Part shown: positions 1-64,000 of the stretch, one piece after another
Layout of the letters: every line of letters begins with the position of its first letter
Numbering within the stretch: the first letter of the stretch is position 1
Source of the DNA: Fulvimarina sp.
Lineage (GTDB): Bacteria > Pseudomonadota > Alphaproteobacteria > Rhizobiales > Rhizobiaceae
Direction: 5' to 3'
Length of the DNA stretch: 64,000 nucleotides
Assembly: GCA_002700095.1 (NCBI GenBank)
Contig: PACL01000039.1
Location: 1-64,000 of the forward strand
The notes under the pieces: model-generated
Databases searched by the model: none
What the model saw: the letters and a program-made list of their open reading frames with translations, nothing else
What the model was told of the DNA's origin: nothing
Translations under genes and position numbers: made by a program

Positions 1-354
1 GAGCTCCCGGTCGATATCGGCGCCGTCCTCGATATAGAGGCGGTTGACCACCTTGCCGGCGTCGCCCGTCTGCTTGGTGACGAGGGTGTTGCCGAGCATT
101 TCGCGGGCGTTGGTGACCACGTCCTCGATGGATTTGGCGAGGCGCACGCCGCCCTTGGAATCGGGGCCGAGCTCCTTGAACCTGCCCTTGCCGCGCCCGC
201 CGGCGTGGATCTGGCTCTTCACGACGTAGAGCGGGCCGGGCAGCTGCTTGGCCGCAGCTTCGGCCTCGGCGACGTCGTCGATGGCGATACCCGGCGCGAT
301 CGGCGCGCCAAAACTCTCCAGGAGCTGCTTGGCCTGGTATTCGTGGATGTTCAT
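1..354 (-). CDS. sucC: Succinate-CoA ligase (ADP-forming) subunit beta, 3' end outside the window
   Basis: Only the first 118 codons are present; the gene runs off the left edge. The N-terminus ([18 protein letters not shown]) and the ATP-grasp loop ([10 protein letters not shown]) are those of canonical TCA-cycle SucC, which makes succinate, ATP and CoA from succinyl-CoA together with SucD. The ATG lies 87 nt after the stop of the acyl-CoA synthetase gene and in the same direction, so it may be read with the end of the oxalate locus. In relatives sucC usually follows mdh; here an oxalate locus precedes it. A second, divergent SucC-like gene lies at 5412-6632. Confidence 0.93.
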
Positions 355-441
355 GGGCGGATCCCGCTGGTCAAAGGGCGTTCAAGGAAAGGGCTCCCGC
401 AACGCCTGCGGAAGCCCTTCGTCGGTCTCGGCTGGTTTCGA

Positions 442-2568
442 TTAGAGGAGCCCCGCGCCGCGGGCCCAGCGATATTTCGCGCCGAGCACCTCGACCGGCA
501 GCTCGGTCGAATAGGCATAGGCCGGGATGCCGTGGGCGTAGAGATACTCCGCCGCCTCCTCGACCTCGACGTCGCCGGCGAGCGAGGCGACCATGGGCTT
601 CTCGATGCCCTTGGCCTTCATCTCCTCCTTCACCTCGACCATCAGCCTGGCGAAGACCATCGGCGGGGTGACGATGGTGTGCCAGTAGCCGAGGATAAGA
701 GCATGAATACGCTCGTCCTCGAGGCCGAGCTTGACCGTATTCTGGTAGGTCGCGGGCGGCTCGCCGCCGGTGATGTCGACGGGATTGCCGGCGGCGCCGA
801 AGGGCGGGATGAACTTGCGGAAGGCGGCGTCGAGATCCTCCGGCATCGCCATCAGGCTCAATTTGTTGTCGACGCAGGCATCCGACAGGAGGACGCCCGA
901 GCCGCCGGCGCCGGTGATGATGACGACGTTCTCGCCCTTCGGTGTCGGCAGCACCGGCACGCCACGGGCGAAGTCGAGAAGCTGTCGGAGGGACTTTGCC
1001 CGGATCACGCCGGACTGGTTGAAGACGTCGTCATAGATCTTGTCGTTGCCGGCGAGCGCTCCGGTGTGGGACGAGGCGGCCTTGGCGCCGGCCGAGGTGC
1101 GACCGGCCTTCAGGACGACGACGGGCTTGACCTTCGACACGCGCCTGGCGGCCTCGGCGAAGGCGCGGCCGTCCTTCAGGTCTTCCAGATGCTGAGCGAT
1201 GATCCTGGTGTTGTCGTCCTGCTCGAAGAAGCACAGGAGATCGTCCTCATCGATGTCGGACTTGTTGCCGAGGCCGACGATCGCCGAAACGCCCATCTTG
1301 GCCGAGCGCGAGAAGCCGATGATCGCCATGCCGATGCCGCCGGACTGGGACGACAGCGCCGCCGAGCCCTTCACGTCGAAGGGGGTGCAGAAGGTCGCGC
1401 AGAGGTTTTCCGGCGTATAATAGAAGCCGTAGATGTTCGGCCCCATCAGGCGGATGCCGTATTCCTGCCCGATGGCAACGATCTCCTCCTGGAGTTCCGG
1501 CTCGCCGGCCTCGGCAAAGCCCGACGGGATCAGGACGGCGCCGGGGATCTTCTTCTCACCGCATTCCCTCAGGGCGCCGGCGACGAGTTTCGCCGGGATC
1601 GCGAAGACCGCGGTGTCGACCTCGCCGGGGATGTCCTTGACGCTCCTGTAGGCCTTGTAGCCGAGGATCTCGCCCGCCTTCGGATGCACCGGATAGATCT
1701 CGCCCTTGTAGCCGCCGTCGATCAGGTTCTTCATCACCGAGTTGCCGATCTTGCCGGCTTCGGCCGAGGCACCGATCACCGCGACCGCCTTCGGCCGCAT
1801 GATCCGGTTCATCGCGGTGACGATCTCTTCGCGGCTGTGTTGCTGGCGCGCCTCGGGCTGGTCGTAGGAGGTGACGATGCGCACGTCGGCGGCGATGGCG
1901 CCGTCCTTGGTCGCAAAGACCGGGTTGAGGTCGAGCTCGACGATCTCGGGATAGTCGGAGACCAGCTGCGACACCCGGACGATCATGTCGGCCAGCGCCT
2001 CGCGGTCGACGGCGTCGCCGCCGCGCACGCCCTTCAGCATTTCGGCCGCCTGAATGCCGTCGAGCATGGACAGCGCGTCCTCCCGGGTCGCCGGCGCGAG
2101 GCGGAAGGTGATGTCCTTCAACACCTCGACGAGGACGCCGCCGAGGCCGAAGGCGACGAGCTTGCCGAAGCTTGGATCGGTCACCGCGCCGATGATGATC
2201 TCCTGGCCGCCGGTGAGCATCTGCTGGACCTGGATGCCGTCGATCCGGGCGTCGGCCTTGTAGGCCTTGGCATTGGCGAGGATCCTGTCGTAGCTGGCGC
2301 GCGCCTCCTCCTCCGACTTGACGCCGACGACGACGCCGCCGGCCTCGGTCTTGTGGAGGATGTCCGGCGAGACGATCTTCATCACCACCGGAAAGCCCAT
2401 CGCCACGGCAAGCGAGGCGGCCTCGTCGGCGGAGGCGGCGATCCCCTCCTTCGGGACATTGATGCCGTAGGCGTCGCAGAGGATCTTGCCTTCCGGCGCG
2501 GTGAGGGCGTCGCGGCCTTCCGAGCGGGCCTTGTCGAACAGGCTGCGGATGGCGGTTCTGTCGAGCAT
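442..2568 (-). CDS. NDP-forming acyl-CoA synthetase (fused acetate-CoA ligase family)
   Basis: 708 residues. Residues about 20-232 form an ATP-grasp domain; from about residue 257 a Rossmann CoA-binding domain begins (AVAVIGASAEAG), followed by a succinyl-CoA-ligase-type domain with the phosphohistidine motif SSHTGALAG (His501). This is the fused beta-alpha arrangement of ADP-forming acyl-CoA synthetases, which interconvert acyl-CoA + ADP + Pi with acid + ATP + CoA. The ATG at 2568 is chosen because GGAG stands 6 nt upstream; longer in-frame starts lack support. It is the fourth CoA-thioester enzyme of the oxalate locus. Formate, oxalate, acetate or succinate could be the acid; sequence alone does not decide. 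Confidence 0.88.
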   Translation of the reverse strand: MLDRTAIRSLFDKARSEGRDALTAPEGKILCDAYGINVPKEGIAASADEAASLAVAMGFPVVMKIVSPDILHKTEAGGVVVGVKSEEEARASYDRILANAKAYKADARIDGIQVQQMLTGGQEIIIGAVTDPSFGKLVAFGLGGVLVEVLKDITFRLAPATREDALSMLDGIQAAEMLKGVRGGDAVDREALADMIVRVSQLVSDYPEIVELDLNPVFATKDGAIAADVRIVTSYDQPEARQQHSREEIVTAMNRIMRPKAVAVIGASAEAGKIGNSVMKNLIDGGYKGEIYPVHPKAGEILGYKAYRSVKDIPGEVDTAVFAIPAKLVAGALRECGEKKIPGAVLIPSGFAEAGEPELQEEIVAIGQEYGIRLMGPNIYGFYYTPENLCATFCTPFDVKGSAALSSQSGGIGMAIIGFSRSAKMGVSAIVGLGNKSDIDEDDLLCFFEQDDNTRIIAQHLEDLKDGRAFAEAARRVSKVKPVVVLKAGRTSAGAKAASSHTGALAGNDKIYDDVFNQSGVIRAKSLRQLLDFARGVPVLPTPKGENVVIITGAGGSGVLLSDACVDNKLSLMAMPEDLDAAFRKFIPPFGAAGNPVDITGGEPPATYQNTVKLGLEDERIHALILGYWHTIVTPPMVFARLMVEVKEEMKAKGIEKPMVASLAGDVEVEEAAEYLYAHGIPAYAYSTELPVEVLGAKYRWARGAGLL

Positions 2569-2973
2569 GATGGTCTCCATTCGAGGGTTTGGTGCGGGCC
2601 CGGCGGCGCCGGGGCGCTGCGGGCTGCGGGTTGGATGCGGCGGGGCGGCAGTCCGACGATGTCGCCCGCTTTGGCATTTGTAATGCCAGAGTTCGACACA
2701 GATCGGCGGACAGTCCGGCCCTTCGACGCCTCCGATGGGGAAGCATCCCGTCGATCGCAATGACAGTGCGGCTTGCTTGCGGCCTTACGGAGATCCTGCG
2801 GCGCCGAAGCGCCCGTCGCTCACTCCGGCCTCGGCACGGCCTGGTTTGCCGTGGCGGTTCTTGCGGCCCCTCCGGCGACGTCCTCGGAAGGCTCGCCGGA
2901 GAGAGAAATTCCGAGCTGCCGGCCCGAAGGCAGGCGGGGCCGGCGGCGCGTCAGGGGCGTCGCCGGCCGTGGC
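2569..2973. other. Intergenic region between the transporter and synthetase genes
   Basis: About 400 nt with no convincing gene. It holds the 3' flank of the transporter gene and the upstream region of the synthetase gene (both minus strand). The only clear structure is the perfect palindrome at 2672-2688. Open frames crossing it are antisense shadows. Confidence 0.6.
2672..2688. promoter_or_regulatory. Palindromic operator candidate upstream of the acyl-CoA synthetase
   Basis: TGGCATT-TGT-AATGCCA: perfect 7-nt arms around a 3-nt centre, about 104 nt upstream of the synthetase start. Its half-site ATGCCAGA recurs at 10455 and 10794, and a two-mismatch version lies at 6740. The shape resembles operators of GntR-family (FCD) regulators, but no such regulator is encoded in the window. 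Confidence 0.6.
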
Positions 2974-4269
2974 TCATTCGGCCGGCTGCAGGGTCGGGTC
3001 CTGCGTTGCCTTGCGGATCAGGCCCACCCGCATCGGCTTCAGCACCGCGATGGCGAGGAAGGCCGCGAGCGCGTTGAGGACGACGCCGATGATGAACACC
3101 GGCCCCCAGTTGCCGTTGGCGGCCAGCGCCGTGCCGAAGGGGACGAGCAGCGCGGCGGTTCCCTTGGCGGTGTAGAGCAGGCCGGCATTGGTCGCCGCGA
3201 ACTTCGACCCGAAGGTGTCGGTGCAGGTCGAGGGGAACAGGCTGTAGATCTCGCCCCAGGCGAAGAACACCATGCCGCTCAGGATGACGAAGAGCACCGG
3301 ATCGTGGGCGTAGAGATAGAGGAAGTAGATGCCGATCGCCTCGATGGCGAAGGCGATGAACATGGTGTTCTCGCGACCGATCTTGTCGGAGATCCAGCCG
3401 CAGACCGGCCGGGTGACGCCGTTGAGGACGCGGTCGATGGTCGCCGCGAGGGTGAGCGCGGGGATGCCGAGCCACAGCGGGATGTCGGCGACGCCGAGGT
3501 CCTTGGCCATGGGGGCGAGGTTGGCGGTGACGACGAGACCGCCGGCGCCGACCATGACGAACATGGCGTACATCAGCCAGAAGATCGGGTGCCTGACCGT
3601 CTCGGACGGCAGATATTGCCGGCGCGACTGGATGATCGGCCCCTTGTTGGTCGGCTCGGGCACCTGGCCCTTGCGCGGCGCCAGCATGAAGAAGGCGAGC
3701 ACGACGACGACGATGCCCTGGCCGAGGCCGAAGCTGAAGAAGGCGCTTTCGAAGCCGTAATTGGCGATCGTGGCCTGGATCGGCCAGACGGTCAGGGCCG
3801 AGCCGGCGCCGAAGCCGGCGGCCGTGATGCCCGAGGCGAGGCCGCGGCGATCGGGGAACCATTTCAAAGCATTGCCGACGCAGGTGCCGTAGACCGCGCC
3901 CGCACCGATGCCGGCGATGACCTGGCCGACGCAGAACAGGAAGATCGTGTCGGCCTGGGAGTTGACGATCCAGCCGACGCCGCAGAGGACGCCGCCGAAC
4001 ATGATGACGTTCTTCGGGCCGTATTTGTCGACGAACCAGCCCTCAATCGGCACCAGCCAGGTCTCGAACAGGACGAACAGCGTGAAGGACCACTGGATCG
4101 CCTCACGCGTGAAGCCGTATTTCTCGACGATCTCCGGCACGAAGAACGTCCAGCCATATTGCAGGTTGGCGATCATCACCATGCAGACGACGCCGATGGC
4201 GAGCTGCGCCCATCGGAAGCCGTTGCTGACCGGTTCTGCGGCCGGTTCGTCATATACTGTAGCTACCAT
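2974..4269 (-). CDS. oxlT: Oxalate/formate antiporter family MFS transporter
   Basis: 431 residues, about 12 hydrophobic segments. The MFS loop between TM2 and TM3 (GWFVDKYGPKNV) and the segment IAGIGAGAVYGTCVGNALKWFPDRRG are typical of the OFA (oxalate:formate antiporter) family. Family members exchange oxalate and formate, or import related carboxylates, across the inner membrane. GGGAGGAAGGC directly precedes the ATG. The gene lies between the SucD-like gene (180 nt upstream) and the synthetase, inside the oxalate locus, so oxalate uptake is the likely role. OFA proteins also transport other monocarboxylates; the symbol rests on context. Confidence 0.85.
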   Translation of the reverse strand: MVATVYDEPAAEPVSNGFRWAQLAIGVVCMVMIANLQYGWTFFVPEIVEKYGFTREAIQWSFTLFVLFETWLVPIEGWFVDKYGPKNVIMFGGVLCGVGWIVNSQADTIFLFCVGQVIAGIGAGAVYGTCVGNALKWFPDRRGLASGITAAGFGAGSALTVWPIQATIANYGFESAFFSFGLGQGIVVVVLAFFMLAPRKGQVPEPTNKGPIIQSRRQYLPSETVRHPIFWLMYAMFVMVGAGGLVVTANLAPMAKDLGVADIPLWLGIPALTLAATIDRVLNGVTRPVCGWISDKIGRENTMFIAFAIEAIGIYFLYLYAHDPVLFVILSGMVFFAWGEIYSLFPSTCTDTFGSKFAATNAGLLYTAKGTAALLVPFGTALAANGNWGPVFIIGVVLNALAAFLAIAVLKPMRVGLIRKATQDPTLQPAE

Positions 4270-4448
4270 GCCTTCCTCCCATTATAGACAATGCGTTGTT
4301 CCGGCGTTGTCTTGCTTCGTTGTAAAAACAGAAGATCTTTTCTGGTAGTGCGCGGGGTCCGGCATCGCTCTTGCGGCGATCAGGGATCGGGCTCCGCCCT
4401 CTGTCTCGTCTTGCCGCCCGGCATGCCGCAGCCGCCGGCAGCCTTGGC

Positions 4449-5354
4449 CTATGCGACGCTCCTTTCCCGCGTTGCGTCCGCGGCCTGCCGCAGGGCGGCG
4501 CGGATCGTCTCGCCGATCAGGTGCGGTGACGGGGCGATCGCGATGCCGGCGCGCTCGAGGGCGCGGATCTTGCCGGCCGCGTCGTTCGTTCCCTCGGCGA
4601 AGGCGCCGGCATGGCCCATGCGCCGGCGGGGCGGGGCGTGCCGCCCGACAACCGTCGCGACGATCGGGATCGACGGCCGGGCCGCGGCGACGAATTCCGC
4701 CAGCTCCTCCTCCTGGCTGCCGCCGATCTCGCCGATCAGGACGACGCCGTCGGTCTCCTCGTCCTTCAGGAACAGGGACAGGCAGTCACGCATCGACAGG
4801 CCGCAGATCGGATCGCCGCCGATGCCAACGGTGGTCGACTGGCCGAGGCCCGCCTCGGTGATCTGGGCGATGACCTCGCTGGTCAGCGAGGCCGAGCGCG
4901 AGATCACGCCGACCCGTCCGGGCCGGGCGCTGGCCGTCGCCATGACGCCGATCTTGCACTGGCCGGGCGACAGGATGCCTTGCGAGTTCGGCCCGACGAG
5001 GATCGAGCGCGAGCCGGCCAGCGCCGCGCGCACCTTCACCATGTCGTGGAGCGGCACCCGCTCGGTGACCGCGACGATCACCGGCACCTCCGCCTCGATC
5101 GCCTCGATCATCGCGGCGCCGGCATTTTGCGGGGGCACGAAGACGATGCTGACGTCGATCCGGTGCTCGCGCATCGCCGAAGCGACGTCGCCATGGATCG
5201 GCAGGTCGAGGAACCGCGTGCCGGCCTTGCTGGGGGTGACGCCGGCGACGACCCGCGTGCCGTAGTCGAGCATCGAGGACGAATAGTGTCGGCCGGCCCA
5301 GCCGGTCATGCCCTGGACGAGGACGCGGCTCGCGCCGCTTGCGAGAATGGCCAT
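4449..5354 (-). CDS. Succinyl-CoA ligase alpha-like subunit (divergent paralogue)
   Basis: 301 residues with the SucD layout: N-terminal CoA-binding Rossmann fold (VLVQGMTGWAGRHYSSSMLDYGT, shortened here to its key part GMTGWAG), GPNSQGILSPG, VGIGGDPI, GEIGGSQEEE, and the phosphohistidine motif MGHAG (His248). Its partner is the SucC-like gene 57 nt upstream at 5412-6632. Together they should form an NDP-forming acid-CoA ligase. The pair differs from the canonical sucC at the left edge, so it probably acts on another acid, such as oxalate, formate or malate (malate thiokinase is the nearest known alternative). The substrate is inferred from oxalate gene neighbours only. Confidence 0.85.
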   Translation of the reverse strand: MAILASGASRVLVQGMTGWAGRHYSSSMLDYGTRVVAGVTPSKAGTRFLDLPIHGDVASAMREHRIDVSIVFVPPQNAGAAMIEAIEAEVPVIVAVTERVPLHDMVKVRAALAGSRSILVGPNSQGILSPGQCKIGVMATASARPGRVGVISRSASLTSEVIAQITEAGLGQSTTVGIGGDPICGLSMRDCLSLFLKDEETDGVVLIGEIGGSQEEELAEFVAAARPSIPIVATVVGRHAPPRRRMGHAGAFAEGTNDAAGKIRALERAGIAIAPSPHLIGETIRAALRQAADATRERSVA

Positions 5355-5411
5355 CGTCTCATCTCCTCCCGTTGCGAATGGGGGCGCCGGGCGTGGCGCG
5401 TCGGCGCGCGG

Positions 5412-6632
5412 TCATCGGACCGCCGCTTCCCGGCGTTCGAACAGCGGCATCGCCTTCGGCGCCTCGGCGGGGCGCGCCATCCGGGCGGCGGTGGCGGCGG
5501 GCGTCCACATGTCGGCGCAGTCGACGATCTTGCAGCCGAAATTGGCGAGGCGGGCGCGGGCGAAATCGGCGTTGTTGCCGGCAAAGCGCACCACCACCGG
5601 GCATTTGCGGCCGGTGCGGCGCATGGCGATGCCGAGCCCGTCGCCGACGGTGTCGCAGGACTGCATGCCGCCGCCATGGACGTTGACGAGGATCACCTTC
5701 ACCGCCGGGTTTTCCAGGAGCAGCGCGATGCCGTGGGCGACGTCGAGGCTGGTGGCGGTGGTGCGGATGTCCATGAAGTTCGCCGGCCGGCCATCCGCCG
5801 CCCGCACCAGATCGACCGTCGCCATGCCGAGGCCGGCGCCGTTGGCGACGAGGCCGATGTCGCCGTCCATCCGGACGTAGTTGATGCGGTGGCGCTGGGC
5901 GCTGGCCTCGAGGTCGCCCGGCTGGTCGACGGGATCCTCCGCCGGGCGCTCCGGATGGCGGAAGGCGGCGTTGTCGTCGAGGACGATCTTGGCGTCGAGG
6001 GCGACGAAGCCGCCGGCCCCGCCGAGGACCAGCGGATTGATCTCGACCAGCGTCGCATCGAGGCCGATCAGCGCCTCGGCGAGACCTGTGAGGACGGCGC
6101 AGAAGCCGGCGAAATGGTCGTTTGCGACCGCCAGCCGGGCGGCAAAGGCGCGGGCCTCGGCCGCGTCGATGGCGCCATTGGGGCCGACGGCCAGGCGCCC
6201 GATCGTGGTGCGGCCTGCGCGGACCTTCGCCTCGATGTCGGTCTCGCCGCCCCTGGCGCCGAGGATGACGATCCCGGCGCTCGTCGGCTCGATCATGGCG
6301 CCGAGATAGAAGCTCGCGGGACCGTTCACGGCGGTTTCGACAAGGACCTGCCGGACGAGATAGCCCTCGGGGCCGGTCTGGTCGGAGGTGAGGCGGCTTC
6401 CGAGGAGGGCGCGGCTTGCCGCCTCGACCGCGTCCGGCCCCTCGACGATCAGGATGCCACCCGCCGCGGCGCGGCCGCCGGCGGGGACCTGCGCCTTTAC
6501 CGCGAAGCGGGATCCGCCGAGGATCATGGCCACCTCGCGCGCCGCCTCGGGGCTATCCGCGACCCGGCCGGGCGGCGCGGTGATGCCGTATCGCGTCAGG
6601 CATGATTTCGACTGGAATTCATGAAGTTTCAT
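5412..6632 (-). CDS. Succinyl-CoA ligase beta-like subunit with altered nucleotide loop
   Basis: 406 residues. The N-terminus MKLHEFQSKSCLTRYGI matches the SucC/MtkA ATP-grasp fold, and the C-terminal ligase domain has NVHGGGMQSCDTV, close to the family NIFGGI motif. The glycine-rich loop, normally [12 protein letters not shown], reads QVPAGGRAAAGG (residues 48-59): His becomes Pro and the Gly-Lys of GRGK is replaced by Ala-Ala. A strong GGGAGGGAG ribosome site precedes the ATG. It is first in its unit, followed by the SucD-like partner, and an operator-like palindrome (6740-6756) lies upstream. Nucleotide preference or activity may differ from true succinyl-CoA ligase. Confidence 0.82.
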   Translation of the reverse strand: MKLHEFQSKSCLTRYGITAPPGRVADSPEAAREVAMILGGSRFAVKAQVPAGGRAAAGGILIVEGPDAVEAASRALLGSRLTSDQTGPEGYLVRQVLVETAVNGPASFYLGAMIEPTSAGIVILGARGGETDIEAKVRAGRTTIGRLAVGPNGAIDAAEARAFAARLAVANDHFAGFCAVLTGLAEALIGLDATLVEINPLVLGGAGGFVALDAKIVLDDNAAFRHPERPAEDPVDQPGDLEASAQRHRINYVRMDGDIGLVANGAGLGMATVDLVRAADGRPANFMDIRTTATSLDVAHGIALLLENPAVKVILVNVHGGGMQSCDTVGDGLGIAMRRTGRKCPVVVRFAGNNADFARARLANFGCKIVDCADMWTPAATAARMARPAEAPKAMPLFERREAAVR

Positions 6633-6935
6633 GACGACTCCCTCCCAAGAGCGGTGTCAGAACATCAATCGTCTCGTCTCGCGTCGCTTGCCGAAGTCCC
6701 CCCGGGGCGCCGGCTCCATCCGCCGGAATGCCGCCCTTTTGGGATTTATGATGCCAGTCGCCGAAGCTGCTGCCTATCGGCTGCCGTAACGCCGGCTGAC
6801 TTTATTTTGCGCCACCTTGGCCGGCGGTCGCCGTTCGGTGTGGTGAGGTCGGCCGCAGCATCGCCCTTGACGGTTGCGGTCGCGGTCGCGGTTTGAACGC
6901 CGAGACGGGACCTTCGCCCGTCCCGGAGTCCGATG
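6633..6935. other. Intergenic region between frc and the SucC-like gene
   Basis: About 300 nt, no gene. It contains the imperfect palindrome at 6740-6756, and near the frc stop a short GC hairpin (CGGGAC ... GTCCCG around 6904-6923) that could end frc transcription, though it lacks a T run. Confidence 0.5.
6740..6756. promoter_or_regulatory. Imperfect copy of the oxalate-locus palindrome
   Basis: TGGGATT-TAT-GATGCCA has the same 7-3-7 layout as the site at 2672, with two mismatches. It lies 108 nt upstream of the SucC-like start. Its position before another unit of the same locus supports a shared regulator. Confidence 0.45.
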
Positions 6936-8210
6936 CTATTCGGCGGCCATCTGACGGGGTGCGCCCATGGCGCCGGAGGCAGCCACGGCCTCGATCTTCG
7001 CCGCGTCATAGGCGAGGACGTCGCGCAGGATTTCCTCGTTGTGCTCGCCGAGCAGCGGCGACCGCTTCACCTCGGCGGGGCTCGCCGACAGCTTGATCGG
7101 GTTGCCGACGGTCATGTAGGTGCCGCGCTCGGGGTGCTCGACCTCGACGAGGGTGCCGGTGGCCTGCAGCGACAAGTCCTCGGCGATCTCCTTCATCGAC
7201 AGGATCGGGCCGCAGGGGACGTTGACCTTGTTGAGGATCTCCATCGCCTCGAACTTGGTGTACTGCATCGTCCAGGCCTCGATGCGCTCGAAGATCTGGT
7301 TGAGGCGCACCAGCCGGGCCTTAGGCTTGGCGTAATCGGGATGGGTCTTCCAGTCGGGCTCGCCGATGACGTCGCAGATCGCTTCCCACACCGGCGCCTG
7401 GGCAATGAAGTAGATGTAGGCGTTGGGGTCGCTCTCCCAGCCCTTGCACTTCAGGATGCGGCCGGGCTGGCCGCCGCCGGAATCGTTGCCGGCCCGGGGC
7501 ACCGCATCGCCGAATTCGACGCCCTCGCCATGCTGGCTGTATTCGGTGAGCGGACCCGACTGGAGCCGCTGCTGGTCGCGCAGCTTGACGCGGCAGAGAT
7601 TGAGGACGGCGTCCTGCATGGCGACCGAGACCTTCTGGCCGGTGCCGGTCTTGGTGCGGTGGTAGAGCGCGGTGACGATGCCGAGGCAGAGATGCAGGCC
7701 CGAGCCTGAATCGCCGATCTGGGCGCCGGTGACCAGCGGCAGGCCGTCGCGGAAGCCGGTGGTCGAGGCGGCGCCGCCGGTGCACTGGGCGACGTTCTCA
7801 TAGACCTTGCAGTCGGCATAGGGGCCGGGGCCGAAGCCCTTGATCGAGGCGACGATCATCGCCGGGTTGAGCGCGTTGATGCGCTCCCAGGAAAAGCCCA
7901 TACGGTCGAGCGCGCCGGGGGCGAAGTTTTCCACCAGCACGTCGCAGACCTTGATCAGGCCCTCGAGGATCTCGCGGCCTTCGCGGGTCTTGGTGTCCAG
8001 CGTGATCGATCGCTTGTTGTGGTTCAGCATGGTGAAATAGAGGCTGTCGGCGCCTGCGACGTCCTGCAGCTGGCCGCGGGTCGCGTCGCCGGTGCCGGGC
8101 CGCTCGACCTTGATCACGTCGGCGCCGAACCAGGCGAGAAGCTGGGTGCATGTCGGCCCGGACTGGACATGGGTGAAGTCCAGGATCCTGACGCCCTCGA
8201 GAGCTTGCAT
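6936..8210 (-). CDS. frc: Formyl-CoA:oxalate CoA-transferase
   Basis: 424 residues, the usual length for Frc (class III CoA-transferase, CaiB/BaiF family). It moves CoA from formyl-CoA (or succinyl-CoA) to oxalate, giving oxalyl-CoA for Oxc. The catalytic aspartate falls at Asp167 in [11 protein letters not shown], matching Asp169 of the Oxalobacter enzyme, and the flexible glycine loop is seen in [10 protein letters not shown]. The start at 8210 is preceded by GGAGGAAAAC; a longer frame reaching 8303 has no ribosome site. It lies 106 nt downstream of oxc and probably shares its transcript. Confidence 0.96.
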
Positions 8211-8316
8211 GTTTTCCTCCACGATTGTCGTTGGCGGCGGGCACGCGCTCGGCCCTGCCGCGGATCTCGTCAGTCCGCGCGCCGGCCTTCGAGGGGCCGG
8301 CACGCCTCGGCCGCGG

Positions 8317-10077
8317 TCAGCCGACGGCCTTCGGCTTCTTGCCGACGGCGCTCTGCGGGTTGAGCTTGCCGATGTTGCCGCTCTCGGTGCCGGCGGCGGG
8401 GTCGATCACCGCGTTGACCAGAGTGGGCCGTCCCGAATCCATCGCCTCGGCGACGGCGCGGGCGAGCTCGTCGGGGGTGGTGGCGTTGACGCCGACGCCG
8501 CCGAAGGCTTCCATCATCCTGTCGTAGCGGGCATTTTCGACGAAGACCGTGGTCGCGACGTCGGCTCCCCCGGTCGGATTGACGTCGGTGCCGCGATAGA
8601 TGCCGTTGTTGTTGAAGACGACGACGCAGACCGGCAGCCGGTAGCGGCAGATCGTCTCGATCTCCATGCCGGAGAAGCCAAACGCGCTGTCGCCCTCGAC
8701 CGCCAGCACGGGCTTGCCGGTCTCGATTGCCGCGGCGATGGCAAAGCCCATGCCGATGCCCATGATGCCCCAGGTGCCGACATCGAGGCGCTTGCGCGGC
8801 TGGTACATGTCGATGATGCCGCGGGCGAGATCGAGGGTGTTGGCACCCTCGTTGACGAGGATGGCGTCGGGGCGATCCTTGACGATCTGCCTCAGGGCGC
8901 CGAGCGCTCCGTGAAAGTCCATGGGGCTGGAGTTCTTGCCGAGGCGGCCGGCCATCTTGGAAAGATTGTCCCGCTTCCTGGCCTCGATCGTCTCGATCCA
9001 GGCCGACGGCGGCGCCTGCCATCCCGCACCGATCTTGCCGAGGAGCGCGGCGACGCAGGAGCCGATGTCGCCGACGAGCGGCGCCGCGATCTCGACGTTG
9101 CTGTCCATCTCGCGTGGCTCGATGTCGATCTGGATGAACCGCTTGGAGCCCGGCGGGCCCCAGCTCTTGCCCTTGCCGTGGGAGAGCAGCCAGTTGAGCC
9201 GCGCGCCGACGAGGACGACGACGTCGGCGTCCTTCAGGACCAGCGAGCGGGCGGCGCTGGCGCATTGGGAATGGGTGTCGGGCAGGAGGCCCTTGGCCAT
9301 GCTCATCGGCAGATAGGGGATGCCGCTCGCCTCGATCAGGGAGCGGATGTCGTCGTCGGCCTGGGCGTAGGCGGCGCCCTTGCCGAGGATGATCAGCGGC
9401 CGCTCGGCGCCCTTCAGGACGTCGATGGCCCGCTTCACCGCCTCGGTGCCGGGAATCTGGGCGGGAGCGGGATCGATGACCTTGACCAGGGACCGTTCCC
9501 CGAGACCGGCATCGACGACCTGGGAGAGGAGCTTGGCCGGCACGTCGAGATAGACGCCGCCGGGCCGCCCCGACAGCGCGGCGCGGATCGCCCTTGCGAC
9601 GGCGATGCCGATGTCCTCGGCATGGAGGACCCGGAAGGCCGCCTTGCAGAGCGGCTTGGCGATGGCGAGCTGGTCCATCTCCTCGTAGTCGCCCTGCTGC
9701 AGGTCGACGATCTCGCGCTCGGAGGAGCCGCTGATCAGGATCATCGGGAAGCAGTTGGTGGTGGCGTTGGCGAGCGCCGTCAGGCCGTTGAGGAAGCCCG
9801 GCGCCGAGACCGTCAGGCAGATGCCGGGCTTCTTGGTGAGGAAGCCGGCGATGGCGGCGGCGTTGCCGGCATGCTGCTCGTGGCGGAACGAGATCACCCG
9901 GAGGCCCTCCGCCTGGGCGAGCCGGCCGAGATCGGTGATCGGGATGCCGGGAACGCCGTAGATGGTGGTCAGGCCGTTCAGCTTCAGCGCGTCGATGATC
10001 AGATGGAACCCGTCGGTCTGCGCGGGTGCCGTGTCCGGTGCGTCTTCGGTCTCGATGACCTCAGCCAGTGCCGACAT
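8317..10077 (-). CDS. oxc: Oxalyl-CoA decarboxylase (ThDP-dependent)
   Basis: 586 residues. It decarboxylates oxalyl-CoA to formyl-CoA and CO2 in the cytoplasm. Domain order: PYR with the cofactor-activating glutamate ([12 protein letters not shown], Glu67), central domain, and PP domain with the thiamin diphosphate/Mg motif GDSAFGFSG followed by FNNNG. The N-terminus has about 22 extra residues relative to the Oxalobacter protein. GGGAGGAC lies 8 nt before the chosen ATG. It forms the core of the oxalate pathway with frc. The long upstream region (10078-10862) carries the operator candidate at 10455. Confidence 0.96.
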
Positions 10078-10454
10078 TGTCTCTTGTCCTCCCGAATGGT
10101 CGCGGCCGTTGGCCGGCCTGCCGATTGTTTGCGATCCCCGGCCGAAGGCCTCGATCACCTGTCCCCATGCACCGGCTGGGCGCCGACCGGGCGCCTGCCG
10201 GGTCGCCGGCCTTGGGCACGGCTCTCCCGTTCGTCCGCGCCGTCTTGGGGGGCGGCGGAGGACGCAAAGCCTCGTGCGGACGGCGAGCGGCCGCGCGGCT
10301 TTCCTAGCCGTGTGGTGGCACGGCCCAGTCGATGTGCAGTAATGTCTGACGTGTTACAGCAGGTCAGTGCTGTTCCGGCGGACGAAGACCGTCCGGCGGC
10401 TGGATGATGCAGTGTCCAAGTGACCTCCGCCTCATTGCTCCTATGACGTTATTG

Positions 10455-10466
10455 CTGGCATGCCAG
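10455..10466. promoter_or_regulatory. Perfect 12-nt palindrome upstream of oxc-frc
   Basis: CTGGCATGCCAG, followed by ATACC. It is identical over 16 nt to the copy at 10794 and shares the TGGCAT/ATGCCA half-sites with 2672 and 6740. It lies about 380 nt upstream of oxc, beside a minus-strand TTGACG. Likely an operator; the binding protein is unknown. Confidence 0.6.
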
Positions 10467-10793
10467 ATACCAAGCGTCAAGTTGGAATTCATCGAAACGT
10501 CATAGGGAGCGGAACTTTCGATTGTGCAGCGCCGCACCCAAAGAAAATCCCGCAGTCTGATTCTCTGTCACAAAACGACGCAGAAGAGGCGCGGGTAGCG
10601 TCCTCGATTGCCGGGATTCAGGGCTTCGGCAGCGAAATGGGGAAACCGGGAGAGGCCGACGCGGCGCCGTGTGCAGCTGCGCTCCGGCGCCGCGTCCTGC
10701 CGGCGCAGGAGCGCCGCTCCCAAGGGCCGAGCCGTGACAGGCATGCATGATGCTCGGGTCAGCCATGCAGCAAGGCGCGTTGTCGGCCATTCT

Positions 10794-10805
10794 CTGGCAT
10801 GCCAG
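10794..10805. promoter_or_regulatory. Perfect 12-nt palindrome upstream of the 45-codon gene
   Basis: CTGGCATGCCAG followed by ATACAA, ending 57 nt before the small gene's ATG. A weak TTGTCG lies at 10780-10785, so the palindrome would sit in the promoter spacer, a typical repressor position. It is the direct-repeat partner of the oxc site. Confidence 0.55.
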
Positions 10806-10862
10806 ATACAAGGCCAGCCGACGGACCATCCGCGGATCAGATCGAACCACCGGAGCAGCCCC

Positions 10863-11000
10863 ATGCCGACGACCCACGCAAGCCTTTCCGCCAGCCGCAC
10901 CGCCGAGACCCGCGGCTTCCTCGCCGCCGTGATGGCCTTTCTCGACAAGCGCGCCGTGAGCGAGGCGAAGACCCGCAGCTACGTGCCGTTCGGCCTCTGA
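10863..11000 (+). CDS. Small protein of unknown function, probably co-regulated with the oxalate genes
   Basis: 45 codons: basic, with a short hydrophobic stretch (GFLAAVMAFLDKRA) and the C-terminus TRSYVPFGL. I do not recognise the family. Support: ATG with GGAG 7 nt upstream, strong G/C third positions, a dedicated upstream palindrome shared with oxc (10794-10805), and a strong hairpin terminator 62 nt downstream. It stands alone on the plus strand between oxc and the AraC gene. It could be a peptide factor or regulator for the oxalate pathway; that is inference from shared control. It could also be a non-coding transcript. Confidence 0.5.
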   Translation: MPTTHASLSASRTAETRGFLAAVMAFLDKRAVSEAKTRSYVPFGL

Positions 11001-11061
11001 GCGCTGCGACCGCGTCATCTCCGGACCGGGCTCTTCCGACGAGCCCACCGGACCGGATCTT

Positions 11062-11098
11062 GAAACGCCCTGCGTCCACCCGGACGCCAGGGCGTTTC
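11062..11098. terminator. Bidirectional hairpin terminator
   Basis: GAAACGCCCTG pairs with CAGGGCGTTTC, extended by CGTCC/GGACG with one bulged base and a 4-nt loop. It ends the plus-strand small gene and overlaps the stop codon of the convergent araC-type gene. Confidence 0.75.
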
Positions 11099-12209
11099 AC
11101 ATTTGCGCGGGATGCAGCACCTGCCGGCGCCAGATCTGCGGGGCGAGCTTGTTCTGCTGGCGAAAGGCCCGGGAGAACGCCGTCGCGTCGCTGTAGCCGA
11201 CCTCGAAGGCGATCTCCGTCAGCGGCATCGCCGTATCGCGCAGGAGCCGGCTCGCCGCCTCGATCCGCACATGCAGGAGGATGCGGCGAAAGCTCGTCTC
11301 TTCGGCCGCAAGGCCCCGGTTCAGGGCCCGTTCGCTGATCCCCAGCTCCAGCGCGACGTCGGCGAGGCGGGGCGTGCGGCCGTGGCCGACCTCGGCGCCG
11401 ACCTGCCGCGTCACCACCTCGGCCAGCGACGGCTCATGGTGGCGGCTCGCCCGCAGCCTGGCGAAGTAGCTCTCCAGATGCTCGATCAGCAGCGGGTCGG
11501 GGGACGGCATGGCGAGATCGAGCAGCGCCCGGTCGAAGAGCAGCGCCGATTCCCGCTTGCCGAATTCGACGCCAGTGTCGAAATATTGGGCATGGTGATA
11601 GCGCCGCGTCAGCGGCAGATGGGTGAAGTCCACCCGCATCGCCCGCCAGCGGGTGCCGAACAGCCGGCGGAACGCCGCATTCAGCATGCCGAGGGTGAAT
11701 TCGGCGTCCTGCCGCCGGTGCCGGATGCGCGGATCGTCGATCCGGTAGACGATCCGGGCGAGATCGCCATCGACCTCCAGCGTGATGGCGGAGCGTTCCT
11801 GCAGATCCTCGAAATGATCGGCAAAGAGTTGCAGCCCCTCGCGGACCGTGCGGGCATGGATGAGCAGATAGCCGATCGGGCCGAGGTCGGTCATCAGGAA
11901 GGTTTCGCCGAATTCCAGCCCGAAATGCTCGTTTCCCGTCAGTTCCGCGGCTTCCTCGAGAAGCTGCGTATAGTCGCGCAGCGGCATGGCGTCGGTGCCG
12001 CTCCGAGGCCGATTCTGGGGCCGATGGGCGAGCGCCCGGTACTTGTGGAGCAGCCGGTCGGGATCGCCGCCCATGCGCCGGGTGGTCTCGTCGATCCCCT
12101 TGGCGGCGGTGAGGAGGATCTCCGGGTCGGTGAGGTCGCAGGGACGCTGGCCGATGCGCTGCGCCGGACCAGTCACGCCCTTTTCTCGGCAATACGCTTG
12201 CACTGGCAT
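11097..12209 (-). CDS. AraC-family transcriptional regulator
   Basis: 370 residues. The N-terminal two thirds matches the arabinose-binding-like domain of the OruR/ArgR-type AraC subgroup (LTGNEHFGLEFGETF); the C-terminal 100 residues hold the double HTH (ADVALELGISERALNRGL ... EIAFEVGYSDATAFSRAF). It diverges from the copper amine oxidase gene; two GCCAAG direct repeats 21 nt apart lie between them, so it probably controls amine uptake and oxidation. The ATG at 12209 has only a weak ribosome site; an in-frame GTG about 11 codons in, preceded by GAGAAAAGGG, is an alternative. The stop codon is embedded in a terminator hairpin. Confidence 0.88.
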   Translation of the reverse strand: MPVQAYCREKGVTGPAQRIGQRPCDLTDPEILLTAAKGIDETTRRMGGDPDRLLHKYRALAHRPQNRPRSGTDAMPLRDYTQLLEEAAELTGNEHFGLEFGETFLMTDLGPIGYLLIHARTVREGLQLFADHFEDLQERSAITLEVDGDLARIVYRIDDPRIRHRRQDAEFTLGMLNAAFRRLFGTRWRAMRVDFTHLPLTRRYHHAQYFDTGVEFGKRESALLFDRALLDLAMPSPDPLLIEHLESYFARLRASRHHEPSLAEVVTRQVGAEVGHGRTPRLADVALELGISERALNRGLAAEETSFRRILLHVRIEAASRLLRDTAMPLTEIAFEVGYSDATAFSRAFRQQNKLAPQIWRRQVLHPAQM

Positions 12210-12350
12210 GGGACGAACTCCGCTCTGGCTTGAAAAGCGTTGACGGGGACGGTTTCCAGCAAAGCAAGAACGGGGCCACTTGCCTGGATCGCCCTGCTCC
12301 CTTCGTCATGCCGCCGGCGACCGGTTCTGGTCCTGTACGGGGCGCAAACT

Positions 12351-12377
12351 GCCAAGAAGCTGGCGCAATCGGCCAAG
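12351..12377 (+). promoter_or_regulatory. Direct repeat, likely AraC-type binding half-sites
   Basis: GCCAAG occurs at 12351-12356 and 12372-12377, a 21-nt spacing (two helical turns) typical of AraC-family operators. It lies between the regulator and the amine oxidase gene, about 95 nt before the latter's start. Confidence 0.45.
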
Positions 12378-12470
12378 CCGACGGCGGGGTGGCTGAATAA
12401 GCTCTTCCCACCCAGGGAACGGCGACGGCTGCGGCCGCAGCCGGGCCGCCAGCGAGCGAAGGATCCGGCG

Positions 12471-14444
12471 ATGAATGTGAGCGAGGCGAAGTTCGAACCC
12501 GCAACCGGCCAGGCGACGCCGTTCGTCTCCACTGGCGTCACCCATCCGCTGCAGCCGCTCACCGAACAGGAAATGCATCTCGCCATGAAGATCGCCGGCG
12601 AGGGCCTCGGCCTCGGCGCCGAGACGCTGTTCGAGCTGGTGGAACTGAACGAGCCTTCGAAGGACGCGGTCTGGGCGTTCCAGCCCGGCGACCCGATCCT
12701 GCGGGAGGCGCGGGTCAACGTCTATCCGCGGCGAGGGCTCGGCGTCTGGCGCTGCGTCGTCAGCCTCGCCGAGGAAAAGCTCCTGGCTAAGACCTTCCAT
12801 GAAACCGCCCGGCCGATGATCCAGCCGGAGGAGTTTCTCGAGGTCGAGGCCTGCGTCAAGCTCGATCCGCGCTTCATCGAAGCCTGCGCAAAGCGCGGCA
12901 TCACCGACATGGACATGGTCTGCGTCGACCCGTGGTCGGCCGGCAATTTCGGCGTCGAGGGGGAGGAGGGCCTCCACCTCTCCCACACCTTCGCCTGGGT
13001 GCGGACCCGCGAGGACGACAATCTCTATGCCCACCCGCTGGAGGGGCTCAACGCCGTCGTCGACATCAAGACGATGACGGTGCTGCGGGTGGACGACCAT
13101 GGCGGCGCGCCGGTGCCGTGGAAGGAAATCAACTATGCCGCGCAGTTTCGGGACGCGTTCCGCGACGACCTGAAGCCCATCGACATCGAGCAGAAGGAGG
13201 GCGTGAGCTTTATCCTCGACGGCCACCACATCACCTGGGCCGACTGGTCCATGGTGATCGGCTTCTCCTCGCGCGAGGGCCTGACGCTGCACGACATCAA
13301 GGTCGCCGGGCGGCCGGTGATCTATCGCGCCTCGATCGCCGAGATGGTGGTGCCCTACGGCTCGACCGAGAAGGCGCATTTCCGCAAGAACGTCTTCGAC
13401 ATCGGCGAATACGGCATCGGCAAGCTGGCGAACTCGCTGAAGCTCGGCTGCGACTGCCTCGGCGCCATCGCCTATCTGGACGCGGTCTACGCCAACCGGA
13501 CCGGCGAGACGATCACCATCGAGAACGCCATCTGCATCCACGAGGAAGACGACGGCATCGCCTGGAAGCACTGGGACTTCCGCACCGAGAAGACCGAGGT
13601 CCGGCGGGCCCGGCGCCTGGTGATCTCCTCGATCGCCACCGTCGGCAACTACGAATACGGCTTCTACTGGTACTTCCATCTCGACGGCACGATCGAGCAC
13701 GAGATCAAGGCGACCGGCATCATCAACACCGTCGCCTGCGAGCCAGGCCAGCCGGGCAAGTTCGGCGTCGAGGTCTCGCCCGGCGTCGCCGGCCAGATCC
13801 ACCAGCACCTGTTCTGCGCCCGGCTCGACATGGCGATCGACGGCAAGGACAACTCGGTCGTCGAATGCAACACGCTGACGGCGCCGATGGGGCCGGAAAA
13901 CCCCTATGGCAACGCCTTCTGGATCGAGGAGACGACGCTCGACACCGAATGCGGCCGCTCGCGCAACGCCGATACCGAGCGCTACTGGAAGTTCGTCAGT
14001 GCGAGCCGCAAGAACGCCGTCGGCAGACCCACCGCCTACAAGCTCCATCCCGTCCACGCGGTGCGCAACTTCTACCAGCCGGGCTCGCCCTCGGGCCTGC
14101 GCGCCAGCTTCACCGACCAGCATCTCTGGGTGACGGCCTTCGAGGCCGAGGAGCGCTATCCGGCCGGCGACCACGTCAACCACTCGGACGGCTCCGACGG
14201 CGTCGCCGCCTATGCCGCCAAGGGCCGGCCGATCGCCGGCGAGGATCTCGTCGCCTGGCATGTCTTCGGGCTGCATCACCAGCCGCGGGTCGAGGACTTT
14301 CCGGTCCAGCCCTGCGTGACGACGGGATTCACGCTGATGCCGACGGGCTTCTTCGACGGCAATCCGAACATGGACCTGCCGCCGGACATCAACAAGAAGA
14401 GCAGCCACGTCAACGGCTGCTGCCACGCGGCGGCGGCGGAGTGA
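12471..14444 (+). CDS. Primary-amine oxidase (copper/topaquinone)
   Basis: 657 residues. It oxidises primary amines to aldehydes, releasing ammonia and hydrogen peroxide. Visible catalytic features: the topaquinone motif NYEY (Tyr394 is the modified residue), the catalytic base in AYLDAVY (Asp337), copper ligands in HQH (His444, His446) and a third His in GLHHQPRVEDFP. No signal peptide is evident, so it is probably cytoplasmic. The start at 12471 has AAGGATC 5 nt upstream; the open frame begins earlier (12240) without support. It precedes a polyamine-type ABC transporter on the same strand. Substrate (putrescine, tyramine, phenylethylamine or others) is not readable from the sequence. Confidence 0.94.
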   Translation: MNVSEAKFEPATGQATPFVSTGVTHPLQPLTEQEMHLAMKIAGEGLGLGAETLFELVELNEPSKDAVWAFQPGDPILREARVNVYPRRGLGVWRCVVSLAEEKLLAKTFHETARPMIQPEEFLEVEACVKLDPRFIEACAKRGITDMDMVCVDPWSAGNFGVEGEEGLHLSHTFAWVRTREDDNLYAHPLEGLNAVVDIKTMTVLRVDDHGGAPVPWKEINYAAQFRDAFRDDLKPIDIEQKEGVSFILDGHHITWADWSMVIGFSSREGLTLHDIKVAGRPVIYRASIAEMVVPYGSTEKAHFRKNVFDIGEYGIGKLANSLKLGCDCLGAIAYLDAVYANRTGETITIENAICIHEEDDGIAWKHWDFRTEKTEVRRARRLVISSIATVGNYEYGFYWYFHLDGTIEHEIKATGIINTVACEPGQPGKFGVEVSPGVAGQIHQHLFCARLDMAIDGKDNSVVECNTLTAPMGPENPYGNAFWIEETTLDTECGRSRNADTERYWKFVSASRKNAVGRPTAYKLHPVHAVRNFYQPGSPSGLRASFTDQHLWVTAFEAEERYPAGDHVNHSDGSDGVAAYAAKGRPIAGEDLVAWHVFGLHHQPRVEDFPVQPCVTTGFTLMPTGFFDGNPNMDLPPDINKKSSHVNGCCHAAAAE

Positions 14445-14492
14445 GGCGTCCCGGCTGACCCGGCCGGTGCGGGGCGCCAGAGGGCCGGGTCC

Positions 14493-14526
14493 GCTAAGCG
14501 GGCGCCACGGGCCTGGCCTGCTTAGC
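14493..14526 (+). terminator. Hairpin between the amine oxidase and transporter genes
   Basis: GCTAAGCGGGC and GCCTGCTTAGC form an 11-nt stem with one G-T pair and a 12-nt loop. No T run follows. It may attenuate read-through or stabilise the processed mRNA so that transporter and oxidase levels differ. Confidence 0.4.
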
Positions 14527-14622
14527 CGGATCCCCAGCCTGCGACGAATCTTCGACCAACGCCACCGCGAGATGACCGCCGACCGCACCGAGCCGCCAAC
14601 GTACCCGAGAGAGGATCACTGC

Positions 14623-15897
14623 ATGCCAAAGTCGCTTGCCGGAATGCGCGGGTCCATCACCCGCAGATCGCTGCTCAAGACCTCCGCGGCCGGTGCGGCG
14701 GCGCTGGCCATGCCGATGATCGGCGGCCGCTCGGCCTACGCCTCCGAGGGCTCGGCCTACGCGATGGAACTGTGGGAGAAGACCAAGGCCGACCTCGCCG
14801 CCATGGGCGACTTCCGCAAGGACCTCAACATCCACGCCTGGGAGGGCTACACCGAAGAGCCCGTCCTCGATCCCTTCGCTTCCCAGGTCGGCGCGACGGT
14901 GAATCCGCAGATGCTGATCTCCGACCCGGCGGCGGTGAACAACCTGCGCTCGGGCGGCACCTCGACCTGGGACGTCATCAATCTCAACAATGCCTGGCAG
15001 CGCAAGGAGCTTTATCCCGAGGGGCTGATCACGCCGCTCGACAAGGAGAAGTTCAAGCCGCTCTACGCCATGAACACGCCGGGCTTCCAGTGGCCCTATC
15101 TCTGGGCGATGGACCAGGGCGGCAACGAGCTCCTGGGCATGATCCAGCGCTTCGGCCCGTCGGGCATCGGCGTCAACACCGACAAGATTTCCCGCGAAAC
15201 CGTCGAGAAGGGCGGCTACATGGAGATCATCGAGGGCGCCAAGGGCCAGTACGGCATCCTCGACTACGAGAACTGGGTGATCATGCACACCTGCATGGCG
15301 GCCGGCTTCTCGCCCTTCCGCAAGCACACCGAAGCCGAGATGGAGAGCTACCGGGAGCTGATCTTCAAGCTCTTCGCCAATGCCAAGAAGGTATCGGACG
15401 ACCAGGCGGCGCTCGCCCGAGACATGATCACCGGCGAGATCGTCGCCGTCATCCCCGGCAGCGTCTATTCGGTCTCGGCCGCCCGCTTCGAGGGCGAGAC
15501 GCAGATCGAGAGCGTCATGCCCGAGGACGGCATCGAGGAGACCAAGACGGCGGAGACCCCCAAGGGCAAGTCCGGCATCACCTGGATCGAGGTGACCTCG
15601 CTGGTGAAGAACCCGGCCCCGACGCCGCTGGCCGAAGCCTTCCTCGTCTACTGCCACACGCCGGAGGCCGCCTACCGCGTCGCCGCCAAGGCGCCGGGCA
15701 CCCTCAACCCGATCGTCCAGATGGGCTCGCCCGACGTTCTCTCCCAGTTCACCGAGGACGAGCTCGAGGCGATCCAGTGGGGTGAGGACGGGCAGTGGCT
15801 CGAAACCCTCCTCGGCCGCTGCATCGATTTCGACATCAACCCCGACTACGCGGCGATGCACGACCTCTACACCGAGGCGAAGCGCTCGCGCGGCTGA
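14623..15897 (+). CDS. ABC transporter periplasmic binding protein, spermidine/putrescine type
   Basis: 424 residues. The N-terminus has a twin-arginine signal (ITRRSLLKTSAAGAAALAMP), so the folded protein is exported by Tat. The mature part follows the PotD/PotF solute-binding family (LNIHAWEGYTEEPVLDPF; GGTSTWDVINLNN). It would deliver an amine or polyamine to the permease pair encoded downstream. GAGAGGATC precedes the ATG. It is the first transporter gene after the amine oxidase, so the imported amine is probably the oxidase substrate. Confidence 0.88.
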   Translation: MPKSLAGMRGSITRRSLLKTSAAGAAALAMPMIGGRSAYASEGSAYAMELWEKTKADLAAMGDFRKDLNIHAWEGYTEEPVLDPFASQVGATVNPQMLISDPAAVNNLRSGGTSTWDVINLNNAWQRKELYPEGLITPLDKEKFKPLYAMNTPGFQWPYLWAMDQGGNELLGMIQRFGPSGIGVNTDKISRETVEKGGYMEIIEGAKGQYGILDYENWVIMHTCMAAGFSPFRKHTEAEMESYRELIFKLFANAKKVSDDQAALARDMITGEIVAVIPGSVYSVSAARFEGETQIESVMPEDGIEETKTAETPKGKSGITWIEVTSLVKNPAPTPLAEAFLVYCHTPEAAYRVAAKAPGTLNPIVQMGSPDVLSQFTEDELEAIQWGEDGQWLETLLGRCIDFDINPDYAAMHDLYTEAKRSRG

Positions 15898-15970
15898 GCC
15901 TCGCCGAGAAGAACTGCCGGGGCACAGGTCCCGGTGGTCCCCCGTATCCGTCCCGAGCCGGTGAACGCCC

Positions 15971-17044
15971 ATGGCCCTTCTAGAGCTTCGCAAGGTCGAC
16001 AAGTTCTTCGACGACTTCGTCGCCGTCGATCGTGTCTCGCTGTCCATCGAGGAGGGCGAGTTCTTCACCATCGTCGGGCCGTCCGGCTCGGGCAAGACGA
16101 CGATGATCCGCATGCTGGTCGGCATGGACAAGCCGACCAATGGCGAGATCCTCCTGCGCGGCAAGGTGATCAACGACGTGCCGGCCAATCTCCGGCCGAC
16201 CTGCATGGTGTTCCAGTCGCTGGCGCTGTTTCCGCACATGAGCGTCGGCGCGAATGTCGAATATTCGATGAAGTGCAAGGGCGTGCCGAAGCCCGAGCGG
16301 CGCCGGCGGGCGATGCACTTCCTCGGCATCGCCCATCTGCCCGAGAGCTACTACGACAAGCCGGTGACCCAGTGCTCGGGCGGCGAGCGCCAGCGCGTCG
16401 CGATCGCAAGGGCGCTCGCCTTCGACCCGGAGATCCTGTTCTTCGACGAGCCGCTGTCGGCCATCGACTACCGGCTGCGCAAGGTGCTCGAGCGCGAGCT
16501 GAAGGACATCCAGCGCGCCACCGGCAAGACTTTCGTCTACATCACCCATTCCCTGGAGGAGGCGATGGTGATGTCGGACCGCATCGCCGTCATGCAGAAG
16601 GGCCGGATCGCCCAGATCGGCACGCCGCACGAGATCTACCGCTCGCCCACCAGCCATTTCGTCTCCGAATTCATGGGCGAGGTGAACAGCTTCACTGTCC
16701 GCCCGGACGGCGACGGGAGGCTGGTCGACCTGAAGAGCGGCCGCACCATCATCACCGTGCCCGACGCGACGCCGGCGGACCTCAAATCCGGCGTCCTGGT
16801 CGTGCGGCCCGAGGACATGCTGATGGGCCGGCAGATCCCGGCGGGAGCGGCCTGCGTGCTCGCCGGCCGCATCGTCAACGAATATGTGCTTGGCTCGCGG
16901 GTCCAGTATCAGGTGAAGGCCGAGGAGGATCTCTACCTCGTCGAGAAGATCCGCGCCGCGGACGACACGGAGACCGTGGGGTCCGAGGTCGAGATCGGCT
17001 GGAAGCCCGCCGATGCGCGGATCTTCGCGGAGCCGATGCAATGA
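15971..17044 (+). CDS. ABC transporter ATP-binding protein, PotA type
   Basis: 357 residues with all nucleotide-binding motifs: Walker A GPSGSGKTT, Q-loop (VFQSLALFPH), signature CSGGERQRVAIARAL, Walker B ILFFDEP, switch His (YITHS), then a C-terminal TOBE-like region from about residue 250. The signature has CSGGE in place of the commoner LSGGQ, still a functional form. It powers uptake through the two downstream permeases. The stop overlaps the next gene as ATGA, so translation is coupled. Confidence 0.92.
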   Translation: MALLELRKVDKFFDDFVAVDRVSLSIEEGEFFTIVGPSGSGKTTMIRMLVGMDKPTNGEILLRGKVINDVPANLRPTCMVFQSLALFPHMSVGANVEYSMKCKGVPKPERRRRAMHFLGIAHLPESYYDKPVTQCSGGERQRVAIARALAFDPEILFFDEPLSAIDYRLRKVLERELKDIQRATGKTFVYITHSLEEAMVMSDRIAVMQKGRIAQIGTPHEIYRSPTSHFVSEFMGEVNSFTVRPDGDGRLVDLKSGRTIITVPDATPADLKSGVLVVRPEDMLMGRQIPAGAACVLAGRIVNEYVLGSRVQYQVKAEEDLYLVEKIRAADDTETVGSEVEIGWKPADARIFAEPMQ

Positions 17045-18009
17045 CCGACCGCTCCCTCGAACCGACGATGGTCGGCGCGCCGGCCTATCAGGGCGAATAC
17101 CAGGGCAAGTCCCGCGATGAGGCCTCCCGCAAGTCGGCGGGCCTCGTTGCCGAGCGGCTGAAACGGTTTTCCGGCGGGGCGGGCATGTGGTCGGCGGTGC
17201 CGCTGGGCCTCCTGCTTCTCGCCGGCTTCTTCGGGCCGCTCCTCCTCGTCGTCCTCTACAGCTTCATGCCGCGCGGTTCGTTCAGCCCCATCGGCTGGCC
17301 GACGCTGGAGAACTACCGCGACATCGTCGAGCAGAACTTCTACATCTCCTTCGGCTGGTCGCTGGCGATGGCGGTGGTCGCGACGATCCTGCTGCTGCTC
17401 ATCGCCTATCCGCTGGCCGTCACGATGGTCCGCCTCGCCGGCAAGCGGGCCGACATCTACACGATCCTGATCGCCGCACCGCTGTTCGTCGCCGAGAACA
17501 TCCGCCTGCAGGGCTGGTCGCTGTTCTTCGACAAGGCGGGCCTCCTCGACGGGGCGAGCGAAAGCCTCTTCGGCGCCGGCACCGGGAGCCTCGTCGGCAA
17601 CGTGCCGATCGTCGTCTTCGGCCTCGTCTACGTCTATCTGCCCTTCATGCTGTTTCCGCTGATCCTCGGCCTGACCAACGTCGCGCCCGACGCGCGGGAG
17701 GCGGCGAGCGACCTCGGCGCGACCAGGTTCCAGATCTTCCGCGACATCGAGCTGCCGCTGGCCTCGCCCGGCATCCTCATCGGCACGCTGTTGTGCTTCG
17801 TTCTCGCGCTCGGCGCGGTGTCGGAGGCGAAGTTCCTCGGCAAGGGCGTCGTCATCCCCGTCGTCCAGGACATCGACAGCGCCTTCACCTTCGGCCAGAA
17901 CTGGCCGCGGGGCTCGGCGCTCTCGGTGCTGCTCATCCTGATCGCCGCCGCGGCCATCGTCGTCGTGATGCGGCGGGTCGACATCGACCGCATGTTCACG
18001 AGGCGCTGA
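17041..18009 (+). CDS. ABC transporter permease, PotB type
   Basis: 322 residues. After a roughly 45-residue polar N-terminus come about six membrane segments. The EAA loop for ATPase contact reads EAASDLGATRFQIFRDIELPLASPG. The ATG at 17041 overlaps the ATPase stop by 4 nt. It forms the transmembrane channel with the next gene for uptake of an amine or polyamine. Confidence 0.88.
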   Translation: MTDRSLEPTMVGAPAYQGEYQGKSRDEASRKSAGLVAERLKRFSGGAGMWSAVPLGLLLLAGFFGPLLLVVLYSFMPRGSFSPIGWPTLENYRDIVEQNFYISFGWSLAMAVVATILLLLIAYPLAVTMVRLAGKRADIYTILIAAPLFVAENIRLQGWSLFFDKAGLLDGASESLFGAGTGSLVGNVPIVVFGLVYVYLPFMLFPLILGLTNVAPDAREAASDLGATRFQIFRDIELPLASPGILIGTLLCFVLALGAVSEAKFLGKGVVIPVVQDIDSAFTFGQNWPRGSALSVLLILIAAAAIVVVMRRVDIDRMFTRR

Positions 18010-18012
18010 GCC

Positions 18013-18837
18013 ATGGCCGACATCCATCCCCTGACGCGGCGCCTGCTCTGGCTGTTTTTCGCCGTCGTCTCGATCGCCCTCTACCTGCCGATGCTGGTGA
18101 CGGCGCTGGCGTCCCTGTCGCGGTCGCGCTTCTTCATCTTCCCGGTCAGCCGCTATTCCTGGAAGTGGTACGAGGACACGCTCGCCTCCCAGCAGATCGA
18201 ACAGGCGGCGATCACCTCGCTGATCGTCGCGGTGATGGTGGCGCTGATCTCGGTGGTCCTCGCCTTCTTCGGCGCGCTCGCCTTCGCCCGCTACGACTGG
18301 AAGGGCCGCAAGAGCTTTCAGTATCTCGTCCTGTTGCCGATCTTCTTTCCCCAGGCGGTCCTCGGGCTGGCGGTGCAGCTGTGGCTGAACACGATCGGCG
18401 TCGAGATGTCCTGGCATTCGACGGTGTTCGGGCAATTGGTCTGGATCGCGCCGATCGCCACCCTCGTCGTCGCGATCCAGGTGTTCGGCTACGAGCCGGC
18501 CTTCGAGGACGCGGCGCGCGATCTCGGCGCGACCCGGTGGCAGGCGATGCGCGACATCACCCTGCCGCTGCTCTGGCCGGGGATCTTTTCCGGCTTCTTG
18601 TTCGCGTTGCTCCTGTCCTGGAGCAACTTTCCCTTCGCCTATTATACCAGCGGCGCCGACGTCACGATCCCCGAATGGCTGCATGCCAAGATGATCGGCG
18701 GCTATACGCCGATGGTCCCGGCGGTCGGCACGTTGTCGATCATCGCCGGCGCCGCGGTCCTCGTCGGCGGCTTTTCCATCGCCGCCTTCGTCAAGGCGAT
18801 CCTTGCCCGCAAGGCCGCGCGGCAACGGCCCGCCTGA
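18013..18837 (+). CDS. ABC transporter permease, PotC type
   Basis: 274 residues, about six membrane segments, EAA loop EDAARDLGATRWQAMRDI. It begins 3 nt after the previous stop, so the two permeases are made together. It is the second half of the transmembrane channel. Another in-frame small gene follows after 26 nt. Confidence 0.9.
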   Translation: MADIHPLTRRLLWLFFAVVSIALYLPMLVTALASLSRSRFFIFPVSRYSWKWYEDTLASQQIEQAAITSLIVAVMVALISVVLAFFGALAFARYDWKGRKSFQYLVLLPIFFPQAVLGLAVQLWLNTIGVEMSWHSTVFGQLVWIAPIATLVVAIQVFGYEPAFEDAARDLGATRWQAMRDITLPLLWPGIFSGFLFALLLSWSNFPFAYYTSGADVTIPEWLHAKMIGGYTPMVPAVGTLSIIAGAAVLVGGFSIAAFVKAILARKAARQRPA

Positions 18838-18863
18838 CGCTCCATCCAACGAAGGGATCTTCC

Positions 18864-19031
18864 ATGACCGACACGATCGCTCCCGGCGGGTCCGGGTCGC
18901 TGGCCCTGCCCGCGGCCCTCTGCGGCCTCGGTCTTCTGGCGCTCCTTGCCCTGCAGACGCATCTCCTCTGCGGCGCCCTCTGCCTCCACGGCCCCGCTCA
19001 CGCGGCGCTGCTGGAGCTTTGCCGCGGCTGA
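18864..19031 (+). CDS. Small Cys-rich single-pass membrane protein in the transporter operon
   Basis: 55 residues: a polar N-terminus (MTDTIAPGGSG), then one long hydrophobic segment (ALPAALCGLGLLALLALQT) and a short tail, with four cysteines (two near LLCGALC). GAAGGGATC stands 4 nt before the ATG, and the gene begins 26 nt after the last permease on the same strand. No family recognised. Context suggests an accessory to the amine transporter, for example a permease stabiliser or, given the cysteines, a metal-binding peptide tied to the copper enzyme. Both are guesses. Confidence 0.55.
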   Translation: MTDTIAPGGSGSLALPAALCGLGLLALLALQTHLLCGALCLHGPAHAALLELCRG

Positions 19032-19233
19032 TCCCCCTAAACTGGGGACCCGCGGCGATGGGGCTGGCTGAAGCGATATATTCCCGCTAGAACAAGCGCG
19101 AGCATCGCTTCCATCGACGTGTCCGACGAGACGATCGAGCCCATGGACATGGCGCATGTCGGCGCCGCATAGCGGCTCGACCCGCAAGCGCATCGGTGCC
19201 GCGTCATCGCCATTCGAGGTCATCCAGCATATC

Positions 19234-19884
19234 ATGAGAAAGCAGACCCGGCCTTTCGCCGTCGAGATCAAGCGCAACAAGCGTTCGCGCGATCCCTCGC
19301 CCTTCTCCGATCTGCCCGCGGACATCCGCGCGGCGATCGAGACGCCCTTCAAGGACGCCGAAGCAAGGCTCGCCCGGGCCGTTTCGGGCGAACCGGCGGC
19401 GGCCAAGCCGCGTATTCTCGAAGACACCACCCCCGCCCGCACGCCGCCGCCCGCGGCCGAGGCCGAGGCGGAGGTCGTCCGGCCACGGCGCGGCCGGCCG
19501 CCGAAGATCCGGCCGGACGCTGCGGCAACGCCGCCAGAACGGGTCGCGGAGCAGCCCGCCAAGGCCGCGCGGCATGTGCCAGTGGCTGCCGGCGACGAGG
19601 ACGGGGGAAGCGAGGAAGAAGACGCTTTCGTGCCCGCCGCCTCACTGCGCGCGGTCGCTTTCGCCGAGATGGAAGACGATGCGTCGGCCGCGCCGGGGGA
19701 CGCTGCCGGGCGGGATGACAGCTGGCCGGATGAAGCAGGGCCGGATGAAGCCCTATCGGATGAAACGGGGACGGGTGGATCGGCCGCGACGGTCGTGCGG
19801 ACGCCGCGTGTCAGCCGCCGCCGGGCGAAAGAGGGCAACATCGGCCAGCGCTGGAAGCGCCATCTGCCGCGCTGGAAGCGCTAG
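19234..19884 (+). CDS. Disordered basic protein with an AT-hook motif
   Basis: 216 residues from the chosen ATG, selected because the conserved-looking N-terminus MRKQTRPFAVEIKRNKRSR starts there; the frame extends to 19156 and the ribosome site is weak. Most of the chain is low-complexity Ala/Pro/Glu with the AT-hook RPRRGRPPK (residues 83-91) and a basic Trp-containing tail (GQRWKRHLPRWKR). AT-hooks bind the minor groove, so a nucleoid-associated or regulatory role is plausible. A degenerate 15-nt tandem repeat encodes the PDEAGPDEALSDE stretch (19728-19770). The TAG stop lies within the terminal repeat of a palindromic element. Confidence 0.6.
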   Translation: MRKQTRPFAVEIKRNKRSRDPSPFSDLPADIRAAIETPFKDAEARLARAVSGEPAAAKPRILEDTTPARTPPPAAEAEAEVVRPRRGRPPKIRPDAAATPPERVAEQPAKAARHVPVAAGDEDGGSEEEDAFVPAASLRAVAFAEMEDDASAAPGDAAGRDDSWPDEAGPDEALSDETGTGGSAATVVRTPRVSRRRAKEGNIGQRWKRHLPRWKR

Positions 19885-19985
19885 AGCGGGATGAGATCAG
19901 CTTCGATCGACATCCCCCTCTATCCTCTTCGTGCCGCATGATCTTTTCCGAAAACCGGTTCCCGCTTTTCGGGATCATGCTCTAG
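19881..19985. repeat. Hyphomicrobiales intergenic palindromic repeat
   Basis: The element begins with CTAGAGC and ends with GCTCTAG. Its right half contains CCGAAAACCGGTTCCCGC and TTTTCGGGATCATGC, a combination I know as an abundant intergenic palindrome in this order. It overlaps the stop codon of the AT-hook gene. A degenerate, inverted copy lies at 56754-56806. The function is unknown; such elements can fold in RNA and act as boundaries. Confidence 0.75.
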
Positions 19986-20030
19986 TCGCCCGTTCGGTGG
20001 AGGGCGCCGCCCTCTCCCACGGGCCGGTGG

Positions 20031-20510
20031 CTACTTCACCGGCCCGAGCCTTGCGCCGGTGGCCGAACGCAGCTGCAGCGGGACGACCTCGAAGACGTGG
20101 TTCGGCGAGCCGGCCGCCGCCCAGACGGTGGCGTAGCGGAAGAGGTCCTCGTCCATGTAGACGGCGATGTCGGAGGTCGCGCCGAGCGGCGCGACGCCGC
20201 CGATGGCAAAGCCCGTGACCTCGCGCACATAGGCCGCGTCGGGGCGTTCCAGCGCCTCACCGAGGGCGCCCGTCATGGTCGTCTCCTCGACCCGGTTGGA
20301 CCCGGAGACGAGAAGCAGATGCGGCATGCCGCTGTCCCTGCCGCGAAACACCAGCGACTTGACGATCTGCCCGACCTCGGCGCCGACGGCCGCCGCCGCC
20401 TCTTCGGCCGAGCGGGCGGATTTTTCGGTCCTGACGATCTTCACCTTCAGGCCCTTGGCCGCGGCTGCGTCGGCGACGCGCTGGACGGATGGGGGATGGG
20501 CTTCGCTCAT
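20031..20510 (-). CDS. YbaK/EbsC-family aminoacyl-tRNA deacylase
   Basis: 159 residues, standard for the YbaK/ProX editing fold. Conserved elements include VGQIVKSLVFRG, ending in the key lysine region, and GFAIGGVAPLG, the glycine-rich substrate pocket. Family members hydrolyse mischarged Cys- or Ala-tRNA(Pro) in the cytoplasm. The start at 20510 is preceded by GGAG; an upstream extension to 20624 is unlikely. Exact tRNA specificity is not determined. Confidence 0.85.
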   Translation of the reverse strand: MSEAHPPSVQRVADAAAAKGLKVKIVRTEKSARSAEEAAAAVGAEVGQIVKSLVFRGRDSGMPHLLLVSGSNRVEETTMTGALGEALERPDAAYVREVTGFAIGGVAPLGATSDIAVYMDEDLFRYATVWAAAGSPNHVFEVVPLQLRSATGARLGPVK

Positions 20511-20631
20511 GATGTGTCGTCTCCGGAGGGCTTTGGTAACTTCTCCCCCCCCCCATGTAGCGGCAAACGCGGCCGGACGAAATCGCGCGCCGACGTCGCC
20601 CGCAGCTGGTTTCGAACGCGGCAAGCCCGGC

Positions 20632-21609
20632 TCAGGCCGCGGTGTGGCGGGCCGGCTCTTCCGGCAGGCAGCCGAGATCCGCCAGCGACAGGGTGATCGC
20701 CGTGGCGAGCGGCGTTCGCGGCTCGTCGCCGAGCAGCGCGACGAGGCGGCGATTGTCGAGGCGCACCGGGTGGCGCCAATAGGGAGCGATCTCCGCGACC
20801 TCGCGAGGAAAACCGCCGAACGGCGCGAGGAGCCGCATCAGCCCCCAGGGAAAGCTCCACACCCGGATGTCCGGCCGTCCGCAGGCCTTGCGGATCGCCG
20901 CCGTCATCGCCGTTCCGTCCGCGTCGAAGAGGCCCTCGAACTGCAGCACCTCGAACGGCCGCAACTTTGCGCGCATCGCGAGGAGTCGGGCGAAACTCGT
21001 CGCGAGGTCCGGCAGATAGGCCCAGCTGTGGCCGCTCCGGCGGCCGGGATGGACGATCCGCCGGACCGGCGAGCCGGGCGTCACCATCAACTGGCTGAAC
21101 CAGCTTGACCGGGCGCCGGGACCGAAGAAGTCGCCGGCCCGCAGGATCAGGCTCGGCACGTCGCCCGAGGCTTCCTCAAGGCGCCGTTCGAGCGCGGCGC
21201 GGATCCGGCCCTTGCGGCTCTTCGGCCGTTGCGGCGAGCTTTCATCGAGGAGCGGCGTTTCCGCGGGGTCGAAATTGTAGATCGTTCCCGGCAGGACGAT
21301 CCGCGCCCCGGCGGCGCGGGCCGCGGCGATCGTGTTGTCGATCATCGGCAGAACGAGGCTGTCCCAGTTGCGGTAGCCGGACGGATTGACGGCATGGACG
21401 ATGACGTCGGTCCCGTTTGCCGCAGCGACGACGTCCGCGCGGACCATGGCGTCGCCAGGGATCCAGGCGTAGCGCGGGTCGAGCGGGCGGGCGACGTCGC
21501 GGGTCAGCGCCCGCACGGCCCAGCCCTGGCGATGCAGCGCCGCCGCGATGGCACCGCCGATGCCGCCGGTGGCGCCGAGGACAAGCGCCGTTGGTGTCGT
21601 CGAACTCAT
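20632..21609 (-). CDS. NAD(P)-dependent epimerase/dehydratase-family protein
   Basis: 325 residues of the short-chain extended fold. The nucleotide motif is VLGATGGIGGAIAAAL (residues 9-24). A YNFDP stretch and a C-terminal domain typical of atypical SDRs with NmrA-like character follow. It may be a sugar-nucleotide epimerase or an oxidoreductase sensor. GGAG precedes the ATG. A LysR regulator diverges 90 nt away and probably controls this gene. Confidence 0.75.
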   Translation of the reverse strand: MSSTTPTALVLGATGGIGGAIAAALHRQGWAVRALTRDVARPLDPRYAWIPGDAMVRADVVAAANGTDVIVHAVNPSGYRNWDSLVLPMIDNTIAAARAAGARIVLPGTIYNFDPAETPLLDESSPQRPKSRKGRIRAALERRLEEASGDVPSLILRAGDFFGPGARSSWFSQLMVTPGSPVRRIVHPGRRSGHSWAYLPDLATSFARLLAMRAKLRPFEVLQFEGLFDADGTAMTAAIRKACGRPDIRVWSFPWGLMRLLAPFGGFPREVAEIAPYWRHPVRLDNRRLVALLGDEPRTPLATAITLSLADLGCLPEEPARHTAA

Positions 21610-21699
21610 CGAACCGTCTCCTTTTCGTCGGGAGACATGTCGCGTCGGAGCCGCTAAAAAGAAATTGGCGAAAACCTTCGAGCAGTTCGCAAGAAATCG

Positions 21700-22626
21700 A
21701 TGAACCCAAGCTGGGACGAGTGGCAGGCGTTTCACGCCGTTCTTCTGGAGGGGAGCCTGTCGGGCGCCGCCCGCCGGCTGAAGCTGTCGCAGCCGACCGT
21801 GCGGGGACGGATCGAGGGGCTCGAGCGGAGGGTCGGCTCGGTGCTGTTCGTCCGTTCGGCGGCAGGACTCGCACCGACCGCCGAGGCGTGGGCGATGGCC
21901 CGGCATGTGGCGGCGATGCACACGGCATCGGAGGCGGCCCTGCGCGAGGCTTCCGGCAGGGCCGGCGCGATCGCCGGCACCGTCCGCGTCAGCGCGTCGG
22001 ACTTCATCGGAACCGTCGTCCTGCCGGAGATGCTGGGCCGTCTCCTGCAGCGGCATCCGGGGCTGCTCGTCGAGATCGCCGGCACCAACGCCGTCGTCGA
22101 CGTCGCCTCGCAGGAGGCCGACATCGCCATCCGCATGGCGCCGCCCGCCGGCGACGGGTTGATCGTCCGCAAGGTCGCCGTCATCGCGATCGGTTTTTAC
22201 GCCAGCCGCGCCTATCTGGCCCGGCGGGGCGCGCCCCCGTCCCTGGAGGACCTGGCCGATCACGACTTCATCGGCCCGGATCGATCGGCCGCCGACGCGA
22301 GAATGCTGGAGGCTTTCGGCGCGCTGCGGCCGCGCATCGTCCTGAAGACCGACAGCCATCCGACGCACTTCGCCGCCGTGCGGGCCGGCGTCGGCATCGG
22401 TGTCGTCCAGCGCCCCGTCGCCGATCGCGATCCGGATCTCGTTCCGGTCCTGCCGGGCATCGATTTCGCCCGGCTCGACACCTTCCTCGTCAGCCACAAG
22501 GATCTCCTGCGGCTGCCAAAGGTGAGGGCAGTGTTCGATTTCCTGGCAGAGGCGTTCAGGGAGTTCGCCGCGCCGGGCGCGCATTTTGACCGGGCGCCCT
22601 TGGTCGGTCCCGCTGGAAAGCCGTGA
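21700..22626 (+). CDS. LysR-family transcriptional regulator
   Basis: 308 residues. The N-terminal winged HTH is GSLSGAARRLKLSQPTVRGR; residues about 90-290 form the LysR substrate-binding fold. It is divergent from the epimerase-like gene with a 90-nt shared, comparatively AT-rich intergenic region (21610-21699) where its operator should lie. Inducer unknown. A hairpin 38 nt after its stop ends the transcript. Confidence 0.88.
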   Translation: MNPSWDEWQAFHAVLLEGSLSGAARRLKLSQPTVRGRIEGLERRVGSVLFVRSAAGLAPTAEAWAMARHVAAMHTASEAALREASGRAGAIAGTVRVSASDFIGTVVLPEMLGRLLQRHPGLLVEIAGTNAVVDVASQEADIAIRMAPPAGDGLIVRKVAVIAIGFYASRAYLARRGAPPSLEDLADHDFIGPDRSAADARMLEAFGALRPRIVLKTDSHPTHFAAVRAGVGIGVVQRPVADRDPDLVPVLPGIDFARLDTFLVSHKDLLRLPKVRAVFDFLAEAFREFAAPGAHFDRAPLVGPAGKP

Positions 22627-22663
22627 GAGCGTCCGGCCACCTGTCGCACCAGCTTTGAAAAAC

Positions 22664-22689
22664 AAAGGGCGGCCCGAGAGCCGCCCTTT
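22664..22689 (-). terminator. Intrinsic terminator of rho
   Basis: AAAGGGCGGC and GCCGCCCTTT form a perfect 10-nt stem with a 6-nt loop. On the minus strand it is followed by a T-rich run (TGTTTTTC), so it is a good rho-independent terminator for the rho gene. It may also stop lysR transcription from the other side. Confidence 0.85.
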
Positions 22690-22816
22690 CGTATTCCAGT
22701 GTCAAGTCTCTTGCACCGTCGGCCCCGGTCCTTGACCGGCGCCAAAGGGGGACGCTCAAACCGCCGCGCGGGCCCGATACCAGCGGACCGGGAGTCAATC
22801 TCCCAGGCCTTTGGTA

Positions 22817-24076
<1,260 letters not shown>

Positions 24077-24456
24077 TCGGGTGGTGATGCTCTTTGGCTG
24101 TCGGTCCGATCAACACATTTGGCCGGACGGAGCAGGTCGGGTGGGATGGGAAAACGCGTGGCCGAGACGTCTGGAAGTTCGGCGAATGGGCGTGTCGGTA
24201 AAAACCGGTCACCGGCCTCGGGAAGGCGGGAGCTTTCCGGCAGATATAACGGTGCGGCGCCGGCGGCGCAAGAGGCACGGCCGGTCAAAGCGCATCCGCC
24301 CATCACTATTCTGCAACGCTAAGGCGAGCGTATCGATGCTGCCGGCATCCGCGCCGGTCGCTCTTTCCCGGGGCCGAGAAGCGACGACCGCCCGCTTGAA
24401 GCAGTGTCCCGGAGGCGTCCTCCCGGGCTGCAGCGCCGGGAGGACGCGCTTCGGCG
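24077..24456. other. Region upstream of rho, downstream of gntP
   Basis: About 380 nt with no gene. It contains the gntP hairpin at 24415-24447 and probably the rho promoter and leader. I see no riboswitch or conserved RNA fold that I can name. Confidence 0.5.
24415..24447 (-). terminator. Hairpin terminator downstream of gntP
   Basis: GCGTCCTCCCGG and CCGGGAGGACGC form a perfect 12-nt stem with a 9-nt loop, starting 9 nt after the gntP stop. No T run follows, so it may stop transcription weakly or protect the 3' end. Confidence 0.65.
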
Positions 24457-25845
24457 TCAGCCGCCGAAGGCGACGTAGAGCAGGCAGGCGATGGCGAAGC
24501 CGACGACGCCGATCAGCGTCTCCATCACTGTCCAGGTCTTCAGCGTCGTCTTGACGTCCATGTCCATGAAGCGCCCAACCAGCCAGAAGCCGGAATCGTT
24601 GACGTGGCTGAGCGCGAGCGAGCCCGATGCGAGCGCGACGACGATGGCGGCGAGGGGAAAGCCGGTGATCCCCTGGGCGGCGATCGCCGGCTGGATGAGT
24701 CCGGCCGCGGTGATCAGCGCGACGGTGGCCGAGCCCTGCGCCACGCGGAGCGCGAGCGCGATGAGGAAGCCGGAGACGATCAGCGGCAGGCCGACGCCTT
24801 CGAGGGTCGAGGCCAGCGCGTCGCCGATCCCGGTCGCCCTGAGGACGCCGCCGAACATGCCGCCGGCGCCGGTGATCAGGATGATGGCGCAGACCGGCCC
24901 GAGCGCCGAATTGAGCAGGCTCTCGACCCGCAGCTTGTCGAGGCCGCGGCGGGTGCCGAGGACATAGCTGGCGACGAGGACGGCGATGAGGAGCGCGATC
25001 GGCGTCGCGCAGACGGCGCGAAGGAACTGGAACCAGCCCGCCTCGCCATCGACCATCCCGGCGGCGCGGGCGGCGTCGAGGCCGGTGTTGACGAAGATGA
25101 TGGCGAGCGGCAGCAGCAGCAGCAGGATGACGGTGGAGGGCTTCGGCGGCTCGGCCATGTCCTCCTCGCGTTCGCCGCCGGAGAGGAAGTCCGGTACCGG
25201 CAGGACGAACTTCTTGCCGGCCCAGAGGCCGTAGAGATAGGAGGCGATGAACCAGGTGGGGACCGCCACGATCAGCCCGACGATGGTCAGGATGCCGATG
25301 TCGGCGCCGAGCAGCTCGGCGCTGGCGACGGGGCCCGGATGCGGCGGCACGAAGGCGTGCATGCAGGAGAACGCACCGGCGACCGGCAGGGCATAGCGCA
25401 GGATGCCGCCACCGAGCCGGCGCGCCACCGAGAAGACGATCGGCAGCATGACCACGAGGCCGGCGTCGAAGAAGATCGGAAAGCCGAAGACGAGGGAGGC
25501 GACGCCGAGGGCGAGTGGGGCGCGGTCTTCGCCGAACTTGGCGATCAGCGCGTCGGAGAGGGTCTGGGCCCCGCCGGACACCTCGACGAGCCGGCCGAGC
25601 ATCGCGCCGAAGCCGACCAGCAGCGCGACGCTCGCCAGCGTCGAGCCGAATCCGCTGGTCAGGACATCGAGGACCTTGCCGGATGGCAGGCCCGCGACGA
25701 AGGCCGTCGCCAGGCTGACGAGGACCAGCGCGATGAAGGCGTGGACCCTGAACTGGATGATGAGGACGAGGAGGAGCACGATGGCCCCGGCGGCGATCGC
25801 CAGGAGCGAACCGGCCCCGAGCGTCTGTTGAAATCCCTCCGGCAC
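24457..25845 (-). CDS. gntP: Gluconate permease, GntP family
   Basis: 462 residues with about 12-14 membrane segments. GntP-family signatures are the conserved GFPIFFDAGLVVMLPI and the His/Pro-rich SCMHAFVPPHPGPVAS. It imports gluconate or a related sugar acid by proton symport. It lies 62 nt downstream of a gluconokinase on the same strand, which makes gluconate the likely substrate. Confidence 0.88.
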   Translation of the reverse strand: MPEGFQQTLGAGSLLAIAAGAIVLLLVLIIQFRVHAFIALVLVSLATAFVAGLPSGKVLDVLTSGFGSTLASVALLVGFGAMLGRLVEVSGGAQTLSDALIAKFGEDRAPLALGVASLVFGFPIFFDAGLVVMLPIVFSVARRLGGGILRYALPVAGAFSCMHAFVPPHPGPVASAELLGADIGILTIVGLIVAVPTWFIASYLYGLWAGKKFVLPVPDFLSGGEREEDMAEPPKPSTVILLLLLPLAIIFVNTGLDAARAAGMVDGEAGWFQFLRAVCATPIALLIAVLVASYVLGTRRGLDKLRVESLLNSALGPVCAIILITGAGGMFGGVLRATGIGDALASTLEGVGLPLIVSGFLIALALRVAQGSATVALITAAGLIQPAIAAQGITGFPLAAIVVALASGSLALSHVNDSGFWLVGRFMDMDVKTTLKTWTVMETLIGVVGFAIACLLYVAFGG

Positions 25846-25907
25846 GCGGCACTCTCCGTTGGATTGGGGATTGATGTCGTGGAGCGACGTCGCCGGGAGG
25901 CGGCGAG

Positions 25908-26429
25908 TCAGGCGCTCAGGTCGAGCTTCTTCAGGATGGTGCGCACCACCTCGTCGGGCGGTGCGACGACGGGAACGGTGATGCCGTCTTCGTCCTCGCC
26001 GAGCGGCTGAAAGTCGGCGAATTGCGACTGCAGCAGGGATTTCGGCATGTAGTGGCCCTTGCGCTGGTCGAGCCGCGAGGCGACCAGGTCAGGATCCGCC
26101 TCGAGCGCGACGAAGCGCACATCGGCATGGGCCTCGCGCAGGACGTCGCGGTAGCGGCGCTTCAGGGCCGAACAGGTCAGCACCGTCGAGACGTCGCTGT
26201 CGGCCTCGCGGGTGATCCAGTCGCGGATGGCCACGAGCCACGGCGCGCGGTCCTCGTCGTTGAGGGCGATGCCCGCCGTCATCTTCTCGATGTTGGCCTG
26301 GGGGTGAAATTCGTCGGCCTCGGCAAAGGGCCAGCCCAGCCGCGCCGCGATCAGTTCCGCGGTCGTCGATTTTCCGACGCCGGACGGTCCCATGATCACC
26401 AGGGCCGTCGGTTTCGAGCCTTCGCCCAT
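25908..26429 (-). CDS. gntK: Gluconokinase
   Basis: 173 residues. P-loop GPSGVGKST and the GntK-type segment ADEFHPQANIEKMTAGIALNDEDRAPWL identify thermoresistant-type gluconokinase (gluconate + ATP to 6-phosphogluconate). The ATG at 26429 is chosen because GGAG stands 6 nt upstream; a start four codons earlier has its ribosome site too close. Paired with the permease, it feeds gluconate to the Entner-Doudoroff or pentose phosphate route. Confidence 0.92.
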   Translation of the reverse strand: MGEGSKPTALVIMGPSGVGKSTTAELIAARLGWPFAEADEFHPQANIEKMTAGIALNDEDRAPWLVAIRDWITREADSDVSTVLTCSALKRRYRDVLREAHADVRFVALEADPDLVASRLDQRKGHYMPKSLLQSQFADFQPLGEDEDGITVPVVAPPDEVVRTILKKLDLSA

Positions 26430-26583
26430 CAGTATCTCCATCCCTTCATCGCCGGCTCTCGGCCGGTCGAATCAGCGGGTGAATATAAGGGCATCGTGCT
26501 GAATGGAAATGCATGGGAAGCGGGAATGTCCGGGCGCCTGCAATCGGTGGCAAGGTCCTGACCAGCGCCCGGCGCTGCGACGC

Positions 26584-26623
26584 ATGCCGGCGTCCGCCCC
26601 ATTGCTGTGGCGGACGCCGGCAT
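26584..26623 (-). terminator. Strong hairpin downstream of the cytochrome b561 gene
   Basis: ATGCCGGCGTCCGCC and GGCGGACGCCGGCAT form a perfect 15-nt stem with a 10-nt loop, 50 nt after the cytochrome b561 stop. No T run. It separates this gene from gntK. Confidence 0.65.
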
Positions 26624-26672
26624 TGGCGATGTGACGGGCCGGAAGCCCGTGGTGGCGACGCGCGCCGCGGGC

Positions 26673-27188
26673 TCAGGCGGAATGGCGGATGCCGGGGATC
26701 ATCCGCTTCAGCGCCGGGGAGCGGAACCAGAAATGCTGGGTGAGCGCCCCGAGGACGTGCAGCGCGATCACGGCGAGCAGCGGGTTCCAGAGGAAGGCGT
26801 GATAGCCGGCGATGGCGTCGTTGCCGGTGAACCAGGCGGTGAGCCCGAGGATCGGCATGGCGAAGAGCAAGGCATACAGGAGGACATGCGTCACCCTGGC
26901 GAGCATCGCGGCCCATTGCGGCTCGTCCGCGTCGAGGGGCGGGCGGCCGTGGGTGAAGCGGTCGGCGAGCCGGATGGCCGCCGCGATGAGGACGAGCGTT
27001 CCGATGACGATGTGGCTGTAGCCGAGCAGGGTGGCGAGCCGGCCGGGTGCCTCGCCCTCCAGCGTCGCGTCCCAGAAATCGGCCATGAACTCGCCCTGGA
27101 TCCATTGGCAGACGATCAGGACGACGATCGTCCAGTGGAGGAAGACGTTCAGCCTGCTCCAGGCGGCAGGGCGGGCGGTCGCGGACAT
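26673..27188 (-). CDS. cybB: Cytochrome b561
   Basis: 171 residues, four membrane segments. Heme-ligand histidines are in NVFLHWTIV (helix 1), GYSHIVIG (helix 2), THVLLYALLF (helix 3) and LHVLGALTQH (helix 4). It is a diheme inner-membrane cytochrome that passes electrons between quinone and other carriers, in some species linked to superoxide oxidation. AGGAG precedes the ATG. It is a lone gene between gluconokinase and a histidine kinase. Confidence 0.88.
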   Translation of the reverse strand: MSATARPAAWSRLNVFLHWTIVVLIVCQWIQGEFMADFWDATLEGEAPGRLATLLGYSHIVIGTLVLIAAAIRLADRFTHGRPPLDADEPQWAAMLARVTHVLLYALLFAMPILGLTAWFTGNDAIAGYHAFLWNPLLAVIALHVLGALTQHFWFRSPALKRMIPGIRHSA

Positions 27189-27392
27189 GGGGGGCTCCTG
27201 TGAGGTCGATCCATTGCCGTCCTTATGGGGGGCAGGTCGTGTCGCCAGATTGCCGGGACTATACGGTTGCGTAACCTGTTGCCGGCCCTCGCTCGCGCTG
27301 AGGGGGATGGAAGCCGAAGCCAGGGTAAGCCCCGGCGGGGCGTGGGCAGGGCGCGGGGTGCGAGCCTTGCCGCAGCCGGCGGAGATTCGGCG

Positions 27393-28787
27393 TCAGGCCG
27401 CCCGCGGCAGGTCGATCCGGATCGTAAGGCCGGGCGCGTTGTCCAGCGCCGTCGCCGTGCCGCCATGGAGTTCGGCGATTGCCGTGACGAGGGCGAGGCC
27501 GAGGCCGCTGCCGGGGGTCGAGCGGCTCTGGTCGAGCCGGTAGAGCCGGCGGAAGATCTTCTCTCGATCGGCCTCGGGTACGCCCGGCCCGTCGTCCGAC
27601 ACCTCGAGGCGGGCGAAGCCGCCGGCCGGTTGCAGCGTCACCACGAGCCGGCCCGGTGCCGGCACGTGGTTGATGGCATTCTCGATCAGGTTGGCCAGAA
27701 GCTGCGTCAGAAGCTCCTCGTCGCCCTCGATGGTCAGGGGCTCAAGGGTCGCGCAGGACAAGGCATGGCCGGCATCGGCGGCGACCTCGGCATAGATCTC
27801 CACCGTCCGCGAGACGATCGCGGCGAGGTCCAGGGTGCGAAACCGCGAGCGCCGGGTGCCCGCCTCGATCTGGGCGATCCGCAGCAGCGCGTGGAAGGTG
27901 GCGATGGCAGCCTCGCTCTCGGCGATCGCCGCGTCGATCGCCGTCTCGTACTCCTGCGGCGTGCGGGGCCTGCGGCGCACCGCGTCGAGGCGCTGGTGCA
28001 GCCTTGCGAGGGGCGTGCGAAGGTCGTGGGCGATGTCCGTGGAGACCTGCCGGAGGCTGGACAGCAGCGTCTCGATCCGGGCGAGCATGGCGTTGATGTC
28101 GCCGGCCAGACGGTCGAGCTCGTCGCCGCGCCGGGACACCGGCAGGCGCAGGTCGAGCCGTCCGTCGACGATCTGGCGGGTGGTCATGGCGATCTCGTCG
28201 ACCCGGCGCGTCGGCCCGCGCGACACCAGGAAGCCGCCGATAAGGGCGAGCGCGGCCGTGACCAGGCCACCGATCAGCATGGCCGAGAGGATGATCTCCT
28301 GGGTCTCGTCGAGAATGTGGGAATTGCGCCCGATCACCACCCGGAAGGGGCCGATCGCCTCGCCCCGCGAGAGGAGGATCACCTCGTGGTCCTCGTTGTG
28401 CGCCGCGGCGGCGGCGAGGTCAGGCGAGGCCGCGATGGTGGGGCGCGTCAGCCTGCCCTCCTGCCAGCCGGATCGCCAGAGACTTTTCGGCAGGTTGCCG
28501 GCGAGCCTCGTCCCGGCGTCGTCGAGGACGAGGAGGAACCGATCCTCGGAGGCCGCCTCGCCGAGCTCGGCGAAGTCCTCCCGCAGGGCCGCATCACCCC
28601 CCGCGGCATAGGCCTGGCGCAGCCGCTGCAGGTCCTCGGTGATCTGGGCGCGCAGGGTGTTTTCCAGTTCGCCTGACGCGATCACGTAGGTCGTCCCGAG
28701 GATGACGAGGACGGAAACGACGAAGAAGGCCGTGCAGATCATCGCGACGCGAAACGAGATCGAGCGGAATTCGGCGGGAAGCAGCAT
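27393..28787 (-). CDS. Two-component sensor histidine kinase
   Basis: 464 residues. One N-terminal membrane helix, a periplasmic region of about 130 residues, a second helix (AMLIGGLVTAALALIGGF), HAMP linker, phosphoacceptor STDIAHDLRTPLARL, then the ATPase domain with N box (NLIENAINH), DDGPGVP and GSGLGLALV. The ATG at 28787 overlaps the response regulator stop (TGATG), so the two are co-translated. The signal is unknown; the exported phosphatase gene at the head of the operon suggests an envelope cue. Confidence 0.92.
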   Translation of the reverse strand: MLLPAEFRSISFRVAMICTAFFVVSVLVILGTTYVIASGELENTLRAQITEDLQRLRQAYAAGGDAALREDFAELGEAASEDRFLLVLDDAGTRLAGNLPKSLWRSGWQEGRLTRPTIAASPDLAAAAAHNEDHEVILLSRGEAIGPFRVVIGRNSHILDETQEIILSAMLIGGLVTAALALIGGFLVSRGPTRRVDEIAMTTRQIVDGRLDLRLPVSRRGDELDRLAGDINAMLARIETLLSSLRQVSTDIAHDLRTPLARLHQRLDAVRRRPRTPQEYETAIDAAIAESEAAIATFHALLRIAQIEAGTRRSRFRTLDLAAIVSRTVEIYAEVAADAGHALSCATLEPLTIEGDEELLTQLLANLIENAINHVPAPGRLVVTLQPAGGFARLEVSDDGPGVPEADREKIFRRLYRLDQSRSTPGSGLGLALVTAIAELHGGTATALDNAPGLTIRIDLPRAA

Positions 28788-29464
28788 CAGGCCGGGGTGT
28801 TCAGCATGTAGCCGGAGCCGCGGATGGTGCGGATCATCTCGCCGGAAAAGGGCCTGTCGACCTTGGAGCGAAGGCGGCTGACATGGGTCTCGACGACGTT
28901 GGTCTTCGGATCGAAGTGAAATTCCCATACCCGTTCGAGCAGCATGGTGCGGGTCAGCACCCGGCCGCGGTTGCGCATCATGTATTCGAGCAGGCGGAAC
29001 TCGCGCGGCTGCAGGTCGATGTCGCTCGCCCCGCGCCGCACCGTGCGGGCGATCAGGTTCATCTCGAGGTCGCCGACCTTCAGCACCGTTTCCTCGCGGC
29101 GCAGCGGCGAGCGCCGGGCGAGCGCGTTCAGCCGCGCCATCAGCTCGGAGAAGGCGAAGGGCTTGACCAGATAGTCGTCGGCGCCGGCCTCCAGCCCCTC
29201 GACCCGGTCGTCGAGGCCGGAGACCGAGGTGAGGAAGATCACCGGCGTGTCGCGCCCCGACGAGCGCAGGGCCTTGACGATCGACAGCCCGTCGAGGCCC
29301 GGCAGCATCCGGTCGACGACGATGGCGTCGTAGTCCCTGGTGCAGGCGAGTTCGAGGCCGTTCGGGCCGGAGGCGGAATGGTCGGGGTCATGCCCCTCCT
29401 CCTTCAGGCCTGCGACGACGTAGTCGGCGGTCGAGCGGTCGTCCTCGATGACCAACACTTTCAT
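28787..29464 (-). CDS. OmpR-family response regulator
   Basis: 225 residues. Receiver domain with the acidic pocket IEDD, phosphorylated Asp51 (VVDRMLP), and Lys in YLVKPF; the C-terminal winged helix has RLLEYMMRNRGRVLTR and VVETHVSRLRSKVD. Its start overlaps the phosphatase stop by 4 nt (ATGA) and its stop overlaps the kinase start. It acts with that kinase to control transcription, perhaps of its own operon through the inverted repeat at 30123-30140. Confidence 0.94.
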   Translation of the reverse strand: MKVLVIEDDRSTADYVVAGLKEEGHDPDHSASGPNGLELACTRDYDAIVVDRMLPGLDGLSIVKALRSSGRDTPVIFLTSVSGLDDRVEGLEAGADDYLVKPFAFSELMARLNALARRSPLRREETVLKVGDLEMNLIARTVRRGASDIDLQPREFRLLEYMMRNRGRVLTRTMLLERVWEFHFDPKTNVVETHVSRLRSKVDRPFSGEMIRTIRGSGYMLNTPA

Positions 29465-30057
29465 GGCGGGCTGCCTCCCGGAGCGGTTTCCTTCGAAGCC
29501 TGCTGTTCGTCGACGAAATGCTCGAAGGCCCGATCCATAGCGCCGGTCCTGCTGGTCAGCCAGGGAAAATGCCCGTAGGCGAAGGAGAGCTGCCCGCGAG
29601 CCGCATCGGCGGATCGTCCCGCCACGGCATATTCATAGATGGCGCTGGCAAGCCCCGACCGGTCCGCTCCGCCCATGCAATGGATGAGCAGAGGCTTCGG
29701 CGCTGTCCGGATGGCCGTCTCGATCTCCCGCAGGGTCGCCATCGACGGCTCGCGGTTGGCGGAGATGCCAAGGGAGATGCTCTGCACCCCGTTCTCGGCC
29801 GCCACCAGTTGCTCGTCGCGGTACCACGCCTCTCCCGGATTGGCGCCGCGCAGGTTGAGGATGGAGCGGATATGGGTGCGGTCGATCAGCTGCTGGAGCT
29901 GGTCGGCGTCGAGCTGGCCGGAGCGATAGACCACGCCTGGTTCCACGGCATGGATGTTCCCGGACAAGGACAGGTATCCCGCATAGGTCGCCGGCGCGGC
30001 GACGAGGAGAAGCGCGCAGAGGACGGCACGTCTGAGGGCTTTGGGAAATGATGGCAT
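29461..30057 (-). CDS. Exported dual-specificity/tyrosine phosphatase-like protein
   Basis: 198 residues. The N-terminus is a signal peptide or anchor (ALRRAVLCALLLVAAPATYA). The phosphatase loop is IHCMGGADRSG, matching HCX5R (Cys127, Arg133), with an upstream NLRG element as in the DSP/PTP family. It would act in the periplasm. It heads an operon with the response regulator and kinase and overlaps the former by 4 nt. No clear ribosome site precedes the ATG; instead a perfect 15-nt-stem hairpin ends 3 nt before it. Confidence 0.82.
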   Translation of the reverse strand: MPSFPKALRRAVLCALLLVAAPATYAGYLSLSGNIHAVEPGVVYRSGQLDADQLQQLIDRTHIRSILNLRGANPGEAWYRDEQLVAAENGVQSISLGISANREPSMATLREIETAIRTAPKPLLIHCMGGADRSGLASAIYEYAVAGRSADAARGQLSFAYGHFPWLTSRTGAMDRAFEHFVDEQQASKETAPGGSPP

Positions 30058-30060
30058 CGT

Positions 30061-30094
30061 CGCTAGCTCGGGAAGTTGCCTTCCCGAGCTAGCG
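30061..30094 (-). promoter_or_regulatory. Perfect hairpin directly before the phosphatase start
   Basis: CGCTAGCTCGGGAAG and CTTCCCGAGCTAGCG, 15-nt arms with a 4-nt loop, ending 3 nt from the ATG at 30057. The region where a ribosome site should be (GAGCTAGCGACG) is inside the 3' arm. It could terminate ilvD transcription 90 nt upstream, or control translation of the operon; the lack of a T run makes the second plausible. Confidence 0.55.
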
Positions 30095-30122
30095 TGCTCG
30101 TCATTCCGTCAGATGGCGGGAC

Positions 30123-30140
30123 CTATACGGATCGGTATAG
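30123..30140. promoter_or_regulatory. Inverted repeat upstream of the phosphatase-regulator-kinase operon
   Basis: CTATAC and GTATAG arms around a 6-nt centre, 66 nt upstream of the operon start and between ilvD and the hairpin. It is AT-rich against the local background; it may hold a -10 element or a response regulator site. Confidence 0.4.
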
Positions 30141-30186
30141 TCGCCGCCGAGCGCTGACGCGGCCTCGTCAGTCGACTTTGGGCCGG

Positions 30187-32022
30187 TCAGTCGACCTGGC
30201 GCACCGCGCCCTTGGCGGCGCTGGTGGTGAGCGCCGCATAGGCCTTCAGCGCCTGGGTCACCTTGCGGGGGCGCTGTTCGGCGGGCTTCCAGCCCTTCGC
30301 CTCCTGCGCCTCGCGGCGACGGGCGAGTTCGGCGTCGTCGACGGCGAGATGGATCTTGCGGTTCGGGATGTCGATCTCGATCGTGTCGCCCTCCTGAACG
30401 AGGCCGATCGTACCGCCTTCCGCCGCCTCCGGCGAGACGTGGCCGATGGAGAGCCCCGAGGAGCCGCCGGAGAAGCGCCCGTCGGTGACGAGAGCGCAGT
30501 CCTTGCCGAGGCCCTTCGACTTCAGATAGCTCGTCGGATAGAGCATTTCCTGCATGCCAGGGCCGCCGCGCGGGCCCTCGTAGCGGATGAGGACGATGTC
30601 GCCGGGCTTCACCTCATTCGACAGGATCGCCTTCACCGAGGCGTCCTGGCTCTCGAAGATCCGGGCGGGGCCGGAGAAGGTGAGGATCGAGGCGTCGACG
30701 CCGGCGGTCTTCACGATGCAGCCGTCCTCGGCGAGATTGCCGTAGAGGACCGCGAGGCCGCCATCCTTGGAAAAGGCGTTGTCGGCCGAGCGGATCGCGC
30801 CTTTCACCCGGTCGAGATCGAGATCGTCCCAGCGCCGCTCCTGGCTGAAGGCGGTCTGGGTCGGCACGCCGCCGGGGGCGGCGCGGAAGAAGTCGTGGAC
30901 GGTGGTGCTGGAGGTGCGCACGACGTCCCAGCGATCGAGAGCATCACCGAGGCTTTCGGCATGGACCGAGCCGACCGAGGTATCGAGGAGGCCGGCGCGG
31001 TCGAGTTCGCCGAGGATCGCCATGATGCCGCCGGCCCGGTGGACGTCCTCCATGTGGACGTTGGCGACGGCCGGCGCGACCTTGCACAGCACCGGGACCC
31101 GGCGCGACAGCCGGTCGATGTCGCTCATGGTGAAGTCGACCTCGCCCTCGTGGGCGGCGGCGAGGAGATGCAGGACGGTGTTGGTCGAGCCGCCCATGGC
31201 GATGTCGAGGGTCATGGCGTTCTCGAAGGCGGCAAAGCTGGCGATCGCCCGCGGCAGCACGGAATAGTCGTCCTGCTCGTAATGGCGCTTGGCGAGATCG
31301 ACGATCAGGTGGCCAGCCTCGACGAACAGCCGGCGGCGGTCGGCATGGGTGGCGAGCGTCGAGCCGTTGCCCGGCAAGGACAAGCCGAGGGCCTCGGTGA
31401 GGCAGTTCATGGAATTGGCGGTGAACATGCCCGAGCAGGAGCCGCAGGTCGGGCAGGCGGAGCGCTCGATGGTGGCGACGTCCTCGTCGGACACCCGGTC
31501 GTCGGCGGCCGCGACCATGGCGTCGACGAGATCCAGCGCCTTGGCCTCGCCGTTAGACAGGACGACCTTGCCGGCCTCCATCGGGCCGCCGGAGACGAAG
31601 ACGACGGGGATGTTCAGCCGCAGGGCGGCCATCAGCATGCCTGGCGTGATCTTGTCGCAGTTGGAGATGCAGACCATGGCGTCGGCGCAGTGCGCATTGA
31701 CCATGTATTCGACGCTGTCGGCGATGAGCTCGCGGGACGGCAGCGAATAGAGCATGCCGTCATGGCCCATGGCGATGCCGTCATCCACCGCGATGGTGTT
31801 GAATTCCTTGGCAACGCCGCCCGCCTGTTCGATCTCGCGGGCGACCAGCTGGCCGAGATCCTTCAGATGCACGTGGCCGGGCACGAACTGGGTGAAGGAG
31901 TTGACGACGGCGATGATCGGCTTGCCGAAATCGCCGTCCTTCATGCCGGTGGCGCGCCACAGGCCGCGCGCGCCGGCCATGTTGCGGCCGTGGGTGGTCG
32001 TGCGGGAGCGATAGGCGGGCAT
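30187..32022 (-). CDS. ilvD: Dihydroxy-acid dehydratase
   Basis: 611 residues, the usual length. It converts 2,3-dihydroxy acids to 2-keto acids in valine, leucine and isoleucine synthesis. Fe-S cysteines appear in [12 protein letters not shown] and [30 protein letters not shown] precedes the ATG at 32022; the frame extends further without support. It is monocistronic. A 1727-codon open frame on the opposite strand over ilvD and secA is a GC-bias artefact. Confidence 0.97.
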
Positions 32023-32298
32023 GGGATCCTCCGGTCTTCTTCTTTGAGCTGTGCGTCGAATGGTCGTTCGACCGAGCGCATATACCCGATCGGGCGATGT
32101 TCCAATTGCCGGCCCGTTTGGGGCGCGGAAAAAGCCGGCGGCGGGGCTCTGGCCGGGCCTCGAAACGACAGGGGCGGGCCGAAACGACAACGGCGGGCCG
32201 GCGTCTCGCGCCGTCCCGCCGATCGTCACCCGTTCAGGTGCTTGCGATCGCCCCGCCCGCCGGAGATCTCCGGCGAAGGCGGCCGCAGGCGAAAGGCC

Positions 32299-35019
<2,721 letters not shown>

Positions 35020-35299
35020 GAAGGGGTCCTTCCAATACTTTTCAGAGAGGCGACGAGGCCGGTAGAACGTCGGCCGCAGCCGCCGTCCCGGTCGATCGTG
35101 GCGGTGTCGGGAGCCTGCAATCTCAGCGGAAGGCGGCTGGACTTTCGGTTGGCGCGAGAGATAAGAGGGGGCAAATCCGATGTCAACGGCGGCGGCAGGC
35201 CGCGTTGCGGGCGGCGGCCGAAGCGGCCTCGAAGGGAGCGGCATGCCGAGCGTCGGTGATCCCCCGTTTCATCAGAAGTCCCTGGAAGGAATCGTCTCG

Positions 35300-36190
35300 A
35301 TGGTAAGAAATTTCGGCGTCCTGCTCTCGGCGGGCGTATTCGCGGCCGTGACCTTCGGCCAGCCCGCGGCAGCGGCCGACGGCGACGTGATCGCCACGAT
35401 CGGCAAGGACCAGGTGACCGAGGCCGAGCTGAAGGCCGCCGAGGCCGAGCTCGGCCCGCAGTTCCAGCAGATGCCTGAGGATCGCCGGCGCTTCGCCGTC
35501 TTGTCGGCCCTCATCGACATCAAGGCGCTGGCCGCCGAGGCCGAGAAGGCCAAGCTGCAGGACGAGGCGGCGGTCGCCGCCCAGCTGGAGTTCGAGCGCG
35601 ACCGCACCCTCCACAACGCCTATTTTGCGAAGAACGCCGTCTCGACCGTCACCGACGACGAGCTGCAGGCGCGCTACGACAAGGAAATCAAGGCGATGCC
35701 GCCCCGCAAGGAGGTGCACGCCCGCCACATTCTGCTGAAGACCAAGGAAGAGGCCGAAGCCGTCGTCAAGCAGCTCGAGGACGGCGCCGATTTCGACACC
35801 CTCGCCAAGGAGAAGTCGACGGGCCCCTCCGGCCCCGACGGCGGCGACCTCGGCTTCTTCGGCCAGGGCCAGATGGTGCCGCCCTTCGAGAAGGCCGCCT
35901 TCGCGCTCGAGCCCGGCCAGTACACCAAGGAGCCGGTCGAAACCCAGTTCGGCTGGCACGTGATCAAGGTCGAGGAGACCCGCGACGCGCCGGCGCCGGA
36001 ATTCGCGCAGGTCAAGGACCAGCTGCGCCAGCTCGTGCTGCGCGAGAAGTACATGGCGATGGTCGGCAAGGCGCGTCAGGGACTCGGCATCGAATATGTC
36101 GACCCGCAGATGAAGGCGCAGGTCGAGAGCATCGAGAAGGAAATCGAGAGCGGCCAGCCGGCCGGCGAAGCGGCTCCGTCCGCGAACTGA
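35300..36190 (+). CDS. Periplasmic parvulin-type peptidyl-prolyl cis-trans isomerase
   Basis: 296 residues. Signal peptide VRNFGVLLSAGVFAAVTFGQ with cleavage likely at AAA-DGD. A SurA-like N-terminal helical region precedes the parvulin domain (EVHARHILLKTKEEAEAVV ... GDLGFFGQGQMVPPFEKAAF). It helps outer-membrane and periplasmic proteins fold. AAGGAATC precedes the chosen ATG; the frame runs back to 35180. Divergent from secA and followed by argJ, as expected for Hyphomicrobiales. Confidence 0.9.
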   Translation: MVRNFGVLLSAGVFAAVTFGQPAAAADGDVIATIGKDQVTEAELKAAEAELGPQFQQMPEDRRRFAVLSALIDIKALAAEAEKAKLQDEAAVAAQLEFERDRTLHNAYFAKNAVSTVTDDELQARYDKEIKAMPPRKEVHARHILLKTKEEAEAVVKQLEDGADFDTLAKEKSTGPSGPDGGDLGFFGQGQMVPPFEKAAFALEPGQYTKEPVETQFGWHVIKVEETRDAPAPEFAQVKDQLRQLVLREKYMAMVGKARQGLGIEYVDPQMKAQVESIEKEIESGQPAGEAAPSAN

Positions 36191-36300
36191 GGCGCTTCGG
36201 CGGCGTGGGCGCCTAAGCGCCCGCCCCGCCGAGACACCGAGGTCTGGTCCGATCCGTCCCCCGCGGCTTTGCGCCCGCGGCTTGGAAGAAAGCGTCCGCC

Positions 36301-37542
36301 ATGTCCCATCCCGTCTCTCCGCTCGCTCCGACGGTCTTTCCGGACCTGCCGGACATCGCCGGCCTGCGCATCGCCACGGCCGAGGCCGGCATCAAGTACA
36401 AGAACCGCACCGACCTTCTGATGATGGTGTTCGACGCGCCGACGGCGGTCGCCGGCGTCTTCACCCGGTCGAAGTGCCCCTCCGCCCCCGTCGACTTCTG
36501 CCGCGACAATCTTTCCGGCGGCTCGGCGAGGGCGCTGGTGGTCAATTCCGGCAACGCCAACGCGTTTACCGGGCGGCGCGGCCGCGAATCGACGGCGCTG
36601 ACCGCCGAGGCGGCGGCGAAGGCGGTGGGCTGCGCGCCGTCGGAGGTCTTCCTCGCCTCCACCGGGGTGATCGGCGAGCCGCTCGACGCCGGCCGCTTCT
36701 CGCATCTTCTCGGCGGTCTTGCCGAGGCGGCGACGGGCGATCGCTGGCGCCACGCGGCCGAGGCGATCATGACCACCGACACCTATCCGAAGGTCGCGAC
36801 CCGCAACGTCGAGATCGGCGGCTGCGCCGTCACCATCAACGGCATCGCCAAGGGCGCCGGCATGATCGCGCCGGACATGGCGACGATGCTGTCCTTCCTC
36901 GCCACCGACGCGGCGATCGCAGCGCCGGCCCTGCAGGCGATGCTGAAAGAGGCGGTCGAGCCGAGCTTCAACTCCGTCACCGTCGACAGCGACACCTCGA
37001 CCTCGGACACGCTGTTGTTCTTCGCCACGGGCGCCGCGGCGACGCGTGGCTGCCCGGCGATCGAGGACGCTTCCGATCCCCGGCTCGGTGCATTCCGCGA
37101 CGCCCTCGCCTCGCTGCTCCTCGACCTCGCCCGCCAGGTGGCGCGGGACGGCGAGGGCGCGCGCAAGGAGATCCAGGTCACGGTGGAGGGGGCGCTCAGC
37201 GACCAGGCGGCCAAGCGCATCGCCCTGTCGATCGCCAATTCGCCCCTGGTCAAGACTGCCGTCGCCGGCGAGGACGCCAATTGGGGCCGGGTCGTCATGG
37301 CCGTCGGCAAGGCCGGCGAGGAAGCCGACCGGGACCGCCTCGCCATTCATTTCGGCGACGTCCGCGTGGCTGTCGCCGGGGAACGGGATCCGGATTATTC
37401 GGAAGCTTCGGCCTCGGCGGTGATGCGCCGCGACGAGGTTCCAATCCGCGTCGAGCTCGGCCTCGGCACCGGCCGCTGGACGGTCTATAGCTGTGACCTG
37501 ACCAAGGAGTATGTCGCGATCAATGGCGATTACCGAAGCTGA
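36301..37542 (+). CDS. argJ: Bifunctional glutamate N-acetyltransferase/ornithine acetyltransferase
   Basis: 413 residues. It recycles the acetyl group from N-acetylornithine to glutamate in arginine synthesis. The precursor cleaves itself at Ala194-Thr195 in [14 protein letters not shown], where Thr195 becomes the nucleophile. [10 protein letters not shown] and the C-terminal end ...[10 protein letters not shown] are family-typical. The GNAT gene overlaps its 3' end by about 20 nt. Confidence 0.97.
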
Positions 37543-38311
37543 GAGGATGCGCCAGCTCGCGGTCGTGCGGCGTCTCGAGGCGGCGGGGTTTCGGGCCTGG
37601 CCGGCGACCTCCACGGCCTTCGACGGCACCTGGGCCGTGCGCCTGACCCGGTCGTTTCCGGCCAAGCGGCTGAACTCGATCAATCCGCTCGACCCCTCCG
37701 ACACGACCGACATCGCCGAGCGGCTCGCCCGGGCGCGAAAAACCTTCGCCGAGGCCGGCCGCACGCTGACGGTGCGCCAGTCGCCGCTGGCGCCGCCGGA
37801 GCTCGTCGCGCATCTGGATGCCGAGGGCTGGCAGAGCTTTGCCGAGGCGATCGTGATGACCTGCGAGATCGCCCGGATCGACTTCTCCTCCTCGATGGAC
37901 CGGATCCCGATCCGCGACGCCAACCGCTATCTCGAGGCGAGCCTTGCGGTGCACGGGCGCCCGGCCTCGATGCGGGCCGGCCTCGGGGGCATCCTCTCGG
38001 CGATCCGCCCGCCCTGCGGCATGTTCGTCTGCGAGAGCGAGGCCGGACGCCCGATCGCGGTGACGCTGGCGATCCAGGACAACGACCTTGCCGGGCTCCT
38101 CGACGTCGCCGTCGCGCCGGAATGCCAGCGCCGGGGCATCGGCATCGACCTCGTCAGCACTGCGCTTCGCTATTCGATGCACAAGGGGGCGAAGACCGGC
38201 TGGGTGCAGGTGGAGGCCGACAACGTCGCCGGGCTCAACCTCTACGGCAAGCTCGGCTTCCAGGAAGCCTATCGCTACGTCTATCGGGTGCCACCGGGAG
38301 AGCGGCCTTGA
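37523..38311 (+). CDS. GNAT-family N-acetyltransferase
   Basis: 262 residues from the chosen ATG. The C-terminal half is a GNAT domain with the acetyl-CoA loop [13 protein letters not shown] and the strand [19 protein letters not shown]. The N-terminal 120 residues have another partial GNAT-like fold. The start overlaps argJ by 20 nt; other in-frame starts at 37511 and 37547 exist and the ribosome site does not decide. It is conserved beside argJ and mutT in this order; the substrate is unknown. Confidence 0.85.
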
Positions 38312-38325
38312 GCGGGGGGAAAGAC

Positions 38326-38754
38326 TTGAGCGCGGAAAAACAGAAGCGGCTGCTCCTCGTCGTCGCCTGTGCGCTGCTCGACGCCGACGGGCGGGTGCTG
38401 ATCGCCCAGCGCCCGGAGGGCAAGTCGCTGGCCGGGCTGTGGGAGTTTCCCGGCGGCAAGGTGGAACCGGGGGAGGCGCCCGAGGCGGCGCTGATCCGTG
38501 AGCTTGCCGAGGAGCTCGGCATCGTGACGCAGGCCGCCTGCCTCGCGCCGCTGACCTTTGCCAGCCATGCCTATGACGACTTCCATCTCCTGATGCCGCT
38601 GTTCGTCTGCCGGCGGTTCGAGGGGACGCCGGCCTCTCGGGAGGGCCAGGCGCTGAAATGGGTGCGGGCGAAGGCGCTGCGGGATTATCCGATGCCGCCG
38701 GCCGACGCGCCGCTGATCGCCCATCTGATCGACCTCGTCGAGCCGCGGGGCTGA
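38326..38754 (+). CDS. mutT: 8-oxo-dGTP diphosphatase (MutT, Nudix)
   Basis: 142 residues. The Nudix box is GGKVEPGEAPEAALIREL followed by AEELG. It removes oxidised dGTP from the nucleotide pool. The start is TTG at 38326, chosen because GGGGGAAAG lies just upstream and no ATG fits the length. It begins 14 nt after the GNAT stop, so the pair is probably co-transcribed with argJ. Confidence 0.9.
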   Translation: MSAEKQKRLLLVVACALLDADGRVLIAQRPEGKSLAGLWEFPGGKVEPGEAPEAALIRELAEELGIVTQAACLAPLTFASHAYDDFHLLMPLFVCRRFEGTPASREGQALKWVRAKALRDYPMPPADAPLIAHLIDLVEPRG

Positions 38755-38920
38755 CTTCCGGCGGCAGGCCGCTGGCCAGCCGGGGAGCCGCAGATCATCG
38801 CGTCCGACGTAACGGAAGGGAAACCTTGTGTTGCGGTTCGCTTAACCCCAAGCCGCCGTCTTAAGCAGTTGTTCAGCGTTCCTTGCCAGAGTTCCCGGGC
38901 GAAACTCTGGAGGTGGCACG

Positions 38921-39247
38921 ATGGATGGGGGCGATCGCCTGGCCGAGGCGGATGTCTATGACGGCAGCCTGCCCGCGCGTCTGAAATCTTCCCCGAAAGG
39001 CCTGCTGCTGCGGGCGACGCTGTTGTTTTCCGCCGCCTTCGTCGCCCTCGCCCTGGTGATCGTGCCGATGGCCGACCGCGGCACCCATGACGTCGCTGGC
39101 GCCGGCGGTGTCGGACTCGACATGATGGCGACGGGTTCGATCGGCGGCTCGACGCAGCACTACACGGTGCGGCGCAGCGTCCTCCAGGCCCCGGGCAGCG
39201 CGCCTTGCGTCCTGTTTTCCGACGGCACCAGCCGCGGTGGCTGCTGA
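38921..39247 (+). CDS. Small single-pass membrane protein preceding a pilin gene
   Basis: 108 residues with one membrane helix (LLLRATLLFSAAFVALALVI, residues 27-46) and a Gly/Ser/Thr-rich periplasmic tail. GGAGGTGGCACG precedes the ATG. Its stop overlaps the next gene's start (TGATG), so it is translationally coupled to the Flp pilin. No enzymatic motif. It may be a pilin-associated or envelope protein; family not recognised. Confidence 0.72.
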   Translation: MDGGDRLAEADVYDGSLPARLKSSPKGLLLRATLLFSAAFVALALVIVPMADRGTHDVAGAGGVGLDMMATGSIGGSTQHYTVRRSVLQAPGSAPCVLFSDGTSRGGC

Positions 39248-39444
39248 TGACTCCCGCCCGCCCCGGATCCATCCTGGCGCTGCACCTTCGCCGGTTCGCC
39301 CGCGCCGAGAGCGGCGCGACCGCCGTCGAATACACCCTCATCGGCGTCGTCATGGCCGTGGCGATCCTCGCCATCTTCCCGATGCTGCAAGAGCCGCTGA
39401 CCAATCTCGCCACCGACATCGCGGCTGCGATCAAGCCGAACTGA
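39247..39444 (+). CDS. Flp/Fap-type pilin
   Basis: 65 residues. The type IVb pilin signature is RRFARAESGATAVEYTLIG, with prepilin cleavage expected after Gly (ESG/ATAVEY), followed by a hydrophobic helix. Such pilins form Tad/Flp adhesion pili at the cell surface. Start ATG at 39247 overlaps the previous stop. No tad/cpa secretion genes lie in the window, so export depends on a locus elsewhere. Confidence 0.85.
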   Translation: MTPARPGSILALHLRRFARAESGATAVEYTLIGVVMAVAILAIFPMLQEPLTNLATDIAAAIKPN

Positions 39445-39493
39445 CCGGCGCGAGCTCCGGCATCCGGCGTCGCTCAGGTCGCCGTACCGCCGG

Positions 39494-40393
39494 TTATGAC
39501 AGATCCGACGACCGGTCCTTGAGCGCTGCCGCAAGGCTCGCCTTGGCGCTGCCCGGCCGCAGCGGCTTCTGCTGGCTCTCGTGCGGCGCCCAGCCCGACA
39601 GATAGACGACGTCGAAGCTGGCGCGGATCCGCCCGTCCGGATCGGCATAGCGCTCCGCATAGATCTCGGCCGCGCGCAGGAACAGGCGACGTGTGGCCGG
39701 CCTGCGCGAGCGCTCGCGCAGGATGTTGGCGGCGCCCATGGCGCGGATGTCTCTGGCAAGGGCAAAGAGGTTGTCGTAGCGCACCGTCAGCCGGTCGAAA
39801 TCGGTGACGGGCAGGGCGAAGCCGGCGCGCTGGAGAAGACCGCCCGCCTCGCGGATGGCGATGAAGGGCAAGACCCGCGGCGAGACGCCGCCCGCAATCT
39901 CGCTCTCGGCAAGGAGCAGCGCCGCGCGCAGCTCGTGCAGCGTCTCGCCGCCGAGAAACGCCGCCAGCAACAGGCCGTCCGGCCGCAGCGCCCGGCGGAT
40001 CTGGGCGAGCAGTCCCGGCACGTCGTTGACGAACTGCATCGACAGGGCGGACACGACGAGATCGACGCTCTCGGGCCCGAGCGGCAGGAATTCCTCGTCG
40101 GCGACGACGGCGAGGGGGTCGCCCGCAAGGAGGAACGGCTGGCGCTCGATCCTCACGACCTCGCCGCAGGATCCGCCCGCGCGCATTGCCGCCGCCATCT
40201 CGCCGAAGGAGCCGGCGAGATCGACCGCGACCTCGAAGCGCCGCTCGACCACGGAGAGGCGCTCGGCGAGCTCGCCCGCGACGGCCTTCATCAGGAAGCC
40301 GGCGCCCTCGTCGCGCTCCCCGGAGAGCCAGCGTCTGCGCCGGGTTTCGAGGAGGGCCCGGTCGAACGGGGTGGGGGAGGATGGGTCTGACAT
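39494..40393 (-). CDS. SAM-dependent methyltransferase, BioC/NDUFAF5-like
   Basis: 299 residues. A class I methyltransferase core (FEVAVDLAGSFGEMAAAM as motif I, DLVVSALSMQFVNDVPGLLAQ as motif IV, RALRPDGLLLAAFLGGETL). The family includes the NDUFAF5-type protein conserved in alphaproteobacteria beside comF, where in mitochondria it assists complex I assembly as a hydroxylase. ATG at 40393; upstream TTG is an alternative. It is divergent from comF. Confidence 0.82.
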   Translation of the reverse strand: MSDPSSPTPFDRALLETRRRRWLSGERDEGAGFLMKAVAGELAERLSVVERRFEVAVDLAGSFGEMAAAMRAGGSCGEVVRIERQPFLLAGDPLAVVADEEFLPLGPESVDLVVSALSMQFVNDVPGLLAQIRRALRPDGLLLAAFLGGETLHELRAALLLAESEIAGGVSPRVLPFIAIREAGGLLQRAGFALPVTDFDRLTVRYDNLFALARDIRAMGAANILRERSRRPATRRLFLRAAEIYAERYADPDGRIRASFDVVYLSGWAPHESQQKPLRPGSAKASLAAALKDRSSDLS

Positions 40394-40543
40394 CGGCTTC
40401 AATTTTGCTCGAAGTGTCTTTGATCTTGATGCAGGTAGCTGTCTGCAGGTGGAATGTCGTCAAGGCAAGGTCGGGAGGAAGCGTGGCCGGCGTGGCCACG
40501 CCGGCCGGTGAGATGCCGGCTGGCTTGCCTGTGGACCCAACAG

Positions 40544-41353
40544 ATGCACCTGTTCAAGCGCGGAAGGGCAGCCATCACCAACTCCCTCGGGCGGCTCTTG
40601 TTTCCGGCGGTCTGCGCCGGTTGCCAGAGTGCGGTGACGCGGGCGGGCAGCGTCTGCCCGCAATGCTGGGCGAAGCTGCGCTTCATCGAGCGGCCCTATT
40701 GCGAGGTGCTGGGCCTGCCCTTCTCCTACGATCTCGGCCGGGGCTTCCTGTCGGCCGAGGCGATCGCCGAGCCGCCGCCCTTCGGCCGGCTGCGCGCCGC
40801 CGTCCTCTACCAGGATCTCGCCGCCCATCTCGTCACCGCGCTGAAATACGGCGACCGCACGGATCTCGTGCCGCTGATGGCCGGCTGGATGCGGCGGGCG
40901 GGGGACGATCTCCTCGCCGAGGCCGACGTCGTCGTGCCGGTGCCGCTGCATGCCGGCCGGCTCTGGCGCCGCCGCTTCAACCAGGCGGCCGAACTCGGGC
41001 GGCATGTGGCGAGGCAGTCCGGCGTTCCCTTCGCGCCGCTGGCGCTGAAACGCGTCAAGGCCACCCGCACCCAGGTCGGCCTCGGCCAGAAGCAGCGCCA
41101 GGACAACATGCGCGGCGCCTTCCGCGTCGCCGATCCGCGGCGCTTCGAGATCGAGGGGCGGCGGGTGCTGCTGATCGACGACGTCTATACGACCGGCGCG
41201 ACGGCGCAGAGCGCGACCAGGGCCCTGAAGCGGGCGGGCGCCCGGGACGTCGACGTCCTCGTCTTCGCCAGGGTCGGCCCCGGCATCGGCACCGGCACCG
41301 GCTCCGGAACTGGCCCCGGAACCGGCCCCGGCCTTGCGAGCGGGCCGGGCTGA
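40544..41353 (+). CDS. comF: ComF-family phosphoribosyltransferase-like protein
   Basis: 269 residues from the ATG at 40544; an ATG at 40454 in frame is possible. N-terminal zinc cysteines (CAGCQ ... CPQCW) and the PRT motif LLIDDVYTTGAT with preceding VPVPLHAGRLWRRRFNQA. It is the ComF/GntX family, linked to DNA uptake in some bacteria. The C-terminus is an unusual Gly/Thr/Pro tail (GPGIGTGTGSGTGPGTGPG), encoded by a hexamer-like tandem repeat. Confidence 0.85.
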   Translation: MHLFKRGRAAITNSLGRLLFPAVCAGCQSAVTRAGSVCPQCWAKLRFIERPYCEVLGLPFSYDLGRGFLSAEAIAEPPPFGRLRAAVLYQDLAAHLVTALKYGDRTDLVPLMAGWMRRAGDDLLAEADVVVPVPLHAGRLWRRRFNQAAELGRHVARQSGVPFAPLALKRVKATRTQVGLGQKQRQDNMRGAFRVADPRRFEIEGRRVLLIDDVYTTGATAQSATRALKRAGARDVDVLVFARVGPGIGTGTGSGTGPGTGPGLASGPG

Positions 41354-41400
41354 GGCCATATCGACCGATCAGTCATGCGAAACGAAACGAGGTTTGGCCG

Positions 41401-41658
41401 ATGGCCGATGTGACGATCTATACGCGCCAGTTCTGCGGGTTTTGCGCGCGGGCAAAGCAGCTGCTCGAAGAGAAGGGCGTCGACTACCAGGAAAAGGACG
41501 CGACCTCCTCGCCGGATCTGCGAGCCGAGATGCGCGAGCGGGCCAAGGGCGGTTCGACCTTTCCGCAGATCTTCATCGGCGACACCCATGTCGGCGGCTG
41601 CGACGATCTTTTCGCGCTGGACCGGGCCGGCAAGCTCGATCCGCTGCTCGCCGCCTGA
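41401..41658 (+). CDS. grxC: Glutaredoxin 3
   Basis: 85 residues. Active site CGFC in QFCGFCARAK, the TVP-like cis-proline segment TFPQIFIGD, and GGCDDL for glutathione binding. It is a glutathione-dependent thiol oxidoreductase. ATG at 41401, between comF and the nitrilase, the standard order in Hyphomicrobiales. Confidence 0.95.
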   Translation: MADVTIYTRQFCGFCARAKQLLEEKGVDYQEKDATSSPDLRAEMRERAKGGSTFPQIFIGDTHVGGCDDLFALDRAGKLDPLLAA

Positions 41659-41826
41659 GACGACCGGGGGACGGTCCCGCCAGCACAGCTCGCCGCGCCG
41701 CGATTGCCCTCAAGCGCGTGGCGGTTCGCCGGCGCCGGAGGCTTGACGCAGATCGCGCGGCCGCGCCAGGGTCGTTCCCGGCGCCGCCTGGAGCGGCACC
41801 CGCATGAACCTATCGGAGACACGTCC

Positions 41827-42720
41827 GTGACCATTTTTCGCGCCGCCGTCCTGCAGATGCGCTCCGGCACCGAGCCGCAGGCCAATGTCGAGGCCTTCGC
41901 CGCGCTGGTCGAGGCGGCGGTGGCCGAGGGCGCGAATTACGTCCAGTCTCCTGAGATGACCGGCATGGTCCACCGGGACCGCGAGAGCCTGATGGCGCGG
42001 CTTCGCCCGGAGGCGCAAGATCCGCTGCTTGCCGAGGCGGCGCGGCTGGCGGCGCGGCACCGGATCTTCGTCCATGTCGGCTCGACGGCGGTGCCCCTCG
42101 ACGACGGCCGGGTCGCCAACCGCGCCTTCCTGTTCGGGCCGGATGGCGAACGCATCGCCAGCTACGACAAGATCCATATGTTCGACGTCGACCTCGACAA
42201 TGGCGAGAGCTGGCGGGAATCGCGCACCTACCGGCCGGGCGAGACGGCCACCACCGCCGACCTCCAGTTCGAGGGCGGCGCCGCGCGGCTCGGCTTTGCC
42301 GTCTGCTACGACATGCGCTTTCCCCATCTCTTCCGCGAGGAGGCCATGGCCGGCGCGGAAATCCTCACCGCTCCCGCAGCCTTCACCCGCCAGACCGGCG
42401 AGGCGCACTGGCATGTCCTCCTGCGCGCCCGGGCGATCGAGAACGGCGCCTTCGTCATCGCCGCGGCGCAGGGCGGGCTGCATGAGGACGGCCGCGAGAC
42501 CTTTGGCCATTCGCTGATCGTCGATCCCTGGGGCCGCGTCGTCGCGGAAGTTGCCTGCGATGCGCCGGGCGTCGCCATCGCCGAGATCGACACGGCCGCC
42601 GTCGCCGCCGCGCGGGGCAAGATCCCCAACCTGCGCAATGCCCGCGCCTTCGTCGTCGGCGGGGCGGACGGTGCGGCGGGCGAGAGCGTGCGCGTCACCG
42701 GCGCGGTGGCGGCAGAGTAG
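41827..42720 (+). CDS. Carbon-nitrogen hydrolase (nitrilase superfamily)
   Basis: 297 residues. Catalytic triad Glu in QSPEMTG, Lys in YDKIHMFDVD, and Cys in AVCYDMRFP. It hydrolyses an amide; the closest known role is deaminated-glutathione amidase (Nit1 type). The start is GTG at 41827 with GGAG 8 nt upstream; an upstream ATG is out of frame. The stop TAG overlaps the next gene's GTG start by 1 nt. Confidence 0.9.
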   Translation: MTIFRAAVLQMRSGTEPQANVEAFAALVEAAVAEGANYVQSPEMTGMVHRDRESLMARLRPEAQDPLLAEAARLAARHRIFVHVGSTAVPLDDGRVANRAFLFGPDGERIASYDKIHMFDVDLDNGESWRESRTYRPGETATTADLQFEGGAARLGFAVCYDMRFPHLFREEAMAGAEILTAPAAFTRQTGEAHWHVLLRARAIENGAFVIAAAQGGLHEDGRETFGHSLIVDPWGRVVAEVACDAPGVAIAEIDTAAVAAARGKIPNLRNARAFVVGGADGAAGESVRVTGAVAAE

Positions 42721-43283
42721 TGATCCACTTCCAGCTCCGCTGCCGCCCTTCCGGTCATGGCTTCGACGGCTGGTTCCGCTCGGGCGAGGATTTCGCGCGC
42801 CAGGCCGGCGAGGGCTTCGTCGAATGCCCGGTCTGCGGCGCGCATGACGTCGAGAAGGCGCTGATGCGCCCGGCGATCGCCAAGGCGGGAGCGGCCGGCC
42901 GCGCCGCCGCCGAGGCGCTGGCGCAAGGCGCGGCAGCCGCGCGGAGCTCCGAGGTCCAGGGCTCCGGCCCGGCAGCCGCCGCCGTTGGCGCTGCGGCACC
43001 GGCGGCCTCGGACCCGCAGCCGCCCCGCAGCCTCGCCCATCTGCCGGCGCCGAGCCCCGAGGTCGCCAAGGCCTTCGCCGTCCTCCAGGAAATTTCCCGC
43101 AAGGTGCGGGCCGAGGCCGACTATGTCGGCGCCGGCTTTGCCGAGGAGGCGCGGCGGATCCATTACGGCGAGAGCGAAGCCCGCCAGATCTATGGCGAAG
43201 CCTCGAAGAAAGACGTCGAAAGCCTGAAGGAAGAGGGCATCGCTGCCCTGCCGCTGATGCCGCTGCCGGAAGACGGGCAGTAG
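42720..43283 (+). CDS. DUF1178-family protein
   Basis: 187 residues. The zinc-ribbon-like N-terminus has Cys-8 and GHGFDGWFRSGEDFARQ, then CPVCGAHDVEKALMRP. A poorly conserved Ala-rich middle is followed by a conserved C-terminus (YVGAGFAEEARRIHYGESE). Function unknown; conserved next to grxC and nitrilase in alphaproteobacteria. GTG start overlaps the previous stop. Confidence 0.9.
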   Translation: MIHFQLRCRPSGHGFDGWFRSGEDFARQAGEGFVECPVCGAHDVEKALMRPAIAKAGAAGRAAAEALAQGAAAARSSEVQGSGPAAAAVGAAAPAASDPQPPRSLAHLPAPSPEVAKAFAVLQEISRKVRAEADYVGAGFAEEARRIHYGESEARQIYGEASKKDVESLKEEGIAALPLMPLPEDGQ

Positions 43284-43580
43284 CCGGAGGACAGCCGCCA
43301 GGCGGCTCAGCCGGGCGATACCGTCATGGCCGCCGGAAGGCGCATGCCGGGCGGATCGACGCCCGCGGGTCTCCGACTCATCGTCCCCCGACGTTCGAGC
43401 GCATCGTCGTCCACCCCGCTCCTTTCGCTGCACCGGAAAGCGCAGGGCATGTTCAAAGACGGCTCAGACCAGGTCTGCCGCCCCCTCTTGGCCGCCCGCG
43501 ATGGCGGGTGATGGGTCAGCGCGGGAGGGCGCCTGCCGCATGGCCCCGCCAGACGAGCGAGGCGGGAGCGTGCGGGCCTG

Positions 43581-43928
43581 TCAGCCCCTCGCCGTGCGGG
43601 CGAGAGTCACGCCGCGGCGCTTCGGCAGGATCGTGTCGTGATCGTCGTAGATGCCGTATTCGGTCGCCTGCTGGTAGAGCATGTCGCCCTTCGTACCGGC
43701 GAGAATGCGCAGTTCCTTCAATTCGCAGAGCAGCGTGATGCGAAAGGCCAGGGCGCGCAGATGCACCCGGTTGTAGCAGAAGAATGCCAGTCGTGCCCGT
43801 TCCATCGGGGCGATCGCCCGGATCATCTCGTCGCGAAGATCTCCGTCCGAGCGCAGGAGCCTGGCCAGGAGATCGAGGGAAACCGGACAGGTCGTCTCGT
43901 TCGGGATACCGTCTCGGTTGGCTGCCAT
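43581..43928 (-). CDS. Hypothetical protein in an isolated region
   Basis: 115 residues, soluble, helical and Leu/Arg-rich (RALAFRITLLCELKELRILAG). ATG at 43928 has AGAGGTGATG just upstream; a longer frame to 43994 lacks a ribosome site. I do not recognise the family. It is alone between DUF1178 and ubiG in a segment with lower GC than its neighbours, which may mean recent acquisition. Confidence 0.6.
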   Translation of the reverse strand: MAANRDGIPNETTCPVSLDLLARLLRSDGDLRDEMIRAIAPMERARLAFFCYNRVHLRALAFRITLLCELKELRILAGTKGDMLYQQATEYGIYDDHDTILPKRRGVTLARTARG

Positions 43929-43994
43929 CTCATCACCTCTTTCCTGTTTCTGGCCCTTCATGTTCGGTTGATGTTCTTCGCCCGACCTCAGCAC

Positions 43995-44328
43995 CCTAGC
44001 GCTCCGGGCTTGTCCTGACCTTGATCACGCGCTCGTGAATACTGGTAATTCGTAAGTTGTCATTGGCGTTCGATTCGGCGAGCTGACAGGCTGCCGATAT
44101 TAACGTGTCATGTGTCAATATTGCAGCAGTTGGCCCGCCCAGTCTCGCCTGCGAACTGATCCGGTCGCCGCGACGAAATCGGCAGAAACGCCGAAAAGAT
44201 GTCGGCGTCTTGTCGCGATTTGCTTTGTGACGATTTGCGCCCAACGGGATTCGTCGAAGAAAAACCGCGGCAAAACGGTCGGCATACTGTGCCGATCACC
44301 CGCCATGCGGCCGTTTCGTCCCGGATCG
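43995..44328. other. Lower-GC intergenic region
   Basis: About 330 nt with AT-rich patches. On the minus strand it has TTGACA (44111-44116) and a possible ATGACA ... TATTCA promoter for the hypothetical gene. A repeated GTGTCA motif (two copies 7 nt apart near 44105) is visible. No convincing gene; an 82-codon frame (43996-44244) lacks a start with ribosome site. Confidence 0.45.
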
Positions 44329-45072
44329 TCACATTTCGGGGCGGCGTGCCAGGACCATGTAGTTGACGTCCATGTCACGCGACATCCGCCATTCGTCGGC
44401 CAACGGGTGGTAGACGACGCCGGTCTCGTCGATCATCGACAGCCCGGCCGCCTCGACCGGCCGCTCGATCTCGCCCGGGCGGACCAGCTTGGCATATTGG
44501 TGGGTGCCCTTCGGCAGCCAGCCGAGGACGTATTCGGCGCCGACGATCGCGAAGGTCAGCGCCTTGAAGGTCCGGTTGATCGTCGCGACGAAGAGCAGCC
44601 CGCCGGGTTTCACCATGGCGGCGCAGGAGGTCAGGAACAGGTCGACGTCGGCGACGTGCTCGACGACCTCGAGCGCCAGCACCACGTCGAAGGTCTCGCC
44701 GCCGGCGGCGATGGCCTCGGCCGTCGTCGCGCGGTAGTCGATGGCAAGGCCCGATCCCGCGGCATGGATCTTGGCCACCTCGATATTGGTCTCGGAAGCG
44801 TCCGCGCCGACTACATGGGCGCCGAGGCGGGCCAGCGGCTCGGCGATCAGCCCGCCGCCGCAGCCGATGTCGAGCACCGACAGGCCCTCGAAGGGCTTCG
44901 GCTGCATGACGTCGCGGGCGAAGTTCGTCGCCACTTCCCGGCGGATGTAGTCCAGCCGGACCGGGTTGAACCTGTGCAGCGGCTTGAACTTGCCGGCGGG
45001 ATTCCACCATTCCTGCGCCAGCCGGGAAAAGCGTTCAACCTCGCCCGCGTCGATCGTCGTTGCGTCCGGCAT
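44329..45072 (-). CDS. ubiG: Ubiquinone biosynthesis O-methyltransferase
   Basis: 247 residues. It methylates two hydroxyls of ubiquinone intermediates. SAM motif I is [19 protein letters not shown], followed by the family-typical NPVRLDYIR near the N-terminus and [15 protein letters not shown]. In related genomes it lies beside lysC; here a four-gene cassette separates them. Confidence 0.95.
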
Positions 45073-45276
45073 CGATCCGTCCCGTTCCTTGCGTCGGGTA
45101 CGGATGTTCGGTCCGGGGCGGTGAAGTCAAGCACCTTTCAGAAACCGGGCTGATCCGTCGCGGTCCCTCGACGATGCGTAGTCGACCAGCAAGATTCGAT
45201 AGCCGACTCGGGAACGACCGGACCGGACGCAACCTTAACGACAGCCGATCCCGACGTCCGAAAGGTCTCCCCAGCC

Positions 45277-46449
45277 GTGTCCGCCGAAGCCGCTGAACCC
45301 TTCCCCCTGCATCGGCGGTCGCTGTCTCGCCGGGTCGGTGCGGCTCGCAAGAGCGGGAACGGCGCCTCCTCCCGGCCCCGCCAGCCGGTGGTGGCGGTTC
45401 CCGTGCGGGACGAGGTCCAGCGGATCGGCGGGCTGATCGACGCCCTCGGCCGTCAGACGTTCCTCGGCGACGGGTCGAACGTCCTGCCGGTCGTCCTCGT
45501 CTTCAACAACTGCACGGACGACAGCGCGGCGGTGGCGATTGCGGCGGCGACGGCCCATCCGCGCCTCGTCCTTCATCCGGTGGTGGTGGATTTTCCGCCC
45601 GCCTGCGCCCATGTCGGCTCGGCGCGCCGGCTCGCGCTCGACGTCGCCAGATCGCTCGTCGGCCATCCCGGGGACGCGGCGCTTCTCACCACCGATGCCG
45701 ATGCCCGGCCGTTCCCGGGCTGGGTCGAAGCCAATCTTTCGGCGATCGCCGCGGGAGCCGACGCCGTCGGCGGCCGGATCGTCGGGAACGCCGAGGAGGA
45801 GGCGCTGCTCGGGCCGCGCTTTGCCGAGCGGGCGCGGCTGCATCTCCTCTATGCCGCCTTGTGCGACGAGCTCTCCGCCCGCATCGATCCCCTCGCTCAC
45901 GACCCCTGGCCGCGGCATCAGGATCATACCGGCGGCAGCCTGGCGGTCCGCGCGGAATTCTACGACCGGGTGGGCGGGCTCCCCGCGGTGCCGAGCCGCG
46001 AGGATCTCGCCTTCGTCTCGCGGCTGCGCGCCGCTGGCGCCAGGCTGCGCCATGATCCCGCAGCCAGTGTCGAGGTGTCGGCGCGCACGGTGGGCCGGGC
46101 CTTCGGTGGCATGGCCGACTGCCTGCGCAACTGGGCCGAACTCGCCGAGGCCGAGGCGCCGCATGTCGTCGAGGCGCCGGCAAGCGTCGTCGCGCGGGCG
46201 CGCTTCAGGGCCGATCTGAGAACGGCCAGCCTCGCCGACTTCGGCGTCAATGGACCCTTTGCGGGCCGTCTCGACATCTCGTCGCGGGAATGGCGCGTGC
46301 GCCACGGCGACGGCAGCCTGCGGGGCTATCTCGTCGAGCAGCTGGCGCCCGACCTGCCCGACGCCCCGACGACAGTCCCCGTGGCCGAGGCGATCGCCGA
46401 GCTTGCCCTGCATCTCACCGCAGCCGAGGAGATCGTCCGTGCCGCATGA
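45277..46449 (+). CDS. Glycosyltransferase family 2 protein
   Basis: 390 residues, soluble (no membrane segments). GT-A fold with VAVPVRDEVQRIGGLIDALG, VFNNCTDDS, and the metal-binding DAD in LTTDADARP; the segment HDPWPRHQDHTGGSLAVRAE is a plausible acceptor region. GTG start at 45277. It is the first gene of a tightly overlapping cassette with an acyl-CoA dehydrogenase, PIG-L deacetylase and NodS-like methyltransferase. Donor and acceptor sugars unknown. Confidence 0.85.
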   Translation: MSAEAAEPFPLHRRSLSRRVGAARKSGNGASSRPRQPVVAVPVRDEVQRIGGLIDALGRQTFLGDGSNVLPVVLVFNNCTDDSAAVAIAAATAHPRLVLHPVVVDFPPACAHVGSARRLALDVARSLVGHPGDAALLTTDADARPFPGWVEANLSAIAAGADAVGGRIVGNAEEEALLGPRFAERARLHLLYAALCDELSARIDPLAHDPWPRHQDHTGGSLAVRAEFYDRVGGLPAVPSREDLAFVSRLRAAGARLRHDPAASVEVSARTVGRAFGGMADCLRNWAELAEAEAPHVVEAPASVVARARFRADLRTASLADFGVNGPFAGRLDISSREWRVRHGDGSLRGYLVEQLAPDLPDAPTTVPVAEAIAELALHLTAAEEIVRAA

Positions 46450-47548
46450 CCGCGATGAGAATGCGCAGGCCGATCCCCGGTGGCTGGCCCGACTGAGCGG
46501 GGAGATCGCCGCCGCGGTCGCCGCCTCGCCGGACCGGGACGCCTTCCCGGCCGAGGCCTTTGCGCTCCTGCGCCGCCACGGCCTCAGCGAGCGGCCGCCG
46601 GTCGCGAGCGGCTCCGGCCTTTCCCTGCTGCGCCTTCTCGCCGCCGTCGGGCGCGGCGACCTCGCCGTCGGACGCCTGTTCGAAGGGCATGTCAACGCGG
46701 TGGATCTGATCCGCCGCTTCGGCTCTGCCCGTGTCCGCAGCGAGGTCGGCGCGCAACTTGCGGACGGCGCTCTCCTCGGCGTCTGGAACACCGATGCACG
46801 CGGCGATCCGCTGCGCCTGGAAGGCGGGCGGCTCGCCGGAAAGAAGAATTTCGCCTCCGGCGTGGACGGTCTTTCGTCGGCCATCGTGACCGTGCCGGAA
46901 CCGGCCGGGCGGCAGATGTTCCTGGTGCGGCTGGCCGACGCGGCGGTCGACCGGTCGTGGTGGCGGCCCCTCGGCATGGCCGCTTCCGGCAGCCACATCG
47001 TCGACTTCTCCGGTCTTCCTCCCGAGGCCATCACACCCCTCGGCGAGCCCGGCGACTACATCGCCGAGCCATGGTTCAGCGGCGGGGCGATCCGCTTTGC
47101 CGCCGTCCATGTGGGTGGGATGGAGGCCGTGATGGATGCCGCCGTCGAGCACCTGACGAAGACCGGGCGCGCCGAGGATCCCCACCAGGCCCACCGGATC
47201 GGTCGCATGGGCCTGGCCGTCGCCAGCGGCAATCTCTGGCTGCGCGAGGCCGCCGAGGCCTGGGACGCGGCGGAGGCGGCGGCCGGAGCCGACCCGGAAG
47301 CCAGCCGGCTCCGGGCGACGGCGAACGGCTTCCGCTCGCTGGTCGAGCACTCCGCCATGAGCGTCCTCGAAGAGGCCGAGCGGGCCGTCGGGGCGGCCGG
47401 TTTCAACGCGCCGCACCGGCTGGAGCGGCTGATCCCGGATCTGCGCACCTATCTGCGCCAGCCCAATCCCGACGGCGCCCTGACCGCCTATGCGAAGGCG
47501 CTGGTCGCCGGCGAGACGGGGGCCGGCGGGTCGGGGATCGGCCGGTGA
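46439..47548 (+). CDS. Acyl-CoA dehydrogenase-like protein
   Basis: 369 residues from GTG at 46439 (GGAGATC upstream), overlapping the glycosyltransferase by 11 nt. It follows the acyl-CoA dehydrogenase fold: middle domain LLGVWNTDARGDPLRLEGGR ... KKNFASGVDG, and a C-terminal helical region. It lacks a clear typical catalytic Glu motif, so it may act as an oxidase, dehydrogenase or desaturase on an unusual thioester or sugar-linked substrate. Its presence with deacetylase and methyltransferase suggests tailoring of one molecule. Confidence 0.75.
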   Translation: MPHDRDENAQADPRWLARLSGEIAAAVAASPDRDAFPAEAFALLRRHGLSERPPVASGSGLSLLRLLAAVGRGDLAVGRLFEGHVNAVDLIRRFGSARVRSEVGAQLADGALLGVWNTDARGDPLRLEGGRLAGKKNFASGVDGLSSAIVTVPEPAGRQMFLVRLADAAVDRSWWRPLGMAASGSHIVDFSGLPPEAITPLGEPGDYIAEPWFSGGAIRFAAVHVGGMEAVMDAAVEHLTKTGRAEDPHQAHRIGRMGLAVASGNLWLREAAEAWDAAEAAAGADPEASRLRATANGFRSLVEHSAMSVLEEAERAVGAAGFNAPHRLERLIPDLRTYLRQPNPDGALTAYAKALVAGETGAGGSGIGR

Positions 47549-48270
47549 CGGGATCGCCCCGCCTTCTCGACCCGCGCGAGCTTGCGGCGGCGCGCGTCCT
47601 CGTCGTCGCCCCGCATCCGGACGACGAGTCGCTGGGCTGCGGCGGCCTGATGGCGATCCTCGCCGCCGGCGGAGCGCGGATCCACACCCTGTTCGTCACC
47701 GATGGCGGCGCCTCGCATTTGCGTTCGTCCAGCTGGCCCCGGGAGCGGCTTGCGGCGCAGCGCGAGGCCGAGGCGGCGGAGGCGCTGGCACGGCTCGGCC
47801 TCGGCCGCCATCCCCGCAGCTTCCTGCGGCTGCGGGACGCCGACATGCCGGCACCGGATTCGTCCGGATGGAGCGGGGCCCGCGACACGGTTCGCCAGCT
47901 GATTGCCTGTTTTTCGCCGGAGCTTGTGCTGCTGCCCTGGCGCCGCGATCCGCATCGCGACCACCGGGACTCCTGGCGTCTCGTGACGGACGCGATGGGG
48001 CTCGCCGGCTCGCCGGCACTGACGCTGGAATATGCGATCTGGCTCGACGAGCTTGGCGCCGAGGCGGACCGGCCGCGACCGGATGAAGGGGAGAGGGTTG
48101 CCGTCGACGTCTCCCACCTCCTGGCGGTCAAGCGGCAGGCGGTCGCGGCGCATGTGTCCCAGACGACGACGCTGATCGACGACGATCCGGAGGGGTTCCT
48201 CCTCACCGAGGCGACGATCCAGAGGCTGACCGGGCGGCTCGAGATCTATGTGCGCCCATGCGGCGGGTAA
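47545..48270 (+). CDS. PIG-L/LmbE-family deacetylase
   Basis: 241 residues. The zinc-binding motif is APHPDDESLGCGG (residues 22-34), and the second metal/catalytic region is DPHRDHRD. The family removes the N-acetyl group from sugars such as GlcNAc in glycolipids, mycothiol or bacillithiol precursors. GTG start overlaps the previous stop (GTGA). In this cassette it would free an amine for acylation or methylation. Confidence 0.9.
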   Translation: MTGSPRLLDPRELAAARVLVVAPHPDDESLGCGGLMAILAAGGARIHTLFVTDGGASHLRSSSWPRERLAAQREAEAAEALARLGLGRHPRSFLRLRDADMPAPDSSGWSGARDTVRQLIACFSPELVLLPWRRDPHRDHRDSWRLVTDAMGLAGSPALTLEYAIWLDELGAEADRPRPDEGERVAVDVSHLLAVKRQAVAAHVSQTTTLIDDDPEGFLLTEATIQRLTGRLEIYVRPCGG

Positions 48271-48854
48271 TCGATCCCGACGGCTTCGAGGCGCTGTTCC
48301 AGGCCGAGCCGGATCCGTGGGACTACGCCGCCTCAAGCTTCGAGCGGCAGAAGCGCAAGGTGCTGCTGGCGGGCTGCGGCCTGCGGTGCCGCGGCCGGGT
48401 GCTGGAGCTCGCCTGCGCCAATGGCGAGACCAGCGCGGCGCTCAGCCCCCTGGCATTGCGGCTTCTCGCCCAGGACGCATCGCCAACGGCGCTCCGCCAT
48501 GCGGAGGCCCGTAATGCGCAAAGCCGAAGGATCCGCTTCGTTCCGGGCATCCTGCCCCGCGACATGCCGCGCGGGCCGTTCGACCTGATCGTCGCCTCGG
48601 AAATCCTCTATTATCTGCCCCCGCGCGATCTCGCGGCCTGCCTTGCCGGCATCGAACGGGCGCTGGCGCCGGGCGGGCGCCTCGTCATGCTGCATCACGT
48701 CCTCGATTTCGCCGACGCGGCGACGCGGCCGGCACTGGCGGTCCGTCTCGCCGAGCGGGTCGCGGGACGCCGGCTGGTCCCGGCGCTCCGCCGCCGCACC
48801 GGCCGCTACGCGATGGCCGCCTTCGACAAGGCTTCCGGCGGGCCGCGATCGTAA
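48258..48854 (+). CDS. NodS-like SAM-dependent methyltransferase
   Basis: 198 residues. The N-terminus (DPDGFEALFQAEPDPWDYAASSFE) and class I motif VLELACANGETSAAL resemble NodS, which N-methylates deacetylated chitooligosaccharides; other members are uncharacterised. ATG at 48258 overlaps the PIG-L gene by 13 nt. A 17-nt-stem hairpin follows, closing the cassette. Confidence 0.85.
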   Translation: MRRVIDPDGFEALFQAEPDPWDYAASSFERQKRKVLLAGCGLRCRGRVLELACANGETSAALSPLALRLLAQDASPTALRHAEARNAQSRRIRFVPGILPRDMPRGPFDLIVASEILYYLPPRDLAACLAGIERALAPGGRLVMLHHVLDFADAATRPALAVRLAERVAGRRLVPALRRRTGRYAMAAFDKASGGPRS

Positions 48855-48870
48855 GCCTGTAGATGGATTT

Positions 48871-48919
48871 GCCTCGAGCCGCGCCCGCGGCGGGGCCTGG
48901 CACGGGCGCGGCTCGAGGC
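48871..48919 (+). terminator. Strong hairpin terminating the biosynthetic cassette
   Basis: GCCTCGAGCCGCGCCCG and CGGGCGCGGCTCGAGGC, a perfect 17-nt stem with a 15-nt loop, 17 nt after the methyltransferase stop. No T run. It isolates the cassette from lysC. Confidence 0.7.
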
Positions 48920-49063
48920 TGCCAAGCGAGAGATTGCGCGGATCGCCGCCATCGGCTAGGGAACGCGCGCCGAAGGGGGCAGGCCCACCGCTGCCGCCAC
49001 GATCAACGACAAGAGGAACGGCCGGCCCGCAAGGGACCGTGCCCAGGTGAACGATCCCAGCCC

Positions 49064-50317
49064 ATGGCCCGTCTCGTGCTGAAATTCGGCGGAACTTCCG
49101 TCGGCGACATCGACCGCATCCGTAACGTCGCCCGGCATGTCAAACGCGAGGTCGATGCCGGCCATCACGTCGCCGTCGTCGTCTCGGCCATGGCCGGCAA
49201 GACCAACGAGCTGGTCTCGTGGTGCCGTGAGGCCTCGCCGATGCACGACGCCCGCGAATACGACGCGATCGTGGCGTCCGGCGAACAGGTGACCGCCGGG
49301 CTCCTCGCCATCACCCTCCAGGCGATGGGCGTCAATGCGCGCTCCTGGCAGGGCTGGCAGATCCCGATCCGCACCGATGGCGCCCATGGCGCGGCCCGGA
49401 TCCAGGAGATCGACGCGGCCGAGATCGTGCGGCGCTTCGACGAGGGCCAGGTCGCTGTTGTCGCCGGCTTCCAGGGCATCGCGCCCGACAACCGCATCGC
49501 GACGCTCGGGCGCGGCGGCTCAGACACCAGCGCCGTCGCCATCGCGGCGGCGATCTCTGCCGACCGCTGCGACATCTACACCGACGTCGACGGCGTCTAC
49601 ACCACCGACCCGCGGATCGAGCCGAAGGCCCGCCGCATGGCCAAGATCTCCTTCGAGGAGATGCTGGAGATGGCCTCGCTCGGCGCCAAGGTGCTGCAGG
49701 TGCGCTCGGTGGAACTCGCCATGGTACACAAGGTGCGCACCTTCGTGCGCTCCTCCTTCGAGGACCCGGATGCTCCCGGCATGGGCGACTTCGACAATCC
49801 GCCGGGAACCCTCATTTGCGACGAGGACGAAATCGTGGAACAGCAGGTCGTAACGGGCATCGCCTATTCGAAGGACGAGGCGCAGATCTCGCTGCGGCGC
49901 GTCGAGGACCGGCCGGGCGTCGCCGCGGCGATCTTCGGGCCGCTGGCCGATGCTGGCGTCAATGTCGACATGATCGTCCAGAACATCTCCGAATCCGGCG
50001 ATGCCACCGACATGACCTTCACCGTGCCGGCCGGCGATCTCGGCAAGGCGACGGCGATCCTGGAAAAGGCCAAGGCCGAGATGCGCTACGATGCGCTGCA
50101 GAGCGAATCGGGCCTGACCAAGGTCTCGGTGATCGGCATCGGCATGCGCAGCCACACCGGCGTCGCCGCCACCGCCTTCAAGGCGCTGGCCGCCCGCGGT
50201 ATCAACATCAAGGCGATCACCACCTCCGAGATCAAGATCTCGATCCTCATCGACGGCGACTATACCGAGCTCGCCGTCCGGGCGCTGCACGGCGTCTACG
50301 GCCTCGACAAGGCCTGA
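49064..50317 (+). CDS. lysC: Aspartate kinase
   Basis: 417 residues. N-terminal kinase domain with KFGGTSVGD and GFQGIAPDNRIATLGRGGSD, followed by two ACT domains (from about residue 265) that bind lysine and threonine for feedback control. It makes aspartyl phosphate for lysine, methionine and threonine. The ATG at 49064 gives the conserved MARLVLKFGG start. Confidence 0.96.
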   Translation: MARLVLKFGGTSVGDIDRIRNVARHVKREVDAGHHVAVVVSAMAGKTNELVSWCREASPMHDAREYDAIVASGEQVTAGLLAITLQAMGVNARSWQGWQIPIRTDGAHGAARIQEIDAAEIVRRFDEGQVAVVAGFQGIAPDNRIATLGRGGSDTSAVAIAAAISADRCDIYTDVDGVYTTDPRIEPKARRMAKISFEEMLEMASLGAKVLQVRSVELAMVHKVRTFVRSSFEDPDAPGMGDFDNPPGTLICDEDEIVEQQVVTGIAYSKDEAQISLRRVEDRPGVAAAIFGPLADAGVNVDMIVQNISESGDATDMTFTVPAGDLGKATAILEKAKAEMRYDALQSESGLTKVSVIGIGMRSHTGVAATAFKALAARGINIKAITTSEIKISILIDGDYTELAVRALHGVYGLDKA

Positions 50318-50554
50318 GACGGGCGCCGCGGCGAGCGAGGCTTCACAGAGGCTTCGTCCGCTGGTTGCCGGAAATCGGCAGGCTTCTTGCTTGATGACCT
50401 GTTAATCCGGCACCATGGCCGCAGCGGCGCCGCTGAGTCGCCCCGATGGCCTTGCCGGCCCGATGTCCGGCATGGGGCCGCATCGGGATGAAGCAGCGGC
50501 GAGACGGGAACGATCTCCGACAGCATTTGTCGCGACACGGGACGGAAGGCAGGG

Positions 50555-52819
50555 TTGAACAGGAGCGACACCTCAGGACCGCGGGTGCTGATGCGCCGCA
50601 TCCGGGAGCTCATGATCGAGCCCCTGGAGCCGCAGGTGCGTCTCGATCAGATCGTCAAGCTGATCGCCAAGCACATGGCGACGGAGGTCTGCTCGCTTTA
50701 TGTGCTGCGGGCCGACGGTGTGCTCGAACTCTACGCCACCGAAGGCCTCAATCCCGGATCGGTCCACCTGGCCCAGCTGCGGCTCGGCGAGGGTCTCGTC
50801 GGCACCATCGCCGCGACGGCGCGCCCTCTCAATCTCACCGACGCCCAGAACCACCCCGCCTTCACCTACCTGCCGGAGACCGGCGAGGAGATCTACGCGA
50901 CCTTCCTCGGCGTGCCGGTGCTGAGGGCGGGCCGCACCCTCGGCGTCCTGGTCGTCCAGACCAAGGCGGCCGGACGGCACTATCCGGAAGAAGAGTCCGA
51001 GGCGCTCGAGACGGTGGCGATGGTCATCGCCGAGATGATCGCCGCCGGTGGGCTGGAAGGCCTGTCGCGCCCCGGCGTCACCCTCGACCTGACGCGGCCG
51101 GTCAGCTTCGACGGCGTGCCGCTCTGCGACGGCATCGGCATCGGCCGCGTCGTCCTGCACGAGCCCCGCGTCGTCGTGTCCAGCCTGTTCAACGAGGACG
51201 CCGACAGCGAGGTCTCGCGCCTCACCGAGGCCTTGGCGATCCTGCGCGAATCGATCGAGGACATGCTGGCGCGGCGCGACGTCGCCGACGAGGGCGAGCA
51301 TCGCGCGGTGCTGGAGACCTATCGCAAGTTCGCCCAGGACCGGGGCTGGGTCCGCCGGCTGGAGGAGGCGGTCCGCAACGGCCTCACCGCCGAGGCCGCG
51401 GTGGAGAAGGTGCAGTCGGACATGCGGGCGCGCATGATGCACCTGACCGACCCCTATATTCGCGAGCGGCTGCACGATTTCGACGACCTCGCCAACCGGC
51501 TCCTGCGCCAGCTGATCGGCCAGGGAAGCGTCAATGGCGACGTCACCGACGCCGTCGTCGTCGCCCGCAACATGGGGGCGGCCGAGCTTCTCGACTATCA
51601 TCGCGGCCAGATCCGGGGCCTCGTCCTCGAAGAGGGCGCGGCGACCAGCCATGTGGTCATCGTCGCCCGGGCCCTCGGCATTCCCGTCGCCGGCCAGGTG
51701 AAGGGCGCCGTCTCCATGTCGGAGAAGGGCGACGCGATCATCGTCGACGGCGAGAGCGGCGCGGTGCATCTGCGCCCGCCGCCCGAGGTCCACGACCTGT
51801 TCTCCGACAAGCTGCGGTTCCGGGCCGAGCGCCAGCAGCGCTACCGCTCGCTGCGCGACGAGCCGGCGCGCACCCGCGATGGCGTCTCGATCGGCCTGCA
51901 GATGAATGCCGGCCTCCTCGTCGACCTGCCGCAGCTGGCCGAATCCGGCGCCGAGGGGATCGGGCTCTTTCGCACCGAGCTGCAGTTCATGGTCGCCTCG
52001 ACCATGCCGCGCGCCAGCGACCAGGAGCGGCTCTACCGGGCGGTGATCGAGGCGGCGGAGGCGAGGCCCGTCACCTTCCGCACCCTCGACGTCGGCGGCG
52101 ACAAGCTGCTGCCCTATCTCAGCCATGCGCCGGAGGAGAACCCGGCGCTCGGCTACCGGGCGATGCGCCTGGCGCTCGACCGGCCGGGCCTGCTCCGCAC
52201 GCAGCTGCGGGCGCTGCTGAAGGCCGCCTCGGGCAGCGCCATCCGCATCATGTTCCCGATGGTCACCGACCTGTCGGAGATCCATGCCGCGCGGGCCCTG
52301 ATCCGCCGCGAGACCGAACACCTCGCCCGCTTCGGCTACGCGCCGCCGACGAGCCTGATGATCGGCGCGATGCTGGAGGTGCCCTCGCTGCTCTACCAGC
52401 TGGATCCGCTGATGGCCGAGCTGGACTTCGTCTCGATCGGCTCGAACGACCTCTTCCAGTTCTTCTTCGCTGTGGACCGTGGCAACGCCAACGTCTCCAA
52501 CCGCTACGACGACCTCTCCGTGCCGTTCCTGCGGGCGCTGCGCGACGTGGTGCGGGCCGGCGAGCGCCACGACGTTCCGGTCTCGCTCTGCGGTGAGATG
52601 GCCGGCCGGTCGTTGTCGGCCATGGCGCTGATCGGCCTCGGCTTCCGCAACATCTCGATGGCGCCGCCGTCGATCGGGCCGGTCAAGGCGATGCTGATGG
52701 CGCTCGACGCCGGCGCCCTTGCCGGCGAACTCCACGCCCTTCTCGACGACGGCGAGGAGGCGGGCTCGGCGCGGGCGCTCCTGAAGGATTTTGCCGAGCG
52801 CCACGCCATCCCATATTAG
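50555..52819 (+). CDS. ptsP: Phosphoenolpyruvate-protein phosphotransferase PtsP (enzyme I Ntr)
   Basis: 754 residues. GAF sensor domain (about residues 25-165), then enzyme I: phosphohistidine GAATSHVVIVARA (His366) and the C-terminal PEP-binding barrel with LFRTELQF, SIGSNDL and SLCGEMAGR. It starts the nitrogen PTS phosphorelay. The start is TTG at 50555 with GGAAGG upstream, matching the relatives' N-terminus GPRVLMRRIREL; the first in-frame ATG would lose this segment. Order lysC-ptsP-prfA-prmC is conserved. Confidence 0.93.
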   Translation: MNRSDTSGPRVLMRRIRELMIEPLEPQVRLDQIVKLIAKHMATEVCSLYVLRADGVLELYATEGLNPGSVHLAQLRLGEGLVGTIAATARPLNLTDAQNHPAFTYLPETGEEIYATFLGVPVLRAGRTLGVLVVQTKAAGRHYPEEESEALETVAMVIAEMIAAGGLEGLSRPGVTLDLTRPVSFDGVPLCDGIGIGRVVLHEPRVVVSSLFNEDADSEVSRLTEALAILRESIEDMLARRDVADEGEHRAVLETYRKFAQDRGWVRRLEEAVRNGLTAEAAVEKVQSDMRARMMHLTDPYIRERLHDFDDLANRLLRQLIGQGSVNGDVTDAVVVARNMGAAELLDYHRGQIRGLVLEEGAATSHVVIVARALGIPVAGQVKGAVSMSEKGDAIIVDGESGAVHLRPPPEVHDLFSDKLRFRAERQQRYRSLRDEPARTRDGVSIGLQMNAGLLVDLPQLAESGAEGIGLFRTELQFMVASTMPRASDQERLYRAVIEAAEARPVTFRTLDVGGDKLLPYLSHAPEENPALGYRAMRLALDRPGLLRTQLRALLKAASGSAIRIMFPMVTDLSEIHAARALIRRETEHLARFGYAPPTSLMIGAMLEVPSLLYQLDPLMAELDFVSIGSNDLFQFFFAVDRGNANVSNRYDDLSVPFLRALRDVVRAGERHDVPVSLCGEMAGRSLSAMALIGLGFRNISMAPPSIGPVKAMLMALDAGALAGELHALLDDGEEAGSARALLKDFAERHAIPY

Positions 52820-52933
52820 CGGGCAGGGCCTTCATCGGTCACGCGGCAGAGCCGGCGACTTCGCGGCGAAGCGCGTCTGGCCCGGAGCCACCGTGCCGCG
52901 ACACCCGTCATCCCAGCTATTGAACCGGATCCC

Positions 52934-54019
52934 ATGGCGACCCTGCCGAACGCGACGTTGAACGACATCCAGAACCGCTTCGCCACCCTCGAGCGCGAGA
53001 TGGCGAAGGGGCCGGAGCACGAGGTCTATTCGAAGCTTGCGGCGGAATATGCCGGGCTCGAGGAGGTGAACGCCGCGATCGGCGAGTATCGCCGGGCCGA
53101 GGAGGAGCTGAAGGGCTCGCGGGCGCTCCTGACCGATCCCTCCGCCGACCGGGAGATGCGCGAACTCGCCGAACTCGAGATCGACAGCCTGAAGGAGACG
53201 ATCGAGGCGCTGACCCAGAGGATCCGCCTCCTTCTCCTGCCGAAGGACGCCGCCGACGAGAAGGGCGCGATCTTGGAAATCCGCGCCGGCACCGGCGGCT
53301 CGGAGGCGGGGCTGTTCGCCGGCGACCTCTTCCGCATGTATCAGCGCTATTCGGAGCTGAACCGCTGGAAGCTGGAAGTCCTCTCGGCGAGCGAGGGCGA
53401 GGTCGGCGGCTACAAGGAAGTCATCGCCGCGATCCGCGGCGCCGGGGTGTTCTCGCGGCTGAAGTTCGAATCCGGCGTCCACCGGGTGCAGCGGGTTCCC
53501 GAGACCGAGTCCGGCGGGCGCATCCACACTTCGGCGGCCACCGTCGCGGTGCTGCCCGAGGCCGAGGACATCGACGTCGAGGTCCGCCAGGAAGACATCC
53601 GCATCGACACCATGCGGGCGTCGGGCGCCGGTGGCCAGCACGTCAACACCACCGATTCCGCGGTGCGCATCACCCATCTGCCCACCGGCATCGTGGTGAC
53701 GTCTTCCGAAAAGTCCCAGCACCAGAACCGGGCGCGGGCGATGCAGGTGTTGAAGGCGCGGCTGTTCGACATGGAGCGCCAGAAGGCCGACGACGAGCGC
53801 TCGGCCTCCCGCAAGAGCCAGGTCGGCTCGGGCGACCGCTCGGAGCGCATCCGCACCTACAACTTCCCGCAGGGGCGCGTCACCGACCACCGCATCAACC
53901 TCACCCTCTACAAGCTCGACCGGGTGATCGAGGGCGAGATGGAGGAGCTGGTCGAGGCGCTGGTCGCCGACCACCAGGCGCGGCTCCTCGCCGCCGTCGG
54001 TGGCGAGGACGGGGCGTGA
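52934..54019 (+). CDS. prfA: Peptide chain release factor 1
   Basis: 361 residues. GGQ motif at residues 233-235 in [21 protein letters not shown] (peptidyl-tRNA hydrolysis) and PET at 189-191 where RF1 reads stop codons. It ends translation at UAA and UAG. It precedes prmC, which methylates the GGQ glutamine, by 10 nt. Confidence 0.97.
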
Positions 54020-54029
54020 GAGTGCCCGG

Positions 54030-55016
54030 ATGGCCGTGAGCGACGAGAGCCAGCCGAAGACAGGCATTGTTGCCGCGCCCGCTTCGGGCGGTGCCGGCGG
54101 GGCCGATGCCGGCCCTCGAACGGACGACGAGCGGCAGCTCGGAGCGCTCTACGTCGAGGCGGTGAAGCGCCTGCGGCAGGCCTCTGCCACCATGCCCGAG
54201 GGTCCGGTCTTTGCGACGCCGGAGCTCGATGCGCGGCTGCTGCTGGCCGAAGCCACGGGCAGCGCCGCCGGCGACATCCACCGCCACAGCGGGTTGTCGG
54301 TCGATCCCGCCGGGGCGGAAAGGTTTGCCGGCTTTCTAAACCGGCGCCTCGCCGGCGAGCCGGTGCACCGGATCATCGGGCGGCGGGCCTTCTACGAGCA
54401 CGAATTCGTCCTGTCGCCGGAGACGCTCGAGCCGCGGCCGGAGACGGAATTCCTCGTCGAAGTGGCGCGGCCGCTGATCGATGCGGTCATCGCCGAGCGG
54501 GGCGGTTGCCTGTTCGCCGACGTCGGCACCGGGACGGGCGCCATCGCGGTGTCGCTGCTTGCCCTCTGTCCGCAGGCCGAGGCCATCGCCATCGACATTT
54601 CCGAGGGGGCGCTGGTCGCGGCGCGAAAGAACGCCCAAATGGCCGGCGTCGCGGCGCGCTTCATGCCGTTGCTCTGCGACCATCTTTCGGCGCTTGGCGG
54701 CAGCCTCGACCTGCTCGTCTCCAATCCGCCCTACATTCCGAGCAGGGACATCGCCGGTCTGGACGTCTCGGTGCGGCGGCACGACCCGCTCGCCGCCCTC
54801 GACGGCGGCGAAGATGGGCTTTCCTCCTACCGGGCCATCGCGGTGGGCGCAGCCGGCTTGCTGCGGCCCGGCGGGGCGGGCGTCGCCGAGATCGGGCAGG
54901 GCCAGGCCGGCGACGTCGAGGCGATCTTTGCAGCCAGCGGTTTTCTCGCCGCGGGCCGCACGAAGGACCTTGCCGGGATCGAGCGCATCCTCGTCCTGAC
55001 GCTCGGACGGGGGTGA
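54030..55016 (+). CDS. prmC: Release factor glutamine methyltransferase
   Basis: 328 residues. Class I methyltransferase with FADVGTGTGAIAVSLLA and the catalytic NPPY in SNPPYIPS. It methylates the GGQ glutamine of RF1 and RF2. The N-terminus carries about 35 extra low-complexity residues (TGIVAAPASGGAGGADAG). ATG at 54030 is close behind prfA. Confidence 0.94.
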   Translation: MAVSDESQPKTGIVAAPASGGAGGADAGPRTDDERQLGALYVEAVKRLRQASATMPEGPVFATPELDARLLLAEATGSAAGDIHRHSGLSVDPAGAERFAGFLNRRLAGEPVHRIIGRRAFYEHEFVLSPETLEPRPETEFLVEVARPLIDAVIAERGGCLFADVGTGTGAIAVSLLALCPQAEAIAIDISEGALVAARKNAQMAGVAARFMPLLCDHLSALGGSLDLLVSNPPYIPSRDIAGLDVSVRRHDPLAALDGGEDGLSSYRAIAVGAAGLLRPGGAGVAEIGQGQAGDVEAIFAASGFLAAGRTKDLAGIERILVLTLGRG

Positions 55017-55342
55017 CGGCCAAGCTTTCGCGAAGCCCGCCGGATTGTGGGCGCAAACGCCGGAGCCGGGAAATAAGGCTTGTCGCTCCGGGGTTTCATC
55101 TCTATTGTCAGGCGCGTACGGAGGAATCGAGGGGGACATCTCAGACGGCAGGGCCGGGAGATGCTCGAGATGACCGGAAGGTCGTCCGTTGAACTGGCAT
55201 TTCGGATCGCCAGTCGAAACCGACTTTTGAACATTTTCCATCGCTGGCCCATCCTGGGAAGGAGGGCCGCGCACAGGAGCAGTTTGCACGCTCCCGAGGC
55301 GGAACATCGCGGATGTTCCCAGCATCAAGAGACAGGAAGAGC
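55017..55342. other. Intergenic region between prmC and the DUF4167 gene
   Basis: About 330 nt, no gene. It probably holds the DUF4167 promoter. No named motif or RNA fold seen. Confidence 0.5.
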
Positions 55343-56602
55343 ATGAGGCCTGGACAGCAGCAGAAGAACCGTATGCGCGGTCGTGGACGCAAGGGTCCGA
55401 ATCCGCTTTCGCGCAACTACGAGTCGAACGGCCCTGACGTCAAGATCCGTGGATCGGCCCAGCACGTCGCCGAGAAGTATTCGATGCTGGCGCGGGACGC
55501 CTCCGCTGCCGGCGACCGGGTGATGGCGGAGAACTATCTCCAGCACGCCGAGCACTACAACCGCATCATCTTCGCCGCGCAGGCGCAGTTCCAGCAGCCG
55601 CGTGACGACCGCGACATGCGCGACAGCGACGACGACGAGGACGACGAGGACAGCTTCGACAACGGCAACTACACCCGTGACGACCGGGGCAGCGACCGCA
55701 ACGAGCGCAACGACCGGAACGATCGCGGCAACGACAGCAGGGGCAACGATCGCTCCAATGATCGGGGCAACGACCGGGGCGATCGCCGCCCGCAGCACAG
55801 CAATGCCCGCGATGGACGCGAGCAGAACCCCCGCGACCAGAGCGGCGGCAATCGTCCCGGCCAGCGCAACCGCGACGACAACCAGCGGCGCGACGACAAT
55901 GGCTCCAATGGCGGCTCGAACGGTTCGCGGGACGGCCAGCGCGGCGACCGGCGCGATCGCAACAACAACAACATGCCGGCCGGCTCCGGCCCGCAGCCGG
56001 TGATGGTGCGCGGCGACGGCGACAATCGCTCCGGCGGCCATGGTGGCAACCAGGGTGCCAATCATGGCGCCGGCGACGCGAACGAGGATGTCGGCGCGGC
56101 GTCCGGCGAGCGGTCCAACCGGGATCGCAATTCCGGCGAGCGTCGCAACGACCGCTTCTCCGAGACGGCCCGCGACAATGCTGCCGGTTCGCCGGACACC
56201 GAGACGCCGATCGGCATGACCGCCGCCGAGGCGCTCGAAGAGACCCAGAGCCGCGCCAAGCGACGTCCGCGCACCCGCCGTCCGCGGCTGGGCGACAAGG
56301 CCGACGCGAACGGCGAGACGGGCAGTGAGGCTGGCCGTGAAGCATCGGGCACGCCGGCGGCCAAGGCCGCAGCCGCGACCCAGCCCGAGGCGGCCGACGC
56401 GCGCGAGACGGCCGGAAACGCGCCAGCCGGGGACGAGCCGAAGAAGGCCGCACCTCGCCGCAAGGCCAAGGCCGACGCCGAGGCGTCCGGCGAGGAAAAG
56501 CCGAAGCGCCGCCGCACGACGCGCGCCAAGAAAACGGACGACGATGACGACGGCGAAGGCCAGGGCCAGCTGCCGGACTTTCTGCTCGCCTCGAACGGCT
56601 GA
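55343..56602 (+). CDS. DUF4167 domain-containing protein
   Basis: 419 residues. The N-terminal 80 residues (MRPGQQQKNRMRGRGRKG ... YLQHAEHYNRII) form the conserved DUF4167 domain of alphaproteobacteria; the rest is a long disordered Asn/Arg/Asp/Gly-rich region followed by a Lys/Arg-rich tail ending LPDFLLASNG. RG-rich, possibly RNA-binding. AGGAAGAG precedes the ATG. Conserved after prmC; clpB, common next in relatives, is not present here. Confidence 0.93.
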   Translation: MRPGQQQKNRMRGRGRKGPNPLSRNYESNGPDVKIRGSAQHVAEKYSMLARDASAAGDRVMAENYLQHAEHYNRIIFAAQAQFQQPRDDRDMRDSDDDEDDEDSFDNGNYTRDDRGSDRNERNDRNDRGNDSRGNDRSNDRGNDRGDRRPQHSNARDGREQNPRDQSGGNRPGQRNRDDNQRRDDNGSNGGSNGSRDGQRGDRRDRNNNNMPAGSGPQPVMVRGDGDNRSGGHGGNQGANHGAGDANEDVGAASGERSNRDRNSGERRNDRFSETARDNAAGSPDTETPIGMTAAEALEETQSRAKRRPRTRRPRLGDKADANGETGSEAGREASGTPAAKAAAATQPEAADARETAGNAPAGDEPKKAAPRRKAKADAEASGEEKPKRRRTTRAKKTDDDDDGEGQGQLPDFLLASNG

Positions 56603-56666
56603 CGGGAGCGGCTCTGGCGCCGAAGATCGGCGGCAGGCTTTGGCTCCGGCATGAGCGAACACAGGA

Positions 56667-56699
56667 ACAGGGGCGCGATCGAGCCGATCGCGCCCCTGT
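56667..56699 (+). terminator. Terminator of the DUF4167 gene
   Basis: ACAGGGGCGCGATCG and CGATCGCGCCCCTGT, a perfect 15-nt stem with a 3-nt loop, 64 nt after the stop. Confidence 0.75.
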
Positions 56700-56753
56700 C
56701 TGCGTTCAGCCGCGCGGCTGGCCCCGACAGGAAAGGCCGCGATCGCATTCGGC

Positions 56754-56806
56754 CATGATCCCGAAAGGCGGAACCGGTTATCGGAAAAGATCCTGCGGCG
56801 ACGGGA
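56754..56806. repeat. Degenerate copy of the Hyphomicrobiales palindromic repeat
   Basis: Contains CATGATCCCGAAA, GGAACCGGTTATCGGAAAAG and ATCCTGCGGCG, the reverse of the element at 19881-19985 with several changes. It sits in the gap between DUF4167 and the sulfotransferase. Confidence 0.65.
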
Positions 56807-57036
56807 CGATGAAGCGGGACGCCGGGCGGAGCGGACCTGATCCTGTCCCAGCGGGCGGATGCATCGGCGACCGCGTTGCTTGTCATCGCATCGATCGAAG
56901 GGAGTTTCTTCGAAGGCCGCTCGCATTCTCGCGCGGGATTTCGGGCGCGATCGGGTGGCCGGCCATCGGTCGGTTTTGAAATCGCGCTGAAATATTCGGC
57001 GCGTAATCCCTCGCCGTCCGGTCTCAGGAGGCGATC

Positions 57037-57987
57037 ATGAACAACCAGTCATTGGGCCAATCGTTCGGCCAAGCTCTGGAATGGCCGCGCAAGACGCGCG
57101 AGATGCATAACCATCATTTCGATTCGACGGTCTGGAACGATCTCGTCATGCGCGACGACGACATCGTCATCGCCACCTACGCCAAGTCCGGCACGACATG
57201 GATGCAGCAGATCGTCGGGCAGCTGATCTTCCAGGGCGCCGAGGACGTCGACGTCGGCGAGATCTCGCCCTGGGTCGACCTGCGCGTGCCACCGAAGGCG
57301 ATCAAGCTGCCGGCGATCGAGGCACAGACCCACCGGCGGTTCCTGAAGACCCACCTGCCGGTCGACGCGCTGGTGTTCTCGCCGAAGGCCAAATATCTCT
57401 ATATCGGCCGGGACGGGCGCGACGTCGTGTGGAGCATGCACAACCACCATGCGACGGCCAACGCCGCCTGGTACGAGGCGCTCAACGACACGCCCGGCCG
57501 CGTCGGCCCGCCGATCGCGCCGCCGCCGGATTCCAGGCGCCAGTACTTCCTCGACTGGCTCGAGGGCGACGGCCATCCCTTCTGGCCGTTCTTCGAGAAT
57601 GTCCGGTCCTGGTGGGCGATCCGCGATCTGCCGAACGTCCATCTCGTGCATTTCGCCGACCTCAAGGCCGACATGCCGGGCGAGATCGCGCGGATCGCGG
57701 CCTTCCTCGAGATCGACGTCGACAAAGACCGCTGGGAGGCGGTCCTTTCCCATTGCAGCTTCGACTACATGAAGGCCCATGCCGAAAAGTCCGCGCCGCT
57801 GGGCGGAGCGCTCTGGGAGGGCGGTGCCACGAGCTTCATCCATCGCGGCGTCAACGGCCGCTGGCACGACGAACTCCTGCCCGAGGACCTCGCGGCCTAT
57901 GAGGCGAAGGTTGCGGCCGAGCTTTCGCCGGAATGCGCCGACTGGCTGGCCAACGGCGCGCGGCGCGACGCGGCTGCCGCGGCCTGA
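57037..57987 (+). CDS. PAPS-dependent sulfotransferase (cytosolic SULT type)
   Basis: 316 residues. 5'-phosphosulfate loop YAKSGTTWMQQI, 3'-phosphate motif YIGRDGRDVVWSMHNH, and the C-terminal RGVNGRW, the SULT-family arrangement that transfers sulfate from PAPS to alcohols or phenols. No signal peptide. AGGAGG precedes the ATG. No sulfate activation genes lie nearby. The acceptor is unknown. Confidence 0.9.
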   Translation: MNNQSLGQSFGQALEWPRKTREMHNHHFDSTVWNDLVMRDDDIVIATYAKSGTTWMQQIVGQLIFQGAEDVDVGEISPWVDLRVPPKAIKLPAIEAQTHRRFLKTHLPVDALVFSPKAKYLYIGRDGRDVVWSMHNHHATANAAWYEALNDTPGRVGPPIAPPPDSRRQYFLDWLEGDGHPFWPFFENVRSWWAIRDLPNVHLVHFADLKADMPGEIARIAAFLEIDVDKDRWEAVLSHCSFDYMKAHAEKSAPLGGALWEGGATSFIHRGVNGRWHDELLPEDLAAYEAKVAAELSPECADWLANGARRDAAAAA

Positions 57988-58143
57988 CGGCGAGTCGCCT
58001 CATGAACGGGCCTGCCGCATGGACGGGCGGCCCGTCGCGGTGGATGACGGGCCGCCCCTCCGGCGAAGGAAGCGGCAGGTCGGCGGACCTTTGCCCGGCT
58101 CCTTCGGCGGATCGGCTCCTGATCGAGCCGAGCTTCGTGCGGC

Positions 58144-58632
58144 TCAGCCCCTCGCGGCCCGCTCGATCGCCGCGACGTCGATCTTCTTCATCGCCATCAT
58201 CGCCTCCATCACCCGCTTGGCCTTCGCCCGGTCGGGATCGCAGAGAAGGGCCGGCAGGATGTGCGGTACGATCTGCCAGGACAGGCCGTAACGGTCCTTG
58301 ACCCAGCCGCAGGCCTCGCTCTCCGGATGCGCCGACAGGGCGGCGTGGTAGCGGTCGACCTCGTCCTGGCCGTCGCAGTCGATCGACAGGGAGATCGCCT
58401 CGCTGAAGGTGAAGTTCGGCCCGCCATTCAGCGCCTGGAAGCGCCGCCCGAACAGGGTGAAGTCGATCATCAGGACGTTGCCGGCAGAGCCCGAAGGATA
58501 GTCCGCCGGCGCCTGCATGATCCGGTCGATCGAGGAGCCGGGGAAGAGGTCGACATAGAAGCGGGCGGCCTCCTCGCCGTTCGTGTCGAACCACAGGCAG
58601 GTGGCGATCCTGTCCGACATAGCTTGCACCAT
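58144..58632 (-). CDS. PhnB-like VOC-family protein
   Basis: 162 residues from the ATG at 58632, which lies 4 nt after the previous gene's stop; a second ATG at 58620 is possible. The 3-demethylubiquinone-9 3-methyltransferase-like/PhnB fold is seen in LWFDTNGEEAARFYVDLFPG and GPNFTFSEAISLSI. Metal-dependent role unproved. It is the last gene of the detoxification run. Confidence 0.8.
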   Translation of the reverse strand: MVQAMSDRIATCLWFDTNGEEAARFYVDLFPGSSIDRIMQAPADYPSGSAGNVLMIDFTLFGRRFQALNGGPNFTFSEAISLSIDCDGQDEVDRYHAALSAHPESEACGWVKDRYGLSWQIVPHILPALLCDPDRAKAKRVMEAMMAMKKIDVAAIERAARG

Positions 58633-58636
58633 GATC

Positions 58637-59419
58637 TCAGGCCGTCTTGCGCGGGCCGACGAGGCCGAAGCGGGCGCCTTGCGGATCAGCCGAGAGGATC
58701 GTGAAGGAGCCGCCCGGCACCTCGCTAGGACCCTCCAGCGCCTTGCCGCCGGCAGATTCCAGCCGCCGATGCGCCGCGTCGATATCGTCGACGGAGAAAT
58801 AGACCAGCCAGCCCGCCGACCCACCCGGCATCTGCGGCATGACGGCGCCGATCCGCGTGTCGCCGGCATACCAGAATTGATAGTCGCCGAGTTCGCCCAT
58901 CGGCATGGCGCCGTCCTGCCTCAGGCCGAGCAGCTCGCCGTAGAAGGCCACCGCCGCGCCCTGATCCGGCGATGCCAGCTCATTCCAGACGCCGTGGCCG
59001 GGAAGGGCGGTCATTCCATCCTGAAAGGCATGGCTCTCCTGCGGGGAGAAACCGAGCATCACATAGAACAAGACGCCCTGTGGATCGGCGAGAAAGGCCA
59101 TCCGGCCGACGTCCGGAATGTCCATCGCCGGCATGTGGACGGCGGCGCCGAGGCCCTTTGCCTTCTCGACCGCGGCGTCGACGTCGCCGACGCCGAAATA
59201 GATCAGCCACATCGGCGGCATCGGCGCGCCCTCCGGCATCCTCATGATGCCGCCGACCGGCCCGTCCTTGGCCGAGCCGACGCGGTAGTCGACGCCGGGC
59301 GGGCCCATCTGCGGCCTCTCGATCGTCCAGCCCAGAACCTTTGCGTAGAAATCCTGGGCGCCGTCCTGGTCGCTGGTCAGGAGCTCGTACCAGATCGGGG
59401 TGCCGTGAACATTGGGCAT
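58637..59419 (-). CDS. Two-domain VOC (glyoxalase/bleomycin resistance) protein
   Basis: 260 residues with two tandem VOC domains: residues about 1-125 (TPIWYELLTSDQDGAQDFYA) and 130-260 (GVWNELASPDQGAAVAFYG). The fold binds metal and small molecules such as glutathione adducts or antibiotics. GGAGG precedes the ATG. It lies between DUF1428 and PhnB-like genes. Confidence 0.85.
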   Translation of the reverse strand: MPNVHGTPIWYELLTSDQDGAQDFYAKVLGWTIERPQMGPPGVDYRVGSAKDGPVGGIMRMPEGAPMPPMWLIYFGVGDVDAAVEKAKGLGAAVHMPAMDIPDVGRMAFLADPQGVLFYVMLGFSPQESHAFQDGMTALPGHGVWNELASPDQGAAVAFYGELLGLRQDGAMPMGELGDYQFWYAGDTRIGAVMPQMPGGSAGWLVYFSVDDIDAAHRRLESAGGKALEGPSEVPGGSFTILSADPQGARFGLVGPRKTA

Positions 59420-59460
59420 GCAAGGCCTCCTGTTGTTCGTCCGAGAGACTTCGGGCGCTG

Positions 59461-60168
59461 TCAGACCACCTCGAAGCCGGCGAAGATCATGCGCTTGCCG
59501 TCGAAGGGCATCTCGGGCGGCATCGTCGCCATCCGCTCGTCTTCCATCACCGCCTTCATGCCGGCGTCGCGGGTCTCCTTGTCGGGCCATTCGAGAAAGG
59601 CGAAGATGACGTTTTCGCCTTTCTCGGCATGGGCGGCCCGGAAGAAGTCGGTCACCTCGCCGCGCGGGACATCGACGCCCCAGGCTTCGACGTCCCGCCT
59701 CGCGCCGTGGTCGCGGAACATCGGCCAGGCGGTCAACGCCATGTCGCGAAAGGCCTCGCGCTTGCCCGCCGGCACGGGAATGACGAAGCCGTCGACAAAG
59801 CCGCCCTCGACGGCCTCGCCCTCGTCCATCAGCGGCTCGAAGCCGCCGAAGATCATCCGCTTGCCGTCGAAGGGCATGTCCCCCAATTCGGCCATGCGCG
59901 GGTCCGACATCATCTTGTCGAAGCAGGTCCTGGCGGTCGCAGCGTCCGGGAATTCCATCCAGCCGAAGGCGACGGTTTCGTCCTCCTTCGCCGCGACGGC
60001 ACCCTTGAAGTCGTTGACCTTGCCGTCCGGAACGTCGACGCCCCAGGCATCGACGACGCGGCTCGCGCCGAACTCGCGCATCAGCTCGGCAGCCTTGCGG
60101 GCATGCTCGATGAAGGCCAGGCGTTTCGCGGTCGGAACCGCGGTCACGAAGCCCTGGATGTAGGTCAT
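59461..60168 (-). CDS. Tandem DUF1428 protein
   Basis: 235 residues built of two DUF1428 units: residues 1-117 (YIQGFVTAVPTAKRLAFIEH) and 118-235 (FVDGFVIPVPAGKREAFRDM); both end in MPFDGKRMIFGGFE/AGFE. DUF1428 is a dimeric alpha-beta barrel fold of unknown role. The internal duplication may replace the homodimer. AGGGAGAG precedes the ATG. Confidence 0.88.
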   Translation of the reverse strand: MTYIQGFVTAVPTAKRLAFIEHARKAAELMREFGASRVVDAWGVDVPDGKVNDFKGAVAAKEDETVAFGWMEFPDAATARTCFDKMMSDPRMAELGDMPFDGKRMIFGGFEPLMDEGEAVEGGFVDGFVIPVPAGKREAFRDMALTAWPMFRDHGARRDVEAWGVDVPRGEVTDFFRAAHAEKGENVIFAFLEWPDKETRDAGMKAVMEDERMATMPPEMPFDGKRMIFAGFEVV

Positions 60169-60234
60169 TTCTCTCTCCCTCATGTTTGTCGGCGCCGGGC
60201 AAAGGATCCGCAGGATCATCGCTTGCGGCGCTTG

Positions 60235-60672
60235 TCAGCCTGCCGCCGGGCCGCCTTCGGCCATGGCCTTTTCCATGGCCTCGAGATCCATCCAGGCGAC
60301 TTCCCAGATGTGCCCGTCCGGATCCTCGTAGGAGCGGCCATACATGAAGCCATGATCCTGCTTCGGCGTCGGATCGGCCGTGCCGCCGGCGGCAACCGCC
60401 TTGTCGACCGCCGCGTCGCAGGCCTCGCGGGTTTCCACCATCAGGCAGAGCAGCATCTGGGCGCTGGTCCTGGCATCCGGGATGGTCTTCGTCGTGAAGT
60501 CCCGCCAGCGCTGGTGGGACATCAGCATGACGTGGATGGTGTCCGAGATCACCATTCCGGACGTGGTTTCGTTGGAGAACCGGTCGTTCTTCGTTGCGCC
60601 GAGCGCTTCGTAGAAGCCACTGGAACGCGGAACATCGCTGACGGGGAGATTGATGAAGATCTTCTGGCTCAT
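60235..60672 (-). CDS. VOC-family protein (glyoxalase-like)
   Basis: 145 residues, single VOC fold (KIFINLPVSDVPRSSGFYEALG ... YEDPDGHIWEVAWMD). Commonly found in the same kind of detoxification operons. ATG at 60672. Its substrate is unknown. Confidence 0.85.
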   Translation of the reverse strand: MSQKIFINLPVSDVPRSSGFYEALGATKNDRFSNETTSGMVISDTIHVMLMSHQRWRDFTTKTIPDARTSAQMLLCLMVETREACDAAVDKAVAAGGTADPTPKQDHGFMYGRSYEDPDGHIWEVAWMDLEAMEKAMAEGGPAAG

Positions 60673-60738
60673 GGACGATTCACTTCACTTTACGGCGGAT
60701 CGATCGGTTTCGTCCGGGGTGAGGCCGGGCGTGCGGCT

Positions 60739-61398
60739 TCAGTCCCGGTCCGGCGCGCCGAGGGGAAAGAGCGGGCGAAAGGGCCGGGCCGCCTCGATGC
60801 AGCGGGCGAAAGAGGGGCGGGCGTTCAGCCGCTGGCGATAGGCGGTGACGGCCGGAAAGCGATCGCCGATCGGATGCGTCCAGTCGGCATAGAAGAGCTG
60901 CGGCGCGGCGGAACAGTCGGCAAGGGAGAAGGCCGCGCCCGCCACCCATTCGCGGCCCTGCATGTGCCGGTCGAGATGGGCATAGGCGGTGTCGAGCAGC
61001 GCTCCGGCGCGTTCGACGCCGGCAGGGTCGCGCTTGTCCTCGGGGCACAGGGCGTCGATGACGAATTTCTGCTGGGGCGTTGCGACATAGTTGTCGAAGA
61101 AGCGGTCCCAGAAGCGCACCTCCAGCGCCGTTGCCGGGTCTTCGGGGATCAGCCGGACGGGGCCGGGGTGATGCAGCGCCAGATGCTCGATGATGATCGA
61201 GGCTTCGATCACCGGCCGGCCGTCGTCGAGCAGCATCGGGAACTTGCCGATCAGCCAGTGGGCCTTCAGTTCCTTGTAGGCCTCCGGTGCGTCGGGCCCG
61301 ATCATGCGGAATTCGAAGGCCGTGTCGTTCTCGTAGAGCGCGATCAGTGCCTTATGGCAGTAGGAGGAGAAGGGATGGGCGAAGAGTTGCAGCGTCAC
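60739..61398 (-). CDS. Glutathione S-transferase family protein
   Basis: 219 residues. Thioredoxin-like N-terminal domain (FAHPFSSYCHKALIALYEN, GKFPMLLDDGRPVIEASIII) and helical C-terminal domain. GTG start overlaps the DHFR-like gene stop (GTGA), so the two are coupled. It probably conjugates electrophiles to glutathione. Confidence 0.88.
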   Translation of the reverse strand: MTLQLFAHPFSSYCHKALIALYENDTAFEFRMIGPDAPEAYKELKAHWLIGKFPMLLDDGRPVIEASIIIEHLALHHPGPVRLIPEDPATALEVRFWDRFFDNYVATPQQKFVIDALCPEDKRDPAGVERAGALLDTAYAHLDRHMQGREWVAGAAFSLADCSAAPQLFYADWTHPIGDRFPAVTAYRQRLNARPSFARCIEAARPFRPLFPLGAPDRD

Positions 61399-62006
61399 GC
61401 CTGGTCCTCCAGCGCGAAAGAGCCGGTTTCGACGGCGCCGGACGGATCGTAGACGGCGATGGTCACGCCGCTCTCCGAGACCCGGTGATCGACGAGCTTG
61501 AAGGCCGTCGGCATGGCGCCGGGAAGCGCTCGCTTGCCGCTGCCGAGAATGATCGGAAAGGTGAGGAGAAACAGCCGGTCGATCAGGCCGTTCTCGATGA
61601 GGCCAGGATAGATCGTGCTCGATCCCTGGACGATCAGCCTTGGTCCTTCCGTCGCCTTCAGCGCCTTGACGGCCGCGAAATCGGCCAGCCGGTGGGAGTT
61701 CTGCCAGGCGAGGGGCTCGCCCGACGAGGTCAGCACATGCTTTCCCGCCGCGTTGAACTTGTCGGCAAAGGGATCGTTTTCGATCCTCGGCCAGTGGGCG
61801 GCGAAGATGTCGTAGGTTCTTCGCCCGAGGAGCAGGTCGAACTCGCCCGCGAAGACTTCGTCGATGAAGGCGCCGGTGGTGTCGCTGAAATGCGGGACCA
61901 CCCAGCCGCCGAAGGCGAAGCCGCCGCTTTCGTCCTCCTTCGGCCCGCCCGGCGCCTGGACGACGCCGTCGAGGGACTGGAACATGCCGGCAATGATCTG
62001 GCGCAT
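61395..62006 (-). CDS. RibD C-terminal/dihydrofolate reductase-like protein
   Basis: 203 residues. The fold is that of RibD_C/DHFR (IIAGMFQSLDGVVQAPGG, LLLGRRTYDIF, LIVQGSSTIYPGLI). Such stand-alone members are common in stress operons and are not the true folate enzyme. NADPH-dependent reduction likely; substrate unknown. Confidence 0.85.
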   Translation of the reverse strand: MRQIIAGMFQSLDGVVQAPGGPKEDESGGFAFGGWVVPHFSDTTGAFIDEVFAGEFDLLLGRRTYDIFAAHWPRIENDPFADKFNAAGKHVLTSSGEPLAWQNSHRLADFAAVKALKATEGPRLIVQGSSTIYPGLIENGLIDRLFLLTFPIILGSGKRALPGAMPTAFKLVDHRVSESGVTIAVYDPSGAVETGSFALEDQA

Positions 62007-62039
62007 GGAAATCCCTCTCTCGCAGCAGACGCTGCCGGG

Positions 62040-62735
62040 TCAGTCGCGAAGGCTCGGATACCAGTCGGTCCCGCGGCCTTCGGGAGTCGTGTCGAGGATG
62101 ATCCAGAGGGGGTTGAGGTCCGGCGCCATGTGCGGGTCCTGGCCGGGATCGGCGATCTCCATGCCGCCCTCCGGGGCCCAGAAGTGCCGGATCGTGCCGC
62201 TCTTGCGGGAGAAGACGTTGTAGGCCGGCATGTCGCTATCGTGCTCGCCGACATAGTCTGCGGTGTAGTCGCCGGACGGGTCGCTGTAGAGCGTCAGGTT
62301 CCGCCATCGCCGCGTCTCGGCGAGGCTCGCGAGCCGCTCGATCGGCGAGCGGGCGACCATTGCGAAGCCGACGCGCTGCGTAATATGCGGCACTTCGCCG
62401 TCCCAGGAACTCATCGTCGCATTGCACATCGGGCAGAGGTTTTCGCGCGCCGGCCCGTACATGAAGCTGTAGACGACGAGCGTGTCGTGCGGGCCGAAGA
62501 GATCGGCGAGGCCGACCTCGCCGTCCGTCCCGACGAAGCGGTAATCCCTCGTCACCTCGCCGCCGGGCGGCAGGGCGCGGCGCTGGGCCGCCACCCGGGC
62601 GATGTAGCGGCGCAGCTCGATCTCCTCGGTGAGGAGCTCCGTGCGGGCCTGGCGATAGGCGCTGCTCTCATTGGGAAAATGCGCCGGCGCGAGACGAGCG
62701 AGTTCGCCCGCCGGCTTCAGCTCGGCATCCTGCAT
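62040..62735 (-). CDS. DUF899-family thioredoxin-like protein
   Basis: 231 residues. A thioredoxin-like fold with LVVYSFMYGPARENLCPMCNAT, in which the CPMC resembles a redox pair. It is widespread beside DHFR-like, VOC and GST genes. Function not established. ATG at 62735. Confidence 0.88.
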   Translation of the reverse strand: MQDAELKPAGELARLAPAHFPNESSAYRQARTELLTEEIELRRYIARVAAQRRALPPGGEVTRDYRFVGTDGEVGLADLFGPHDTLVVYSFMYGPARENLCPMCNATMSSWDGEVPHITQRVGFAMVARSPIERLASLAETRRWRNLTLYSDPSGDYTADYVGEHDSDMPAYNVFSRKSGTIRHFWAPEGGMEIADPGQDPHMAPDLNPLWIILDTTPEGRGTDWYPSLRD

Positions 62736-62770
62736 GTGTCGTCTCCTTCCCCGCGACGAAGGCGGCGGTC

Positions 62771-63445
62771 TCAGGCGGCCCGTTCGTAGCGATGGGCGTT
62801 CTGTGCGAAGGCCTCGAGCTGCTCACTCAGCGCCCGCTGGAAGGCGGGACGGGCGGTGCAGCGCTCGAGGTAGCGGGAGAGAGCCGGATAGTGGGAGAGG
62901 AGATCGCTGTGGCCGAGATCGCGCAGCACCGTCGCCATCAGGATGTCCGGCGCGGAGAACGCGCCGGCGAGATGGTCGCGGTCGGCGAGCGCTGCCTGCA
63001 GCTGGGTGAGGCGGGTCTCGACCGCCGCCACGGCGCGGGGGCGTAGCCGCGTCTTCAGATCCTCGTCGTCGAGGAAGAAGACCACCTCGGCGAGGCGCGC
63101 GACCACCGGCTCGATGGGGTTGAGCGCGGCGAAGGTCCAGGCCAGAGCCTGTCTGCGGCCTGCGGGGTCTTTCGGCAGGAGATGGTCGCTCGCCTCGGCG
63201 ATGCTCCAGACGATGGCGCCGGATTCGAACATCGAACCGCCGTCCATCTCGATCGCCGGGACCTGGGCAAAGGGCTGGCGGGCGAGATGCTCCGCCTCCA
63301 GCTTCTGCTGGTGGTCGATCAGCCGGGCCTCGTAGGGCAGGTTCGCCTCGTTCAGCGCCCAGCGCACCCGAAGGTCGCGGACATGGCCCTGGGCGAAGGA
63401 CGGCACCCAGTCATAGGCGGTGACGACGACGCTGGCATTCTGCAT
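62771..63445 (-). CDS. Glutathione S-transferase family protein
   Basis: 224 residues. N-terminal domain with AYDWVPSFAQGHVRDLRVRW and QPFAQVPAIEMDGGSMFESGAI, then the helical C-terminal domain. GGGAGG precedes the ATG at 63445; a longer frame crosses the marR promoter. It is the first gene of the detoxification run and diverges from marR, so MarR probably represses it. Confidence 0.9.
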   Translation of the reverse strand: MQNASVVVTAYDWVPSFAQGHVRDLRVRWALNEANLPYEARLIDHQQKLEAEHLARQPFAQVPAIEMDGGSMFESGAIVWSIAEASDHLLPKDPAGRRQALAWTFAALNPIEPVVARLAEVVFFLDDEDLKTRLRPRAVAAVETRLTQLQAALADRDHLAGAFSAPDILMATVLRDLGHSDLLSHYPALSRYLERCTARPAFQRALSEQLEAFAQNAHRYERAA

Positions 63446-63473
63446 GGGAACCTCCCGTTCCGAGCTGGCGCAG

Positions 63474-63502
63474 TTGACAAACAAGTTGATATCAACATAA
63501 AA
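63474..63502 (+). promoter_or_regulatory. marR promoter with palindromic operator in the spacer
   Basis: TTGACA (63474-63479), a 17-nt spacer, and ATAAAA (63497-63502). The perfect palindrome GTTGATATCAAC fills 63485-63496, just upstream of -10, a typical MarR operator location. The predicted start point (about 63509) coincides with the ATG at 63508, so the mRNA may be leaderless. Confidence 0.7.
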
Positions 63503-63507
63503 GAACC

Positions 63508-63981
63508 ATGTCAAACCGAAATGATTCGCCCGCCGATCCATCGCCTGCCGTCCCCCTCACCATCACGCTGCGCGTTCGCGACACCTGCCTCTGTCTTCAC
63601 ACGCAGCGCGCGGCGCGGAGCATCGCCCGCAAGTTCGACGAGGCGTTCCGGCCGCTGGACCTGAAGAGCGGCCAGTTCTCGCTTCTGATGTCGCTGAACC
63701 GGCCGGAGCCGCCGACCCTCGGCGCCGTGGCGCAGCTTCTCGGCATGGACCGCACGACGCTGACGGCGAACCTCAAACCCCTTGAGAGGCGGGGCCTCGT
63801 CGAGGTGCGGCCGGACACGGCGGACCGGCGCTCGCGCCGGCTGGCGCTGACGGAAGCGGGCAGGGGGCTGCTCGTCGACGCGGTGCCGCTCTGGGAGCGG
63901 ACGCAGGCCGAGCTCGAAACGGCGCTCGGCCTCGCCGTCGAGCCGGACCGGCTGCGGGCGGGGCTCGACGCTCTCGGCTGA
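63508..63981 (+). CDS. MarR-family transcriptional regulator
   Basis: 157 residues. Winged HTH with LGAVAQLLGMDRTTLTANL and RRGLVEVRPDTADRRSRRL (the wing). The N-terminus has Cys-Leu-Cys-Leu (CLCL), which could be redox-sensing. No ribosome site precedes the ATG. It is divergent from the GST-DUF899 run and likely regulates it and itself through the palindrome. Ligand unknown. Confidence 0.9.
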   Translation: MSNRNDSPADPSPAVPLTITLRVRDTCLCLHTQRAARSIARKFDEAFRPLDLKSGQFSLLMSLNRPEPPTLGAVAQLLGMDRTTLTANLKPLERRGLVEVRPDTADRRSRRLALTEAGRGLLVDAVPLWERTQAELETALGLAVEPDRLRAGLDALG

Positions 63982-64000
63982 GTGGCCGTGCGAAGCGCCG

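Follow-up and report, generated by a model that had tools for sequence, protein, structure and literature searches.

The window analyzed here, a stretch of DNA of 64,000 nucleotides (64 kb), holds four overlapping genes that in this Jiella genome are flanked by ubiG and lysC, both flanks being as an earlier note on the same DNA had placed them. The genes and the two features beside them are as follows.

45211..45236, + strand: candidate EcfG/RpoE2-type general-stress promoter (GGAAC, 17 nt, CCTT)
45277..46449, + strand: gene for a GT2-like, GT-A fold glycosyltransferase (GT; 390 aa, GTG start; DxD and ED residues invariant)
46439..47548, + strand: gene for an acyl-CoA dehydrogenase (ACAD)-fold protein (369 aa, GTG start; 11-nt overlap with the GT gene)
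47545..48270, + strand: gene for a PIG-L/LmbE (CE14) sugar N-deacetylase (241 aa; PHPDDE and DPHxDH intact)
48258..48854, + strand: gene for a NodS-like class I SAM methyltransferase (MT; 198 aa, ATG start; DPW signature)
48871..48919, + strand: 17-nt G+C-rich inverted repeat (arms 48871-48887 and 48903-48919; no T-run; not conserved)

The overlaps had been given previously as 11, 3 and 13 nt; the first and the last of these (the latter between the PIG-L and MT genes) stand, and the middle one is 4 nt, as the PIG-L GTG start sits within GTGA.

Three of the four proteins carry intact catalytic motifs, in agreement with the enzymes of sugar transfer, N-deacetylation and N-methylation that the earlier note had read from the genes. 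The GT scores weakly against Pfam GT2 (Glycos_transf_2; 20.1 bits, under the gathering cut-off of 23.3), and it has a GT-A fold with a DxD and an acid motif, of which residues D140, D142, E242 and D243 are invariant in 40/40 rows. Its AF2 model (mean pLDDT 89.9) lies nearest to the solved folds of TarS and chondroitin polymerase (both Z 21.2), with fucosyl- and rhamnosyltransferases tied. The deacetylase scores 92.3 bits against Pfam PIG-L, where the gathering cut-off is 28.2, and its metal motif is invariant in 15/15 rows. The MT exceeds the cut-offs of both Pfam NodS (46.5 bits, cut-off 24) and Methyltransf_25 (51.1, cut-off 27); its residues D19, P20, W21 and E29 are invariant in 16/16 rows and are common to 3ofj, and its closest named PDB match is NodS (1e-25), behind one unnamed methyltransferase.

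In Nod factor tailoring NodB deacetylates and NodS N-methylates an aminosugar, and the presence here of a GT, a deacetylase and a NodS-like MT led the earlier note to suggest a Nod-factor-like lipo-oligosaccharide; the DPW signature and the closest named structure of the MT also recall NodS. A signalling lipo-oligosaccharide of that kind is nonetheless extremely improbable: the cassette has a PIG-L (CE14) enzyme and not NodB (CE4), the four proteins have no match named NodA or NodC at E values up to 1, the MT reaches only 53.9 bits against NCBIfam NodS (NF041650; cut-off 300), stress genes lie among the neighbours, and the cassette extends far beyond rhizobia, to Cyanobacteria, Hymenobacter and Deinococcus. 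A low-molecular-weight thiol of the bacillithiol or mycothiol type, also entertained before as a thiol conjugate, would suit the catalase genes that are frequent among the cassette's neighbours and the NCBIfam model nearest to the PIG-L protein, BshB1; BshB/MshB and diacetylchitobiose deacetylases are indeed its closest characterized relatives, sharing family and metal motif. However, the PIG-L protein stays far under the equivalog cut-offs (73.7 bits versus 182.5 for BshB1, 30 bits versus 224.35 for MshB), and the four cassette genes, to which this comparison is confined, include neither a cysteine ligase nor a GT4, so that a thiol pathway appears highly improbable. Mycofactocin was likewise set aside (MftF, 32 bits versus a cut-off of 280); the Nod factor, bacillithiol/mycothiol and mycofactocin candidates all fall below curated cut-offs.

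The second protein departs from its apparent family. It exceeds the cut-off of Pfam Acyl-CoA_dh_1 (32.2 bits versus 22.4), and its AF2 model (mean pLDDT 93.2) has the ACAD fold, yet the column of the MCAD-type catalytic Glu is occupied by Gln341 and that of the IVD type by Gly216, both invariant in 57/57 rows; the column assignment may be off by one, and R340 and P342, which flank Gln341, are not acidic either. The TEPGSGSD loop is missing as well, in 16/16 aligned rows. A functional acyl-CoA dehydrogenase, the assignment of the earlier note, was rejected on these grounds: judged from its sequence, the ACAD-fold protein is probably not an acyl-CoA dehydrogenase. The structure prediction that the earlier note had proposed as a check leaves monooxygenases and ACADs tied (TdsC, Z 35.2; DszC, 34.7; true ACADs level with them). 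Among NCBIfam models, SfnB or DszC ranks first for 9/9 homologues tested, always under cut-off; the window protein scores 15.8 and 19 bits and the highest of 8 homologues 86.9 and 73.6, whereas the equivalog cut-offs are 430.9 and 850. SfnB/DszC monooxygenases oxygenate their substrates using flavin, O2 and a reductase. Together with MsuC and the amino-sugar nitrososynthases DnmZ/KijD3 they are ACAD-fold flavin monooxygenases that share the fold of the cassette protein and provide its best profile matches, although NCBIfam scores lie far below the cut-offs. Because the structures tie in Z, the NCBIfam scores are sub-threshold and acyl-CoA enzymes follow as the lower-ranked matches, assignment as a flavin monooxygenase-type enzyme is a weak one. 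Relatives of this protein carry the label acyl-CoA dehydrogenase in public annotation, which, if the present reading is true, needs correcting.

The four genes are linked in other genomes too often for chance. All four occur together in 15/15 neighbourhoods of relatives, and the complete set is found at 57/80 GTDB loci, at 21/29 loci of a Pseudomonadota sample and at 12/18 plasmid loci, these locus sets sharing a few genomes; co-occurrence outside this genome, which the earlier note had set as a check, is thus established. Several genomes of the same family, and one Leeuwenhoekiella contig, have the PIG-L and MT genes fused. Rubrobacter has no PIG-L gene nearby and instead encodes a CE4 polysaccharide deacetylase 5' of its ACAD gene, an arrangement that fits de-N-acetylation as a needed step. 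(In Deinococcus, matches of an N-terminal domain to GH53/GH42 fall below cut-off.) The linkage is not universal: GT and PIG-L are both missing nearby at 13/80 GTDB loci, 12 of them from Methylobacterium or Beijerinckiaceae, where the ACAD gene is accompanied by the MT only in 11/12 and by none of the three in the twelfth, and PIG-L is missing at two Afifella loci; the four genes therefore need not always be encoded together. These loci where only the MT is retained, and the varying position of the GT gene between cassettes, are what would be expected of a loose stress island whose four genes are co-regulated and lead to different products in no single pathway. Set against the PIG-L-MT fusions, the gene overlaps and retention of the four-gene set across phyla, such an island is improbable. 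A further ACAD gene, at L128 (Burkholderia multivorans), stands without other cassette genes.

The candidate promoter lies 40 nt from the GTG of the GT gene and reads CCTT where the consensus has CGTT; the 64-kb window contains 2 matches to the motif versus 1.27 expected, which is not significant alone. Across loci, GGAAC-N18-19-TT is enriched upstream of GT-first alphaproteobacterial cassettes (17/39, where permuted decoys average 1.1 with a largest value of 8), as compared with 5/43 other alphaproteobacterial loci and 0/44 loci outside the Alphaproteobacteria; it is missing within 200 nt at 22/39 of the GT-first loci. This pattern, that of RpoE2, was a post hoc choice: the strict motif GGAAC-N16-17-CGTT had matched 5/133 upstream regions, and two less strict patterns 14 and 31, before it was picked and run against the decoys, and the other locus groups had already been seen in that scan. 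The group comparison excluded 7/133 regions (L019-L024, which are duplicates, and L186); L073-L075, L115-L117 and L128-L131 were outside the upstream-region set from the start, and within the set L132 repeats L031 and L176 apparently repeats L076 in group B. Over the whole genome the strict motif shows no enrichment (45 versus 47 for a backward control). This genome encodes NepR, and the motif occurs upstream of that gene; the genome's katE and Ku loci have no match, and its OtsB locus has two, neither upstream of OtsB. An EcfG sigma factor probably switches on the cassette in many Alphaproteobacteria. The EcfG-type motif is described in PMC3892343, PMC6599016 and PMC7083833, whose main texts contain no mention of PIG-L, LmbE or acyl-CoA dehydrogenase.

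Genes of the stress response are also enriched nearby. Within 10 kb of the cassette in 31 genomes are found catalase (3), OtsB, the trehalose phosphatase (3), and Ku (2), that is, 8 neighbours in 7 of the 31 genomes versus 0.61 expected (Poisson P about 3e-7, an optimistic value inasmuch as the families were chosen after the neighbours had been seen, distances were judged by eye and several of the genomes are congeners; the expectation itself was computed from rounded genome sizes and 22-kb spans, with hand-entered counts). The cassette shares neighbour genes, and apparently promoter type, with the EcfG general stress response (KatE, Ku, trehalose synthesis). Neighbours were clustered from 76 chosen loci, leaving out L128; many of the highest-ranking clusters resemble antisense shadow ORFs, and only 10 recurring clusters were named by Pfam, Ku being named from record annotation. 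Tools were needed to see the stress promoter, the stress genes nearby and the sister-genome loss described below.

The main rival reading is that the cassette makes a modified glycolipid or cell-envelope sugar (a glucosaminyl lipid with an N-methyl group, for instance) by which the envelope is strengthened during stress, with a lipid as acceptor and the ACAD-like enzyme acting on an acyl chain. In its favor are the PDB sequence matches of the GT to the undecaprenyl-phosphate sugar transferase ArnC (1.3e-5) and, weakly, to dolichol-phosphate mannose synthase (0.28), the additional glycosyltransferases (GT4, GT2, GT28-like) at some extended loci, and an ABC-ATPase cluster in 15/76 neighbourhoods, although this superfamily is a large one. 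On the other hand, neither an acyltransferase nor a flippase is among the 10 Pfam-identified recurring neighbour clusters, and the ACAD-like enzyme lacks the base and loop of acyl-CoA dehydrogenases; we regard a glycolipid as rather unlikely.

The reading that we prefer, with a probability of about 0.5, is that of one widespread four-gene cassette whose product, a small aminosugar glycoside or a short glycoconjugate, serves to protect against general stress. We infer that the GT2 enzyme would transfer an N-acetylhexosamine to an acceptor, after which the PIG-L enzyme would take off the N-acetyl group and the NodS-like MT would methylate the amine so exposed. Oxidation of the product would fall to the ACAD-fold protein, for which flavin monooxygenase chemistry (N- or C-oxygenation) is likelier than acyl-CoA dehydrogenation. 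General stress would induce the pathway through EcfG in many Alphaproteobacteria, and the pathway's product may be protective. The hosts include Deinococcus, Nostoc-type cyanobacteria, Hymenobacter, Aureimonas and Acinetobacter, several of which are groups that survive drying or radiation. More tentatively, and at clearly less than even odds, the four enzymes could make a kind of stress metabolite not described before: an aminosugar glycoside that carries an N-methyl group and is oxygenated by a flavin enzyme, perhaps on nitrogen, and whose genes the general stress response would control in Alphaproteobacteria. No description of the cassette or its product, and hence no known product that already explains the genes as the earlier note had allowed, was found in searches of open-access literature, a weak result. 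If the proposed pathway exists, a protective metabolite route stands beside trehalose and sucrose in many bacteria, with a product not found described.

A cassette-free sister genome has lost the cassette: a scrap of it is still present there, and the place aligned by eye with the candidate promoter reads GGATC. Jiella sister genomes with and without the cassette make its role directly testable.

Downstream of the MT gene, the inverted repeat was rejected as a terminator, being without a T-run and not conserved: terminator-like sites number 0, and a perfect inverted repeat of at least 8 pairs and fewer than 30 nt in the loop occurs in the MT-lysC interval in 0/4 other cassettes examined (L035-L038). 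The 17-nt-stem hairpin that the earlier note had seen at the cassette end is nonetheless real by folding (z -4.4, as low in 0/200 shuffles).

Four overlapping genes lie between ubiG and lysC in the window, as the earlier note described, and the layout is as follows:

44329-45072, minus strand, ubiG, flanking the cassette on one side
45211-45236, EcfG-type candidate promoter, upstream of the cassette
45277-46449, plus strand, GT2-like glycosyltransferase (GT) gene
46439-47548, plus strand, gene for an ACAD-fold (ACAD-like) protein
47545-48270, plus strand, PIG-L deacetylase gene
48258-48854, plus strand, NodS-like methyltransferase (MT) gene
from 49064, plus strand, lysC, flanking the cassette on the other side

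The outer overlaps are of 11 and 13 nt as previously read, and the middle one is of 4 nt, not 3. The 17-nt hairpin reported behind the cassette is real; no T-run follows it, and a counterpart is absent from all four related cassettes examined. Among the best 80 of 460 GTDB relatives, the closest cassettes are those of Jiella endophytica, Jiella sp. LLJ827 and J. sonneratiae, which suggests from sequence that the genome belongs to Jiella (Aurantimonadaceae). The genome has a second PIG-L gene outside the window (G000:C87:29507-29896), with no other cassette genes found in the surrounding 19 kb.

The four genes co-occur well beyond this genome. When 61 genomes, the window's included, were searched with the ACAD-like protein, 16 places in 15 genomes were found, and all four genes were present in each of the 15 other neighbourhoods. 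A GTDB scan confirmed 460 relatives, of which the best 80 were kept for neighbourhood counts; all four genes lie within 8 kb in 57 of these 80 (MT in 77, PIG-L in 64 and GT in 61, some of the missed partners sitting at contig ends). The ACAD-like gene occurs in 31 of 398 sampled Pseudomonadota genomes, all 31 with at least one PIG-L gene somewhere; the set is complete in 21 of the 29 neighbourhoods fetched (MT 28, PIG-L 25, GT 22). Matches were also found in 68 plasmid records, some being other ACADs, and 12 of the 18 plasmid regions read hold a complete cassette. Complete sets occur as well in Cyanobacteria, Hymenobacter, Sphaerobacteraceae, Puniceicoccaceae and Deinococcus radiophilus; D. 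radiodurans has the cassette without GT nearby, and Rubrobacter without PIG-L nearby, a CE4 polysaccharide deacetylase gene preceding the ACAD gene there (R. indicoceani, L117 6856-7728). A search of an open-access library turned up no published description of the cassette.

Relatives show two arrangements: the window's own, a same-direction GT-ACAD-PIGL-MT, and ACAD-PIGL/MT, frequently fused, with GT converging. In 12 Methylobacterium/Beijerinckiaceae loci among the best 80, GT and PIG-L are not nearby; in apparently the same genus of the Pseudomonadota sample, PIG-L is kept in three of five genomes and all four genes in two. In Methylobacterium loci such as L076, L080, L093 and L094, the ACAD-like and MT genes are present, GT and PIG-L are not close by, and another ACAD gene, matching weakly, lies upstream. 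In a quick ACAD tree of 107 rows, which carries long-branch warnings, the window joins three Jiella rows at support 100, and rows cluster by phylum (6 changes vs 24.8 in shuffles). The L089 contig, from a 'Tatlockia' MAG, is probably a mis-binned cyanobacterial contig, because its ACAD-like protein is nearly identical to that of Chlorogloea (L083).

Across 10 genomes of the genus, the cassette lies between ubiG and lysC in four, and the two genes are adjacent in six; four of these six have the other arrangement at a different place, and the remaining two show no match. The sister genome G004 (UbiG 97% and LysC 99% identical to the window's) retains in its ubiG-lysC spacer (L217 1631-2082) a 90-nt scrap of the PIG-L gene, 82% identical, which makes loss of the cassette in G004 most likely, and a recent one to judge by the scrap. 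The other five empty sites hold no cassette scrap. The spaced promoter is found at none of the six, the -35 position in G004 reading GGATC in a comparison by eye.

The PHPDDE and DPHxDH motifs of PIG-L are invariant in 15 of 15 rows, and among solved structures it is closest to diacetylchitobiose deacetylases, TT1542 and BshB; MT is closest to 4isc, an unnamed methyltransferase, and to NodS. GT has a GT-A fold, and its DxD and ED residues are the same in 40 of 40 rows; TarS, chondroitin polymerase, the WrtF fucosyltransferase and RmlT match it equally well, at Z 21, which fits more than one sugar donor. The ACAD-like protein gives a confident predicted model of ACAD fold, for which the monooxygenases TdsC and DszC tie with true ACADs. 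The dehydrogenase role earlier assigned to it is made unlikely by both Glu columns, as placed by alignment with same-genome ACADs, the MCAD-type one being Gln341 and the IVD-type one Gly216 (each invariant in 57 of 57 rows), and by the TEPGSGSD loop, missing in all 16 rows aligned. SfnB or DszC is the top NCBIfam model for nine of nine homologues, every score far under cut-off, and acyl-CoA enzymes rank as lower matches for some. In Deinococcus replicons L115, L116 and L130 the protein has an N-terminal extension of ~390 aa, for which the only matches, to GH53/GH42, are sub-threshold.

The candidate site at 45211-45236 is not significant taken alone. With approximate gene starts and non-independent loci, 17 of 39 GT-first alphaproteobacterial loci have GGAAC-N18-19-TT in the 200 nt upstream, and these 17 are all the loci of the group in which the word GGAAC is present; permuted decoys give a mean of 1.1 and at most 8 (GAACG, overlapping the true word), and the background is 88 of 7424 windows. 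Of the 43 other alphaproteobacterial loci, 5 have the pattern (decoy mean 0.55, maximum 3), and of the 44 loci outside the class none does (decoy mean 1.2). The window's genome has a gene for NepR, the anti-sigma factor that acts on EcfG, and a match to the motif lies upstream of this gene; no such site was found at the genome's katE and Ku. The EcfG motif is given as GGAAC-N16-CGTT (PMC3892343, PMC7083833) or GGAAC-N17-20-GTT (PMC6599016), and PMC3892343 describes EcfG as restricted to Alphaproteobacteria.

Within 10 kb of the cassette, catalase (3), trehalose phosphatase (3) and Ku (2) fall in 7 of the 31 genomes, with 0.61 expected in all; clusters in 76 chosen neighbourhoods include catalase (10), OtsA (5), OtsB (4), Ku (3) and an ABC-ATPase (15). 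With its predicted sugar transfer, deacetylation, N-methylation and flavin oxidation, the recurring set fits an aminosugar glycoside that would be made under stress; a protective role of the product is suggested by regulation and neighbour genes only. The main rival is a glycolipid product. None of the named neighbour clusters, a minority of all clusters, proved to be a transporter or acyltransferase that constantly accompanies the cassette. Extra GT4, GT2 and GT28-like clusters appear in 6-7 each of the 76 neighbourhoods and a sucrose-phosphate synthase/phosphatase cluster in four. Extended loci with GT4, GT2 or GT28-like genes are L025, L027, L126, L181, L183, L185 and L201, and L025, L027, L183 and L201 add a member of the sucrose-phosphate synthase/phosphatase cluster.
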